A stretch of 40,321 bases of DNA from a virus, in the IMG/VR virus record IMGVR_UViG_3300017992_000049, positions 1 through 40,321 of that record, one strand, 5' to 3'. The notes under the pieces were generated by a model. It worked only from the letters and a program-made list of their open reading frames with translations. It did not search any database and was not told where the DNA came from. Below, in pieces: positions 1 to 40,321 of this stretch (the stretch's first letter is position 1; the number at the start of each line of letters is the position of its first letter). A program made the position numbers and the translations under genes.

Positions 1-254
1 TCATAACCGATCTCCTGCATAATTTCGATGTATTGCGCAGAGGGCAGGCGTGCTTTGTTTTTGTGGTCAGATATGGCGGTTTCCGTGCTACCTGAGACAC
101 GTTGAACCTGATTCATTCGTGCCCATCGATTTTTATCAATTTGGACCTTGTCTTTGTGCGGTGATATTTTCGTCACCTTGTGCGTTGTGCCATCCTCCAA
201 CAATAAAACCGTGTCACCTATTCGCAAATGATTATTGATAACAGCTTCTGCCAT
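1..254 (-). CDS. Hypothetical protein, 3' end beyond window
   Basis: An open frame of 84 codons runs leftward from ATG 252-254 to the window edge without a stop. The start is preceded by AGGAG nine bases upstream. The N-terminal half (RIGDTVLLEDGTTHKVTKI) looks like a small beta-barrel or SH3-like fold, and the rest is basic. I do not recognise the family. It lies downstream of a strong promoter (431-477) and a long leader hairpin (285-369), so its expression may depend on reading through that hairpin. Confidence 0.6.
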   Translation of the reverse strand, partial: MAEAVINNHLRIGDTVLLLEDGTTHKVTKISPHKDKVQIDKNRWARMNQVQRVSGSTETAISDHKNKARLPSAQYIEIMQEIGY

Positions 255-284
255 GGATTGCTCCTATGTGATGTTGAAACAAAA

Positions 285-369
285 AAACGCCTCTTTTGTG
301 TAGACCTGTGACCTGTGGCAGTGATCGAGAGTTTGATCAAGGACACAGGTCGACACAAAAAAAGCGTTT
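285..369 (-). terminator. U-tailed leader hairpin B (attenuator or sRNA terminator)
   Basis: On the minus strand, arms 369-344 and 310-285 pair over about 25 bases with few mismatches and are followed by a run of T. The hairpin lies about 70 bases after the promoter at 431-477 and about 30 bases before the gene starting at 254. The segment at 321-310, in the loop and adjoining base of the hairpin, is complementary over 12 bases, with one G-U pair, to the upstream leader segment 410-399. A pseudoknot or an alternative fold is therefore possible. It could end a roughly 150-base small RNA or attenuate the gene. Confidence 0.6.
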
Positions 370-430
370 CCCTGTTCTCTCTATATTTTCTAACGACCCT
401 GCCACAGGCCGCCGGTGTGCTCACCGGGTG

Positions 431-477
431 TCTATCTAACTACAATTATAGCATCCCTGAAGATAATGTCAAATTCC
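431..477 (-). promoter_or_regulatory. Sigma70-type promoter B, identical to promoter A
   Basis: On the minus strand, TTGACA (472-467) and TATAAT (450-445) are separated by 16 bp, both full consensus. The whole 47-bp block is identical to 1087-1133. The stop codon of the upstream gene (TGA, 471-469) lies inside the -35 box. The promoter faces the leader hairpin and the gene that starts at 254. Confidence 0.8.
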
Positions 478-909
478 GATTAGCTCATTGGCAGTTTTAA
501 CAGCTTTGCCTATCAATGAAATGGTATCAGCAACCGCATCTGCATTTGGATTATCTGACGCCATGTACCCACAGCACGGATAACGAGGTGTTCCACGTTT
601 TTTCCCTTTGCGGTGATATTCGCATTTTCTGCAAACGTGAAGCGGCAAAAACCAGCAATGGTATTTTTTGTTGTATGGGTATTTACCTGAGCACAACTCA
701 GAACTCGGACACATAACGCCGCGCTGCCGGATTAATAACATTTCAACTCCATTATCATCAGTTGACACAATTATCGAGTGTGGATTTCTGGCTAGTGTTC
801 TTTCGATCTGCGCTTGTGTTGGAATAAACACCCAATTGCTCGGAGTTATTCGCAGTTTGCCGTTTTTCCGTTGAATCTCACGTTTAATAATATGTTCAAA
901 TATATTCAT
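469..909 (-). CDS. Hypothetical protein with cysteine-rich C-terminal half
   Basis: 146 residues from ATG 907-909, chosen because AAAGGAG precedes it; a longer reading would enter the leader hairpin. The C-terminal half carries CPSSELC, HVCRKCEYH and YPCC, a spacing that suggests bound zinc. The N-terminal half has no recognisable fold. It is the first gene after promoter A and hairpin A, and its stop overlaps promoter B. Function unknown. Confidence 0.75.
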   Translation of the reverse strand: MNIFEHIIKREIQRKNGKLRITPSNWVFIPTQAQIERTLARNPHSIIVSTDDNGVEMLLIRQRGVMCPSSELCSGKYPYNKKYHCWFLPLHVCRKCEYHRKGKKRGTPRYPCCGYMASDNPNADAVADTISLIGKAVKTANELIGI

Positions 910-932
910 ATCATTCTCCTTTGCTAGAAAAC

Positions 933-1031
933 AAAAAACTCCTAAACATTTGCTAAGTGGTTCGGGCGGCATCAGGTTTTGATCACGCGGCTAACGTGAA
1001 ACCCGAAACCACCTAGCAAATATCTAGGAGT
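933..1031 (-). terminator. Long U-tailed leader hairpin A
   Basis: On the minus strand, arm 1031-1002 pairs with arm 966-938 over about 29 bases, mostly Watson-Crick with a few G-U pairs and one bulge, and is followed by six T. The roughly 35-base loop contains a smaller hairpin (TCACG/CGTGA). It sits about 60 bases after promoter A and about 25 bases before the gene starting at 909, the same arrangement as hairpin B but with a different sequence. It probably ends a short RNA or attenuates the gene. Confidence 0.6.
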
Positions 1032-1086
1032 CTCGTCAGTACCTGTGCCTTTTTGTTAAGGGCTTTGGGTCGCCATCCCTCAGCCA

Positions 1087-1133
1087 TCTATCTAACTACA
1101 ATTATAGCATCCCTGAAGATAATGTCAAATTCC
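1087..1133 (-). promoter_or_regulatory. Sigma70-type promoter A, identical to promoter B
   Basis: On the minus strand, TTGACA (1128-1123) and TATAAT (1106-1101) have a 16-bp spacer. The 47-bp block is a perfect copy of 431-477, while flanking sequence differs. Perfect identity limited to the promoter suggests recent duplication or strong selection. Confidence 0.8.
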
Positions 1134-1203
1134 ACGCGCGTTATCCTGGCTCCACATCTATCACATATCAGCGTCAAAACCACCTCTATCATATCAAACC
1201 TCA

Positions 1204-1641
1204 TCAGTGTTGTGGTATGAACTCATAAATAGGAATCTTCTCAGGTTTCATCAAATGGTATTTTAGCGCAAAGCGGCATGCCAGCTCTTCGATGCTTGCC
1301 CCGCTAAATGTAAATATCTGCCGCCACCCTTTTCTCCATCTGTGATTCCCAGTGTGCGGTTCTGTGCGCCCCTCATCCATGCAGCGTATACAGCGTTCAT
1401 AGTATACGCTATATGTGCCATACCATTCATCTAGCGTCCCATATCCATTGATACCATCCGTGACGCTTCTATGCAGACTATAACCTTGATACCCATCTGT
1501 TTTTATTACATCGAACAAACTCATTGCATAAACCGCGTCGTTTATTGGCGATTTTGTAATTATATTATTCTGTAGCAATATTTTTACTATGCGTTCTAGC
1601 CTCATTTTGTCAATATCGCAATTTTGTAAGTTTATCTTCAT
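1204..1641 (-). CDS. Hypothetical protein
   Basis: 145 residues from ATG 1639-1641, preceded by AGAGGGAACA. The protein is rich in aromatic residues (WYGTYSVYYERC, then RWRKGWRQIF) and has a helical N-terminus. I recognise no family motif. It lies in the leftward run of small genes, upstream of promoter A. Confidence 0.65.
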   Translation of the reverse strand: MKINLQNCDIDKMRLERIVKILLQNNIITKSPINDAVYAMSLFDVIKTDGYQGYSLHRSVTDGINGYGTLDEWYGTYSVYYERCIRCMDEGRTEPHTGNHRWRKGWRQIFTFSGASIEELACRFALKYHLMKPEKIPIYEFIPQH

Positions 1642-1677
1642 TGTTCCCTCTAAGTTTTAATCACAATCTCCACGATT

Positions 1678-2019
1678 TCATAGGGCGTCAATACAGCCAG
1701 CATCATCGCCGACAGTATACAGCTCATTCAGCATTTTTGTAAATGCTGACAATAGTAACTCCTCAATAAATGCTTTCACTGCCCCAGAATTATCCCGCAT
1801 GAACTGCGTGAATTCCTCATGCCCGACTGCTCCAAGATCATCACGCGATGGGTATTTATCAAACACCAAAGCACCATCAATAATTTTTAGATGCTCATAT
1901 CGGGCCGCTTTTTCACACGTTGATAAAAGCACAGTTGCTTCAACGTCATCACCGTCACGCCAGCATGATTGTACGCCCACTGTTGCGCCATTAATTCCTC
2001 TTAGCCAGTCATTAGACAT
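1678..2019 (-). CDS. Hypothetical protein
   Basis: 113 residues from ATG 2017-2019, chosen because GGGAGG lies five bases upstream. The frame is open back to 2214, with another possible ATG at 2139 behind AGGAGAGG, so a 153-residue form is possible. The C-terminal half (EEFTQFMRDNSGAVKAFIEELLLSAF, in part) is clearly helical. No recognised domain. Confidence 0.6.
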   Translation of the reverse strand: MSNDWLRGINGATVGVQSCWRDGDDVEATVLLSTCEKAARYEHLKIIDGALVFDKYPSRDDLGAVGHEEFTQFMRDNSGAVKAFIEELLLSAFTKMLNELYTVGDDAGCIDAL

Positions 2020-2331
2020 CGAATCCTCCCATAAAATTCCCGCCATCCCCCGCCCGGTTACGGCCTGAGTGCTGCGGCGGTGTTGATTAGCATTGTCGCC
2101 CCATGAGGTTTGTTGCAGTACAATGCCTGACAATCCCATAATTGTGACCAGCCTCTCCTTTTTTCCGTGACCGTTTGGTATGGTTTCGGCCACGTTTTGT
2201 GCAACGTGCGGCATTGCGTTGCGTTTTCGTATTTTAGTGTGATGCTATGCCGCAAATCAGGCGGTAACGTGTGACGGTTAACCGCCTGTGGTGGTGCTAT
2301 ATGCCACCCCACTACTCGCCATTGCCTGAGA
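2020..2331 (-). other. Stretch without a convincing gene
   Basis: Two overlapping minus-strand frames are open here: 2058-2312, from a GTG without a clear ribosome binding site, and the upstream extension of the gene ending at 1678. Neither has a recognisable domain. The first contains DCQALYCNK, a possible metal-binding pair, but evidence is too weak to call it. Confidence 0.4.
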
Positions 2332-2450
2332 TGGAACGGTCAGGATTTGAACCTGATTTGGCTGTCGCACCCAACAGGGCCGGTTAAGCATTCTCCATGG
2401 ATACCAGCCACCTCACCGGACGGTGCGTGTTCCCACCACGCCGCCGCTCC
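2332..2450 (-). ncRNA. tRNA-like structured RNA with oversized middle region
   Basis: On the minus strand, GGAGCGG (2450-2444) pairs with CCGTTCC (2339-2333) as a 7-bp acceptor stem with one G-U pair. After two bases comes a D-arm-like hairpin with a 5-bp stem (2441-2425). A perfect T arm with a TTCAAAT loop (2356-2340) directly precedes the 3' acceptor strand. A 6-bp hairpin (2377-2362) occupies the place of a long variable arm. No standard anticodon arm is present: 47 bases lie between the D arm and the variable hairpin, with CCGGT/ACCGG closing a 30-base loop. It may be a tRNA with an insertion, a decayed tRNA, or another RNA that uses a T-loop. CCA is not encoded. Confidence 0.45.
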
Positions 2451-2611
2451 GTGTGCGGTTTTGATGACCAGACCGCAAACTGGTTTCACCCCCCACCGGT
2501 ATCCCCTCGATTAAGACCGGTCTCCTCCGCATTGCCCGTTTTGCCCGTAGACATCCGGTGCGGGTCCCTATCCCCAGGGGTGACGTTGCTCTCGGAGTAG
2601 AGAGCCAACAC
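2451..2611 (-). other. GC-rich non-coding stretch, possibly structured RNA
   Basis: No credible coding frame. The minus strand contains several short inverted repeats, for example GCTCTC/GAGAGC around 2587-2604 and ACCAG/CTGGT around 2470-2490. It lies immediately upstream of the tRNA-like element and could be part of the same transcript. I could not match it to a known RNA family. Confidence 0.3.
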
Positions 2612-2839
2612 TTAATTAAAAAGCGGCCCCGTCCCTGCTGTTTGCGTGAATCTGGCCCTTACTTTCCAGGGGTGGGATTCCCATTGCTGCGTAGTATGAA
2701 TTTTACTGGAATTCAGGAATTCACATAATTTTTGCGCAGTCTCCTCATTGCCCTCTTGCGCTACAAATTTACCGGCGCGGCGCACCTGCCAGACTTTCGT
2801 TTTCTCAGTTATCCAGCGTTCGATCACGCTATAACCCAT
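2612..2839 (-). CDS. Small hypothetical protein
   Basis: 75 residues from ATG 2837-2839, preceded by GAGG. The first half (VWQVRRAGKFVAQEGNEE) looks like a small beta-sheet domain followed by a helix (ETAQKLCEFLN), similar in style to short phage proteins with a repeated strand-helix unit. It is one base downstream of the neighbouring gene, so probably co-transcribed. Function unknown. Confidence 0.65.
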   Translation of the reverse strand: MGYSVIERWITEKTKVWQVRRAGKFVAQEGNEETAQKLCEFLNSSKIHTTQQWESHPWKVRARFTQTAGTGPLFN

Positions 2840-2840
2840 T

Positions 2841-3044
2841 TCAATACCTCACTAATTCTGGTCTCTCACTATCCAATTCCGGCGCTTCCACCTCGCCGAT
2901 TACGCTCATACACTCCGGGCACGTCAGGTCATAGCTGTGGTGCCGCGCATAGTATTGTAGGTCTGGCGTAACGTCGCGGTTGCAGTGTTCACAATGGACT
3001 GGTCGTGACAATAGCTCGTGCTCGAATTGTTGGCGTGGGGTCAT
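2841..3044 (-). CDS. Small zinc-ribbon protein
   Basis: 67 residues. Two cysteine pairs, CEHC (residues 18-21) and CPEC near residue 42, form a classical zinc-ribbon arrangement separated by an aromatic, histidine-rich segment. The ATG overlaps the stop of the upstream nuclease-like gene (ATGA), so translation is probably coupled. The partner or target is unknown. Confidence 0.7.
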   Translation of the reverse strand: MTPRQQFEHELLSRPVHCEHCNRDVTPDLQYYARHHSYDLTCPECMSVIGEVEAPELDSERPELVRY

Positions 3045-3538
3045 TGCTGCGCGTCCTTTGCGTGGCCTTGTTCTACCATTCTGATGTCGTCAATTCTGAT
3101 GTAATACTTGTCTAACTCTTTCGAGTACTTCTTTCTCACATCACCACGCCTTGACAGTCTGTATATCTCAGTTAGTGTCAACGTTGAAATAAAAGACGCA
3201 TTTCTTATCTCCATCCATCCGGTTTTGATATGACAATATTTAGCCATTGTTTTTGCATTGCGCTTTTCTTTGCTTGATGCGTAAACAACGTTATATCTAG
3301 GCTTATACGCCTCTATGTATACTCGTTCTATTTCGTCTAACTCGCTTTCAGAAATGTGAAGCAAGAATACTGAATCGAATACCATTCCCGTTCGTATGTG
3401 ATCCTTTATCCTGTTGTTGAATGATACCGATTTACCTATATAAACAATATCGCCATCCATAATAAGAAAGTATACAAAGCAGGATTTAGCGTCGTGTAAT
3501 TGCAATGACCCTGAAATTATATCTTCTTTACCCAGCAT
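3041..3538 (-). CDS. GIY-YIG nuclease-like protein
   Basis: 165 residues. The N-terminal half matches the GIY-YIG fold: VYFL (residues 22-25) and VYIGKS (32-37) correspond to the two signature strands. NNR follows at about 41-43 with the conserved Arg, and a later helix has IERVYIEAYKP with the metal-binding Glu and the usual ending. The C-terminal part (LTLTEIYRLSRRG) resembles an HTH used for DNA recognition. This combination is typical of phage homing or free-standing nucleases, though a repair or anti-competitor role is possible. It follows the small regulator gene and overlaps it slightly. Confidence 0.75.
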   Translation of the reverse strand: MLGKEDIISGSLQLHDAKSCFVYFLIMDGDIVYIGKSVSFNNRIKDHIRTGMVFDSVFLLHISESELDEIERVYIEAYKPRYNVVYASSKEKRNAKTMAKYCHIKTGWMEIRNASFISTLTLTEIYRLSRRGDVRKKYSKELDKYYIRIDDIRMVEQGHAKDAQQ

Positions 3539-3716
3539 CGTCTTTTACTTCATCTTTAATGATGATGGCTGGCTTGCCGTGCTGCTTCCAGAATTCGTAT
3601 AGCTTGCTCAATCCCCATACGATCTCGCCACGGCCACCACGAATACCAGATGCTTCAATGATACCTCGCCGCACTTCTTCATCTACTTGTGCATAAACTG
3701 CTACCTTGTCGCTCAT
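3528..3716 (-). CDS. Small probable DNA-binding regulator
   Basis: 62 residues from ATG 3714-3716, preceded by GGGAGG five bases away. A start nine codons upstream is possible but lies before the ribosome binding site. The start KVAVYAQVDEEVRRGII and the helical middle (EIVWGLSKLYEFWK) resemble a ribbon-helix-helix layout of one strand and two helices. It is the first gene of the leftward early operon and sits next to a divergent promoter with symmetrical operator-like sites, a usual place for an autoregulating repressor. Assignment is by pattern and position only. Confidence 0.6.
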   Translation of the reverse strand: MSDKVAVYAQVDEEVRRGIIEASGIRGGRGEIVWGLSKLYEFWKQHGKPAIIIKDEVKDDAG

Positions 3717-3742
3717 TTGGCCTCCCTTTGTTGATTTGTACA

Positions 3743-3759
3743 TATCATACCATATGATA
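3743..3759. promoter_or_regulatory. Operator-like inverted repeat O1
   Basis: TATCATACCATATGATA is a 6-bp inverted repeat around a 5-bp centre. It overlaps the leftward -10 box. Read on the minus strand it nearly matches O2 at 3839-3856 (TATSATATGGTATGATAT), which overlaps the rightward -10 box. A single repressor could close both promoters. Confidence 0.55.
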
Positions 3760-3772
3760 CGCTATTTGTCAA
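3744..3772 (-). promoter_or_regulatory. Leftward early promoter
   Basis: On the minus strand, TTGACA (3772-3767) and TATGAT (3749-3744) have a 17-bp spacer. It faces the small regulator gene that starts at 3716. The -10 region overlaps the inverted repeat at 3743-3759. Confidence 0.8.
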
Positions 3773-3825
3773 TACCCTATTCTTATTTGTAGTAATTACA
3801 GTTTAGAAATTGGTAGCCAAAACCC

Positions 3826-3854
3826 TTGACAAATATACTATGATATGGTATGAT
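3826..3854 (+). promoter_or_regulatory. Rightward early promoter
   Basis: TTGACA (3826-3831) and TATGAT (3849-3854) with a 17-bp spacer. It faces the first rightward gene (3900). The O2 site at about 3839-3858 covers its -10 box. Confidence 0.8.
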
Positions 3855-3858
3855 ATAG
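3839..3858. promoter_or_regulatory. Operator-like site O2
   Basis: TATGATATGGTATGATATAG contains two direct TATGATAT units separated by GG, and shares all but one base of an 18-bp core with O1 read on the opposite strand. It covers the rightward -10 box. Confidence 0.5.
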
Positions 3859-3876
3859 TCAGTTAAGAAAACAAAC

Positions 3877-4182
3877 ACACAAACACAGGAGAGAACGAAA
3901 TGAACAAGCAGACACTGCAATACATAGAGCAAATAAACGCACAAACGAATGAAGATGAACTAGAAGAACTTATACAAAAAATTATCGGCGATGGTGGATA
4001 CTACGACACAATCGACGACGCAGAAGAAAAAGAAGCCTTGCTTAACGCGGCATCTGATAAGCAAGATGAGTTTTACGGAAAGATAGAACCGATAAAAGGC
4101 GGGGGTAGTCGCGCAAAAGAATACTTTTCAAAATAATTGAAACTCACCACACACAAGCACAGGAGCGAACGAAATGAACGAG
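3877..4182 (+). repeat. Duplicated leader and start region
   Basis: The 32 bases at 3877-3908 and 4151-4182, each covering the ribosome binding site and first codons of a gene, differ at only three positions. The bodies of the two genes are not obviously alike, so the repeat is limited to the initiation region. Confidence 0.65.
3900..4136 (+). CDS. Small acidic early protein
   Basis: 78 residues, preceded by AGGAG. It is strongly acidic in the middle (NEDELEELIQKI, then DDAEEKEALL) with two helical stretches. First gene after the rightward early promoter, a common position for small host-takeover or regulatory proteins. Its leader and first codons are repeated before the next gene. Function unknown. 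Confidence 0.65.
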   Translation: MNKQTLQYIEQINAQTNEDELEELIQKIIGDGGYYDTIDDAEEKEALLNAASDKQDEFYGKIEPIKGGGSRAKEYFSK

Positions 4183-4356
4183 AACACAATCACGATCAAC
4201 CAACTGAGAAGCATTTTATTTTTAGTCGAAGATCAAGGAATGACAGTTAAGGAGTTGAGGCGCGAACTCTTCAAACTTGATGCACCTAACACCCCGTTAA
4301 CACATGAGGAAATGCGTCAAGCGCTGCGGGTTCTTGCGCTGAACGTGGAGGCATAA
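4174..4356 (+). CDS. Small hypothetical early protein
   Basis: 60 residues, preceded by AGGAG in a leader that is nearly identical to that of the gene before. The fold appears fully helical (TINQLRSILFLVEDQGMTVK, then EEMRQALRVLAL). It could be a small HTH or a protein-binding helical hairpin. The next gene starts two bases after its stop. Confidence 0.6.
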   Translation: MNENTITINQLRSILFLVEDQGMTVKELRRELFKLDAPNTPLTHEEMRQALRVLALNVEA

Positions 4357-4358
4357 CA

Positions 4359-4676
4359 ATGAATGCAGCACTATCGAACGCAAGCGCGCATATAGGTACA
4401 CCGAACACAAACACCAACAGCACCCCGCTGATGGAGGATGAGTGCATTGTCACATTTGACCAACACGGTGACAAGTACACCATCCGCCTTACTGAATTCA
4501 ATAACCAACGCCAGGAGGAAGTCACCAAAAACGCTTGGATTTTCCGTAAGCGCGTATTGCAGAGGCTATGGCAAACTGGACAGGCACAAGCGCAAATCGG
4601 ACATGGAACGAGTTACAAACTCAATACACGGCTGATGTATGAGACGATTAATGCTGAGTTAGCAAAAACCCGATAG
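4359..4676 (+). CDS. Hypothetical early protein
   Basis: 105 residues, with GGAGG upstream inside the end of the previous gene. A low-complexity start (NTNTNSTPL) is followed by a short strand-rich section (CIVTFDQHGDKYTIRLTEF) and basic helices with several Arg/Gln residues. No recognised domain. It lies just upstream of the RecT-like gene and might be linked to recombination or replication, but only position suggests it. Confidence 0.6.
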   Translation: MNAALSNASAHIGTPNTNTNSTPLMEDECIVTFDQHGDKYTIRLTEFNNQRQEEVTKNAWIFRKRVLQRLWQTGQAQAQIGHGTSYKLNTRLMYETINAELAKTR

Positions 4677-4738
4677 ACGCTTTTGAGGCATCGCGGGGTA
4701 TAAACAGGGATGGGATGGGTGGGAAATAGGAGAAAAGC

Positions 4739-5728
4739 ATGGGCAACGATCTAGTAGTAAAAGATGGCGGAATGATCAATTCTTTTGGAGATGTTGAACG
4801 CATCGGCAAAGCGATGGCAAGCAGCGGATATTTCAAAGACGCAATGCAGGCCGCGCAAGCTGCCGTCAAAATTTTGGCAGGTCAGGAAATGGGCATTGGA
4901 CCATTCGCCTCGATGACCGGTATTCACGTCATCAAGGGCAAACCGAGTATTGGCGCGAATTTGATGGCATCGGCTGTCAAGGCTCATCCTAAATACGATT
5001 ACCGCGTAAAGCAAATCGATAATGCAGGCTGCGTGATTATGTTCTATGAAAACGGGGAGGAACTGGGCGAAAGTTCATTTTCTGCGCAAGATGCTAAGGC
5101 CGCAGGGACACAAAATCTAGGTAAATTCCCTAGAAACATGCTGTTTGCTCGTGCAATGAGCAACGGTATTAAGTGGTTTTGCCCAGATGTTTTTGTTGGA
5201 AATACTGTCTATACGCCCGATGAGTTGGGTGGAATTTCAGATACTTCAAAACCGGAATTATCAACGAGGGCAACTGGCGAAATCGTAGACGTGACCCCAC
5301 CCGCCGCAGAGGTCATCACCGGGGAGATCGTGGAAGATGAAGCTCCCGCCGCGAGCGTGTGCCCCAGAGTGTTTAACTCTGTTGCTGATGCTGTTCAATG
5401 GGCGCTTGCTTCTGGCGCATTCACACACCCCAACCACGCAATGAACGCCTATGAAAAAGTGAAACGCGAGGGCAGTCCCCAAAATGCCGCAGAAATGGCG
5501 GTGCTATGGTGCGCTGATATTGACCGTCGCCGCGTAGAGAATATGCGTGAGGCATCCGCGCCGCTGGCTGAATTTTTGAAAAACGCCACGCTCGAACAAA
5601 AGCGCGGGCGGGCATCTTCCGTATGGTCCAAACTCAAAAAAGCTGGACTAGCTGAGTCAATCGGCAGTTATACCGATGATGTGGATGAATGGTTGCTCAC
5701 CGCAGAGACGGCGCTCGATTCCGAGTAG
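4739..5728 (+). CDS. RecT-like single-strand annealing protein
   Basis: 329 residues from ATG 4739, preceded by AGGAG. Residues 25-165 match a phage RecT-superfamily pattern: helical AAVKILAGQEMGIGPFASM, then a strand with IHVIKGKPSIGANLMA, then FPRNMLFARAMSNG and a closing VYTPDELGG. Such proteins pair complementary single strands during phage recombination and replication. The C-terminal 140 residues form a separate helical domain after an acidic linker and may recruit a partner. No exonuclease partner is visible in the window. The assignment rests on remembered family pattern. Confidence 0.75.
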   Translation: MGNDLVVKDGGMINSFGDVERIGKAMASSGYFKDAMQAAQAAVKILAGQEMGIGPFASMTGIHVIKGKPSIGANLMASAVKAHPKYDYRVKQIDNAGCVIMFYENGEELGESSFSAQDAKAAGTQNLGKFPRNMLFARAMSNGIKWFCPDVFVGNTVYTPDELGGISDTSKPELSTRATGEIVDVTPPAAEVITGEIVEDEAPAASVCPRVFNSVADAVQWALASGAFTHPNHAMNAYEKVKREGSPQNAAEMAVLWCADIDRRRVENMREASAPLAEFLKNATLEQKRGRASSVWSKLKKAGLAESIGSYTDDVDEWLLTAETALDSE

Positions 5729-5741
5729 GAAACCATTGCCA

Positions 5742-5975
5742 ATGGATCAGAAAATGAAAATATATCTGGTTATTGTTAATGATAGTACATCAGGAGTAAC
5801 AATAGATGCGTATCGTGATGAAGCTGAGGCGATCAGCGCGGCCAAAAAGCAGGCGAAAGAATACGCGATCTGGAATGATAGTGTTGTTATTGATACTCGC
5901 ATAGAGGGTTGGTTATATCATGCTGAATATACACAGGAATCATATGTGTATGTTGAAGAAGTTGAACTAAAATAA
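5742..5975 (+). CDS. Small hypothetical protein
   Basis: 77 residues from ATG 5742; a second ATG at 5754 is also possible. The sequence alternates strand and helix (KIYLVIVN, then DEAEAISAAKKQAKEYA, then SVVIDTRIEGW), a compact alpha-beta fold. It follows the RecT-like gene and ends just before a stable hairpin. Function unknown. Confidence 0.6.
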   Translation: MDQKMKIYLVIVNDSTSGVTIDAYRDEAEAISAAKKQAKEYAIWNDSVVIDTRIEGWLYHAEYTQESYVYVEEVELK

Positions 5976-5986
5976 CCACAACCCCG

Positions 5987-6010
5987 CCCCGCCTGCTACG
6001 GTAGGCGGGG
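5987..6010 (+). promoter_or_regulatory. Stable UACG-tetraloop hairpin
   Basis: CCCCGCCTGC and GTAGGCGGGG pair over 10 bp, with one G-U, around a TACG loop closed by C-G, a member of the UNCG class of very stable tetraloops. No T run follows, so it is not a classical terminator. It lies between genes, eight bases before an AAGGAG site, and may be a processing or mRNA-stability element. Confidence 0.65.
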
Positions 6011-6024
6011 CAAAGGAGCAACTT

Positions 6025-6333
6025 ATGGACATAAAGCCATATTTAGACAGTCTCATTCAAACACAAGACAGTATTACGCATTGTAATGAGAATAGGTGCC
6101 ACCGTGAGGCCATGCAGGAGTTACAACAGCAACGCCGCGAACAAGTCACCGAAATCGTGGACGCCTTCACGGCCCTAGAATCTGACAACGCCCAACTCCG
6201 TGAGGCATTGAGCACCTGCGTAACCGCCGCACAACTGTGGAACGACGGGGCGCTGAGTGCCGGCGAGCTGGTGGCGTATGTGCTGCACGTCGTGTTCCCT
6301 GAGCAGTACCCCAAACCAGAAGGGGTGCTGTGA
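6025..6333 (+). CDS. Coiled-coil hypothetical protein
   Basis: 102 residues, preceded by AAAGGAG. The central part (EAMQELQQQRREQVTEIVDA, continuing to about residue 60) is a predicted coiled coil. The C-terminus is a short helical segment ending in PEQYPKPEGVL. Its stop overlaps the start of the radical SAM gene, so translation is probably coupled. Confidence 0.65.
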   Translation: MDIKPYLDSLIQTQDSITHCNENRCHREAMQELQQQRREQVTEIVDAFTALESDNAQLREALSTCVTAAQLWNDGALSAGELVAYVLHVVFPEQYPKPEGVL

Positions 6334-7133
6334 TGACTTTACTATATCAACCCAAAGGCCGCGCCAGCGAGTATGCCCCCTGGGCGCTAAACTACTACAA
6401 AGGATGTGAACACAGATGTGTCTACTGTTTCGCCGCTGGAATGGCGGCACGGTTCGGGCAATGCAAAAGCCGCGCTGAATTTCACGAACACCCAACAGTG
6501 AAAAAGACGTTCTCATTATCAAAGTTGGCGCGTGAAGCGCAGTCCAAGGCCGCGCTGATTGATTCGCGGGTGCTGTTGTCTTTCACGAGTGACCCGTATC
6601 AGGCGATAGACTTCTACAAACAGCTAACGCTCAACTCCGTGCGCGTGCTACACGATTACGACATCAATGTGCAAATCCTCACCAAAAATCCGGCGGATGC
6701 ATATATGGATCGTGACATCTATACGCCGCAGGATGCTATCGCCGCCACGCTCACCTTCTCACAATGTGAGTTTGAGCGTTCGCGAATGTGGGAGCCTGGC
6801 GCACCGCCGCCGTTGTCGCGATATCAAGGGCTGGAACAGTTTCACGCGCTGGGCATCCCGACATGGGCGTCGTTGGAGCCGGTTATTGACCCAGCCTCAA
6901 CGCTGCGCATCATCGAGGAAACACGCGGATTCGTGGACCATTACAAGATCGGGAAGATCAACTACATCGAACAACTACCCGATGGTTACACGGTCAATGT
7001 CACGGATGAACAGTGGCGCGAGTTTACCCGCGAGGCTATGAGTTTGTTGGATCGGTTGTGCTACACGAGAACAGACGCCAATCATCCACAGAAAAAGACA
7101 TACTATATCAAAAATAGCCTAGCACGGTTATAG
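6333..7133 (+). CDS. Radical SAM protein, spore photoproduct lyase-like
   Basis: 266 residues from ATG 6333. CEHRCVYC (Cys 25, 29 and 32) is the CxxxCxxC motif that binds the 4Fe-4S cluster of radical SAM enzymes. The surrounding text (NYYKGCEHRCVYCFA, then SFTSDPYQ, then ILTKNP and TWASLEPVID) is typical of the SplB-like branch often annotated in phages. Such enzymes cleave SAM to a deoxyadenosyl radical, but the substrate here cannot be read from sequence; DNA repair or nucleotide modification are possibilities. Members of this branch are often orphan genes. Length is within the family range. Confidence 0.8.
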   Translation: MTLLYQPKGRASEYAPWALNYYKGCEHRCVYCFAAGMAARFGQCKSRAEFHEHPTVKKTFSLSKLAREAQSKAALIDSRVLLSFTSDPYQAIDFYKQLTLNSVRVLHDYDINVQILTKNPADAYMDRDIYTPQDAIAATLTFSQCEFERSRMWEPGAPPPLSRYQGLEQFHALGIPTWASLEPVIDPASTLRIIEETRGFVDHYKIGKINYIEQLPDGYTVNVTDEQWREFTREAMSLLDRLCYTRTDANHPQKKTYYIKNSLARL

Positions 7134-7145
7134 GAGGAATGAAAT

Positions 7146-7174
7146 TTGACAAAAAACAGCAACGGGTGTAATAT
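7146..7174 (+). promoter_or_regulatory. Promoter of leader cassette C
   Basis: TTGACA (7146-7151) and TAATAT (7169-7174) with a 17-bp spacer. Transcription would start near 7181 and read the pseudoknot leader and hairpin C before the gene at 7320. A second possible site is TGGTATAAT at 7205-7213, an extended -10 without a clear -35. Confidence 0.7.
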
Positions 7175-7183
7175 TTAGGTAGT

Positions 7184-7297
7184 TCTTCCCGGACAAAAAA
7201 CGAGTGGTATAATCTAATAACCTATTTGGCAATTAGCCGCTTTTCAACCGCTCGATCTGTCCGGGAAGACACTCGAACTTTTGAAAAGCGGCTTTTG
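7184..7297 (+). ncRNA. Leader RNA C with pseudoknot and U-tailed hairpin
   Basis: AGCCGCTTTTCAA (7235-7247) pairs perfectly with 7281-7293 and is followed by TTT. The loop contains TGTCCGGGAAGA (7258-7269), an exact complement of the upstream segment 7184-7195. Next to it CACTCG (7270-7275) complements CGAGTG (7201-7206). The order of these pairings means they cannot all nest, so a pseudoknot or a switch between two folds is likely. It lies between a promoter and the gene at 7320 and could be a small RNA of about 115 bases or an attenuator. Confidence 0.6.
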
Positions 7298-7319
7298 TGC
7301 GTTTATAAGGAGATGAAAA

Positions 7320-7748
7320 ATGTTACCAGATATTAATGAAATGCAAGTTGTGCATAAGGGAAACCCCGGTTCATACACTGATCCATACGAAAATATGACG
7401 GTTGTAATCGTGAACCACGATGGGAGAATGTCATTCACTTACAGAGTGTATGAGCACATTGGCGAGCCTGAATTCATCAAAATTCTGCGCTCTGATGACT
7501 GGCTGGTTTTTGAGGCAGGTTCGGACTCACGCCATTTCAAGGTACAGGGTGGGAAGCGTGGCAAAAAACGCGGTAAACCATCGCTGCATGTGAAGAGCGT
7601 GTCTGCCAATGCTGGGCTTTGCCGTCCAGGATACAAATCAATTTATCGCCTAACCCTACGCGATGGACGGGCGTATCTACATTTGAAGGACGCGGCGATA
7701 GATGTTATAAAGACGCCCGTCGTCAATAGGTCAAAACGGTCACGCTAG
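7320..7748 (+). CDS. Hypothetical protein
   Basis: 142 residues, preceded by AAGGAG. The first half is strand-rich (MTVVIVNHDGRMSFTYRVYE). A basic segment, GGKRGKKRGKPS, follows and may contact nucleic acid. It is the only gene between leader cassette C and the next T-rich spacer. I recognise no family. Confidence 0.65.
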   Translation: MLPDINEMQVVHKGNPGSYTDPYENMTVVIVNHDGRMSFTYRVYEHIGEPEFIKILRSDDWLVFEAGSDSRHFKVQGGKRGKKRGKPSLHVKSVSANAGLCRPGYKSIYRLTLRDGRAYLHLKDAAIDVIKTPVVNRSKRSR

Positions 7749-7776
7749 TTTTTTTTGTGCGTTTATGGAGGTATCT

Positions 7777-8535
7777 ATGAAACAATCACCACAATACTGG
7801 AAGCCAGAACCACGCCGCTATAGTTTCGCGTGGTGGGCGCTGTTGGTCCCCGCCATCATCTATAGCGTGGGCGTCATCGTCTACGCTCATAATGCATTCG
7901 TGCCGGGGATGGCCCAAGAAAACGGGCACGCCTTGGGCAGTCTATTGATGGTGCTTGGTGGGGAGTCGGGCACTCTGGCGGCGGCGGCTGAGGTATTCAG
8001 AAAGCACGCCAAAACGGAAGCCAACCAACTTGATTGGGGTGGACTAGCCGTTTCCCTGGTCGCCACGCTGGGCAACCTGTTTGTGGTGTACGTCTCATTA
8101 GCACCTGAGTTTAACGCTCCGTGGGTGCAGCCGGTGCGCGATTACGGGCCGCTCGTTTTGCTGTTGTGTTCCGGCGTGGACTTCTACGCGGCGTTAATGG
8201 AGTTTGGATTTTTCAACGCTTCATTTGACGCGCGTTATGAAAAATGGCTTGAGCAAAAGCACCGGCACGAAAGCAAGGGGAAGTCTGGCGAAGACAAAGC
8301 GCAGGTTACAGTGAAGGCGCGTAGCCAAGATGTAAAGAGCCAACCTACAATTGTAAAGGATGATTTTACAACGGAACCTACACCGGAGCTTGATGAACTT
8401 GCAATGCAGATTTTACAACTTTACAACGAAACTCCGCGACCTTCAAAAACTGCAATTGCCGCTACGGTGAAGGTTTCACGTCCTACGGTAAATGACAGAT
8501 TGAAGAAATTGAAAGAGGCTGGAAAGATAGTGTAA
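7777..8535 (+). CDS. Membrane protein with C-terminal winged HTH
   Basis: 252 residues from ATG 7777, chosen because GGAGG lies five bases upstream; a start at 7765 contains that site. Residues about 15-40, 87-110 and 118-140 are hydrophobic membrane segments. A charged linker follows, and the last 60 residues (MQILQLYNETPRPSKTAIAA, then VSRPTVNDRLKKLKEAGKIV) form an HTH domain. The layout resembles DUF2637-type membrane proteins found with FtsK/TraB-like ATPases on actinobacterial plasmids. It precedes an FtsK-like gene by 13 bases, which supports a shared role at the membrane in DNA movement. Confidence 0.65.
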   Translation: MKQSPQYWKPEPRRYSFAWWALLVPAIIYSVGVIVYAHNAFVPGMAQENGHALGSLLMVLGGESGTLAAAAEVFRKHAKTEANQLDWGGLAVSLVATLGNLFVVYVSLAPEFNAPWVQPVRDYGPLVLLLCSGVDFYAALMEFGFFNASFDARYEKWLEQKHRHESKGKSGEDKAQVTVKARSQDVKSQPTIVKDDFTTEPTPELDELAMQILQLYNETPRPSKTAIAATVKVSRPTVNDRLKKLKEAGKIV

Positions 8536-8548
8536 AGGAACTGTAACT

Positions 8549-9949
8549 ATGAAACGTCGTGAATTACTCGAAATGTTCAACCCACAAGTAGCCAGCGCCC
8601 TATTTGGCCTAAGCAAGGCGGCGCAGCGTGACCGTCTGGCGCTCGAATTGCGGGCACATATTCAGGGTCAGTTCACGCAAAAACTATTTTGCTCAGGACG
8701 TGAATTCCAATTGATGAACCGACCACACGCTAGACAGCACATCGCTGGACAACGGGTGGCACTCGCTAAATTCGATGTCGGTTTGGACGCTGAACGTCTA
8801 GAAAAAGCACTGGATAAAATGGCGGCGGCGCTGGTGCCGTGGGATGCGCCGCAGCCGCCCAACGTTTACCGTGATCGCCGTTGGAATGTCGTGGAAGTCG
8901 CCTATCCTGATGCATTCCAAGAGCGTGATATTCCCCTATCCAGTGCCGGGGCACGCCCTCAAAATGGGCTGATCTTAGGTAAAAATGCTGCTGGGAACTA
9001 TATCACGCTATATCTAAACGATATGGTTCATACTCTGATTGGTGGGGCCACGAACAGCGGCAAAAGTTGGACGATGCGATGCTTGGCTACGCAGGCGGCG
9101 CTTAACGGCAAAAATCAGATCGTGCTCATTGACGGAAAACGCGGGGAAGGGTTGGGGATCGTCAATGGCCTGCCCGGTCAGGTTGCCCCCATCGCCATGC
9201 AGGATGATGACGCTGTGAATGCGTTGGGATGGGTGTACAACCTGATGCTCGAACGGTATCAGGCGATCCAGAATAACGGCGGCCGCGCTATCAAATGGGA
9301 CAGCTCCATTGTCGTGATGTTGGACGAGTTCCAACACTACACCAAGCGGGACCGTGTCCCCGCATTCGTGTGGTTACTTGCAGCCCTCAGTCAACAAGGC
9401 CGCGCCGCTGGTATTAAGTTGGTTGTCGGCACGCAAAAGCCCACGAGCAACGAGTGGGGCAGTGACCCCTCAGTTCGTGATCAGTATACCACGCGGATCG
9501 GTCTGGCTGTGGAGACGTTCCAGGCCAGTAACTCCATAATGGGCGGTAACACGCCCCGGTGTGACAAGTTGCTTGGTTTTGGTGATGGTTACGGAAAGTC
9601 GAAAATCCAGAGCGGCGAATTGTGCGAGCGGCTTCAAATGGTTTATATTCCCGAAGCCGAGCTATCACGCGCCGCAGGCGGTGAGCCGCAACTCCGAGAG
9701 TATCCAGAATTCGATACCAGCGTTCTGGGAGACGACGGCGAAAAACGAGGCCGCCCCCGCGTGCAATACACCGAGGACCAGCAAGCGGCTGCCGTGGTTG
9801 CTGCGCAGGCTGGCTATGGACGCGATAAATTCAAACGATTGCTAAAGGCGAATGGTTACACTGTGCCGGGAAACACGCAGGCTGATGCACTGATGAAATG
9901 GGGTCGGCGTGTAAACACTGCAATGGAACACACAAACCTGCCCGCCTGA
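8549..9949 (+). CDS. FtsK/SpoIIIE-type DNA translocase-like ATPase
   Basis: 466 residues. Walker A GATNSGKS (166-173) is followed by IVLIDGKRGEG and the Walker B strand VVMLDEF with a following His-Tyr pair. Then come QQGRAAGIKLVVGTQKPT, the conserved arginine-finger region of FtsK motors, and a DQYTTRIGL strand. The last 60 residues resemble an HTH. The N-terminal 150 residues have no membrane segment. Such ATPases pump double-stranded DNA as hexamers. With membrane proteins on both sides it looks like a transfer or partition module and not the packaging motor, which is encoded separately at 31995. Confidence 0.85.
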   Translation: MKRRELLEMFNPQVASALFGLSKAAQRDRLALELRAHIQGQFTQKLFCSGREFQLMNRPHARQHIAGQRVALAKFDVGLDAERLEKALDKMAAALVPWDAPQPPNVYRDRRWNVVEVAYPDAFQERDIPLSSAGARPQNGLILGKNAAGNYITLYLNDMVHTLIGGATNSGKSWTMRCLATQAALNGKNQIVLIDGKRGEGLGIVNGLPGQVAPIAMQDDDAVNALGWVYNLMLERYQAIQNNGGRAIKWDSSIVVMLDEFQHYTKRDRVPAFVWLLAALSQQGRAAGIKLVVGTQKPTSNEWGSDPSVRDQYTTRIGLAVETFQASNSIMGGNTPRCDKLLGFGDGYGKSKIQSGELCERLQMVYIPEAELSRAAGGEPQLREYPEFDTSVLGDDGEKRGRPRVQYTEDQQAAAVVAAQAGYGRDKFKRLLKANGYTVPGNTQADALMKWGRRVNTAMEHTNLPA

Positions 9950-10041
9950 AATTGTGAGGGTGTGTGTTTTCGCCAGAAATGGCACGAAAACACAAAAACA
10001 TATACCTAGTTATTTTCAGGCAGGCGGAAAGGAGCTATTTT

Positions 10042-10659
10042 ATGTTCAATTATCCAATGGGCGTTGGCCCACACGAGAAACAAACCCACGAGAGCGAAGC
10101 CGACCGCAAAAATGAACTCACACTGGATCGTATTGCCATCTATGGCGCGATCATCATCTTGTTGGTATTGGAAGCATTGCTGTTTGGCGAAAATTTCGGC
10201 CCACTGTGCAGCGCGGCTTTTGCCGTGCTGTTTGTTGAGGTCGAGCTTTCTCCGCTATCCATCAGCACTAAGCCGCTCAACAAACTATCGGCGATTCTGG
10301 CGGCTTGTGGCGTTGTGTTCACTGCGCTGGCGTTCACGGTGTGGCCCGTCGGCTTCTCTGTTGATAGTGACGTGATGTGGATATACTATCCCGGTGGCGG
10401 CTTGTCCGTGTCGTTGCTGTGGGTATGGCCGCGTTATCTGTTGCTGGTTTTCATCCCGATAGTGATCGGGCTGCTCCTCACCAATGATCTACGCACAAAA
10501 ATGGAAATTATCGCGCCTAACTGGCTAAACAGCTTCCGGGCAAGGGCTGGAAATGCAGAGGGTGAGATTGCAAAAGAGATCGGTATGGTCTACCCCACAC
10601 CAGGGGAAACTAATGAGGATGAAAGCACAACAGCAGTCCCTAATGCCCCGGTGTATTAG
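10042..10659 (+). CDS. Multi-span membrane protein
   Basis: 205 residues from ATG 10042, chosen because AAAGGAG lies eight bases upstream; the frame is open 26 codons further. About four hydrophobic segments are visible, among them IAIYGAIIILLVLEALLFG and YLLLVFIPIVIGLLL. A soluble, acidic tail follows. It is the second membrane protein beside the FtsK-like gene and probably acts with it. No named family recognised. Confidence 0.65.
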   Translation: MFNYPMGVGPHEKQTHESEADRKNELTLDRIAIYGAIIILLVLEALLFGENFGPLCSAAFAVLFVEVELSPLSISTKPLNKLSAILAACGVVFTALAFTVWPVGFSVDSDVMWIYYPGGGLSVSLLWVWPRYLLLVFIPIVIGLLLTNDLRTKMEIIAPNWLNSFRARAGNAEGEIAKEIGMVYPTPGETNEDESTTAVPNAPVY

Positions 10660-10757
10660 AACAAAATAGAACAAATCGAACATCAGTGACCAATATTGCA
10701 CGATATTGCACGGTTTCACCTAAAACCATTGACAGTTGAGGTAAATCTTGTTATAAT
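10660..10757 (+). promoter_or_regulatory. Repeat array and consensus promoter
   Basis: TTGACA (10729-10734) and TATAAT (10752-10757) with a 17-bp spacer form a full consensus promoter for the gene at 10816. Upstream are two tandem copies of ATATTGCACG (10693-10702, 10703-10712), and before them AGAACAAA-type units repeated about every 10 bp from 10658. These could bind a regulator on one face of the helix. GAGGG and CCCTC in the leader can form a short hairpin. Confidence 0.7.
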
Positions 10758-10815
10758 ATATATAGTTGAGGGAGACAAAAGGGTAGCCCTCGAAAGCAAA
10801 CAATAGGAGATCGCG

Positions 10816-11019
10816 ATGAAATACCAAATCAATAACCAAAAACTAGAGCAGGTAGTATCAGAATTTCAGGCACACCCACAAGGTGACGCAGGCGCAACCT
10901 CATACGATATTGAATCCCACATTTGCTCAGATTGGCCAGAAGGGCAGGAGCACCAGGATTGGATTGATGAATCCAATCCTGATGAAATCGTTGACTGGCT
11001 CGTTAGTACCTGGTTCTAG
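10816..11019 (+). CDS. Small acidic protein
   Basis: 67 residues, preceded by AGGAG. Net charge is strongly negative (DWPEGQEHQDWIDESNPDEI) and the ending IVDWLVSTWF is aromatic. Small, acidic, highly expressed phage proteins often mimic DNA or bind host enzymes, but nothing here proves it. It has its own consensus promoter and is followed by the structured element E1. Confidence 0.65.
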   Translation: MKYQINNQKLEQVVSEFQAHPQGDAGATSYDIESHICSDWPEGQEHQDWIDESNPDEIVDWLVSTWF

Positions 11020-11037
11020 AGTCTAGGCAAAACAAAC

Positions 11038-11097
11038 GGGCGGCCTAACCCCCCGCCCATCTTCCAGAGCTATCAACGCGCTTGATGGCTCTTGAAG
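11038..11097 (+). ncRNA. Structured intergenic element E1
   Basis: GGGCGG and CCGCCC pair as a first hairpin with CTAACCC in the loop. A second hairpin pairs 11061-11076 with 11082-11097 over 16 positions with one mismatch and one G-U pair. The shared block containing GCCCATCTTCCAGAGCT recurs at E2 (11551-11583). It sits between a stop codon and the next ribosome binding site and may be a processing or regulatory RNA element. Confidence 0.55.
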
Positions 11098-11126
11098 GTG
11101 AAAGTTTAGCACACAAGGAGCGATAG

Positions 11127-11441
11127 ATGATTAATACACGATACATCATAGCGTACAGAAACAAACACACAGAGGCACACGCAGAGAGAGCGAACTTGCT
11201 CACGCCGTGGGTAAAGTTGGGGGCAGTTGGTACGTATGATGAAATAGTTCGGCTCTTCGAGTTTGAGTGCTCTGAGTTCTCAGAACAGACAGCAATTGCT
11301 GTTTTTATCTCACGCGAGACTAACACTTGGTACAATACCAAGCCGCGCAGAATTCACAATGCACACGTTTTGGTTAGTGACGCCGATATTCGCGCTGCTT
11401 TTGGTGGCTTGATAAATGCCGCGCAAAGCGGCGTTGTGTAG
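11127..11441 (+). CDS. Hypothetical protein
   Basis: 104 residues, preceded by AAGGAG. Begins with a strand (TRYIIAYRNKHTEAH) followed by helices and a second strand-rich part (QTAIAVFISRETNTWYNT). No recognised family. It lies directly after E1, and its end overlaps a short frame at 11416. Confidence 0.6.
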   Translation: MINTRYIIAYRNKHTEAHAERANLLTPWVKLGAVGTYDEIVRLFEFECSEFSEQTAIAVFISRETNTWYNTKPRRIHNAHVLVSDADIRAAFGGLINAAQSGVV

Positions 11442-11544
11442 TTTACATTGTGCAATTGAAAATTGGCAGTTTACCAGAGAGAGTGCGAGCGAATTGATTG
11501 ACGAATTGAAGAATGGTACAGTAAAAAAGTGGATTGAAGAATAA
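11416..11544 (+). CDS. Short ORF, possibly a broken or tiny gene
   Basis: 42 codons from ATG 11416 overlap the end of the previous gene. The C-terminal half (WQFTRESASELIDELKNG) resembles the short helical end found in several phage recombination-related proteins, where it follows a longer domain that is missing here. It may be a remnant or an independent small protein. The start has only a weak ribosome binding site. Confidence 0.35.
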   Translation: MPRKAALCSLHCAIENWQFTRESASELIDELKNGTVKKWIEE

Positions 11545-11550
11545 CCCACC

Positions 11551-11583
11551 GGGCTGTCTAACCCCAGCCCATCTTCCAGAGCT
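11551..11583 (+). repeat. Intergenic element E2, second copy of E1 block
   Basis: The 33 bases align with E1 (11038-11071): GGGC, a CTAACCCC loop, GCCC, then ATCTTCCAGAGCT identical in both. The first hairpin is kept by paired changes (GGGCTG with CAGCCC). The second hairpin is shortened and differs in sequence. Paired changes support selection on RNA structure. Confidence 0.55.
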
Positions 11584-11603
11584 TTTGACTCGCTCAAACA
11601 TAG

Positions 11604-11732
11604 ATGGTATTGAGTGGGCGGTCAATGCGGGACATTGGCGCTCAGTTAGGAGTAGACGCGGCCACAATTTGTCGTAATTTGAAGGACATTGAAACCGTCG
11701 AGCTTGAATATAGGCGATTGACTAAAAAATAG
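11604..11732 (+). CDS. Tiny HTH protein
   Basis: 42 residues from ATG 11604 (an in-frame stop precedes it); ATG 11625 is a shorter alternative. The core RSMRDIGAQLGVDAATICRN is a clear helix-turn-helix of the resolvase or transposase type, followed by a basic end. No good ribosome binding site is seen for the first ATG. It could be a free regulator or a fragment of a larger protein. It lies nine bases before the next regulator gene. Confidence 0.5.
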   Translation: MVLSGRSMRDIGAQLGVDAATICRNLKDIETVELEYRRLTKK

Positions 11733-11740
11733 GAGACGAA

Positions 11741-12022
11741 ATGCAAAAATATCAGAAACTCTCGAATTTACAAGGGGCGTTATTAATTAACGCCCCGCAT
11801 AGCGTTATATTTAATGAGGTGGCGCGGCTAAAATCGCGTGCCAGCGTATCACCCGCACGACTCCTAACAATGCTGTATAATGCAGATGGTAGCCTCAATA
11901 TGACGCAGGTTGAGGTCGCCAATGAGTTAGGCATCAGCAAGTCTGCTGTTAACCAGCAGTTTTGTAGAATCCTGCGGAGGCTCCGCCATGAGCTGTGCCG
12001 TCCCGGTGAAGGTGATGACTGA
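11741..12022 (+). CDS. Sigma-like HTH regulator, possible late-gene activator
   Basis: 93 residues, preceded by AGGAG. The C-terminal part (MTQVEVANELGISKSAVNQQ then FCRILRRLRHEL) matches the HTH of sigma region 4 and of RinA/ArpU-type phage late regulators. It is near the end of the rightward module, facing the structural genes, a usual place for such activators. DNA target unknown. Confidence 0.65.
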   Translation: MQKYQKLSNLQGALLINAPHSVIFNEVARLKSRASVSPARLLTMLYNADGSLNMTQVEVANELGISKSAVNQQFCRILRRLRHELCRPGEGDD

Positions 12023-12185
12023 AAAACCGCCGAACTACGGAACGGAAACCAGAGCGGCTGTTGCGCGGCGGCGGGAGCAAGTTGAGGAAGGCGCGATCCG
12101 CCTGCGTGACGCTTATGCGGACATGGATATGGTGGGGTTTTGGCGCGAGATTGTAAAAATTATCGCGCTGGTTAAAGATTTATAG
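12015..12185 (+). CDS. Small helical protein
   Basis: 56 residues from ATG 12015, which overlaps the stop of the HTH gene, with GGTGAAGG upstream. The sequence is a single charged helix (ARRREQVEEGAIRLRDAYAD) with a hydrophobic end. Last gene of the rightward module before the terminator. Function unknown. Confidence 0.5.
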   Translation: MTEKPPNYGTETRAAVARRREQVEEGAIRLRDAYADMDMVGFWREIVKIIALVKDL

Positions 12186-12220
12186 GGGGAGACGGTGATT
12201 TGAGTTCTGAGGTATACGCA

Positions 12221-12250
12221 AAAATCCCCGCTGATGATAGCGGGGATTTT
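12221..12250. terminator. Bidirectional terminator between convergent modules
   Basis: AAAATCCCCGCT and its exact complement form a 12-bp stem around GATGAT, flanked by A and T runs on both sides. It separates the rightward genes ending at 12185 from the leftward genes ending at 12299. Confidence 0.85.
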
Positions 12251-12298
12251 TATTTGTGATTATGAAATTGTCAAAAAAGCAGACGGCAGGCCGCAAAT

Positions 12299-12475
12299 CT
12301 ATCGCGCAACAACTGCAACCTTTCCAACTATTTTCCCGTCAGTTATCGCCATATCCACTACTAGATCACAATTTAACCGCTGGCATTCCCGCTCTATAAT
12401 TTTCAGGAGTTCCTGGCCACGTGCCTTTTTATCCGCATCCAGTGCGGCGCGAGCTTCTTCTGTTGAAACGCTCAT
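12299..12475 (-). CDS. Small hypothetical protein, last of the late operon
   Basis: 58 residues from ATG 12473-12475, preceded by GGAG. An N-terminal helix (EEARAALDADKKARGQELLK) is followed by a strand-turn-strand end (CDLVVDMAITDGKIVGKVAV). It is the last leftward gene before the terminator. No recognised family; a tail-fibre accessory role is possible from position. Confidence 0.6.
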   Translation of the reverse strand: MSVSTEEARAALDADKKARGQELLKIIERECQRLNCDLVVDMAITDGKIVGKVAVVAR

Positions 12476-12479
12476 ATTA

Positions 12480-12968
12480 TTACTCCTGTGATATTGTGAG
12501 AAACGGACTCGGTAAACCAATCGCTGAATCCGTCACGTTAACCAACACATACGTGCCGCTTGGCGGCGTAGAGTTATCGGCCAGTGTGCCGACTTCCTCC
12601 CATTCCTTCAGGCTAGAATCCCAGGAATACACCATCGTGGTCACATCCGGCCCCGGATCATCGCCTGTCAACGTTGTTCCATCACTGGCTGGATTCCCAA
12701 CGAACGTTGGCTTACCCGCAGCGATTTGATCGCGAATAGTCGGATCGGAAACGCGATCCGGGATTTCATCAAACAAAAGCCCTAATGCGTCATCACTGAT
12801 TGTGTGACCCATCGCACCATACGAGGTAACGATCAACCATCCCGGCCATACACCACGTCGCTCTTGTAAATCCCTGTCTGCTTGCGACCAAATCGCAGCT
12901 AGTTTTGCCTCCCATGATGAAAGCAACCCCCCGGCTACAGCATGCCATAACTCATTCGTCTCACTCAT
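12480..12968 (-). CDS. Hypothetical tail-associated protein
   Basis: 162 residues, preceded by GGAG. The N-terminus is helical (ELWHAVAGGLLSSWEAKLAA). The C-terminal half contains MVYSWDSSLKEWEEVGTLAD, the short beta pattern seen at the ends of phage fibre proteins. Its position just after the fibre gene fits a fibre accessory or receptor-binding role, but this is inferred. Confidence 0.6.
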   Translation of the reverse strand: MSETNELWHAVAGGLLSSWEAKLAAIWSQADRDLQERRGVWPGWLIVTSYGAMGHTISDDALGLLFDEIPDRVSDPTIRDQIAAGKPTFVGNPASDGTTLTGDDPGPDVTTMVYSWDSSLKEWEEVGTLADNSTPPSGTYVLVNVTDSAIGLPSPFLTISQE

Positions 12969-12980
12969 AATTTTTCTCCT

Positions 12981-14054
12981 TTAACTGTCGTATAACGGAA
13001 TGTATTTGAACGTCCCGTTTACTGAAACACGAATTTTCCCGTAATATGTCCCAACTGCCCCAGTTTGAATTGGATAACCAGAGCCAACGGTAGAAACAAA
13101 ATTTATAAATTCTTCGCTTAAATCTGCCTGATCTAGCAGCAATGCGGGGACTGCCCCCGTCGTTGATGCTTGATCGACGTGCAGTTTTCCAAGCGGAGAA
13201 CTTTCGCCTATTCCAACATATCCCGTGCTGTGTTTCAAAACCAACACAGAGTCCGATGTGTTTTCTGACGTTGAAAAATGTAGGTCCTTTACGGTAAGTC
13301 CGCTATTATACGGCTGTCCTACCGACCATAATAGCGTTTCGGTGTCGTCAGTATCTTCAAAACGAATTAAATTTTTGCGACCTACAGCCCCACGCCTAAA
13401 AGTCAGATAGGCATTCCCATTATTAGACCCCTCCAAGATAACGTCTGCTGCTCCGTTTAGATCCGGATTTTCTATATGCAGCATAGCGTCCGGTGAAGAA
13501 TTCCTAATTCCCACCTCGTTGAATTGCACCGTATCGGTCGTTTGCAAATTCTGGTTGAGTGAAGAATTATCGTTCAGCGTAAGGGTGTATGCACCGATGG
13601 CGTCCAACGTCATGACGCCCGCGCCATCTTTCACAACACCTCCATCCGTGGTCGAATCCAAAACGATAACACCTGCTAATGTGACCGGAGTCACTGCCCG
13701 TTCTGTATCTGTTCCTGTTTTCGTTTCTGCATCCGTCGCAAGTTCAACTTTCCCCGCTTTCGTGGTATCAGCAGCGATCACAGTCAACGCGCCATCCGCC
13801 GCGAGTGTAGCATCGCCCGAAACGGCAACGCTGGCGATGTCTGTGCCATCGCCCACCAATATCTGTCCACTGGTTTCAGCGGCATAGGCTTCCCAATCCA
13901 CTGCGCCGCCCCTGATAATACTCCCCTGCGCATAATCATCTAGTGACGCAATCGGTATAACTGCTCCAACACCAGCGAGTAGTTTACCATCCACATAATA
14001 TTTAACTGTTCCGCTGCGGTCGTCAGCGGTCACTTTTACGAGTGTTACCGTCAT
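12981..14054 (-). CDS. Tail fibre protein
   Basis: 357 residues from ATG 14052-14054, which overlaps the stop of the hub gene (ATGA). The sequence is mostly short repeats of small residues and strands (SGDATLAADGALTVIAADTT). YVGIGESSPLGKLHVD is the typical motif before a trimeric fibre head. These features mark a trimeric receptor-binding or connector fibre. The low-complexity middle fits a beta-rich shaft. Position after the hub protein agrees. Confidence 0.8.
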   Translation of the reverse strand: MTVTLVKVTADDRSGTVKYYVDGKLLAGVGAVIPIASLDDYAQGSIIRGGAVDWEAYAAETSGQILVGDGTDIASVAVSGDATLAADGALTVIAADTTKAGKVELATDAETKTGTDTERAVTPVTLAGVIVLDSTTDGGVVKDGAGVMTLDAIGAYTLTLNDNSSLNQNLQTTDTVQFNEVGIRNSSPDAMLHIENPDLNGAADVILEGSNNGNAYLTFRRGAVGRKNLIRFEDTDDTETLLWSVGQPYNSGLTVKDLHFSTSENTSDSVLVLKHSTGYVGIGESSPLGKLHVDQASTTGAVPALLLDQADLSEEFINFVSTVGSGYPIQTGAVGTYYGKIRVSVNGTFKYIPLYDS

Positions 14055-15526
14055 AGCCCTAGCCACCTGTTATTGTCGAGGTTGAACACAATCAAACTCT
14101 CATTGTTGGGCATCGGGCGCGTAACGTTCGCCACATCCAACGCACATACGCCCCTCCCCCCGCCTGCCCCGCTACCGTCCCATGTGCGGGTGATCTTCAA
14201 TACAAAAAAATCATCATCTATGTCCAGAAACACGGTTCCCGCTGGGCCACCTATCCCGCGATAGGTGACGTGGATTTTATCCCCCACCTGTAACGATGTG
14301 GGCAAATCAAGCACTTGGCTGATAGTGTACGCCTCATACGGGTCTTTGTAGCGTGTCAACCGGGCTTGTGCGGCATGGTATAGAGCGTCTGCGCTTTGTT
14401 GCTGAATACTGATGTCAACCGCCGTCTCAGATGGTCCAATCCAAGGGAATTGGGGGCACGCTTCCCGTGTGCCGTATGCCGCGATGCTGGTGGAATCCTC
14501 GATGTAGAACTGCGGGCGTTGAATCACATCCGCGCCGCTGCTATAGACGTTCCCTAAATCCGTGGTGAGGTCAATGCTTACCCCAGCGCTGATGCTGTCA
14601 ATAATGCCGTATTCGCTGGTTTGCGTCCAGTCGTCCGCATCCCCGATCCACACCTCGTCGCCCACCCTAAATGATCTCGTCCCGTCCGTGGTGGCTGTGA
14701 CGGGGATTGTCGCGCCGCTGGTCGTGTCGTCTGTGGTTGTGGCGTATCCCTGCGGTCCGAATTGCGTTTGCACTTCAATATCAGTGATGGTTTTTGAGGC
14801 GTCGCGCATATCGAATTTATTTTTACCTAGTGGAAGCATCTTGTTTTCCAGATCGGCACTAATCGTTGCGGTGGATATTTTAGAGATATACCCGGCATAA
14901 TCCGAGCCGTTCAAATCATAGCGCATTAACACCGGGTTCAACACGCGCAGCCCACTATCATCGCCAAACAAACTCACGTCCAGAGTGCGAGCGGTGCTGC
15001 CCTGGCGCAAATGATGCCCAATCTGTTTGCAGAGCGTTAATAGTGCGGTTAGGCGTGTAGCAGCCTCGAAGGTGATCGTAGTGGGCGTGACATCTGCATC
15101 TATGCTGATAGTGCCTTGAGTCCATCCCGTATCACCTAACAACGTTGTCGCGGTGGCATCTGTGCCGATAATATCAGCTACCGCCACATCATCATACGTG
15201 GCATTGTAGCCCGTGTTGAGGTACACTAACTCTCCCAACAAATCAGGGCCGGTCAATTCATAAACCGGCATATCCCCGGCTTTCACATTCCAGGTTTGGA
15301 GCAAGCCGCTACCCACCAGGCCCTCGGCGGTATGAATGTTCAATTGTGTTTCGTTGGCTACTAAATCAATAGCCCGCTGTGAAAGCGCAGGAACTACAAC
15401 CGTCACAGTCCCGGCTTTATCCAACTCCGTGACCACCTGCGCAGAGATAATGTTATAGAGCGGCCCCGCGCCTTGCACGGTTCCGCTGTCTAGAACGTCA
15501 ACGGTGATAATGGGATTAGAAGACAT
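14051..15526 (-). CDS. Tail hub / baseplate-like protein
   Basis: 491 residues from ATG 15524-15526; a TTG eight codons upstream is less likely. Beta-rich throughout, with DMPVYELTGPDLLGELVYLN and later PTSLQVGDKIHVTYRG, resembling Gp37-like siphovirus tail proteins that form the hub below the Dit ring. It overlaps the Dit-like gene by 11 bases. No peptidase or lysozyme motif is visible. Assigned from pattern and order. Confidence 0.7.
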   Translation of the reverse strand: MSSNPIITVDVLDSGTVQGAGPLYNIISAQVVTELDKAGTVTVVVPALSQRAIDLVANETQLNIHTAEGLVGSGLLQTWNVKAGDMPVYELTGPDLLGELVYLNTGYNATYDDVAVADIIGTDATATTLLGDTGWTQGTISIDADVTPTTITFEAATRLTALLTLCKQIGHHLRQGSTARTLDVSLFGDDSGLRVLNPVLMRYDLNGSDYAGYISKISTATISADLENKMLPLGKNKFDMRDASKTITDIEVQTQFGPQGYATTTDDTTSGATIPVTATTDGTRSFRVGDEVWIGDADDWTQTSEYGIIDSISAGVSIDLTTDLGNVYSSGADVIQRPQFYIEDSTSIAAYGTREACPQFPWIGPSETAVDISIQQQSADALYHAAQARLTRYKDPYEAYTISQVLDLPTSLQVGDKIHVTYRGIGGPAGTVFLDIDDDFFVLKITRTWDGSGAGGGRGVCALDVANVTRPMPNNESLIVFNLDNNRWLGL

Positions 15527-16388
15527 AGGTGTTATACCACTCAAAATCAATTGTTAGCGTGGCCCCAGATGTGATTCCGCTCGCTCCTACAAAAGCGTTC
15601 AATGCTGACGGCTGAATTGCTGGTGGAAAATATAACCATGTCACCTGTCCAGTGGGGAGTGAGATTTTATCATAGGCGTCGAATGGCGTGCCCGCCGCGT
15701 CATTCAAAGCACTGAAAGACGCGCTATCAATCTCCAATTCTTCGCCCGCTGCAATTCCCGCGCCGCCTGTGTCATCAAAAGTCACGGTTCTCGAAAAAGT
15801 TGGCCCAGTGGACATGCTGACCTGAACCGATACCGCCTCAACTTTATTCGAGGCGTTCACTGTCGCCTTGACTGCGGCATAGTAGTTCCCAATATAGGTG
15901 GTTGATGCGAATCCACTACTAGGGCCAGTGATAGGCCCAAACGTTGTAGTGCTCACTGTCTCCGCATACCACACCCCTTCCGGCATGTAGAATTGCACGG
16001 TAACAGGTTTTAACCAGCGCCCTTTATCTTTGTATGAATCGGCAGTGTTTAGGCTGATCGTTTTAGCCCAGCTCCAATATTTTGTAGTTTCATCACGGTC
16101 GAGCCACCAGAGTTTTTGGAGGTTTTTGAAATACGTGATTGTATTGAGCCGTAGTGTATTTAGAGAGTCCTCCAAATCTGCTGCTGATGTTCCTACGATG
16201 GCAAACTTTTTCGTCGCAGTTACAGGCGCAAGCGGAAACCCCAACTCACCATAATAGTCGAATACCCCATCTGCCCCGCTGACCTTTTGGGCCACAGGCG
16301 GGCGCGAACTGCTCCAACTGTCATCCATTAACGTGGTGCTAAATTCGTATGCGCTGGCGTATGTTGCCCCAATTCTGGCTATTCTCAT
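15516..16388 (-). CDS. Distal tail protein (Dit)-like
   Basis: 290 residues. A strand-rich N-terminal part (ATKKFAIVGTSAADLEDSLN, then LWWLDRD and YKDKGRWLKPVTVQF) is the usual design of Dit-type ring proteins, followed by a galectin-like C-terminal part. It lies directly after the tape measure gene, with overlapping start and stop. Dit joins the tail tube to the hub. Assignment rests mostly on order and fold style. Confidence 0.7.
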   Translation of the reverse strand: MRIARIGATYASAYEFSTTLMDDSWSSSRPPVAQKVSGADGVFDYYGELGFPLAPVTATKKFAIVGTSAADLEDSLNTLRLNTITYFKNLQKLWWLDRDETTKYWSWAKTISLNTADSYKDKGRWLKPVTVQFYMPEGVWYAETVSTTTFGPITGPSSGFASTTYIGNYYAAVKATVNASNKVEAVSVQVSMSTGPTFSRTVTFDDTGGAGIAAGEELEIDSASFSALNDAAGTPFDAYDKISLPTGQVTWLYFPPAIQPSALNAFVGASGITSGATLTIDFEWYNTYVF

Positions 16389-17758
16389 GTTACTGGTATC
16401 CTTTGCCCTGAGCGGCGCATGGCAGTGACAATATTCTCGCCCACGACGTTGCCAAACGCGGCGGGGTTTGCTGTTCCTGCGGGAACAGTTACATTGATGA
16501 TGACTTGTGAGGTCGGCGATGCTGTTGCAAAATTAGGCGTAAGTGCCAATCCGCCGCTCCCTGGTGAGGTCGTCGGCTCCGTTGCTCCCCCACCGTCTAA
16601 AAACCCCAATAATTTTTCAATCCACGGGAAACGGTCGGTCAATGATTCAAAAGCAGATTTGAATGCATCTTTTAATTTCTCCGACAGTCCCGCCAGCGCC
16701 GTCTCTATTTTCTCGCCACTAAACAAATCCTCAAAAAAACCGGCAAAGGCGTCAATAACCTGATATTTGAAATTTTGGAATTTCAGAAACGTGTCCAGTA
16801 AAAAGCCGCCGATGTCTTCACCTAATTGCCGAAAATAACTGATCACGCCCTGCACGGCCTCCCAGGCCCGGCTCTTAAATTCCGAAAATTTACCCTTAAT
16901 CCAATCGACCACGCCCCCGGCCTCGTTGATTTCTTCCATCATTTGTTCGAGTGCGGGAATTACTTTTTCAATGAGCCAGTTTGCCAACTTCTCGACGGCC
17001 TTCGCCATATTCTCCGCTACCAAATCCACGAACTTCTTAAATGTTGGGGACTCCAACATATCCGCGAATTTTTCGAGCGCGGGTAATATGGCTTTGGCTA
17101 CGGCTCGCAGGATGATGTTCTTCGCCCGGTTGAACGCGCCTCCGATGCGGTCTAGTGCTTTTCCGAATCGTGATGCAGTTTGGGTGCTGGCCTTCATCGC
17201 CGCGTCAGTTTTGTCAATCGCGCTTTTGCTTGCTGTTGCGGCGCCCAGTGCGCTGTCAGCGTTCTGTTCAACCTGATCCAGCATTCGCCCTTGTGATTGC
17301 ACAAATCCCGCGCCGACATCCCCAAACGCGCCAAAGACGCCTTGCATTTTTTGCGCGGCTTTGTCAGTGGTGTCTACGGCGTCACTGATGGCCCCGGCGC
17401 TTTCTTCGGCTTTGTCGCCCACTCCGCCGGATGCGTCTCCGGTTTCCTCTAGTGCCTCACGCATTCCCTTTAGTGCTCCAACAGTACCGGCGATAGCCCC
17501 GCCGACTAGGGCAAATCCCCCCAATAGTAGCCCGCTCATTCGCCCTGCGAAAGCCGTCACTGCACCCAAAGCGCCGCCTAGTTTTGCACGCAAACCAGAA
17601 ATGCGTGTTGCAAGGCGTTTTACACCGGCCCCGGCGCGGCCGGCTACTTGCCCCATTCGACGGACGGCAGTACCCAGGCGCTTCGATGCGACGCTTGTGG
17701 TTCTAAATACGCGACTCGCTGCATCTTTCGCGCGTACTGTGATCGCTACTTCAGCCAT
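16385..17758 (-). CDS. Tail tape measure protein
   Basis: 457 residues, preceded by GGAG. A basic N-terminal helix region is followed by a hydrophobic glycine-rich stretch (LLLGGFALVGGAIAGTVGAL), long amphipathic helices with Ala/Lys/Glu, and more hydrophobic segments. A low-complexity linker and a strand-rich end complete it. This is the standard design of a tape measure protein, which sets tail length. At roughly 0.15 nm per residue the tail would be about 70 nm, which is short. Confidence 0.85.
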   Translation of the reverse strand: MAEVAITVRAKDAASRVFRTTSVASKRLGTAVRRMGQVAGRAGAGVKRLATRISGLRAKLGGALGAVTAFAGRMSGLLLGGFALVGGAIAGTVGALKGMREALEETGDASGGVGDKAEESAGAISDAVDTTDKAAQKMQGVFGAFGDVGAGFVQSQGRMLDQVEQNADSALGAATASKSAIDKTDAAMKASTQTASRFGKALDRIGGAFNRAKNIILRAVAKAILPALEKFADMLESPTFKKFVDLVAENMAKAVEKLANWLIEKVIPALEQMMEEINEAGGVVDWIKGKFSEFKSRAWEAVQGVISYFRQLGEDIGGFLLDTFLKFQNFKYQVIDAFAGFFEDLFSGEKIETALAGLSEKLKDAFKSAFESLTDRFPWIEKLLGFLDGGGATEPTTSPGSGGLALTPNFATASPTSQVIINVTVPAGTANPAAFGNVVGENIVTAMRRSGQRIPVT

Positions 17759-18008
17759 TATTCTCCAATCGCATTTGTAACACTCTGCCCATTATCTCAC
17801 TTTCCCCATTCGTTAACTCTGTACCGCCGTTGCTCTTACGAATAACATCGTACACACTACGCAAGCGCGAGTTACGCAACAGCCGCCCCACGTCCTGCCC
17901 CTCCAAATCCCACGGTAGGCAGTGGTAACGCTCACAAAGCTGGTCTTCGACGATCTCCCACGGTATCGGCCCATGACCTTCGGCGGCTTGCAGTGCCGCC
18001 AAAATCAG
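17751..18008 (-). CDS. Tail assembly chaperone, -1 frame extension
   Basis: This frame has no clear start or ribosome binding site of its own. It continues in the -1 frame from the A AAA AAC site at 18014-18008 and encodes 85 residues ending just inside the tape measure gene. Translated by frameshifting, it gives a 208-residue fusion with the upstream chaperone, the equivalent of lambda gpGT. The C-terminal part binds tape measure and tail tube during assembly in related phages. Confidence 0.8.
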   Translation of the reverse strand: MILAALQAAEGHGPIPWEIVEDQLCERYHCLPWDLEGQDVGRLLRNSRLRSVYDVIRKSNGGTELTNGESEIMGRVLQMRLENNG

Positions 18009-18376
18009 TTTTTTGATGGAGCGCCCACCTCACCGTACATCTCCAAAATGTCGAAAATGTCATCAAGATCGAGTTCATTCAACGTTTCCTCAGTTGGGTC
18101 GGGCAATGGCTCGCCATCCGTGAAAAGGTCGGTGAAATTCCAGGACACGATCTTGCGGGCCAGAAAGGAAACCGCCTCATCCATTTGCATTTGCAATTCG
18201 TTGTTCGCGGCGTTTTCCATCTCCGCAAATTCCAACAGCCGCCGCATATCGTTTGGCGTTTGCTTGCGCTTAAACTCAATCCATTCCCCCGCTCGCATGT
18301 GGCACTCGTTGCCCTCATCATCTTCGTGGGTGAGGAAGTCGCCGTATATTTTTACAGTACGTTTACGATATGGCAT
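18005..18376 (-). CDS. Tail assembly chaperone (gpG-like)
   Basis: 123 residues. A strand-rich N-terminus (YRKRTVKIYGDFLTHEDDEG) is followed by acidic helices (ETLNELDLDDIFDILEMYGE), typical of chaperones encoded between tail tube and tape measure. The final codons TCA AAA AAC TGA contain the slippery site. It acts with the frameshifted longer form to keep the tape measure soluble. Confidence 0.8.
   Translation of the reverse strand: MPYRKRTVKIYGDFLTHEDDEGNECHMRAGEWIEFKRKQTPNDMRRLLEFAEMENAANNELQMQMDEAVSFLARKIVSWNFTDLFTDGEPLPDPTEETLNELDLDDIFDILEMYGEVGAPSKN
18008..18014 (-). promoter_or_regulatory. A AAA AAC -1 ribosomal frameshift site
   Basis: Reading codons TCA AAA AAC TGA, the minus strand carries A AAA AAC in exact phase for a -1 slip. 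After the slip, reading continues CTG ATT TTG GCG through to the stop at 17751. The stop codon directly after the heptamer fits the classical arrangement. Confidence 0.85.
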
Positions 18377-18780
18377 TATGAGAATCCCATCACGGTTAAG
18401 CCGTTGTTATCGAAGTTCACATAATCGGCTGTGCCACCAAAAGCGGCGGCTGTGCTGGCCTCCAAGTTTCTGGATGTCATAATCACAAACCCATACAAAT
18501 AGTTGGTGGCGTCATTGCGATCTGGATACAGATACAAACTCACTGGACCATCTGCCCGTACTGCGTCTAACAACGTGCGTTTGTCGGCATATTGCCACGC
18601 GGTGATACTGCCCGCGTCACTCAATTGACCGGGTACGTTGCGTTTGCGGCGGTCATTAAACTGCGTTGCCTCGACTACATCTTTGGCTGTGTTTGCGCTC
18701 CAAGTGCTGGCCCCCTCAATCTCCACGCCCGAAACAATCACACGCCCATTTTTACTATGAAACGGTCTACCATCTGCCAT
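18376..18780 (-). CDS. Major tail (tube) protein
   Basis: 134 residues, preceded by GGAGG. Features of siphovirus tube proteins: a strand-rich fold with VIVSGVEIEGASTWS near the start, then VEATQFNDRRKRNVPGQLSD and VSLYLYPD. It is directly upstream of the tail chaperones. It is shorter than many tube proteins but in range for the single-domain type. Confidence 0.8.
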   Translation of the reverse strand: MADGRPFHSKNGRVIVSGVEIEGASTWSANTAKDVVEATQFNDRRKRNVPGQLSDAGSITAWQYADKRTLLDAVRADGPVSLYLYPDRNDATNYLYGFVIMTSRNLEASTAAAFGGTADYVNFDNNGLTVMGFS

Positions 18781-19813
18781 TGAGCACCTCCTGTAGTGCT
18801 GGTATTACGATATTCTGTGCGCGGTCGGTAAATGTGCAATTCTGCACATATTCCCGCGCCCGTGCTGCGTATGACTGCCGTAAGGTATCATCCCGCAAAT
18901 AAAACTCAATTTGCTCTTGTAAATCCTGCGGCCCTTCGTAAATAGGCACGCTTCCACGAAACACGTCGAACAACTCTGGGCGTGTTCCATCACATAATTG
19001 AAACGCCCCACACGCGGCGATCTCATAGGCCCTCGGCCCCAGGCTATACGCCTCATTCGCGCCGATGTGCCGTTCGCCGTTTTCGCGGCTGGTACGATGA
19101 TGGTTAATAGCGATCTTACACCCCCGGTAGTAATCTGCGACTATATCATTGTCAACCAAGTTTTTTCTTTGCGTCTCAACAGTATCCTGCAATGTATAGC
19201 CGCTGATGTGTATGTCGTATTCATCCAAATCGCGCAGCGGGGAAAACAGCGCGTCGCGTTCATCCCAGAGCGTGCCGTGGAAGAATACGTCAGTTTGTAG
19301 CTTTGACTTACCAGGGTGATGCGTGTCCGGGTCGAAGCTGTGCGGAATATAACGCGTTTCAACCCCGGTTAAATCCAATAGCGTGCTGATACTGTTACGG
19401 TCGTTTGTCAAAACCAACGAAACGCGGCCTTGATTCACGATGCGCGATTGCACATCATCAATATAAGGCGATTCCGTCAACAGCAGCACGATCGGCACAT
19501 TCAGCCGATAGAGCAACATATACCCGCGATGGTGAAACGCCCCACCTGCTACGACTAGCACCACATCGGGCACAAAATCCACCGCTTCTATGGCTACCCG
19601 TTCCGATGAAAACTTCACAGCGTCGTCAATGCGACGTTCATAGTTTTCGTTGCGTTGCTCCCATTCATCCAGTGCCACGGAATAGAATTTGATGTAATGG
19701 TGATAATCAAAAGATTTGACGGTATGCCCCAATTGTCTAAGGGCCTTCTCATAGCCGCGTGCTACATCGTACGTGCTGTGCTGCGTCCCTGGGTAAACTA
19801 TCATTATGCGCAT
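18767..19813 (-). CDS. Glycosyltransferase, CgeB-like
   Basis: 348 residues from ATG 19811-19813, one base after the previous stop. Two Rossmann-like halves are seen: MRIMIVYPGTQHSTYDVARG at the start, and a C-terminal half with AYSLGPRAYEIAACGAFQLC, the nucleotide-sugar binding signature of GT-B enzymes of the CgeB type, followed by SVPIYEGPQDLQEQIEFYL. It is embedded between tail genes and overlaps the tube gene by 14 bases. It could glycosylate a virion protein or a host surface component; DNA glucosylation seems less likely from its position. Confidence 0.8.
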   Translation of the reverse strand: MRIMIVYPGTQHSTYDVARGYEKALRQLGHTVKSFDYHHYIKFYSVALDEWEQRNENYERRIDDAVKFSSERVAIEAVDFVPDVVLVVAGGAFHHRGYMLLYRLNVPIVLLLTESPYIDDVQSRIVNQGRVSLVLTNDRNSISTLLDLTGVETRYIPHSFDPDTHHPGKSKLQTDVFFHGTLWDERDALFSPLRDLDEYDIHISGYTLQDTVETQRKNLVDNDIVADYYRGCKIAINHHRTSRENGERHIGANEAYSLGPRAYEIAACGAFQLCDGTRPELFDVFRGSVPIYEGPQDLQEQIEFYLRDDTLRQSYAARAREYVQNCTFTDRAQNIVIPALQEVLNGRW

Positions 19814-19814
19814 A

Positions 19815-20663
19815 TTATGAGTCCGGTGTGAGCGGTGTCCCGCCATTGTAGAAATATGTCGTCACGGCCTGCTGAATTGTCGCCCGATGAACTAACGTAC
19901 TACCAAAGAGCCACGGCTCGAATGCAATCAATTGCGCGTTTGCTGCGCTGATAAACTGCTGTCCATCGTGCAGGCGGTCGTCACGATCTAGCGCGTAGAT
20001 CGCTTGGTTCACAATACTACTGGCTATGATTTCGCTTTTGTCGCTATCGTTCCAGGTAAAATACCCGTATATGTTAAACAGTATCGTTTGCTGTATGCCC
20101 CCGCGCCCGTCACCCTCTCTGAAAATAATTTGTTCATCCGCAATGTTGCCATTGTGGAGGGTGATTTCAAACCCACGGATCGTGTCTTCGCTGGCTGCAT
20201 CCGTTGTTTTGAACAGTGTCAAAAAATCGGGCCTAAGTGCCGTCCATCTTTTGTAAGCATACACCGGCCCAGTATAGGCTTTCTCCGTGTTGCTCAAACT
20301 GCTCAGCCCATTGATAATGTCATAAATCACGCCCCTCGCTGCGTAGTCCCACACGGCTACCGTGTGCGTGTCGGATGCGCTGGAAACCGGGTTACTCGCG
20401 GTAAGGCTGATGATCTGCGAATCAAACGCCAATTCATTGCCAAATACGCGCTCATAGATGACATCGGCTTCCCCATCATTCAGCGGGGAGCCTTCCCACG
20501 CATAGGTGACGTTGGTCGCAGTCGTTGGCGCAATCGTCGCGGACAAGGACAGCGGCTCATTAATTCCAGCATTGCTGGGACCACTGATGGCAACGCCAGT
20601 TATAGGTACATCAGACGTGTAAGCACCGCCCCCAAAATTATCAAAATAGTTTATTAGTCCCAT
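19815..20663 (-). CDS. Ig-like domain protein, possible tail terminator
   Basis: 282 residues. Residues about 20-105 form an Ig/PKD-like module (ITGVAISGPSNAG, then LSLSATIAPTTATNVTYAWE). The rest (ARGVIYDIINGLSSL to the end) is a different alpha-beta domain. In gene order it lies between the gp10-like gene and the tube gene, where a tail terminator is usually found, so the second domain may have that role. The Ig module may decorate the virion. Confidence 0.55.
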   Translation of the reverse strand: MGLINYFDNFGGGAYTSDVPITGVAISGPSNAGINEPLSLSATIAPTTATNVTYAWEGSPLNDGEADVIYERVFGNELAFDSQIISLTASNPVSSASDTHTVAVWDYAARGVIYDIINGLSSLSNTEKAYTGPVYAYKRWTALRPDFLTLFKTTDAASEDTIRGFEITLHNGNIADEQIIFREGDGRGGIQQTILFNIYGYFTWNDSDKSEIIASSIVNQAIYALDRDDRLHDGQQFISAANAQLIAFEPWLFGSTLVHRATIQQAVTTYFYNGGTPLTPDS

Positions 20664-21208
20664 TACTCTAACACCAATTGGCTTTCAACGCCGATATACC
20701 CCGCGCCGCTCACTGAACTGTCGGTTGTTTGTGCGATTTGCGCCCACGCCCCCGCAGCCGGTTTGTGAAACAGTGTGAGCGTGGTCCCCTCAACGCGAAA
20801 CCCGATTCCGTCACCGGTTGCCAGCGAAGAGACGGACTCCCCAGATAGCACGGTGTCACCGGTGGATATGCGGATAATATCCACGTCTAAATTATTGAAA
20901 AACCGCGCCTTGTAGCCGTCTATGGTTTCATCCTCCGGATCGGTGATGCGCAACATTAACGCGCCATATGAATCTGCGACAATGGGAGTGCTGCCCAGCG
21001 TGATATAGCATTCCTGGTCTGCTGTGAATGTTTCCGCTGACCAGTAAATGGAACCGGTGTCACCTCCCGCGATAATGTGCATCAGTAGTTCCCCGCTCAC
21101 TGTTGTCGCCGTGGCTACGACATCGGAGTACGTGAATAACCAGCCCGTCGGCGGTGGGCCGCTGTCTATACTAAACGTGTCTAAAATGTTGGTTTCTGGA
21201 AAGCTCAT
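20663..21208 (-). CDS. Concanavalin/LamG-like surface protein
   Basis: 181 residues, preceded by GAGG. Strand-rich with SIYWSAETFTADQECYITLG, DGYKARFFNNLDVDIIRIS and AGYIGVESQL, the repeating pattern of jelly-roll carbohydrate-binding domains. It may bind glycans on the host surface or decorate the virion. It sits between the gp10-like gene and the Ig-domain gene, overlapping both ends. Confidence 0.6.
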   Translation of the reverse strand: MSFPETNILDTFSIDSGPPPTGWLFTYSDVVATATTVSGELLMHIIAGGDTGSIYWSAETFTADQECYITLGSTPIVADSYGALMLRITDPEDETIDGYKARFFNNLDVDIIRISTGDTVLSGESVSSLATGDGIGFRVEGTTLTLFHKPAAGAWAQIAQTTDSSVSGAGYIGVESQLVLE

Positions 21209-21702
21209 TCAATTTTCCTCGCGATGCGTTCATCTATACCCTGCCACAGTTGCTCAACCCGTGGTTTGCCCTGTTTGAAAGCTCGCTCAAACATTTTTAC
21301 GCCTTTTCGTCCCTTCTCTTTGTGTGTCGCTGAAATCTGAAACGCCCTAGCTAGAGAACCTGGGAAGGGTATACCAAGTTTGCGCCTAACCCAATATTCA
21401 AGCGGAAAAATGGGTGAGTATTGCCCCGGCGGTCTTCCGTTTTCAACATCGTCAGCATACTCCATCGGGTTCAACAACTGCCCCCAAAAGTTCCCCCCTG
21501 CTGGTGTACCAAATACGTGTTCCGTTGTGGCTGCGCGTAAATGTCCGTTGAACACCGGTGTCATGGGATCAACCAACTGATGGAATATATTTAGGCTGGC
21601 GTCCATCGTCTGACGCATTTCCAGATCGATAACATCATCCGCGCCGTCGAATTTACGTTGCAGTTCTGCAAAGCCCGTTTGGGTTATGGATACTTCCGCC
21701 AC
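21205..21702 (-). CDS. HK97 gp10-like head-tail joining protein
   Basis: 165 residues from GTG 21700-21702, chosen because GGGGGC lies just upstream; the frame is open 27 codons further into the methyltransferase gene. DDVIDLEMRQTMDASLNIFH, then TPVFNGHLRAATTEHV and EYADDVENGRPPG are typical of gp10-family tail completion proteins, with the basic C-terminal helix. It overlaps the methyltransferase gene by 19 bases. Confidence 0.75.
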   Translation of the reverse strand: MAEVSITQTGFAELQRKFDGADDVIDLEMRQTMDASLNIFHQLVDPMTPVFNGHLRAATTEHVFGTPAGGNFWGQLLNPMEYADDVENGRPPGQYSPIFPLEYWVRRKLGIPFPGSLARAFQISATHKEKGRKGVKMFERAFKQGKPRVEQLWQGIDERIARKIE

Positions 21703-22226
21703 AATTGCCCCCAGGGTAACAGGTGAAACGGTTCGCGCATTGGATTGCGCCGATAGCCGTTTTTGACGAAAAACGCATTCCAATAAACAGGCATCTGTAC
21801 ATTAAGATGAGTTGGGTCTTGCTCTTCATCTATTGGCGTTGACGAAAACAGCACCATCGGCGCGTAACTGCACAGGGTGTCAATAGCCTGTTCGGCCTGT
21901 TCGGGAGGAAGATGCTCCACAACCTCAATACAGATGACCATATCATAACGTTGTTTGGGTGCGTCCAGGATACTGCCCACGGTGCAAAAGTCAGGCGCAA
22001 CGCTGTTGGCGATTGCCCACGGCGAAATGTCTATGCCGCGTGCGTCTATGTCGCGGCTGCGCAGTTCATCAACCAGAATCCCCAAAGCGCAGCCCACATC
22101 TAAAACGGTTTTCACGTCCAGCGTGCGGACAATGTGCCCCGCTATCTCCGCGAAATAGGCACGCCAGAAATCAAGATTTATATACGGCTTGGGCTTATAA
22201 TTCAGGTAGTAATCAGCGTTGTACAA
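21684..22226 (-). CDS. Class I SAM-dependent methyltransferase
   Basis: 180 residues from TTG 22224-22226, chosen because GGAGA lies seven bases upstream; the frame extends to 22298. Motif I VLDVGCALGILVDELR, then ARGIDISPWAI, and MVICIEVVEHLPPEQ identify the Methyltransf_11/23 fold. Motifs for DNA methylation (NPPY, DPPY, PCQ) are absent, so a protein, sugar or small-molecule target is likelier. Its place inside the head-tail operon, like the glycosyltransferase, hints at virion or surface modification. Confidence 0.8.
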   Translation of the reverse strand: MYNADYYLNYKPKPYINLDFWRAYFAEIAGHIVRTLDVKTVLDVGCALGILVDELRSRDIDARGIDISPWAIANSVAPDFCTVGSILDAPKQRYDMVICIEVVEHLPPEQAEQAIDTLCSYAPMVLFSSTPIDEEQDPTHLNVQMPVYWNAFFVKNGYRRNPMREPFHLLPWGQLWRKYP

Positions 22227-22227
22227 A

Positions 22228-22965
22228 TCATCGTCTCCGATTGTGAAAACGATAACGCCGCCCACTCTGCCATTCCGGGTATGTCTCCCAACGCGCAAAC
22301 GCAGAAGATGCCTTTGTAGTTGTGGCGGCTCCGGTGGGCGGTAGGTTCACTAGATCGCGGTATGTCGCGCAATAGTCGGTGGCGCGGTTGGCGAATTCCT
22401 GCGCTTTGGTGCTGTGCGCAGCGCTGTCAGCATTTGTGAATCCATCACCGATACGGCTATATTTCGCACTAATCGCCCGGCAACATTTGCAGGCCGCCAG
22501 GTTACACACTGCCTCAAAATGCTCTTGGGGAATGGCCACCGTTTCGGGGTCGCCGCTGAATGTATAGGGTGCGGTATAGCGTACCCGGAAAGATTCGCCA
22601 GTGGAGGGGGAAACGTTTTTGAAATAGATATAACGAGTTACTCCGTCCCAATAGTCAGCATCATAATCGTCTTCACTGAGATAGATGGGAGTCTCATTAC
22701 TGGAAACGTCAGGAGCCGGGTATTCAATTTGAATTACCCGCGAGAAATCTTCCACCCAACTAGCGAGCCCCGATGTCGCATAATACCGCCCACCGTCGCC
22801 CGGTTCGTCTTCGGTGACTTCGTTGGGTACATCGTGACCATAGGCCGATAACGCGCCCTTGATGCGATCATCAATTTCGTCATCCTCAAGATCGTCAGCA
22901 GGATCGCTGGCTTTGATGAGAATTTTGGTGCGGGTTCTAAAATCTGTGAGTGGGTATGAGGTCAT
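22228..22965 (-). CDS. Head-tail connector (gp6-like)
   Basis: 245 residues. N-terminal helices (RTRTKILIKASDPADDLEDD, then RIKGALSAYG) and a later helix pair with EHFEAVCNLAACKCCRAISA are like adaptor proteins of the gp6/gp15 type. A beta-rich insert lies in the middle. The gene order supports the call. Confidence 0.65.
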   Translation of the reverse strand: MTSYPLTDFRTRTKILIKASDPADDLEDDEIDDRIKGALSAYGHDVPNEVTEDEPGDGGRYYATSGLASWVEDFSRVIQIEYPAPDVSSNETPIYLSEDDYDADYWDGVTRYIYFKNVSPSTGESFRVRYTAPYTFSGDPETVAIPQEHFEAVCNLAACKCCRAISAKYSRIGDGFTNADSAAHSTKAQEFANRATDYCATYRDLVNLPPTGAATTTKASSAFARWETYPEWQSGRRYRFHNRRR

Positions 22966-22967
22966 AA

Positions 22968-23582
22968 CTATCCCTCGTATTCGTGAATCCCGATGTAAAA
23001 ATCAAGCGTTGCTGTATTTTGTCCAACAGCCAAACAACGCGCCCACAGCAACGCCCCAGACGGCGCTCTGCCGGTTTGCACTTTGGTCTCAGTTGAGAAG
23101 GGTCGATTTGCTACGTCAATACCGATGGCTAGTTCCGTGTAAGTGCCAGCCGCAAGGCCAGCCGCCCCGGTTGCACCGCGTGAAAACTGAATGAAGTACG
23201 GTACGGCTGCTTCTGCGTCTGTAATTAGTATGATGTGCGGGTCAAAATATGCACTTGCCCCGCCGTGCCTGTCGGTCGTGGGGGTGTCGTCTGCCCCAAA
23301 AACTTGCACCCAGTCGCCCCAGGTCTCGTTCCCGGCATCAAGCTGAAAAGCAGAAATACCCGGCCCAATACGATCTGCTTTATGCGTTGCCGTTGGCACA
23401 GCCGCTACGCCGAACCAACTCCCCGCGCTGTGCAAATGGCGCTCAATCTCATTCTCACGATAGGCCAGACTGTTACTTGTTCCAGACAGTCCGTCAGTTG
23501 CTGCGCTGTCAATTTTTAACAGTTCTGCATTTTGTGTTTGCGTGAGTGCCGTTGTTAGTTTTCCGTCAAGCCATACTGCCAT
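22968..23582 (-). CDS. Structural hypothetical protein
   Basis: 204 residues, preceded by GGGAG. Strand-rich with AVPYFIQFSRGATGAAGLAA and LDFYIGIHEYEG at the end; overall a jelly-roll style. One of a run of similar-sized beta proteins between capsid and connector, probably a decoration or head fibre protein. Confidence 0.6.
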   Translation of the reverse strand: MAVWLDGKLTTALTQTQNAELLKIDSAATDGLSGTSNSLAYRENEIERHLHSAGSWFGVAAVPTATHKADRIGPGISAFQLDAGNETWGDWVQVFGADDTPTTDRHGGASAYFDPHIILITDAEAAVPYFIQFSRGATGAAGLAAGTYTELAIGIDVANRPFSTETKVQTGRAPSGALLWARCLAVGQNTATLDFYIGIHEYEG

Positions 23583-24049
23583 TAAAAGAACTCCCGTATT
23601 GTAGTTGTGAAGTGATAGAATGTGATCACGTCCCCGTCGGCGCTGGATGTGACTACTAGCTGGATTTTATCATTTTTTTCTAGCTGCACCACACACGTTC
23701 CAGAAAATGAGCCGGGTTCATCAGCGGTTTTTAGATATGCACCCATCCGCGAGCTGTCCACAAATGTGCCGTTTTTATTTACGCCGCAATGGACAGTCCT
23801 CAGCCCATCATCAGCGCTTAGAGTCGCGTGCCAGTCAATCTCGAAATAACGCGTTGGGGCGGCGGTGTATTGAATAGCTGGATCGGCTACGCCCTGAAAC
23901 CCCACGACTGGCGAATTAGTGAACGTCCCTAAAATTGGGTAATACGTTCCCGCGTCCGTGATGGTGGTATTGGCCTGTTCTGATAGGGCTGCAAACGCCC
24001 CGTATGCTGTCGGCGCGGTCACTTTCACCCCATTCAGATACAATGCCAC
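23582..24049 (-). CDS. C1q/TNF-like jelly-roll protein
   Basis: 155 residues from GTG 24047-24049, preceded by GAGG. KNDKIQLVVTSSADGDVITF and the aromatic end FYHFTTTIREFF match the last strands of trimeric C1q/TNF-like jelly rolls. Probably a trimeric decoration or fibre-head protein on the capsid. The stop overlaps the next start. Confidence 0.6.
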   Translation of the reverse strand: MALYLNGVKVTAPTAYGAFAALSEQANTTITDAGTYYPILGTFTNSPVVGFQGVADPAIQYTAAPTRYFEIDWHATLSADDGLRTVHCGVNKNGTFVDSSRMGAYLKTADEPGSFSGTCVVQLEKNDKIQLVVTSSADGDVITFYHFTTTIREFF

Positions 24050-24417
24050 TATAAAACCTCATCTAGAGTTATGGTAACGCCATAAGTAACGGTATCGGTG
24101 TTTGTATACGCCACGTCTACCGCATCCCCAGGCTCCAAGAGCAACGGTGCATCTGGAATATATACGATGCTGGTCGTGCTATCAGTGCTCGGATCGACAG
24201 TCAGTAATACGGTGTCATAGGCCGCGCCCGTCATGGAGTTTAGCGTTACCGTCAAATCCTCCGATGTCGTGGGGGCGGCTGAGAATTTCACCGCGATTGA
24301 CCCCAACCGACAAACTCGTTTAGCCGTGGCGCTGGCTGCGATAGCCGCCGCGCCCGTGGCAGTGACCTTGATTAAAAATCCGGTTACTTTATCGGTGATA
24401 TACTCAGTTGTCGCCAC
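24049..24417 (-). CDS. Small beta-rich structural protein
   Basis: 122 residues from GTG 24415-24417, preceded by GGGGGG. The end (VAYTNTDTVTYGVTITLDEV) and TTSEDLTVTLNSMTG suggest a compact beta sandwich similar in length to the protein at 24805. It lies in the decoration-protein cluster. Family not recognised. Confidence 0.6.
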   Translation of the reverse strand: MATTEYITDKVTGFLIKVTATGAAAIAASATAKRVCRLGSIAVKFSAAPTTSEDLTVTLNSMTGAAYDTVLLTVDPSTDSTTSIVYIPDAPLLLEPGDAVDVAYTNTDTVTYGVTITLDEVL

Positions 24418-24758
24418 TATCCACCCCCCTCAAGATACTTTTCTACATCGCGTTTTCCGATGCGGCGGGAAAGTCCTAGCGCGCGTAAATCCAAGCCCGC
24501 TGCATTCGCCATGTCAATCGCGCCGCGTGTGGCGTCTGCTAGTGAGTTGAGGTAAGCGGGGTCAGAAACTTCGGCGGATGCTGCGGGGGCGGGCTTTTCA
24601 AGCGCCAACAAATCAGACTTGCTCACCGTGTATTTTGGTGTGCCCTTGATACCTAAATCAACTAGCACTATGACGGCGTCCTCGGTTTCACGTAACCCCA
24701 CGATTTGCACAGGTTGCACGTCATAAAACTGTGCGGCTAAAGTTGCAAATTTACTCAT
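24417..24758 (-). CDS. Hypothetical capsid-cluster protein
   Basis: 113 residues from ATG 24756-24758, preceded by GGAGG. An SH3-like strand region (VQIVGLRETEDAVIVLVDLG) is followed by an alanine-rich linker and a C-terminal helical end (LGLSRRIGKRDVEKYLEGG) that resembles a small SAP/HeH or peripheral-subunit-binding motif. Function unknown. Confidence 0.6.
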   Translation of the reverse strand: MSKFATLAAQFYDVQPVQIVGLRETEDAVIVLVDLGIKGTPKYTVSKSDLLALEKPAPAASAEVSDPAYLNSLADATRGAIDMANAAGLDLRALGLSRRIGKRDVEKYLEGGG

Positions 24759-24770
24759 AAGAACCTCCGA

Positions 24771-24798
24771 GCGGGCGGGGGTGTTACGCCCCGCCCGC
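24771..24798 (-). promoter_or_regulatory. GC-rich intergenic hairpin
   Basis: GCGGGCGGGG and CCCCGCCCGC form a perfect 10-bp stem with an 8-base loop, without a T run. It lies between two structural genes, directly before a GGAGG site. Similar in position to the hairpin at 5987-6010; likely a processing or stability element that adjusts expression after the capsid genes. Confidence 0.6.
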
Positions 24799-24804
24799 GT
24801 TAGG

Positions 24805-25170
24805 CTATGCACTCAACACGCCAGGGATATACCAAATCACGATTGTGACCACGGTATCGGCTGCGGCGGAGTTGGCATCAAAACTTAACACGCTGCCCGC
24901 TGCAACGGTAACGGGGGTTTCAGTCCCCCCGGTGACGTGCGTGCTTTTCCAGCTGCCGGGCGTTGCCTTTACTGCACAAGAAACGGCCTCAATGATTCCA
25001 GTGCCATCGTCGTTGATGTCAATCGTTAGATCGGCGTCATTGGCAGACGGAGAGGCCGTCACTGCAACAATGGTCATTTGAAATGGAACATTAATATAGC
25101 GATAGAGCGCCCCTAGGGTTACGCCCGCCTCGCCATCAGTAATTACGAGAGGAATTGCACCACTAAACAT
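24805..25170 (-). CDS. Capsid decoration-like beta protein
   Basis: 121 residues, preceded by GGAGG. Beta-rich with FQMTIVAVTASPSANDADLT and TVAAGSVLSFDANSAAADTV, close in style to the protein at 24049. Probably a decoration protein. A large spread of small hydrophobic residues suits a tight sandwich. Confidence 0.55.
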   Translation of the reverse strand: MFSGAIPLVITDGEAGVTLGALYRYINVPFQMTIVAVTASPSANDADLTIDINDDGTGIIEAVSCAVKATPGSWKSTHVTGGTETPVTVAAGSVLSFDANSAAADTVVTIVIWYIPGVLSA

Positions 25171-25181
25171 TTTTCAGCCTC

Positions 25182-25826
25182 CTAGCTGTTGTTACTCTCT
25201 GATACCTCGACCCATTCTGAGTCCTGGTACACCCACATAATCACGTCATATTGACCGATCACCTGTGCCGCTCCGTCGTTGGTGCGCACATTGGTATCGG
25301 CAATCGTGATATTGTTGGCGTCATCACCGATTAGTACTAGCATCTGGCCCTCAGTCCCTGCGGCGGCTAAAGTCACCGTAACGGCGGCGGCACTATCTAG
25401 TGCGTAAACCGTTGCGGTGGGTGTGAGTGTACTGCCGTCAGTGATCGTATAGTTAGTGAATGATGGATAGGTTAACCCCCCCACTGTGAGCGCCCCGCTG
25501 GTCGTAAGACTTGCCATGGTGGTCGCTCCACTCACGCTAAATGTCGCCGTATCTAGGTCGCCCACAATTGTTGCATCATCGCCCACATACAGATCGTCCG
25601 ATAATGCTAGGGATGTGAGATTTGTGTACCCCTCTCCGCTACCCGTCGCGGAAAAGCTTTCCATCCCGCTGGTGACTTCGAGGGATTGCAGGCGAATATA
25701 CACATCGCTCAGATCGGGCGGTTCTGGGAGTGTGGTATCGTAGCCGAAAAAAGATGCGGCTACGATTGCCAAAACTACGATTGACCAACCGATTTGCTTC
25801 CTGTTTTCTTCAAGCCATTCCTTCAT
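25182..25826 (-). CDS. Membrane-anchored beta-repeat protein
   Basis: 214 residues, preceded by GGAGG. After a charged start comes one hydrophobic segment, IGWSIVVLAIVAASFFGY (residues 12-29), like a membrane anchor or uncleaved signal. Then come short repeats of strands and turns (SLALSDDLYVGDDATIVGDL) typical of fibre shafts, and a closing domain. A membrane anchor is unusual just after the capsid gene. It might be exported to the cell surface or be a head fibre. Confidence 0.55.
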   Translation of the reverse strand: MKEWLEENRKQIGWSIVVLAIVAASFFGYDTTLPEPPDLSDVYIRLQSLEVTSGMESFSATGSGEGYTNLTSLALSDDLYVGDDATIVGDLDTATFSVSGATTMASLTTSGALTVGGLTYPSFTNYTITDGSTLTPTATVYALDSAAAVTVTLAAAGTEGQMLVLIGDDANNITIADTNVRTNDGAAQVIGQYDVIMWVYQDSEWVEVSESNNS

Positions 25827-25835
25827 AGCGCCCTC

Positions 25836-28241
25836 CTAGGCCACGTTGTTTTTGTGGAGTGAGCGGAAGTCGGCCACCGGGGCACAAACATCGGATGCGG
25901 ATTTCTGGTAAACCTCAAGGCGCGCTTTATAGCGAATCTGGTCATTGGTGAACACGGCCCCGCTGGTTTCACTGTCGGCGGTGTAGATTGACGGTGTGCG
26001 TGCCCCCATGGGATAGATCATGTGGATGTGGGGCCGAACGTTTTTATCACCGGCTACCGCCCAGTTGTTGGTGTCAGTCCACTGCGGGACCATAACCACG
26101 TCAAACTGTTGGTGGTATGGGTTAATGTCGTTATTTGCGCTTCCGGGTTGGAATTTAGTATTTCGAATCTGTAAACCTGTCGCGCGCAATGCGGTGGGCA
26201 CTAACAACCACCGCACGATGTTATCTGTGAGTTTGTTGCCCACGCCTAATTTGCGGTCGGTTTGGTTCAGCATCGCGGTATAGGCTGCGTCAAAGGCCGT
26301 GTAGCTCAGTGCTGCGGTGAGTAGGTTAGCATGCCCCCCGGCGCTGGTCGCGGCGGTGGCGTTGAATAGTACGCCCGTGTCACTCAGGGTTGGGCCGGTG
26401 TCGCTGTTGATGGTGAATACAGCCGCAACGAGGCTCCCTTGTGTATTATACCAAGCGTCTGCTAGGTTTTTGGGTAGGTTTTTGATTGCACCCACCTTAT
26501 CTAGCAAGAATTGCTCCCGGTTGACGCCGATATACCCGCCGCGCTTTTTGTACGTGCCAGTTTCCTCATCATCCGTCCATTGCATTTCAGTATAGGCCGC
26601 TCCCGCGTTAACGATGGGCAGATCGGCAATACCATAGGTGCGAACGAGGTTTGCATCATCAATAGTCTGCACTTCCTCAACTGTGACCAGAGGCTCCCAC
26701 CATTCATTTTTCTTAGAGTAGGCCAAAGCCAACATCACATTGACAGCGTCCTGAACGATGTATGAAACGTTGATGCTTTCCTTTGATCGGACCACTGGGC
26801 GCATCGGGTCGCCACCCTCAACCAATTGCGCCAGCCAGTTGTCAAGTCTGGGTGCGCGTCCAGTATTGGGGCGTCCTGCATTGATCCAGCTGGTGTAGGC
26901 TTCGGGCATAGATGCGCGAACGTGCTCATTCTCTAGGTTCTGAGGAAGATCGCGCCATAGCTGCGTGCCACCCCAAACCCGCTTCATAAAGTCGATCATT
27001 GCGGCATCAGCGCCGCCGAAAGTCTGGCGGGCATAGATGCGCCCAGCGCCGCCTTCCACCGCTCGCCCCGTAGTGTCGCGGCTGGCTTGCGCGGTTTTCG
27101 CAGCCTTGATCGCATCGTCCAACTTACTGGATTCAAACACACGGCCTTTGAATGCTACGCGGATCACGTTGGCGTCTACCTCTGGCAGTTTCGCGGCTTC
27201 CAGTTTGCGGTCAAGCTCGCGTTCAGCCTTGAGCAGTTTGATTTGTTCCTGCATGCTCTGCACCTCTTTCTCGATTTCCATCGCCTTGTCTACAACCTCC
27301 TCTGCCACCATCGCGGCGGCCTCTTCAGGCGTCGCATCGGCGGGTACATCGGCGGCGGCTTGCGCGGCCACCTCTGCCACCTCTGCGGCCACATCTTCCG
27401 GTGGCGTCTCTTCGTCCACCTGTTCCTGTGCGGGCGTTTGCGCGGCGAGGGCTTCCGCAACGACCTCTTTCACCATTGCTCGGATTTCATCTATATCCAT
27501 AGTTTGTTGCTCCTTGTTGATAGTTTGTGCGGCTATAATGCGGTTAAACCGTCCCCCCGCCGCTGGTTCTGATACGATGTCCACTGAAAATATTCTCGAA
27601 AACCCTGTCATTGATGGGTAACGCTGGCCCTCGTAAATCAGCGTCTCCCCCTCCTCGGTCAGGGTATCAATACTGAGACCAACAGATTCGATCACCCCCT
27701 GGTCGTAGGCGCGTTTTAGTTTCCGCGCCGCGTCATCATCAACGATCTTCAAAACCCCACACACGCTATGACTCTGTTCGTCGAAGCGGGGGGATGTGAT
27801 AACGCCCACCCCCTCAGTTAGGAATGATCGCATACCTACACGCTGTTTGAATTCATCGTCAGTCAGGTGATTGTCGTAAACTTTAACACCTTCCCAGATT
27901 TCTACATTACGCAATGCATCCACGTCATACAAACGCCCGTTTTTGCTGCGCACCCACTCACGTCCCTTGATGGTCAATAGGTCGTCAGGCGTATCGGGTC
28001 CAATGATGACTACATCCCAAACGTAGCCCTTTTTATCCCCACTAGGGGAAATCTGTGCTTCAACGAAATGAGGGGCGGCTGTCGCAGTGTCTGGCGTTGC
28101 GTTCAACGCCTCTTCGGCAGGCCATTTCCCCGTTAGCTCGTGCGTTTTCCATGCGCAAAACGCTTGTGGGTTATTAACCTGCCCGCGCATTTTCTCAACA
28201 CAACCAGCGAAGTCTCCGCCGGGTAATCCAGCAACTGGCAT
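25836..28241 (-). CDS. Maturation protease-scaffold-major capsid fusion
   Basis: 801 residues from ATG 28239-28241, chosen because GAGGAGG lies five bases upstream; an ATG at 28295 has no site. Residues 1-247 contain a prohead protease (YDNHLTDDE with a likely catalytic His and ESVGLSID with the Ser). Residues about 248-400 are an acidic alanine-rich coiled coil, as in scaffolds. The rest is an HK97-type capsid protein (AYTSWINAGRP to the end). An internal ATG at 27500, behind AAGGAG, could give a 554-residue scaffold-capsid product in larger amounts. The protease cuts out itself and the scaffold during head maturation. Confidence 0.8.
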   Translation of the reverse strand: MPVAGLPGGDFAGCVEKMRGQVNNPQAFCAWKTHELTGKWPAEEALNATPDTATAAPHFVEAQISPSGDKKGYVWDVVIIGPDTPDDLLTIKGREWVRSKNGRLYDVDALRNVEIWEGVKVYDNHLTDDEFKQRVGMRSFLTEGVGVITSPRFDEQSHSVCGVLKIVDDDAARKLKRAYDQGVIESVGLSIDTLTEEGETLIYEGQRYPSMTGFSRIFSVDIVSEPAAGGRFNRIIAAQTINKEQQTMDIDEIRAMVKEVVAEALAAQTPAQEQVDEETPPEDVAAEVAEVAAQAAADVPADATPEEAAAMVAEEVVDKAMEIEKEVQSMQEQIKLLKAERELDRKLEAAKLPEVDANVIRVAFKGRVFESSKLDDAIKAAKTAQASRDTTGRAVEGGAGRIYARQTFGGADAAMIDFMKRVWGGTQLWRDLPQNLENEHVRASMPEAYTSWINAGRPNTGRAPRLDNWLAQLVEGGDPMRPVVRSKESINVSYIVQDAVNVMLALAYSKKNEWWEPLVTVEEVQTIDDANLVRTYGIADLPIVNAGAAYTEMQWTDDEETGTYKKRGGYIGVNREQFLLDKVGAIKNLPKNLADAWYNTQGSLVAAVFTINSDTGPTLSDTGVLFNATAATSAGGHANLLTAALSYTAFDAAYTAMLNQTDRKLGVGNKLTDNIVRWLLVPTALRATGLQIRNTKFQPGSANNDINPYHQQFDVVMVPQWTDTNNWAVAGDKNVRPHIHMIYPMGARTPSIYTADSETSGAVFTNDQIRYKARLEVYQKSASDVCAPVADFRSLHKNNVA

Positions 28242-28303
28242 AAGCGCCTCCTCGAAATATTCCTGTAATCCCTGATAGAATGTGTGTATAGTCATAAACG
28301 CAA

Positions 28304-28336
28304 AAACGCCAAACCTCGTTACAAGGTTTGGCGTTT
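28304..28336 (-). terminator. Terminator-like hairpin before the capsid gene
   Basis: A perfect 13-bp stem (AAACGCCAAACCT and its complement) with a 7-base loop is followed on the minus strand by TTTTTG. It lies between the genes at 28369 and 28241, about 60 bases before the fusion gene. Because essential head genes follow it, it must be leaky, suppressed or regulated. Confidence 0.7.
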
Positions 28337-28368
28337 GAATCCCGCTCTATGTGCCTATTGGCTAAATT

Positions 28369-28596
28369 TTATTTGGGTGTGTCTCTTTCCACAATTTCAT
28401 TATAGACGATCTGCGGCTCCGTGTCAATAGATGGCCTCACCCCGAACTTTCCCAACTCCACGATCTCCACTGCGCGTCCCCGCTTTATCCGCACGGTGGC
28501 GGTGTAGGGGTCAAGCTCGAAAAGCACGCCGCTGATGCGCCTTCCGCGTATGCGGTGCCATTGACGGTTTTTAGCTGTGCGTTTGCGTCGATTCAT
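28369..28596 (-). CDS. Small basic protein
   Basis: 75 residues from ATG 28594-28596, preceded by GAGG. A very basic start (MNRRKRTAKNRQWHRIRGRR) leads into a short SH3-like strand section (ISGVLFELDPYTATVRIKRG). It may bind nucleic acid. It overlaps the previous gene by 26 bases. Function unknown. Confidence 0.6.
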   Translation of the reverse strand: MNRRKRTAKNRQWHRIRGRRISGVLFELDPYTATVRIKRGRAVEIVELGKFGVRPSIDTEPQIVYNEIVERDTPK

Positions 28597-28987
28597 TTTG
28601 AGCCTCAATGTAATTGTCGAAATCACGTCTTACCAGATGACTCATATCATAGAACATTTTTAGCTGTTCAACGGAGTCAGATACCGCGCCCGTTTTGATA
28701 AGGTCAAGATCGCCGCCCACTCTGCGGACTAGAATAACCAGCGCAACTTTCCATTTTGCATCACTCGGATAATGGGTTAATAGCGCGTTGAACTCAATAA
28801 TTATAGCGCCGCTCGATAGTGCGGCTTTCAGCGTTTCTCTAAACGACGTTGTTTTTTTGGTATCCCCTGGAATTCCCCAGTAAACCGCACCGGGGGGGAC
28901 GATGTTGAAATCGTACAGCGCGTTGGTGGGTTCGATTATGAACCGCTTTAGCTCTTGCGCGAATATGTCAATGTCATTTACCATCAT
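28571..28987 (-). CDS. Hypothetical protein
   Basis: 138 residues from ATG 28985-28987; the next codon is also ATG. GGGG lies just upstream. Strand-helix alternation (SGAIIIEFNALLTHYPSD, then WKVALVILVRRVGGDLDLIK) suggests an alpha-beta fold. It overlaps the DUF551-like gene by 14 bases. No family recognised. Confidence 0.6.
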   Translation of the reverse strand: MMVNDIDIFAQELKRFIIEPTNALYDFNIVPPGAVYWGIPGDTKKTTSFRETLKAALSSGAIIIEFNALLTHYPSDAKWKVALVILVRRVGGDLDLIKTGAVSDSVEQLKMFYDMSHLVRRDFDNYIEAQNESTQTHS

Positions 28988-29198
28988 TATCCCCAGTTGG
29001 TATCGCCGGTAAATCTGAAATCGGCATCCAAAACGATACATCCTCCCAAACCACAGAATATGCGTATTGGTCGATTCTGTCGTGTCCGAAGAAATTCATA
29101 AAACAGCCAATCTCTCGATTATCAGGCGCGGATTCCGTCACAAAAATTATTGTTTCATCGTATAGCGGCTTTTGTTCCCTCGCGTTTATCCATTTCAT
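28974..29198 (-). CDS. DUF551-like protein
   Basis: 74 residues, preceded by GGGAG. MKWINAREQKPLYDETIIFV at the start and VSFWMPISDLP at the end match the DUF551 pattern (W-I-x-x-x-x-x-x-P near the start and THWMPLP near the end). DUF551 proteins are common small phage proteins of unknown function. Its location between MuF and capsid genes is unusual for an accessory gene. Confidence 0.7.
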   Translation of the reverse strand: MKWINAREQKPLYDETIIFVTESAPDNREIGCFMNFFGHDRIDQYAYSVVWEDVSFWMPISDLPAIPTGDNDGK

Positions 29199-29202
29199 TT
29201 TT

Positions 29203-30210
29203 TCATCTCCCTAACCTCCAATACAAATTATACATCTCCCGCGTGTGAACATAGCGCACCTTTTCGCGCAACGTCAGCGCTCGCTGTGATGCACTAGCCC
29301 GCTTTAACTGTGAGGCAATGCGCCCATCCAGACTGCTACCGATAACGCCCACCAACGGATGGATGGTGGACATTTTGCACCGGCAGTTAATGACGTATTG
29401 CGGCGGTGCACTTGGGTCTGTCGGGTACATCAGCAAAGCCGAGCCTTTGCGCCGTCCCTTTTTGTCAATGTCGTAGACCATGAACTTTTCCTTGATGGGG
29501 ATCGGGTTCTGTCGATAGCGGTTGTGGGCGTCCAGATGTCCGGGGCGGGTGCGGTTGTCGGCGGTGGCGATCCAACGCTTGAGGAGATCGGGCGTGGTTT
29601 CGGCGGTCTTCAATTGCTGGCTATGCTCGGACAGATTGAATACCCGTTGTAGCTCTGTGCGTATATCCCGCTCCGCCTTGGCGGTCACACCGCTGGCAAC
29701 GAAACGCCCTTGCCGATCAACATTGCCTCGCCCAAAGGCGGTCGTCAGGTCCTGCATTGCCTGAAATGGCGTCTTTTGTTGGAGTACAATTTGCGATATG
29801 TTGAGATTTACGGTTTTGCGTAGTTCCTCAGTAATTCCCTTTATCAACGCCGCGTTGACGTTTTGCACGGCGTTGACTTGGGCCAGGGAGGGAATGAAAG
29901 CCGGACCACGTATGTCAATTGTCGCTAGCGGTTCACTCACCGAGGCCGCGCCGTCGTCAAATGCCGCGCCGCTGGCTGCGTTTAGTTGGGCGCTGTATTT
30001 CGCCTCGAAGTCGGATATCATCCGCTCGATGGCGGCTTGTCGCTGGCGGGCATTGGATGGGCTGTCAATGTCTGATACCTGCGCATTAACCTGTTTGCGC
30101 AGCGTGTCAAGTTCTTTGAACAACGCCCGCACGGTGTCATCCTCCATTCGCCCATAATTGTCGGCGATGGTGTTAAGCTGCTGAGTATAGAGTTCTTTAG
30201 GTGTCGGCAT
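29203..30210 (-). CDS. MuF-type head morphogenesis protein
   Basis: 335 residues from ATG 30208-30210. The N-terminal helices (LYTQQLNTIADNYGRMEDDT) and the C-terminal section with TADNRTRPGHLDAHNRYRQN, then YVINCRCKMS, form the typical MuF/SPP1 gp7 pattern, with paired Cys near the end. It follows portal and acts in head assembly or DNA entry. Length is usual. Confidence 0.85.
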   Translation of the reverse strand: MPTPKELYTQQLNTIADNYGRMEDDTVRALFKELDTLRKQVNAQVSDIDSPSNARQRQAAIERMISDFEAKYSAQLNAASGAAFDDGAASVSEPLATIDIRGPAFIPSLAQVNAVQNVNAALIKGITEELRKTVNLNISQIVLQQKTPFQAMQDLTTAFGRGNVDRQGRFVASGVTAKAERDIRTELQRVFNLSEHSQQLKTAETTPDLLKRWIATADNRTRPGHLDAHNRYRQNPIPIKEKFMVYDIDKKGRRKGSALLMYPTDPSAPPQYVINCRCKMSTIHPLVGVIGSSLDGRIASQLKRASASQRALTLREKVRYVHTREMYNLYWRLGR

Positions 30211-30445
30211 GATCAATGGCGTGGTCTAATAGGTTGGCTATTTTGTCAATCAATTCCCCAGGCGCTGCGAGTTCATCAGGCGTAAACTGTACGCCCCTGA
30301 ACTGGTCATCAACGATAACGAGACGCAATTCATTATCAGACAAACCTTGCAGACTCGCCCGGTTGCCTACCTGCAAAGATACAAGGCAATCGTCTTGTGT
30401 GCAAAAGCGGGCTTTGACTTGCGTTAGAAATTCGTGAATATTCAT
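30197..30445 (-). CDS. Small hypothetical protein between portal and MuF
   Basis: 82 residues from ATG 30443-30445, overlapping the portal stop, with GGGGAG upstream. A short helix, a strand pair (CLVSLQVGNRASLQGL) and an acidic end rich in His/Asp. Overlap at both ends suggests a translationally coupled link. Function unknown. Confidence 0.6.
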   Translation of the reverse strand: MNIHEFLTQVKARFCTQDDCLVSLQVGNRASLQGLSDNELRLVIVDDQFRGVQFTPDELAAPGELIDKIANLLDHAIDHADT

Positions 30446-31998
30446 CACTCCCCCATCACGCCGTGTTTCTCAAAATACGATCTTGCACTTACTCTGTCAG
30501 TTGGTTCCTGTGTTCGCGGGTTGAATACCTGTAACGCCTTTTTGAGTGCTCTAAGATCGGGAGTCTCCCCCCCGCTGTTATCATCATCCATGCCGACTTC
30601 AACCCCTAACTCACCAATGGCTTTGCGCAGTAACTCCAAAATAACATCTTGCTCCAACCATTCGCGATCCTCAATAATCATCAGCGCCGAAACTAGCCCA
30701 GATAGTGCGGTGATGATAACTGACATATCACGCGCCGTCATTTCTGGCATCACGATCTTTGTGGTGTCATCCTCAGCGATACCCGGCATTCCAGCGATGA
30801 TGGCTTGATCGCGCACCAAGTCAAACATCAGTTTGAGCATTTTTTGAATGCGGCCCTGTTTGTATTCCAATGAGCGGAAAGTGGGATCGCCTTGTGCCTG
30901 CGCTGTCGCCAAATGTGTACCGCTCGGTCGACCAAACCACGCCTCTGGTTTTCCCAGTCCACCGATGATGTTGACACGCTGCTCTTGAACGGTGGCAATA
31001 CTCCCAGCCTGTTTGAGGTCAGGTGATGCGGGTGTCCATTCCTCCCCGTCGCTATGCCGCAGCACGCCGCCGCGCCGGGGTGGAGTGTTTTTGTTGCGGT
31101 CGTTTGCGGCCTCAGCGACCTCTTCTGGGGAAGCCCCAATCATTTTTACATCCCACACGAAATATCCCCCGACTTGCTCGCGGTCGCCCAGGCTAAACAG
31201 GGTTTCGTCCCACTGGTCGGCATAGTCGGCGATCTGTAAATAGTCGCTACAACCCAAACCCTGGTTGCTCATTGCGTTTGCATTGAAGAACAGGCAACTT
31301 CCAGAATACTCTTCGAGTCCCTTACTTTCCAGCATTTCGTCTTCCCACGGCTCGATCTGCGATTGTTCCCAGGTTGCTAGTTTTTCAGCGTCATTTCTCC
31401 TCACGATGCGGTACACTTTCGCATCCGTGGCATGCTCCCATGGGTTAGCGCCCGTCTGCGCTTTGACGATAACCGCGACTTTGACCAGTGGATTGTCAGG
31501 GTGCAATACCACGCCGTCCAGCGCGTCAGGGTCAATATAGCCCAACGTCACCGCGCCGGTTGACTCTTTCACGAACACCGGATAGCATTGAGCCCCGAAT
31601 AAAAATAGCTCACGTGCGAATTTTGGCGCGTGGTCTTCGAGGTCGTTGTTTTCAACAAATTGCGTGTTTATTTCCTGTAGATCGTCATTGTCGCTGTGAT
31701 ACTGAAACCCACTCCCAATGATGTAGTCCCGCGTGATGTCACTATCACGTTTTACGAGGGGGTTACTCTGAAACTGTTGCCACGCTGTCGCCACGTTCTC
31801 AGCCCACGGTATATCCCCCTCCCGCCCACGTCCTGATGTGGAGGAGCGATAACCGAAACCGCCAGCGCCAATGTCGCCGCTGGCTGGGTCGTCGTTTCCG
31901 TCGTTGTAGCCGCTGGCGTATGCCTCATGTGCGTGGTAATCAGCCTGCGCTTTGGTAACGCCGCCTAAAAATTCAATAACGCGATCTGTTATGTTCAT
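30445..31998 (-). CDS. Portal protein
   Basis: 517 residues. VKRDSDITRDYIIGSGFQYH, LYLFGA-like ARELFLFGAQCYPVF, then CSDYLQIADYADQWDETL and a long helix near GRIQKMLKLMFDLVRDQAII follow the pattern of siphovirus portals. It directly follows the large terminase, with ATGA overlap. The portal forms the 12-subunit ring for DNA entry and exit. Confidence 0.85.
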   Translation of the reverse strand: MNITDRVIEFLGGVTKAQADYHAHEAYASGYNDGNDDPASGDIGAGGFGYRSSTSGRGREGDIPWAENVATAWQQFQSNPLVKRDSDITRDYIIGSGFQYHSDNDDLQEINTQFVENNDLEDHAPKFARELFLFGAQCYPVFVKESTGAVTLGYIDPDALDGVVLHPDNPLVKVAVIVKAQTGANPWEHATDAKVYRIVRRNDAEKLATWEQSQIEPWEDEMLESKGLEEYSGSCLFFNANAMSNQGLGCSDYLQIADYADQWDETLFSLGDREQVGGYFVWDVKMIGASPEEVAEAANDRNKNTPPRRGGVLRHSDGEEWTPASPDLKQAGSIATVQEQRVNIIGGLGKPEAWFGRPSGTHLATAQAQGDPTFRSLEYKQGRIQKMLKLMFDLVRDQAIIAGMPGIAEDDTTKIVMPEMTARDMSVIITALSGLVSALMIIEDREWLEQDVILELLRKAIGELGVEVGMDDDNSGGETPDLRALKKALQVFNPRTQEPTDRVSARSYFEKHGVMGE

Positions 31999-33350
31999 CT
32001 TCGCCGCCTTTTTCTGCGTACTGGTTTATATTGATTTACGTCTACGTTTGCCGTGCTACTGGATGGAACGGTGGTATTACCTAGCATCAACTCAGTGAAT
32101 AACCATACCACAGCATCCAGCCGATTTGGTGATGCCTGCCCCGGTTCCCACTGGCATAACTCGTCTTCCAGCGCAGAAAATGCGCCGACATGGTGTATAC
32201 GCCGCTGTTCATACAGTGCGCTCACCGGTTCTGCGCGGGTTTGTTTACCGCGTGATGCATGCACGATTTTAACGTGCACGCTGCTGTCGATTTGGTTAAT
32301 CACGGTGGGAATCCATTCCCCGCCATTGTTGGCTTCCACGATCAAAACATCGGCTTGCAGTTTGTGGTACATCGTGATCGCCGCTTTCGCCTGCTCTGTG
32401 GGCGTGCCGTGCACCGTGGCATCTTCGAGCACATAACCATCTGTATCCAGCACGCCGCCACCAATTACCCCGCAGTCATCAGCATTTGCGCTGGATGTCG
32501 CGGCCGGGTCCATAGCCACGCCCACACGGTATAGCTCTGGTGTTTTGAGTATGCGCGTGTCGTCAATCCATTCGCGTTTCCAGAGTGCATGCTCGTTATC
32601 CTCGATAAGCTCCGCGTTGAGTTCCTGTCTCCCCAGCCGCGTGCCTTCGTATTTCGTGATGATGCGGTCAAAAAACACTGTTGATAGATTGCGCCTGTTT
32701 TCATAGGTCGTGCCAGTAGTTTTGACAAGCCCTGGTGTACTCAGCACATCCCGCAGCACCTTGCAGTTTTTGGGAGTCGTAGCAATTGCGCCTTGTGGAA
32801 TATCGCCTAGTCGAAAACCGAACATGAGCATATCCCACGCCTCTACGCCATAACGCCATACGGCCAATTCGTCAGCTACAAACCAATGACACTGGGGGCC
32901 GCGTAACCGGTCAGGGCTGTCTGCGCTTCTGACATATGCCTTGCTCCCGTTTGGCCATGTGATGAGCCGGTTTGATGGGTTATAAGTTGGCCGCTCAGCA
33001 ATTGCCCCCGCGTTCACGATTCCGCTGGGACCTTGTATTGTGACATCGCGCACATCGGCAGCCGTGGGGGCTATGACAATCCCCAAACTGCCCGGCATGG
33101 TGGACGCTTTCATATTTGCGAATTCTGCAATCATGTTCGTTTTCCCAAACCCCCGCCCAGCCAAAGATAACCACAATGACCAATCCCCTTCTGGGGGTAC
33201 TTGTTTGTCGCGTGCTCCCCATACCAAAAACCACGGAATTGAGGCAATGTCAGTATCTGAAAGCCCCGCGATCCACTCACGTCTCTTCTGTGGCTTCATC
33301 CGCCGCAATTGCCTGCGTAATATCCGCCAGTAGTTTTGCTCTAGTGTCAT
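31995..33350 (-). CDS. terL: Large terminase subunit (TerL)
   Basis: 451 residues. Walker A GRGFGKT (about 66-72), Walker B WFVADELA, then a coupling motif region (GAIATTPKN), and a nuclease domain starting GVAMDPAATSSANADDCG with further acidic sites (LIVEANNGG and RLDAVVW). This is the ATPase-nuclease that cuts and pumps DNA into the head. The start lies inside the small terminase gene (74-base overlap). Length is usual. Confidence 0.9.
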   Translation of the reverse strand: MTLEQNYWRILRRQLRRMKPQKRREWIAGLSDTDIASIPWFLVWGARDKQVPPEGDWSLWLSLAGRGFGKTNMIAEFANMKASTMPGSLGIVIAPTAADVRDVTIQGPSGIVNAGAIAERPTYNPSNRLITWPNGSKAYVRSADSPDRLRGPQCHWFVADELAVWRYGVEAWDMLMFGFRLGDIPQGAIATTPKNCKVLRDVLSTPGLVKTTGTTYENRRNLSTVFFDRIITKYEGTRLGRQELNAELIEDNEHALWKREWIDDTRILKTPELYRVGVAMDPAATSSANADDCGVIGGGVLDTDGYVLEDATVHGTPTEQAKAAITMYHKLQADVLIVEANNGGEWIPTVINQIDSSVHVKIVHASRGKQTRAEPVSALYEQRRIHHVGAFSALEDELCQWEPGQASPNRLDAVVWLFTELMLGNTTVPSSSTANVDVNQYKPVRRKRRRR

Positions 33351-33768
33351 TGATTGCGTTTAAGCTCTCGCCTTTCGTGGTTACGTCAACCTGCCCCGAA
33401 TGCCTTGACGGTGCATCTAGTCCCAACAACCGTGCCCGCCTTTCCATTATCCGCAATACGCGATCAATTGCCCCCTGATGACCTTGAGCTACTTTGGGCC
33501 ATAGCGTGGTGAGCATTGCATCAAGCCGCTGTTTTTCGAGTTCGATGATTTGTTCTGCATTCTCTGAAATGTCACTACGCAGACGATCAAGCTCACGTTT
33601 CACGTCCTTGTATGCATAACGCTCATCCCATCCGCTGGGCAACATATCCGCACCAAACTTTTTTATAGCACCCTGCACGATCTGTGCATACGTCGCGCCG
33701 CCTTTGCGCATTTTAAGCACATAAGAACGGCGTTCTGCGGTTTCCAGTAAATCGGAGGTTTGTGTCAT
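33277..33768 (-). CDS. terS: Small terminase subunit (TerS)-like
   Basis: 163 residues, preceded by GGGGG. An N-terminal HTH-like region (RKGGATYAQIVQGAIKKFGA) is followed by a coiled coil (SENAEQIIELEKQRLDAMLT) and a C-terminal tail that overlaps TerL. Size, design and position directly before TerL support the call. It recognises the phage DNA for packaging. Confidence 0.75.
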   Translation of the reverse strand: MTQTSDLLETAERRSYVLKMRKGGATYAQIVQGAIKKFGADMLPSGWDERYAYKDVKRELDRLRSDISENAEQIIELEKQRLDAMLTTLWPKVAQGHQGAIDRVLRIMERRARLLGLDAPSRHSGQVDVTTKGESLNAINDTRAKLLADITQAIAADEATEET

Positions 33769-33841
33769 TTTACCCCCTTTGGATTACCTTTTTGCGTTGC
33801 TGCATACTTCTCCACCCACTACCCCTTCGTTGTTTTCGGTG

Positions 33842-34573
33842 TTACGCTTTATCTTTCACGGCTATCCAACCAGCGAAGTTCATCCATCGCCAAAAACAAT
33901 CCACCTGTGAAAAACCCGTGATTTTTAGCATTTCCTCATTCCATTTTGCTGTGACCGGAACAAGCGCGCCCTCCAGACTTAATCGTTTTCGCTCGATCTG
34001 CTCATCGGTATATCCGTTATCGCGCTTTAGATTGTAGTATAATTCAATCATTGTGGAGTCAATTTCTGCGCTTGCGCCGATGACCTTTTCAACGAGAATC
34101 AAGCACCCCCCGTCAATGATGTGATCGTAAATATTTTTTAGTATACTAAGTCTATACTCGATTGGCGTAAATTGAAGAGTGAGCACGCAGAGAGTTATAC
34201 ACGCCCTAATGTGCGGATAATCGCTTCTTAGGTCTATATTGTTAATAGTGACAAGTCCAGACCCATTATACGGCCCTTCAAGCATATATGAAAAACGCTC
34301 CCGCGCCGCTTCAAGCATCGGCTCACTTACATCTAGCAATGTGTAAGTATTAAGGCATCCGTACTTATCAATGAACGGCGCTATAGCTTCACCTCTGCTG
34401 CACCCAAGATCAACTATAGACGTATTACGTTTATGAAACTTACAAGCCAAATCAAAAGAAAGTTTACGCATAACATTATACTGTGGTATTGATCGCTGAA
34501 GCATATCATCAAAAACATCTGCAACGCTCTCGTTAAACTCCCATTTGCCATCAGGCATTACTTGATCTTGCAT
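33842..34573 (-). CDS. CmoA-like carboxy-SAM synthase
   Basis: 243 residues from ATG 34571-34573, with GAGGG ten bases upstream. It aligns along its full length with E. coli CmoA, which makes carboxy-SAM from SAM and prephenate. GKWEFNESVADVFDDMLQRS corresponds to the CmoA N-terminus. Equivalents of ligand residues Tyr39 (Y32), GCS 64-66 (57-59), Asp89 (D81), Asp117 (D114) and Arg199 (R197, which holds the carboxyl group) are kept. Asn132 seems replaced by Val130. Its start overlaps the end of the C5 DNA methyltransferase gene by 16 bases. No CmoB is present, so a tRNA role is less favoured than supplying carboxy-SAM to the neighbouring methyltransferase. Comparison is from memory. Confidence 0.85.
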   Translation of the reverse strand: MQDQVMPDGKWEFNESVADVFDDMLQRSIPQYNVMRKLSFDLACKFHKRNTSIVDLGCSRGEAIAPFIDKYGCLNTYTLLDVSEPMLEAARERFSYMLEGPYNGSGLVTINNIDLRSDYPHIRACITLCVLTLQFTPIEYRLSILKNIYDHIIDGGCLILVEKVIGASAEIDSTMIELYYNLKRDNGYTDEQIERKRLSLEGALVPVTAKWNEEMLKITGFSQVDCFWRWMNFAGWIAVKDKA

Positions 34574-35616
34574 AATATTTCATCCCTCACAGTGCGCGCA
34601 ATATGATACATCATCACGGGGGGGACGGCGCGTCCAAGCCGCTCCCATTGTCTGGCGTATGTACCTGATAGTCTGAAGTCATCAGGGAAAGCACATATTC
34701 GTTTTAGCTCTTGTATAGATAAATACCTTTTCTCGATATTATGAGTGCAAGATGCACCCATAAACGGTTTTCCGTTATCATTAGCCATTCTTTGCTGAAT
34801 CGTTGCACAAGGTTTATCAAGCCCGACTTTATATAGGCTGAACATATTTGGGTGATGCTCACCTGGGCTGATTTGCTCCCATAGAGCACCGACCTTATAC
34901 CCGTCCAAACTTGGCGCCGTCTCTTTGCACATCTCTTGTTCCCAAGCATCGCGCACCGTATATCTATAATCCAGCGGTCTTGGATACTTAGGGTTTACCC
35001 CCAAGTCATTCCTAACCCCCTGAAAAATAACACGTTGTCGCATCTGCGGAACGCCCAACCACTGCGCATCAAGTAGCTTAGCTTTTACGTTATACCCGCA
35101 ATCCTTCAATCGCTGCAAAATAATCTTGAAGTAGCCCTTTGCTTTACCTTTCACAAGTCCGCTCACATTCTCAGCAATAAAAACTTTAGGTTGTAAACCT
35201 TCGAGAATCCGCGCGTACTCAAAAAACAAATCGTCTACTCTCTGGCGTGTGTCTGAATATTTTTTGACTTTGCCCCATCCTTTTTCGCGCTTACCCAATG
35301 TTGAGAAAGAAGCGCAGGGCGGGGAGCCGTCCATAATGTCAATCTCTCCCACGCTCATCCCGATAGCCTCAAGAATTTCAGCGGGTTGTACTTTTCTAAT
35401 ATCACGTAAATCTAAAATCGAATCGGGATGATTGAGCCTATATACCTTCTGAGCTGCAGGAATAAACTCATTTGCCCATAGCACTTTATAACCCGCCATA
35501 CGATACCCAAGACACGAACCGCCCGCCCCGCTAAATGTAGAAACGACGTTGAAGCCGTTCCAGGGCGTAGTCTCTATTTCTGACATTGACGGCACTTTAT
35601 ACGCGGGCTTGTTCAT
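34558..35616 (-). CDS. C5-cytosine DNA methyltransferase with Arg in motif X; predicted carboxymethyltransferase
   Basis: 352 residues from ATG 35614-35616, overlapping the upstream stop (ATGA). Motif I TFSGAGGSCLGYRMAGY (27-43), IV GSPPCASFS with catalytic Cys101, VI ENV (149-151), VIII QMRQRV (191-196), and a final motif X at 327-333. All order and spacing fit an active C5 enzyme. Motif X normally reads GN[SA]V; here it is GRAVPP, with Arg329 (codon at 34630-34632) in place of Asn. The same Asn changed to Lys in M.MpeI allows use of carboxy-SAM. With the CmoA homologue just downstream, a 5-carboxymethylcytosine product is predicted. The target site is unknown. Confidence 0.9.
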   Translation of the reverse strand: MNKPAYKVPSMSEIETTPWNGFNVVSTFSGAGGSCLGYRMAGYKVLWANEFIPAAQKVYRLNHPDSILDLRDIRKVQPAEILEAIGMSVGEIDIMDGSPPCASFSTLGKREKGWGKVKKYSDTRQRVDDLFFEYARILEGLQPKVFIAENVSGLVKGKAKGYFKIILQRLKDCGYNVKAKLLDAQWLGVPQMRQRVIFQGVRNDLGVNPKYPRPLDYRYTVRDAWEQEMCKETAPSLDGYKVGALWEQISPGEHHPNMFSLYKVGLDKPCATIQQRMANDNGKPFMGASCTHNIEKRYLSIQELKRICAFPDDFRLSGTYARQWERLGRAVPPVMMYHIARTVRDEILCKIK

Positions 35617-36137
35617 TTTGGTGTTCCGCTCCATTCATAGCCGCACTTAGGGCAACAGAAATCCGTATTAATATCATCATCGTATTCCGAGAAGTCACTC
35701 GGCGATTCATCGTTTTCTTCAATCCCCAACTCAAACGCCTCAAACCCCCACTCCAATAAATCCCCGTCATCAAACTCATTTGCCAGGATGTCGAAATCCC
35801 ACGTACCGCCTAGTTTGTTGGCTTGGATATTGGCCTGTTCGCAGGTTTTAGCATCCCACACCACGGCGCGATAACTGTACCGCTCGCCATTCCATTCGAT
35901 ATAACCCAGGGCCACGGTTCCCGCCTTGGTGGGAGCGTCGTATTCCTGCGTTACAACGATGTCATTCTCGCGGGTTGCCAAGTCAAACACCCGGACACGC
36001 TGATTCCCGCCGATGATCTCATCGGTAGGGATGTTGTGCACAATGCCCGACAAATCCCCAAGCTCAGCAAGGGAGACGCGCAACTGTTCGAATTGTTTCC
36101 CCGTTATCTGTCGCGGGTTTTTATGATAGTGTTTCAT
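35613..36137 (-). CDS. ParB-like domain protein with C-terminal zinc ribbon
   Basis: 174 residues, preceded by AGGAG. The N-terminal 55 residues (NPRQITGKQFEQLRVSLAEL, then IVHNIPTDEIIGGNQRVRVF) are a ParB/sulfiredoxin-like domain, with the GGNQR loop that binds nucleotide in this family. The centre contains a strand-rich part and acidic segment, and the end CCPKCGYEW is half a zinc ribbon. Such genes often neighbour or fuse with DNA methyltransferases in phages. It overlaps the C5 enzyme gene by four bases, so the two are translationally coupled. Confidence 0.75.
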   Translation of the reverse strand: MKHYHKNPRQITGKQFEQLRVSLAELGDLSGIVHNIPTDEIIGGNQRVRVFDLATRENDIVVTQEYDAPTKAGTVALGYIEWNGERYSYRAVVWDAKTCEQANIQANKLGGTWDFDILANEFDDGDLLEWGFEAFELGIEENDESPSDFSEYDDDINTDFCCPKCGYEWSGTPK

Positions 36138-36310
36138 TATTCTCCTAAACTCTCAATCAATTCATCAATTGTCTTAAAACGCCTTACTCGCCCAGCGTCA
36201 ATATCCGCGTCCGCTTCGCGTTCACCGGCTTGCCATTCAGCCGTCCAAAACCAGGATTGTTCTATGGAGCACATTTCGTGATTAGTTTGGTCTTCGTCTT
36301 CACTATTCAT
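36137..36310 (-). CDS. Small acidic protein, antitoxin C-terminus-like
   Basis: 57 residues from ATG 36308-36310; too short to be obvious in a long-ORF search. WQAGEREADADIDAGRVRRF followed by KTIDELIESL resembles the toxin-binding tail of AbrB/MazE-type antitoxins, without the DNA-binding half. No toxin gene is seen beside it. It overlaps the ParB-like gene start by three bases. Could act as an antitoxin mimic. Confidence 0.6.
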   Translation of the reverse strand: MNSEDEDQTNHEMCSIEQSWFWTAEWQAGEREADADIDAGRVRRFKTIDELIESLGE

Positions 36311-36401
36311 TCATCGCCTCATCTAATATCCACAATGCGAACGCCAGCAAAGTCAGCACCAGGAACATGGTCGCGGCGGAGCTGTCATGCTGAGTTCGCA
36401 C
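36303..36401 (-). CDS. Possible tiny membrane peptide
   Basis: 32 codons from GTG 36399-36401. One hydrophobic segment, ATMFLVLTLLAFALWILDEA, would span a membrane. It lies between two better-supported small genes, overlapping the next start by eight bases. There is no clear ribosome binding site, so it may be chance. Confidence 0.35.
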   Translation of the reverse strand: MRTQHDSSAATMFLVLTLLAFALWILDEAMNE

Positions 36402-36402
36402 G

Positions 36403-36597
36403 TCATTCGTCCAGATATTCAACCATATCAATAAAATGCTGCAAACAAGCCACGTCGCTGATAATGTTTGCGTGCGTAGCTTCCGTTATGAGAAGCTCGC
36501 AGCGCAATAACTCAATTTTAGCAATTAGCGAAATGACATGCGCCTTTGCTGAAGGCACATCACGCAGCGCTTTGTATTCCGATTTTTCCTCTGTCAT
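36403..36597 (-). CDS. Small helical protein
   Basis: 64 residues, preceded by AGGAGTGGGAGG. All-helical (SAKAHVISLIAKIELLRCEL, then NIISDVACLQHFIDMVEYL). It may be a small coiled-coil partner protein. Function unknown. Confidence 0.55.
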   Translation of the reverse strand: MTEEKSEYKALRDVPSAKAHVISLIAKIELLRCELLITEATHANIISDVACLQHFIDMVEYLDE

Positions 36598-36713
36598 TTC
36601 CTCCCACTCCTAGTTATGCGCCGCATTTGACGACGACGTAGCCAGCGCACTGCACGCGGAAGTCGCTTAGTTTTTCCCTTTTCTCGGCGTTTGCGCCTTT
36701 CGCGTTTCTGCAT
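36594..36713 (-). CDS. Possible very basic small protein
   Basis: 39 codons from ATG 36711-36713, with GAGG upstream, ending in ATGA overlap with the next gene. More than half of the residues are Arg or Lys (MQKRERRKRREKGKTKRL). It would bind nucleic acid if made. It overlaps the 63-residue gene at 36667 in another frame, so support is limited. Confidence 0.4.
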   Translation of the reverse strand: MQKRERRKRREKGKTKRLPRAVRWLRRRQMRRITRSGRK

Positions 36714-36858
36714 CCAGCCTCAAACGAATTTCGATGGTTTCACAATATTTGTTATGGTTGAACCGCTCCAAATCCCGCAATGTATAAACAGCACGCACTA
36801 AGCGAACCGGCAGGGATTGCGGTGTTTCAATAGTTTTCAGCGGAATGACTAATGGCAT
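36667..36858 (-). CDS. Small hypothetical protein
   Basis: 63 residues, overlapping the previous gene by ten bases. A short strand-helix fold with a basic end (RLRLDAETRKAQTPRKGKN). Family not recognised. It belongs to a run of overlapping small genes before the modification module. Confidence 0.55.
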   Translation of the reverse strand: MPLVIPLKTIETPQSLPVRLVRAVYTLRDLERFNHNKYCETIEIRLRLDAETRKAQTPRKGKN

Positions 36859-37304
36859 GGCGCAATTCTCAGAATCAGCGTAATATAGTGCCCATCCTGT
36901 ACGCGGCGGATCGCCTTGTTCACCAGCGTTTCATCGTTGTCCGTTTCAATGAGTATCATAATGTTGATCTCAACTTTACTCAGGTTTCCCATTGCCGCAT
37001 CTGCCAGAGCCAGTCCCAATGCACGCGCCAGTTTTGTATCGAGTATGAATTCAACTCGCTTGGTATCAATGTCTAGTAGCGGCTCAAACGCCATGTTGTC
37101 CCGCAGTGCTGCAAATAGCAGCGGGTTGATCTCCGCGTCTGTGAACACCTGAAAATACTCGCAGTTGTCGCAGGCGTCACCACTGGCGAGCAGTACTTTG
37201 ACACGTGCCACATCTGCGATGTCGGTATACTCAACTTCCGCCAGACTCTCCAGTAGCGCATGCGGCACGTGTTCTTCAATGGTTATTGTTAAATTTTCGT
37301 GCAT
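36849..37304 (-). CDS. Hypothetical protein
   Basis: 151 residues, starting immediately after the previous stop. Alternating strands and helices (KVEINIMILIETDNDETLVN, then HYITLILRIAP) and a CDNC pair in the middle. No recognised domain. The direct junction with the gene at 37305 suggests a linked function. Confidence 0.6.
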   Translation of the reverse strand: MHENLTITIEEHVPHALLESLAEVEYTDIADVARVKVLLASGDACDNCEYFQVFTDAEINPLLFAALRDNMAFEPLLDIDTKRVEFILDTKLARALGLALADAAMGNLSKVEINIMILIETDNDETLVNKAIRRVQDGHYITLILRIAPCH

Positions 37305-37730
37305 TTAAAGTCTTCGTCGTTGGTGTCCAATGATTGTGCGTGTCATGCGCGTGCCGCCGTGATATGGAAGCCGCATGCTCGGCTTCCAATACAATTCAGC
37401 GATAGACTGCTCCCCCGCGTCTACCATTTCAAAAAATAGATCGTCGTCTCTCCCGCCGTCGAAATACCGCATGGTCTTGTGTCTGACTTTCAGTGCACCC
37501 GCACGCGCCGCCCATACTTCCACCTCACATGCACCATGCTCCGCGATAATTGCGGCGATTTCTGTAACATCTGCGGCGGTGTGGGTACAGTCCACCCATT
37601 CAAGCGTGGGAAGTTGCGGCGGCATGGCATCATCCCGCAGCATCCGCGCAACGATCACCCGGTGCTGCGTGCCGTCAGCGGCTACGATAATAGCCGGTTG
37701 CGGCGGGTCAAATGTCATCCAGTCGGTCAT
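37305..37730 (-). CDS. Hypothetical protein, possibly leaderless mRNA
   Basis: 141 residues from ATG 37728-37730. There is no ribosome binding site, and TATAAT ends only six bases before the ATG, so the transcript may start at the ATG itself. The protein is alpha-beta (TQHRVIVARMLRDD, then CEVEVWAARAGALKVRHKTM). Function unknown. Confidence 0.6.
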   Translation of the reverse strand: MTDWMTFDPPQPAIIVAADGTQHRVIVARMLRDDAMPPQLPTLEWVDCTHTAADVTEIAAIIAEHGACEVEVWAARAGALKVRHKTMRYFDGGRDDDLFFEMVDAGEQSIAELYWKPSMRLPYHGGTRMTRTIIGHQRRRL

Positions 37731-37736
37731 GTTTTA

Positions 37737-37765
37737 ATTATACAACATCTGTCAAACAAGCGCAA
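37737..37765 (-). promoter_or_regulatory. Promoter with likely leaderless start
   Basis: On the minus strand, TTGCGC (37765-37760) and TATAAT (37742-37737) have a 17-bp spacer. The -10 is full consensus, the -35 is weak. The predicted start of transcription coincides with ATG 37730. Confidence 0.55.
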
Positions 37766-37874
37766 CGTGTAGCCGTGGCAGGCGCTAGGATTTGCGCATG
37801 GTTGATTTTCCGCGCAGCATGCGGCTTTCAAGGTCGTTTTGTGCGCTGGCGTGCGTCTCCGTTGAAATACACGC

Positions 37875-37911
37875 AAAACGGGCAACGATCATTTATATCG
37901 TTGCCCGTTTT
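37875..37911. terminator. Perfect bidirectional terminator
   Basis: AAAACGGGCAACGAT and its exact complement form a 15-bp stem around CATTTAT, with A/T runs on both sides. It separates the DNA adenine methyltransferase group on the right from the next leftward genes. Confidence 0.8.
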
Positions 37912-37931
37912 AGCAAGGAGAGGATGCTACT

Positions 37932-37960
37932 ATTATAGTCTAGTTTCTGTGAAAGTGCAA
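37932..37960 (-). promoter_or_regulatory. Promoter directly before the terminator
   Basis: On the minus strand, TTGCAC (37960-37955) and TATAAT (37937-37932) have a 17-bp spacer. It points into the terminator at 37911-37875, which begins about 15 bases after the expected start. It would give a very short RNA or an attenuated leader for the gene at 37730. No gene with a site lies between. Confidence 0.6.
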
Positions 37961-38026
37961 CAATTAAAAAAGTTCACCCTGCTCCGGGTCTGGCTCCGTT
38001 TTCACTGAACGCTCAGTAGGGTGGCA

Positions 38027-38497
38027 TCATTCCACCTCAAACGTCATACCATATGACGCGAGTTTATCACGTTGCGCCGCCGTGATGTCACCAAACACCA
38101 CGAATGCACTAGGGAAAGGTGCACTGTTTTTTGCGCCGCCAAATTTCAGCCGCCCCTTGATGAGCACCACGAGGCGGGCATACTTTACGTTGTCATGCCA
38201 CCATCGCGTATCAGTGCGGGCAGGGACAAGGCAAACCGTCGTAGCCTGAGATCGGTTGATCGCCGCCTTATTCATCCATGCACCAATTCCGCGCCCATAC
38301 GGTGGATTCATCCAGCACAGCCCGCGCCATGGCTGCGCTAGGCCATTATCCTGCTCGCTGTAATAATTCGCGCAAACATTAGAGCGTGATGCGCATACGT
38401 CTAAATCCCAAGGGAAAACGGTGGACAAATCCGCGATCAATTCTGTGGGTGTGTCCCATTTTCCGGTGGCGCTGCTAAACATTAAATCGGTGTTCAT
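38027..38497 (-). CDS. Phage DNA N6-adenine methyltransferase (Dam-like)
   Basis: 156 residues. CWMNPPYGRG is the catalytic NPPY motif of N6-adenine enzymes, and LDVCASRSNVC and WDTPTELIADL are typical of the phage Dam family (pfam05869). It is short, as usual in this family. It likely methylates phage DNA for protection against restriction. It overlaps the preceding gene by four bases. Confidence 0.85.
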   Translation of the reverse strand: MNTDLMFSSATGKWDTPTELIADLSTVFPWDLDVCASRSNVCANYYSEQDNGLAQPWRGLCWMNPPYGRGIGAWMNKAAINRSQATTVCLVPARTDTRWWHDNVKYARLVVLIKGRLKFGGAKNSAPFPSAFVVFGDITAAQRDKLASYGMTFEVE

Positions 38498-38991
38498 TCT
38501 ATCCTCTCCAATTCATATCCATTAAAACGATAGCGCCCACACAACACGACTGCGCCGTTGGAACGCTCAATATAGTCCATCACAATTCCGGTGGGCCACT
38601 CGCCCGGTTTCGGTGGCGAGATGCCACCCATGCCCCATACCTGAATCGCATCAAACTCTGCGCCGATGTGGAAAAGTGGGTCAAATCCTGGCACGGATAC
38701 CACGCGAAAGAATTTCAATGCGCCCGTTTTGTATGGCTGGCGTGCTCGTGGCTGATATACGCCGCTGATATTTGGTGGAGCCAGAGCAGCGGCGTTTATC
38801 ATTATTAGCGCATCAGTTAGCGGGACAATCAGTTTTCGATATCCGCCTTTTTTTGCTGTCACGCCCACGGCATCCAGCCACCGCAGCACCTGCCCCGCTG
38901 CGCAATGGGATCGCAGTCGGTCAGCCCACGCGCTAGTAGTGACTTTTCCTTCTAGGTCGTGGAGGATGGCAGCGATGGCAGCGGGAGTCAT
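38494..38991 (-). CDS. Hypothetical protein with N-terminal HTH-like domain
   Basis: 165 residues from ATG 38989-38991, which overlaps the preceding stop (ATGA). An HTH-like start (MTPAAIAAILHDLEGKVTTS) is followed by a beta-rich domain ending in YRFNGYELERIE. It resembles the next gene upstream in layout and probably arose from it by duplication. Function unknown; the neighbours are DNA methyltransferases. Confidence 0.6.
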   Translation of the reverse strand: MTPAAIAAILHDLEGKVTTSAWADRLRSHCAAGQVLRWLDAVGVTAKKGGYRKLIVPLTDALIMINAAALAPPNISGVYQPRARQPYKTGALKFFRVVSVPGFDPLFHIGAEFDAIQVWGMGGISPPKPGEWPTGIVMDYIERSNGAVVLCGRYRFNGYELERIE

Positions 38992-39515
38992 AGCTCGATC
39001 ACTCGCCAAGTGTCTTTTCTGAATATCCGCAGGCCATCCGCGACGCATGGAATAGGTTCACCCTTTTTGGGAATATATAGCATTTCCCAACGAGAATATA
39101 CCGGGACTTTGTCCGGCCCCCAAAATTGCAGTTTCATGCTGTACTCTGAAAGCTCGAAACCATTAAACAGCCCATCAGGATCATGGATTACCACGAATTT
39201 GGGGGGGTTGACGTATGACATGCTCCGATTTCGCCCGTCTTTTCGTTTTAGTTTCACAGGGAACTCAACGCCCCTGTAATCCTCGCGTAGCGTTTCTAAA
39301 ACATAGTCAAGCCCATGCCACTCAGGAATAAAACGACGGCGTGGTTCACGTTCAGTTAATCCCTCATCATCCAACCATTGTAAAATGTCCGTAAGCGCAT
39401 TCTCGGTGCACCTTCCGGCTATAGCCTCGATAGCGGACTTGATTTTTCCGCGTGTCATACTCCCATCGGTTGCGGCTATGGCATCAGCTAGTTGTGAGGC
39501 GGTGATAGTGGTCAT
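38988..39515 (-). CDS. Hypothetical protein, probable paralogue of the next gene
   Basis: 175 residues. The N-terminus (TASQLADAIAATDGSMTRGK, then ALTDILQWLDDEGLT) forms an HTH-like unit like its neighbour's (VLRWLDAVGVT). The C-terminal part has LQFWGPDKVP, close to IQVWGMGGISPP there. It overlaps the adenine methyltransferase gene by one base. Possibly a DNA-binding partner of that enzyme. Confidence 0.6.
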   Translation of the reverse strand: MTTITASQLADAIAATDGSMTRGKIKSAIEAIAGRCTENALTDILQWLDDEGLTEREPRRRFIPEWHGLDYVLETLREDYRGVEFPVKLKRKDGRNRSMSYVNPPKFVVIHDPDGLFNGFELSEYSMKLQFWGPDKVPVYSRWEMLYIPKKGEPIPCVADGLRIFRKDTWRVIEL

Positions 39516-40321
39516 TAAAAAAGTCTCCCTTGTTTGTCGTCATTTAGGCAGTACGGAGATAACCATAGCCGCTCTTTGCGCCTATTGTCATTCGCACTGG
39601 TATGCGTTTGATATGCTGAGCCGGCCTTCCACTCGACCACACGCCAGCTATGCGGCATGTCATGTTCTCCCTCGTAGCCCGCTAAAACAATACGATAACG
39701 CGGGTTATCCTGGTTCTCTATACACCACCGCCGTACATCTGAGCTGATATAATGCCCGTTGCCAGCATCGGTGTTGTAGCAACGGCCATCACGCGTTTGT
39801 GTGTCGTATGGCGGGTCTAGAAAAATCCCCACGGATTTCCCATGGCATAATGCTCCCTGCGTGACAACTCGTTTCCAGTCTCCGCAACATACACGCACAT
39901 AACGCAACCGCTCCGCGAGTTTGTTTAGATATGTCAGTATAGCGGCCTCCCCCGTTTTCACGCCTTGCCCTGCATTGCCGAGGTGGACACGCTTGCGATT
40001 CACGCCTTGCCCTGCATTGCCGAGGTGGACACGCTTGCGATTCACGCCGCGACCAGCATCGCCGAGGTGGACGCGCTGGCCGTTTTCGCTCCCCCACGGG
40101 CCTTTTCCAGAACACCAGCCGCTTCCTATCCAGCAGGCTATCCCCCACACCCACCAACCAGCTACTTTGGCATCGTAGTACTCCGGATCGCCCAATGTTC
40201 GCGCTATGCGTTCGGCGCCCTGATTCACTAACCAAATATGGCGCGCCGTAAGGTCAGCTTCGTTAACTGGGTTGTTTGCATAATGCGCAACTTTTTGCGG
40301 ATCGTGTTGGACTGCCCTCCA
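39515..40321 (-). CDS. D12-class DNA adenine methyltransferase, 5' end beyond window
   Basis: 268 residues are visible, the start being outside. IFLDPPYDTQTRDGR carries the catalytic DPPY motif of D12-class N6-adenine enzymes, and DPEYYDAKVAGWWVWG is typical of phage members. The middle contains three copies of a 14-residue unit (NRKRVHLGNAGQGV), encoded by 42-bp repeats at 39959-40084, in the region that usually recognises the target. It is the first visible gene of the modification group. Confidence 0.85.
   Translation of the reverse strand, partial: WRAVQHDPQKVAHYANNPVNEADLTARHIWLVNQGAERIARTLGDPEYYDAKVAGWWVWGIACWIGSGWCSGKGPWGSENGQRVHLGDAGRGVNRKRVHLGNAGQGVNRKRVHLGNAGQGVKTGEAAILTYLNKLAERLRYVRVCCGDWKRVVTQGALCHGKSVGIFLDPPYDTQTRDGRCYNTDAGNGHYISSDVRRWCIENQDNPRYRIVLAGYEGEHDMPHSWRVVEWKAGSAYQTHTSANDNRRKERLWLSPYCLNDDKQGRLF
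39959..40084 (-). repeat. Three 42-bp in-frame tandem repeats
   Basis: Units 39959-40000 and 40001-40042 are identical; 40043-40084 is diverged. Each encodes 14 residues inside the D12 methyltransferase, so the repeat number can change without breaking the frame. Confidence 0.85.

Follow-up and report, generated by a model that had tools for sequence, protein, structure and literature searches.

A ligase-free ParB-CmoX-CmoA phage cassette, predicted to place 5-carboxymethylcytosine in DNA, as a new member of a published system

A three-gene cassette (ParB-CmoX-CmoA) carried by a phage contig very probably makes carboxy-SAM (Cx-SAM) and puts 5-carboxymethylcytosine (5cxmC) in phage DNA, a chemistry that we infer from homologues. 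The sequence studied, called the window below, is the 40,321-nt virus record IMGVR_UViG_3300017992_000049, a linear metagenomic contig; end repeats were sought in it as a completeness test, and none was found. The cmoX-cmoA pair adds a new member, without ligase, to a published system and is not a first discovery, because the chemistry was published for phage S-B43 in December 2025. The finding is an independent blind rediscovery of that chemistry, extended by the ligase-free layout.

The literature on natural DNA carboxymethylation was searched, and a single paper was found (Yang et al., Nat Commun, December 2025; PMC12783734), in which natural 5cxmC is described and CmoA and CmoX are proven biochemically. 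The CmoA of Synechococcus phage S-B43 makes carboxy-SAM, and SpCmoX, a C5-MTase homologue, produces 5cxmC from carboxy-SAM and not from SAM. Arg350 of SpCmoX contacts the Cx-SAM carboxylate, and the R350N change abolishes activity. The modification is placed in GC sites and blocks HhaI. A total of 5,615 CmoX candidates are reported, many with CmoA, fewer with a ligase or ParBc (PMC12783734). The initial annotation of this DNA, made blind to its origin, gave tRNA modification by CmoB as the only established use of carboxy-SAM; with natural 5cxmC in DNA now published, this statement is out of date. The product it proposed also calls for a correction: in S-B43, the sole tested phage, CmoY ligates glycine to 5cxmC, and the virion DNA contains the glycine amide, not 5cxmC (PMC12783734). 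The window record is without CmoY.

The cassette reads ParB/zinc ribbon-CmoX-CmoA, all on the minus strand, followed by terminase and portal genes:

35613..36137, minus strand: ParB-like protein with a C-terminal CxxC zinc ribbon, 174 aa (PHROG_620 / PHROG_498, E about 1e-17)
34558..35634, minus strand: cmoX, DNA cytosine C5-carboxymethyltransferase homologue, 358 aa (PF00145, 8YF3 match, SPPC)
34558..35616, minus strand: cmoX from the preferred ATG, the second in frame, 352 aa
35314..35316, minus strand: codon of the catalytic Cys107 in the SPPC motif, equivalent to SpCmoX Cys98
34630..34632, minus strand: codon of Arg335 (numbering from the ATG at 35634) in motif X, equivalent by alignment to SpCmoX Arg350 and M.HhaI Asn304
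34558..34573, minus strand: 16-base overlap of the cmoX end and the cmoA start, read from the sequence
33842..34573, minus strand: cmoA, carboxy-SAM synthase homologue, 243 aa (TIGR00740, PHROG_4752, AlphaFold model, aligned residues)
33277..33768, minus strand: small-terminase-like gene after the cassette (PHROG_645, annotated there as RNase E; small terminase by position)
31995-33350: large terminase, context
30445-31998: portal, context

The initial annotation had described a complete CmoA-like gene overlapping by 16 bases a complete C5 DNA methyltransferase gene that ends upstream at 35616. Both open reading frames are intact and the overlap is exact. A GAGGG-like Shine-Dalgarno sequence lies just upstream of the cmoA start, within the end of cmoX. 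For cmoX, 35616 is a better start than 35634, because the ATG at 35616 forms an ATGA overlap with the stop codon of the ParB-like gene before it, and because several homologues start there.

When the CmoA of the window was compared with TIGR00740, the model for the CmoA equivalog, it scored 151.5 bits (E=3e-44), below the curated cut-off of 193.3. It matched PHROG_4752, the separate family into which phage CmoA proteins fall, with E=1.5e-71. For these two reasons, it is named here a phage CmoA homologue and is kept apart from the bacterial equivalog. Its top PDB matches by sequence are CmoA/YecO structures (1IM8, 4GEK, 4IWN), which are also the best fold matches of its AlphaFold model (pLDDT 89.6), a full-length CmoA-like fold. 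Active-site residues were compared with those given for E. coli CmoA in PMC3663124, using a reference sequence entered by hand that agrees with 4GEK. Arg197 of the window protein aligns with Arg199, which salt-bridges the carboxylate in the E. coli enzyme (PMC3663124), and Glu162 aligns with Glu164. Tyr32, Asp55, Ser59, Asp81 and Asp114 align with Tyr39, Asp62, Ser66, Asp89 and Asp117. Two E. coli SAM contacts, Asn90 and Asn132, are Val in the window protein, and the proven SpCmoA departs at these positions too. SpCmoA is active though it has no equivalent of Arg199; by this residue, the window CmoA is closer to the canonical enzyme than SpCmoA. A short divergent class of CmoA, about 21-24% identical to that of the window, is paired with CmoX in six loci (L083, L087, L093, L152, L162, L165) and has Glu at the Arg199 equivalent, as in SpCmoA.

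The transferase matched PF00145 with E=1.7e-55. Its best PDB match by sequence is 8YF3, the structure of SpCmoX with Cx-SAM (E=8e-64), and the same entry ranks first among the fold matches of its AlphaFold model (pLDDT 88.7, E=9e-32). The SPPC catalytic motif is kept, with Cys107 as nucleophile. Motif X reads WERLGRAVPP and places Arg335 at the position of SpCmoX Arg350, where M.HhaI has Asn304; the non-Arg motif X expected of an ordinary 5mC methyltransferase is absent. Identity to the S-B43 counterparts is about 38% for CmoX and about 24% for CmoA. The target-recognition region is unlike that of SpCmoX, and for this reason the GC specificity of SpCmoX may not carry over. The GC dinucleotide, the site of SpCmoX, is not depleted in the window (observed/expected 1.22), a value that speaks neither for nor against its use as target.

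From these homologies, a mechanism can be proposed. CmoA would convert host SAM and prephenate to carboxy-SAM. CmoX would then flip out the target cytosine, Cys107 attacking C6, and transfer the carboxymethyl group of carboxy-SAM to C5, while Arg335 would bind the carboxylate and select against plain SAM. The predicted product is 5cxmC in phage DNA, and the ParB/zinc-ribbon protein encoded upstream of cmoX would be a conserved accessory. The modification may help the phage to escape restriction, as the initial annotation had proposed; resistance to HhaI is known from SpCmoX-treated DNA.

A search for other phages with the gene pair, suggested in the initial annotation, returned the same pair in more than 100 distinct phage loci, which excludes a chance pairing. 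All window proteins were also searched against the fetched loci, and besides the pair only ParB recurs widely: a homologue is present in 180 fetched loci, and 46 of 47 good matches have a terminal CPxC-type motif. In L016, a relative of the radical-SAM-like gene at 6330-7133 of the window (PHROG_13321) lies immediately upstream of the cassette, and in L025 a different member of this family lies directly before cmoA. This gene was not counted as part of the cassette, since apart from L016, a close relative, few loci have it nearby. The window has two further DNA methyltransferase genes, one of Dam type (38027-38497, PF05869), the other probably truncated, with an LDPPY motif (39515-40228). Among the other loci, L019, L027, L043-L046, L060 and L065 have, directly before cmoA, C5-MTases of a divergent lineage with about 25% identity to the window CmoX; where the residue is readable, Arg is found here too, in ERCGRTV or a similar motif. 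In Erwinia phage Y3 (L086) and its relatives, an intein-like insert splits the CmoX gene right after SPPC, and cmoA is about 17 kb off in the same genome. Verrucomicrobial MAGs (L312-L328; e.g. JAOSKK, JAKQDD) have several CmoX-CmoA cassettes each, on contigs as long as 519 kb; no ligase lies within 6 kb of them.

We then consider which base would finally be present in the DNA. Ligases of the CmoY type were sought in the 40-kb record by tblastn with SpCmoY-, PaBG- and TurkishDelight-type sequences, and none was found. PF00733 was absent from the window, from the complete Moraxella phage Mcat8 and from several long records of the same layout. Because the record has no CmoY-type amide ligase, we lean, on gene content, towards free 5cxmC as the likeliest final base of this phage. 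A lesser yet serious possibility is that 5cxmC serves just as an intermediate, and that its carboxylate is then amidated or otherwise capped by a phage or host enzyme so far unrecognised, as it is by CmoY with glycine in S-B43. This would touch the last step alone, and not carboxymethylation. It has in its favour the glycine amide of S-B43 virion DNA (PMC12783734), the frequency of Asn-synthase-type ligases in the cassettes (51 of 147 distinct loci) and the genes without assigned function in the window (e.g. 36849-37730, 38494-40228); the record may be incomplete and, being a linear metagenomic contig, it may leave a ligase outside. Against it, no gene with an Asn-synthase fold was found in the window, in Mcat8 or in the long records mentioned above, and the sole recurring third gene is ParB. 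Of 39 distinct cassettes flanked on each side by 4 kb or more, 26 have no ligase; where cmoX and cmoA are directly adjacent, its absence is the rule (17 of 18 loci with the same flanks). The ligase-free ParB-CmoX-CmoA cassette suggests that some phages have DNA with free 5cxmC, a base whose carboxylate is capped in S-B43, the sole phage examined.

The link between Arg335 and cmoA was tested in relatives, gathered via CmoA, via CmoX and via two non-Arg relatives, by recording for each which residue stands at position 335 and whether cmoA is present. The phage-contig sample was restricted to 121 distinct proteins scoring at least 380 bits, after removal of contig-edge cases. All 121 were concordant: 110 had Arg and cmoA nearby, and the other 11 had Asn or Leu, their loci being without cmoA. 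Whole non-Arg records of up to 41.6 kb were searched for cmoA, and none was found. Identity of these non-Arg proteins to the window CmoX is about 50-64%, and ParB linkage persists in most of them. Close CmoX relatives with Asn or Leu and without cmoA were seen on viral contigs (L137, L173-L181, L204, L208, L113) and on bacterial ones (L308, L309, L311, L330). On the basis of motif X and gene context, these are probably 5mC methyltransferases. In a tree obtained by a quick LG+G4 search, with the Arg column kept among 390, Arg and cmoA switch jointly 4 times, 3 of them on well-supported branches, and no discordant case was seen; 3-4 joint switches being too few, no significant sign test results. 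The sample of bacterial genomes gave 32 proteins with Arg and cmoA, 46 non-Arg proteins (Asn or Met) without cmoA, and 4 with Arg and no nearby cmoA, two at a contig edge and two with a ligase. Over the samples, the only proteins with Arg and no nearby cmoA came from contig edges or short contigs, or from records where cmoA or a ligase is present elsewhere.

These results bear on a more classical explanation, in which an ordinary SAM-using 5mC methyltransferase simply lies beside a CmoA that feeds tRNA modification of the host or phage. PF00145 and dcm-type models do match the transferase strongly, and tRNA cmo5U is the classical role of CmoA. However, motif X has Arg instead of Asn, with the association to cmoA just described, the cmoX and cmoA genes overlap, and SpCmoX, with the same Arg, rejects SAM (PMC12783734). 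Moreover, as the initial annotation had noted, CmoB is absent: the 40-kb record, searched loosely with TIGR00452, gave no match, while 14 of 14 controls matched. We consider this explanation very improbable. Even less credit is given to the idea, which the authors of PMC12783734 mention as possible in their discussion, that CmoA mainly depletes SAM against SAM-dependent host defences (e.g. BREX, SAM-AMP signalling), DNA modification being secondary, since cmoA strictly accompanies a transferase bearing the carboxylate-binding Arg, which suggests that the product, and not SAM removal, is under selection, and a late-operon site next to the terminase genes would fit DNA modification before packaging. 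Use of carboxy-SAM to make 5cxmC, the reading of the initial annotation, is supported by Arg335, by 8YF3 as closest structure and by the strict Arg-cmoA association. The coupling of Arg with cmoA provides a simple sequence test for carboxymethyltransferases, and the natural Asn or Leu relatives without cmoA are ready-made pairs for cofactor-switching studies.

In several phages, cmoA is found without a C5-MTase. The upstream gene in many of them encodes a PHROG_5475 protein of about 510-540 aa (L062:6219-7796, L075:5760-7343, L218-L297, L298-L300), in which a ParB domain (ParB_N) at the N-terminus is followed by a methyltransferase-like domain at the C-terminus. The motifs DFGAG, FEPY and NSVPF of the latter are invariant, and a DPPY motif was not seen in it. 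Loci were scanned by PHROG_5475 alone, and the best 80 of 221, many closely related, all had cmoA nearby (80/80) and none had a CmoX-type C5-MTase (0/80). Each of the 97 PHROG_5475 proteins examined (18 clusters at 90% identity, 6 at 50%) has cmoA beside it on the same strand, and this arrangement is found in isolates: Gordonia phage Evaa, Pseudomonas phage SM1 and Aeromonas phage HJ05. Since no adenine-N6 or cytosine-N4 type candidate beside CmoA is reported in PMC12783734, PHROG_5475 is a candidate for a second DNA-modifying enzyme dependent on Cx-SAM, of an unrelated family. The window cassette may be one of a broader group of ParB-linked Cx-SAM cassettes whose transferase is replaceable by an unrelated enzyme. 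In L017, L021, L059 and L085, with no CmoX nearby, cmoA adjoins other class-I methyltransferases, glycosyltransferases or a D12-type adenine methyltransferase, the latter in Alcaligenes phage Afa-NA1. Together with the Arg/cmoA rule and its natural non-Arg counterparts, the PHROG_5475 lead is what the present work adds most to the published system.

Compared to known systems, the window is closest in its predicted chemistry to the CmoA/CmoX/CmoY set of S-B43 (PMC12783734; 8YF3), as both have a phage CmoA homologue and a C5-MTase with SPPC and the motif-X Arg. They differ in that the window record is without CmoY, that its cmoX and cmoA overlap directly, after a ParB/zinc-ribbon gene, and that the target region is not the same. 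In the engineered M.MpeI N374K (PMC12783734), a basic residue plays the same role and admits carboxy-SAM; by the comparison made in that paper, Arg335 corresponds to M.MpeI Asn374, but the engineered enzyme has Lys and is CpG-specific, whereas the window CmoX is natural and has Arg. The E. coli CmoA/CmoB pathway to tRNA cmo5U34 (4GEK, 4IWN) shares with the window the CmoA fold and its carboxylate-binding Arg, but in the window, without CmoB, the partner is a DNA C5 transferase. The layout is also seen in Moraxella phage Mcat8, where a ParB-like gene, CmoX with Arg and CmoA stand in a row before the terminase-portal genes, without ligase, as in the window; its CmoA belongs to the divergent short class and is about 21% identical to that of the window. 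Pseudomonas phage PaBG has the same row of ParB-like protein, CmoX with Arg and CmoA, and differs from the window by its Asn-synthase-type ligase.
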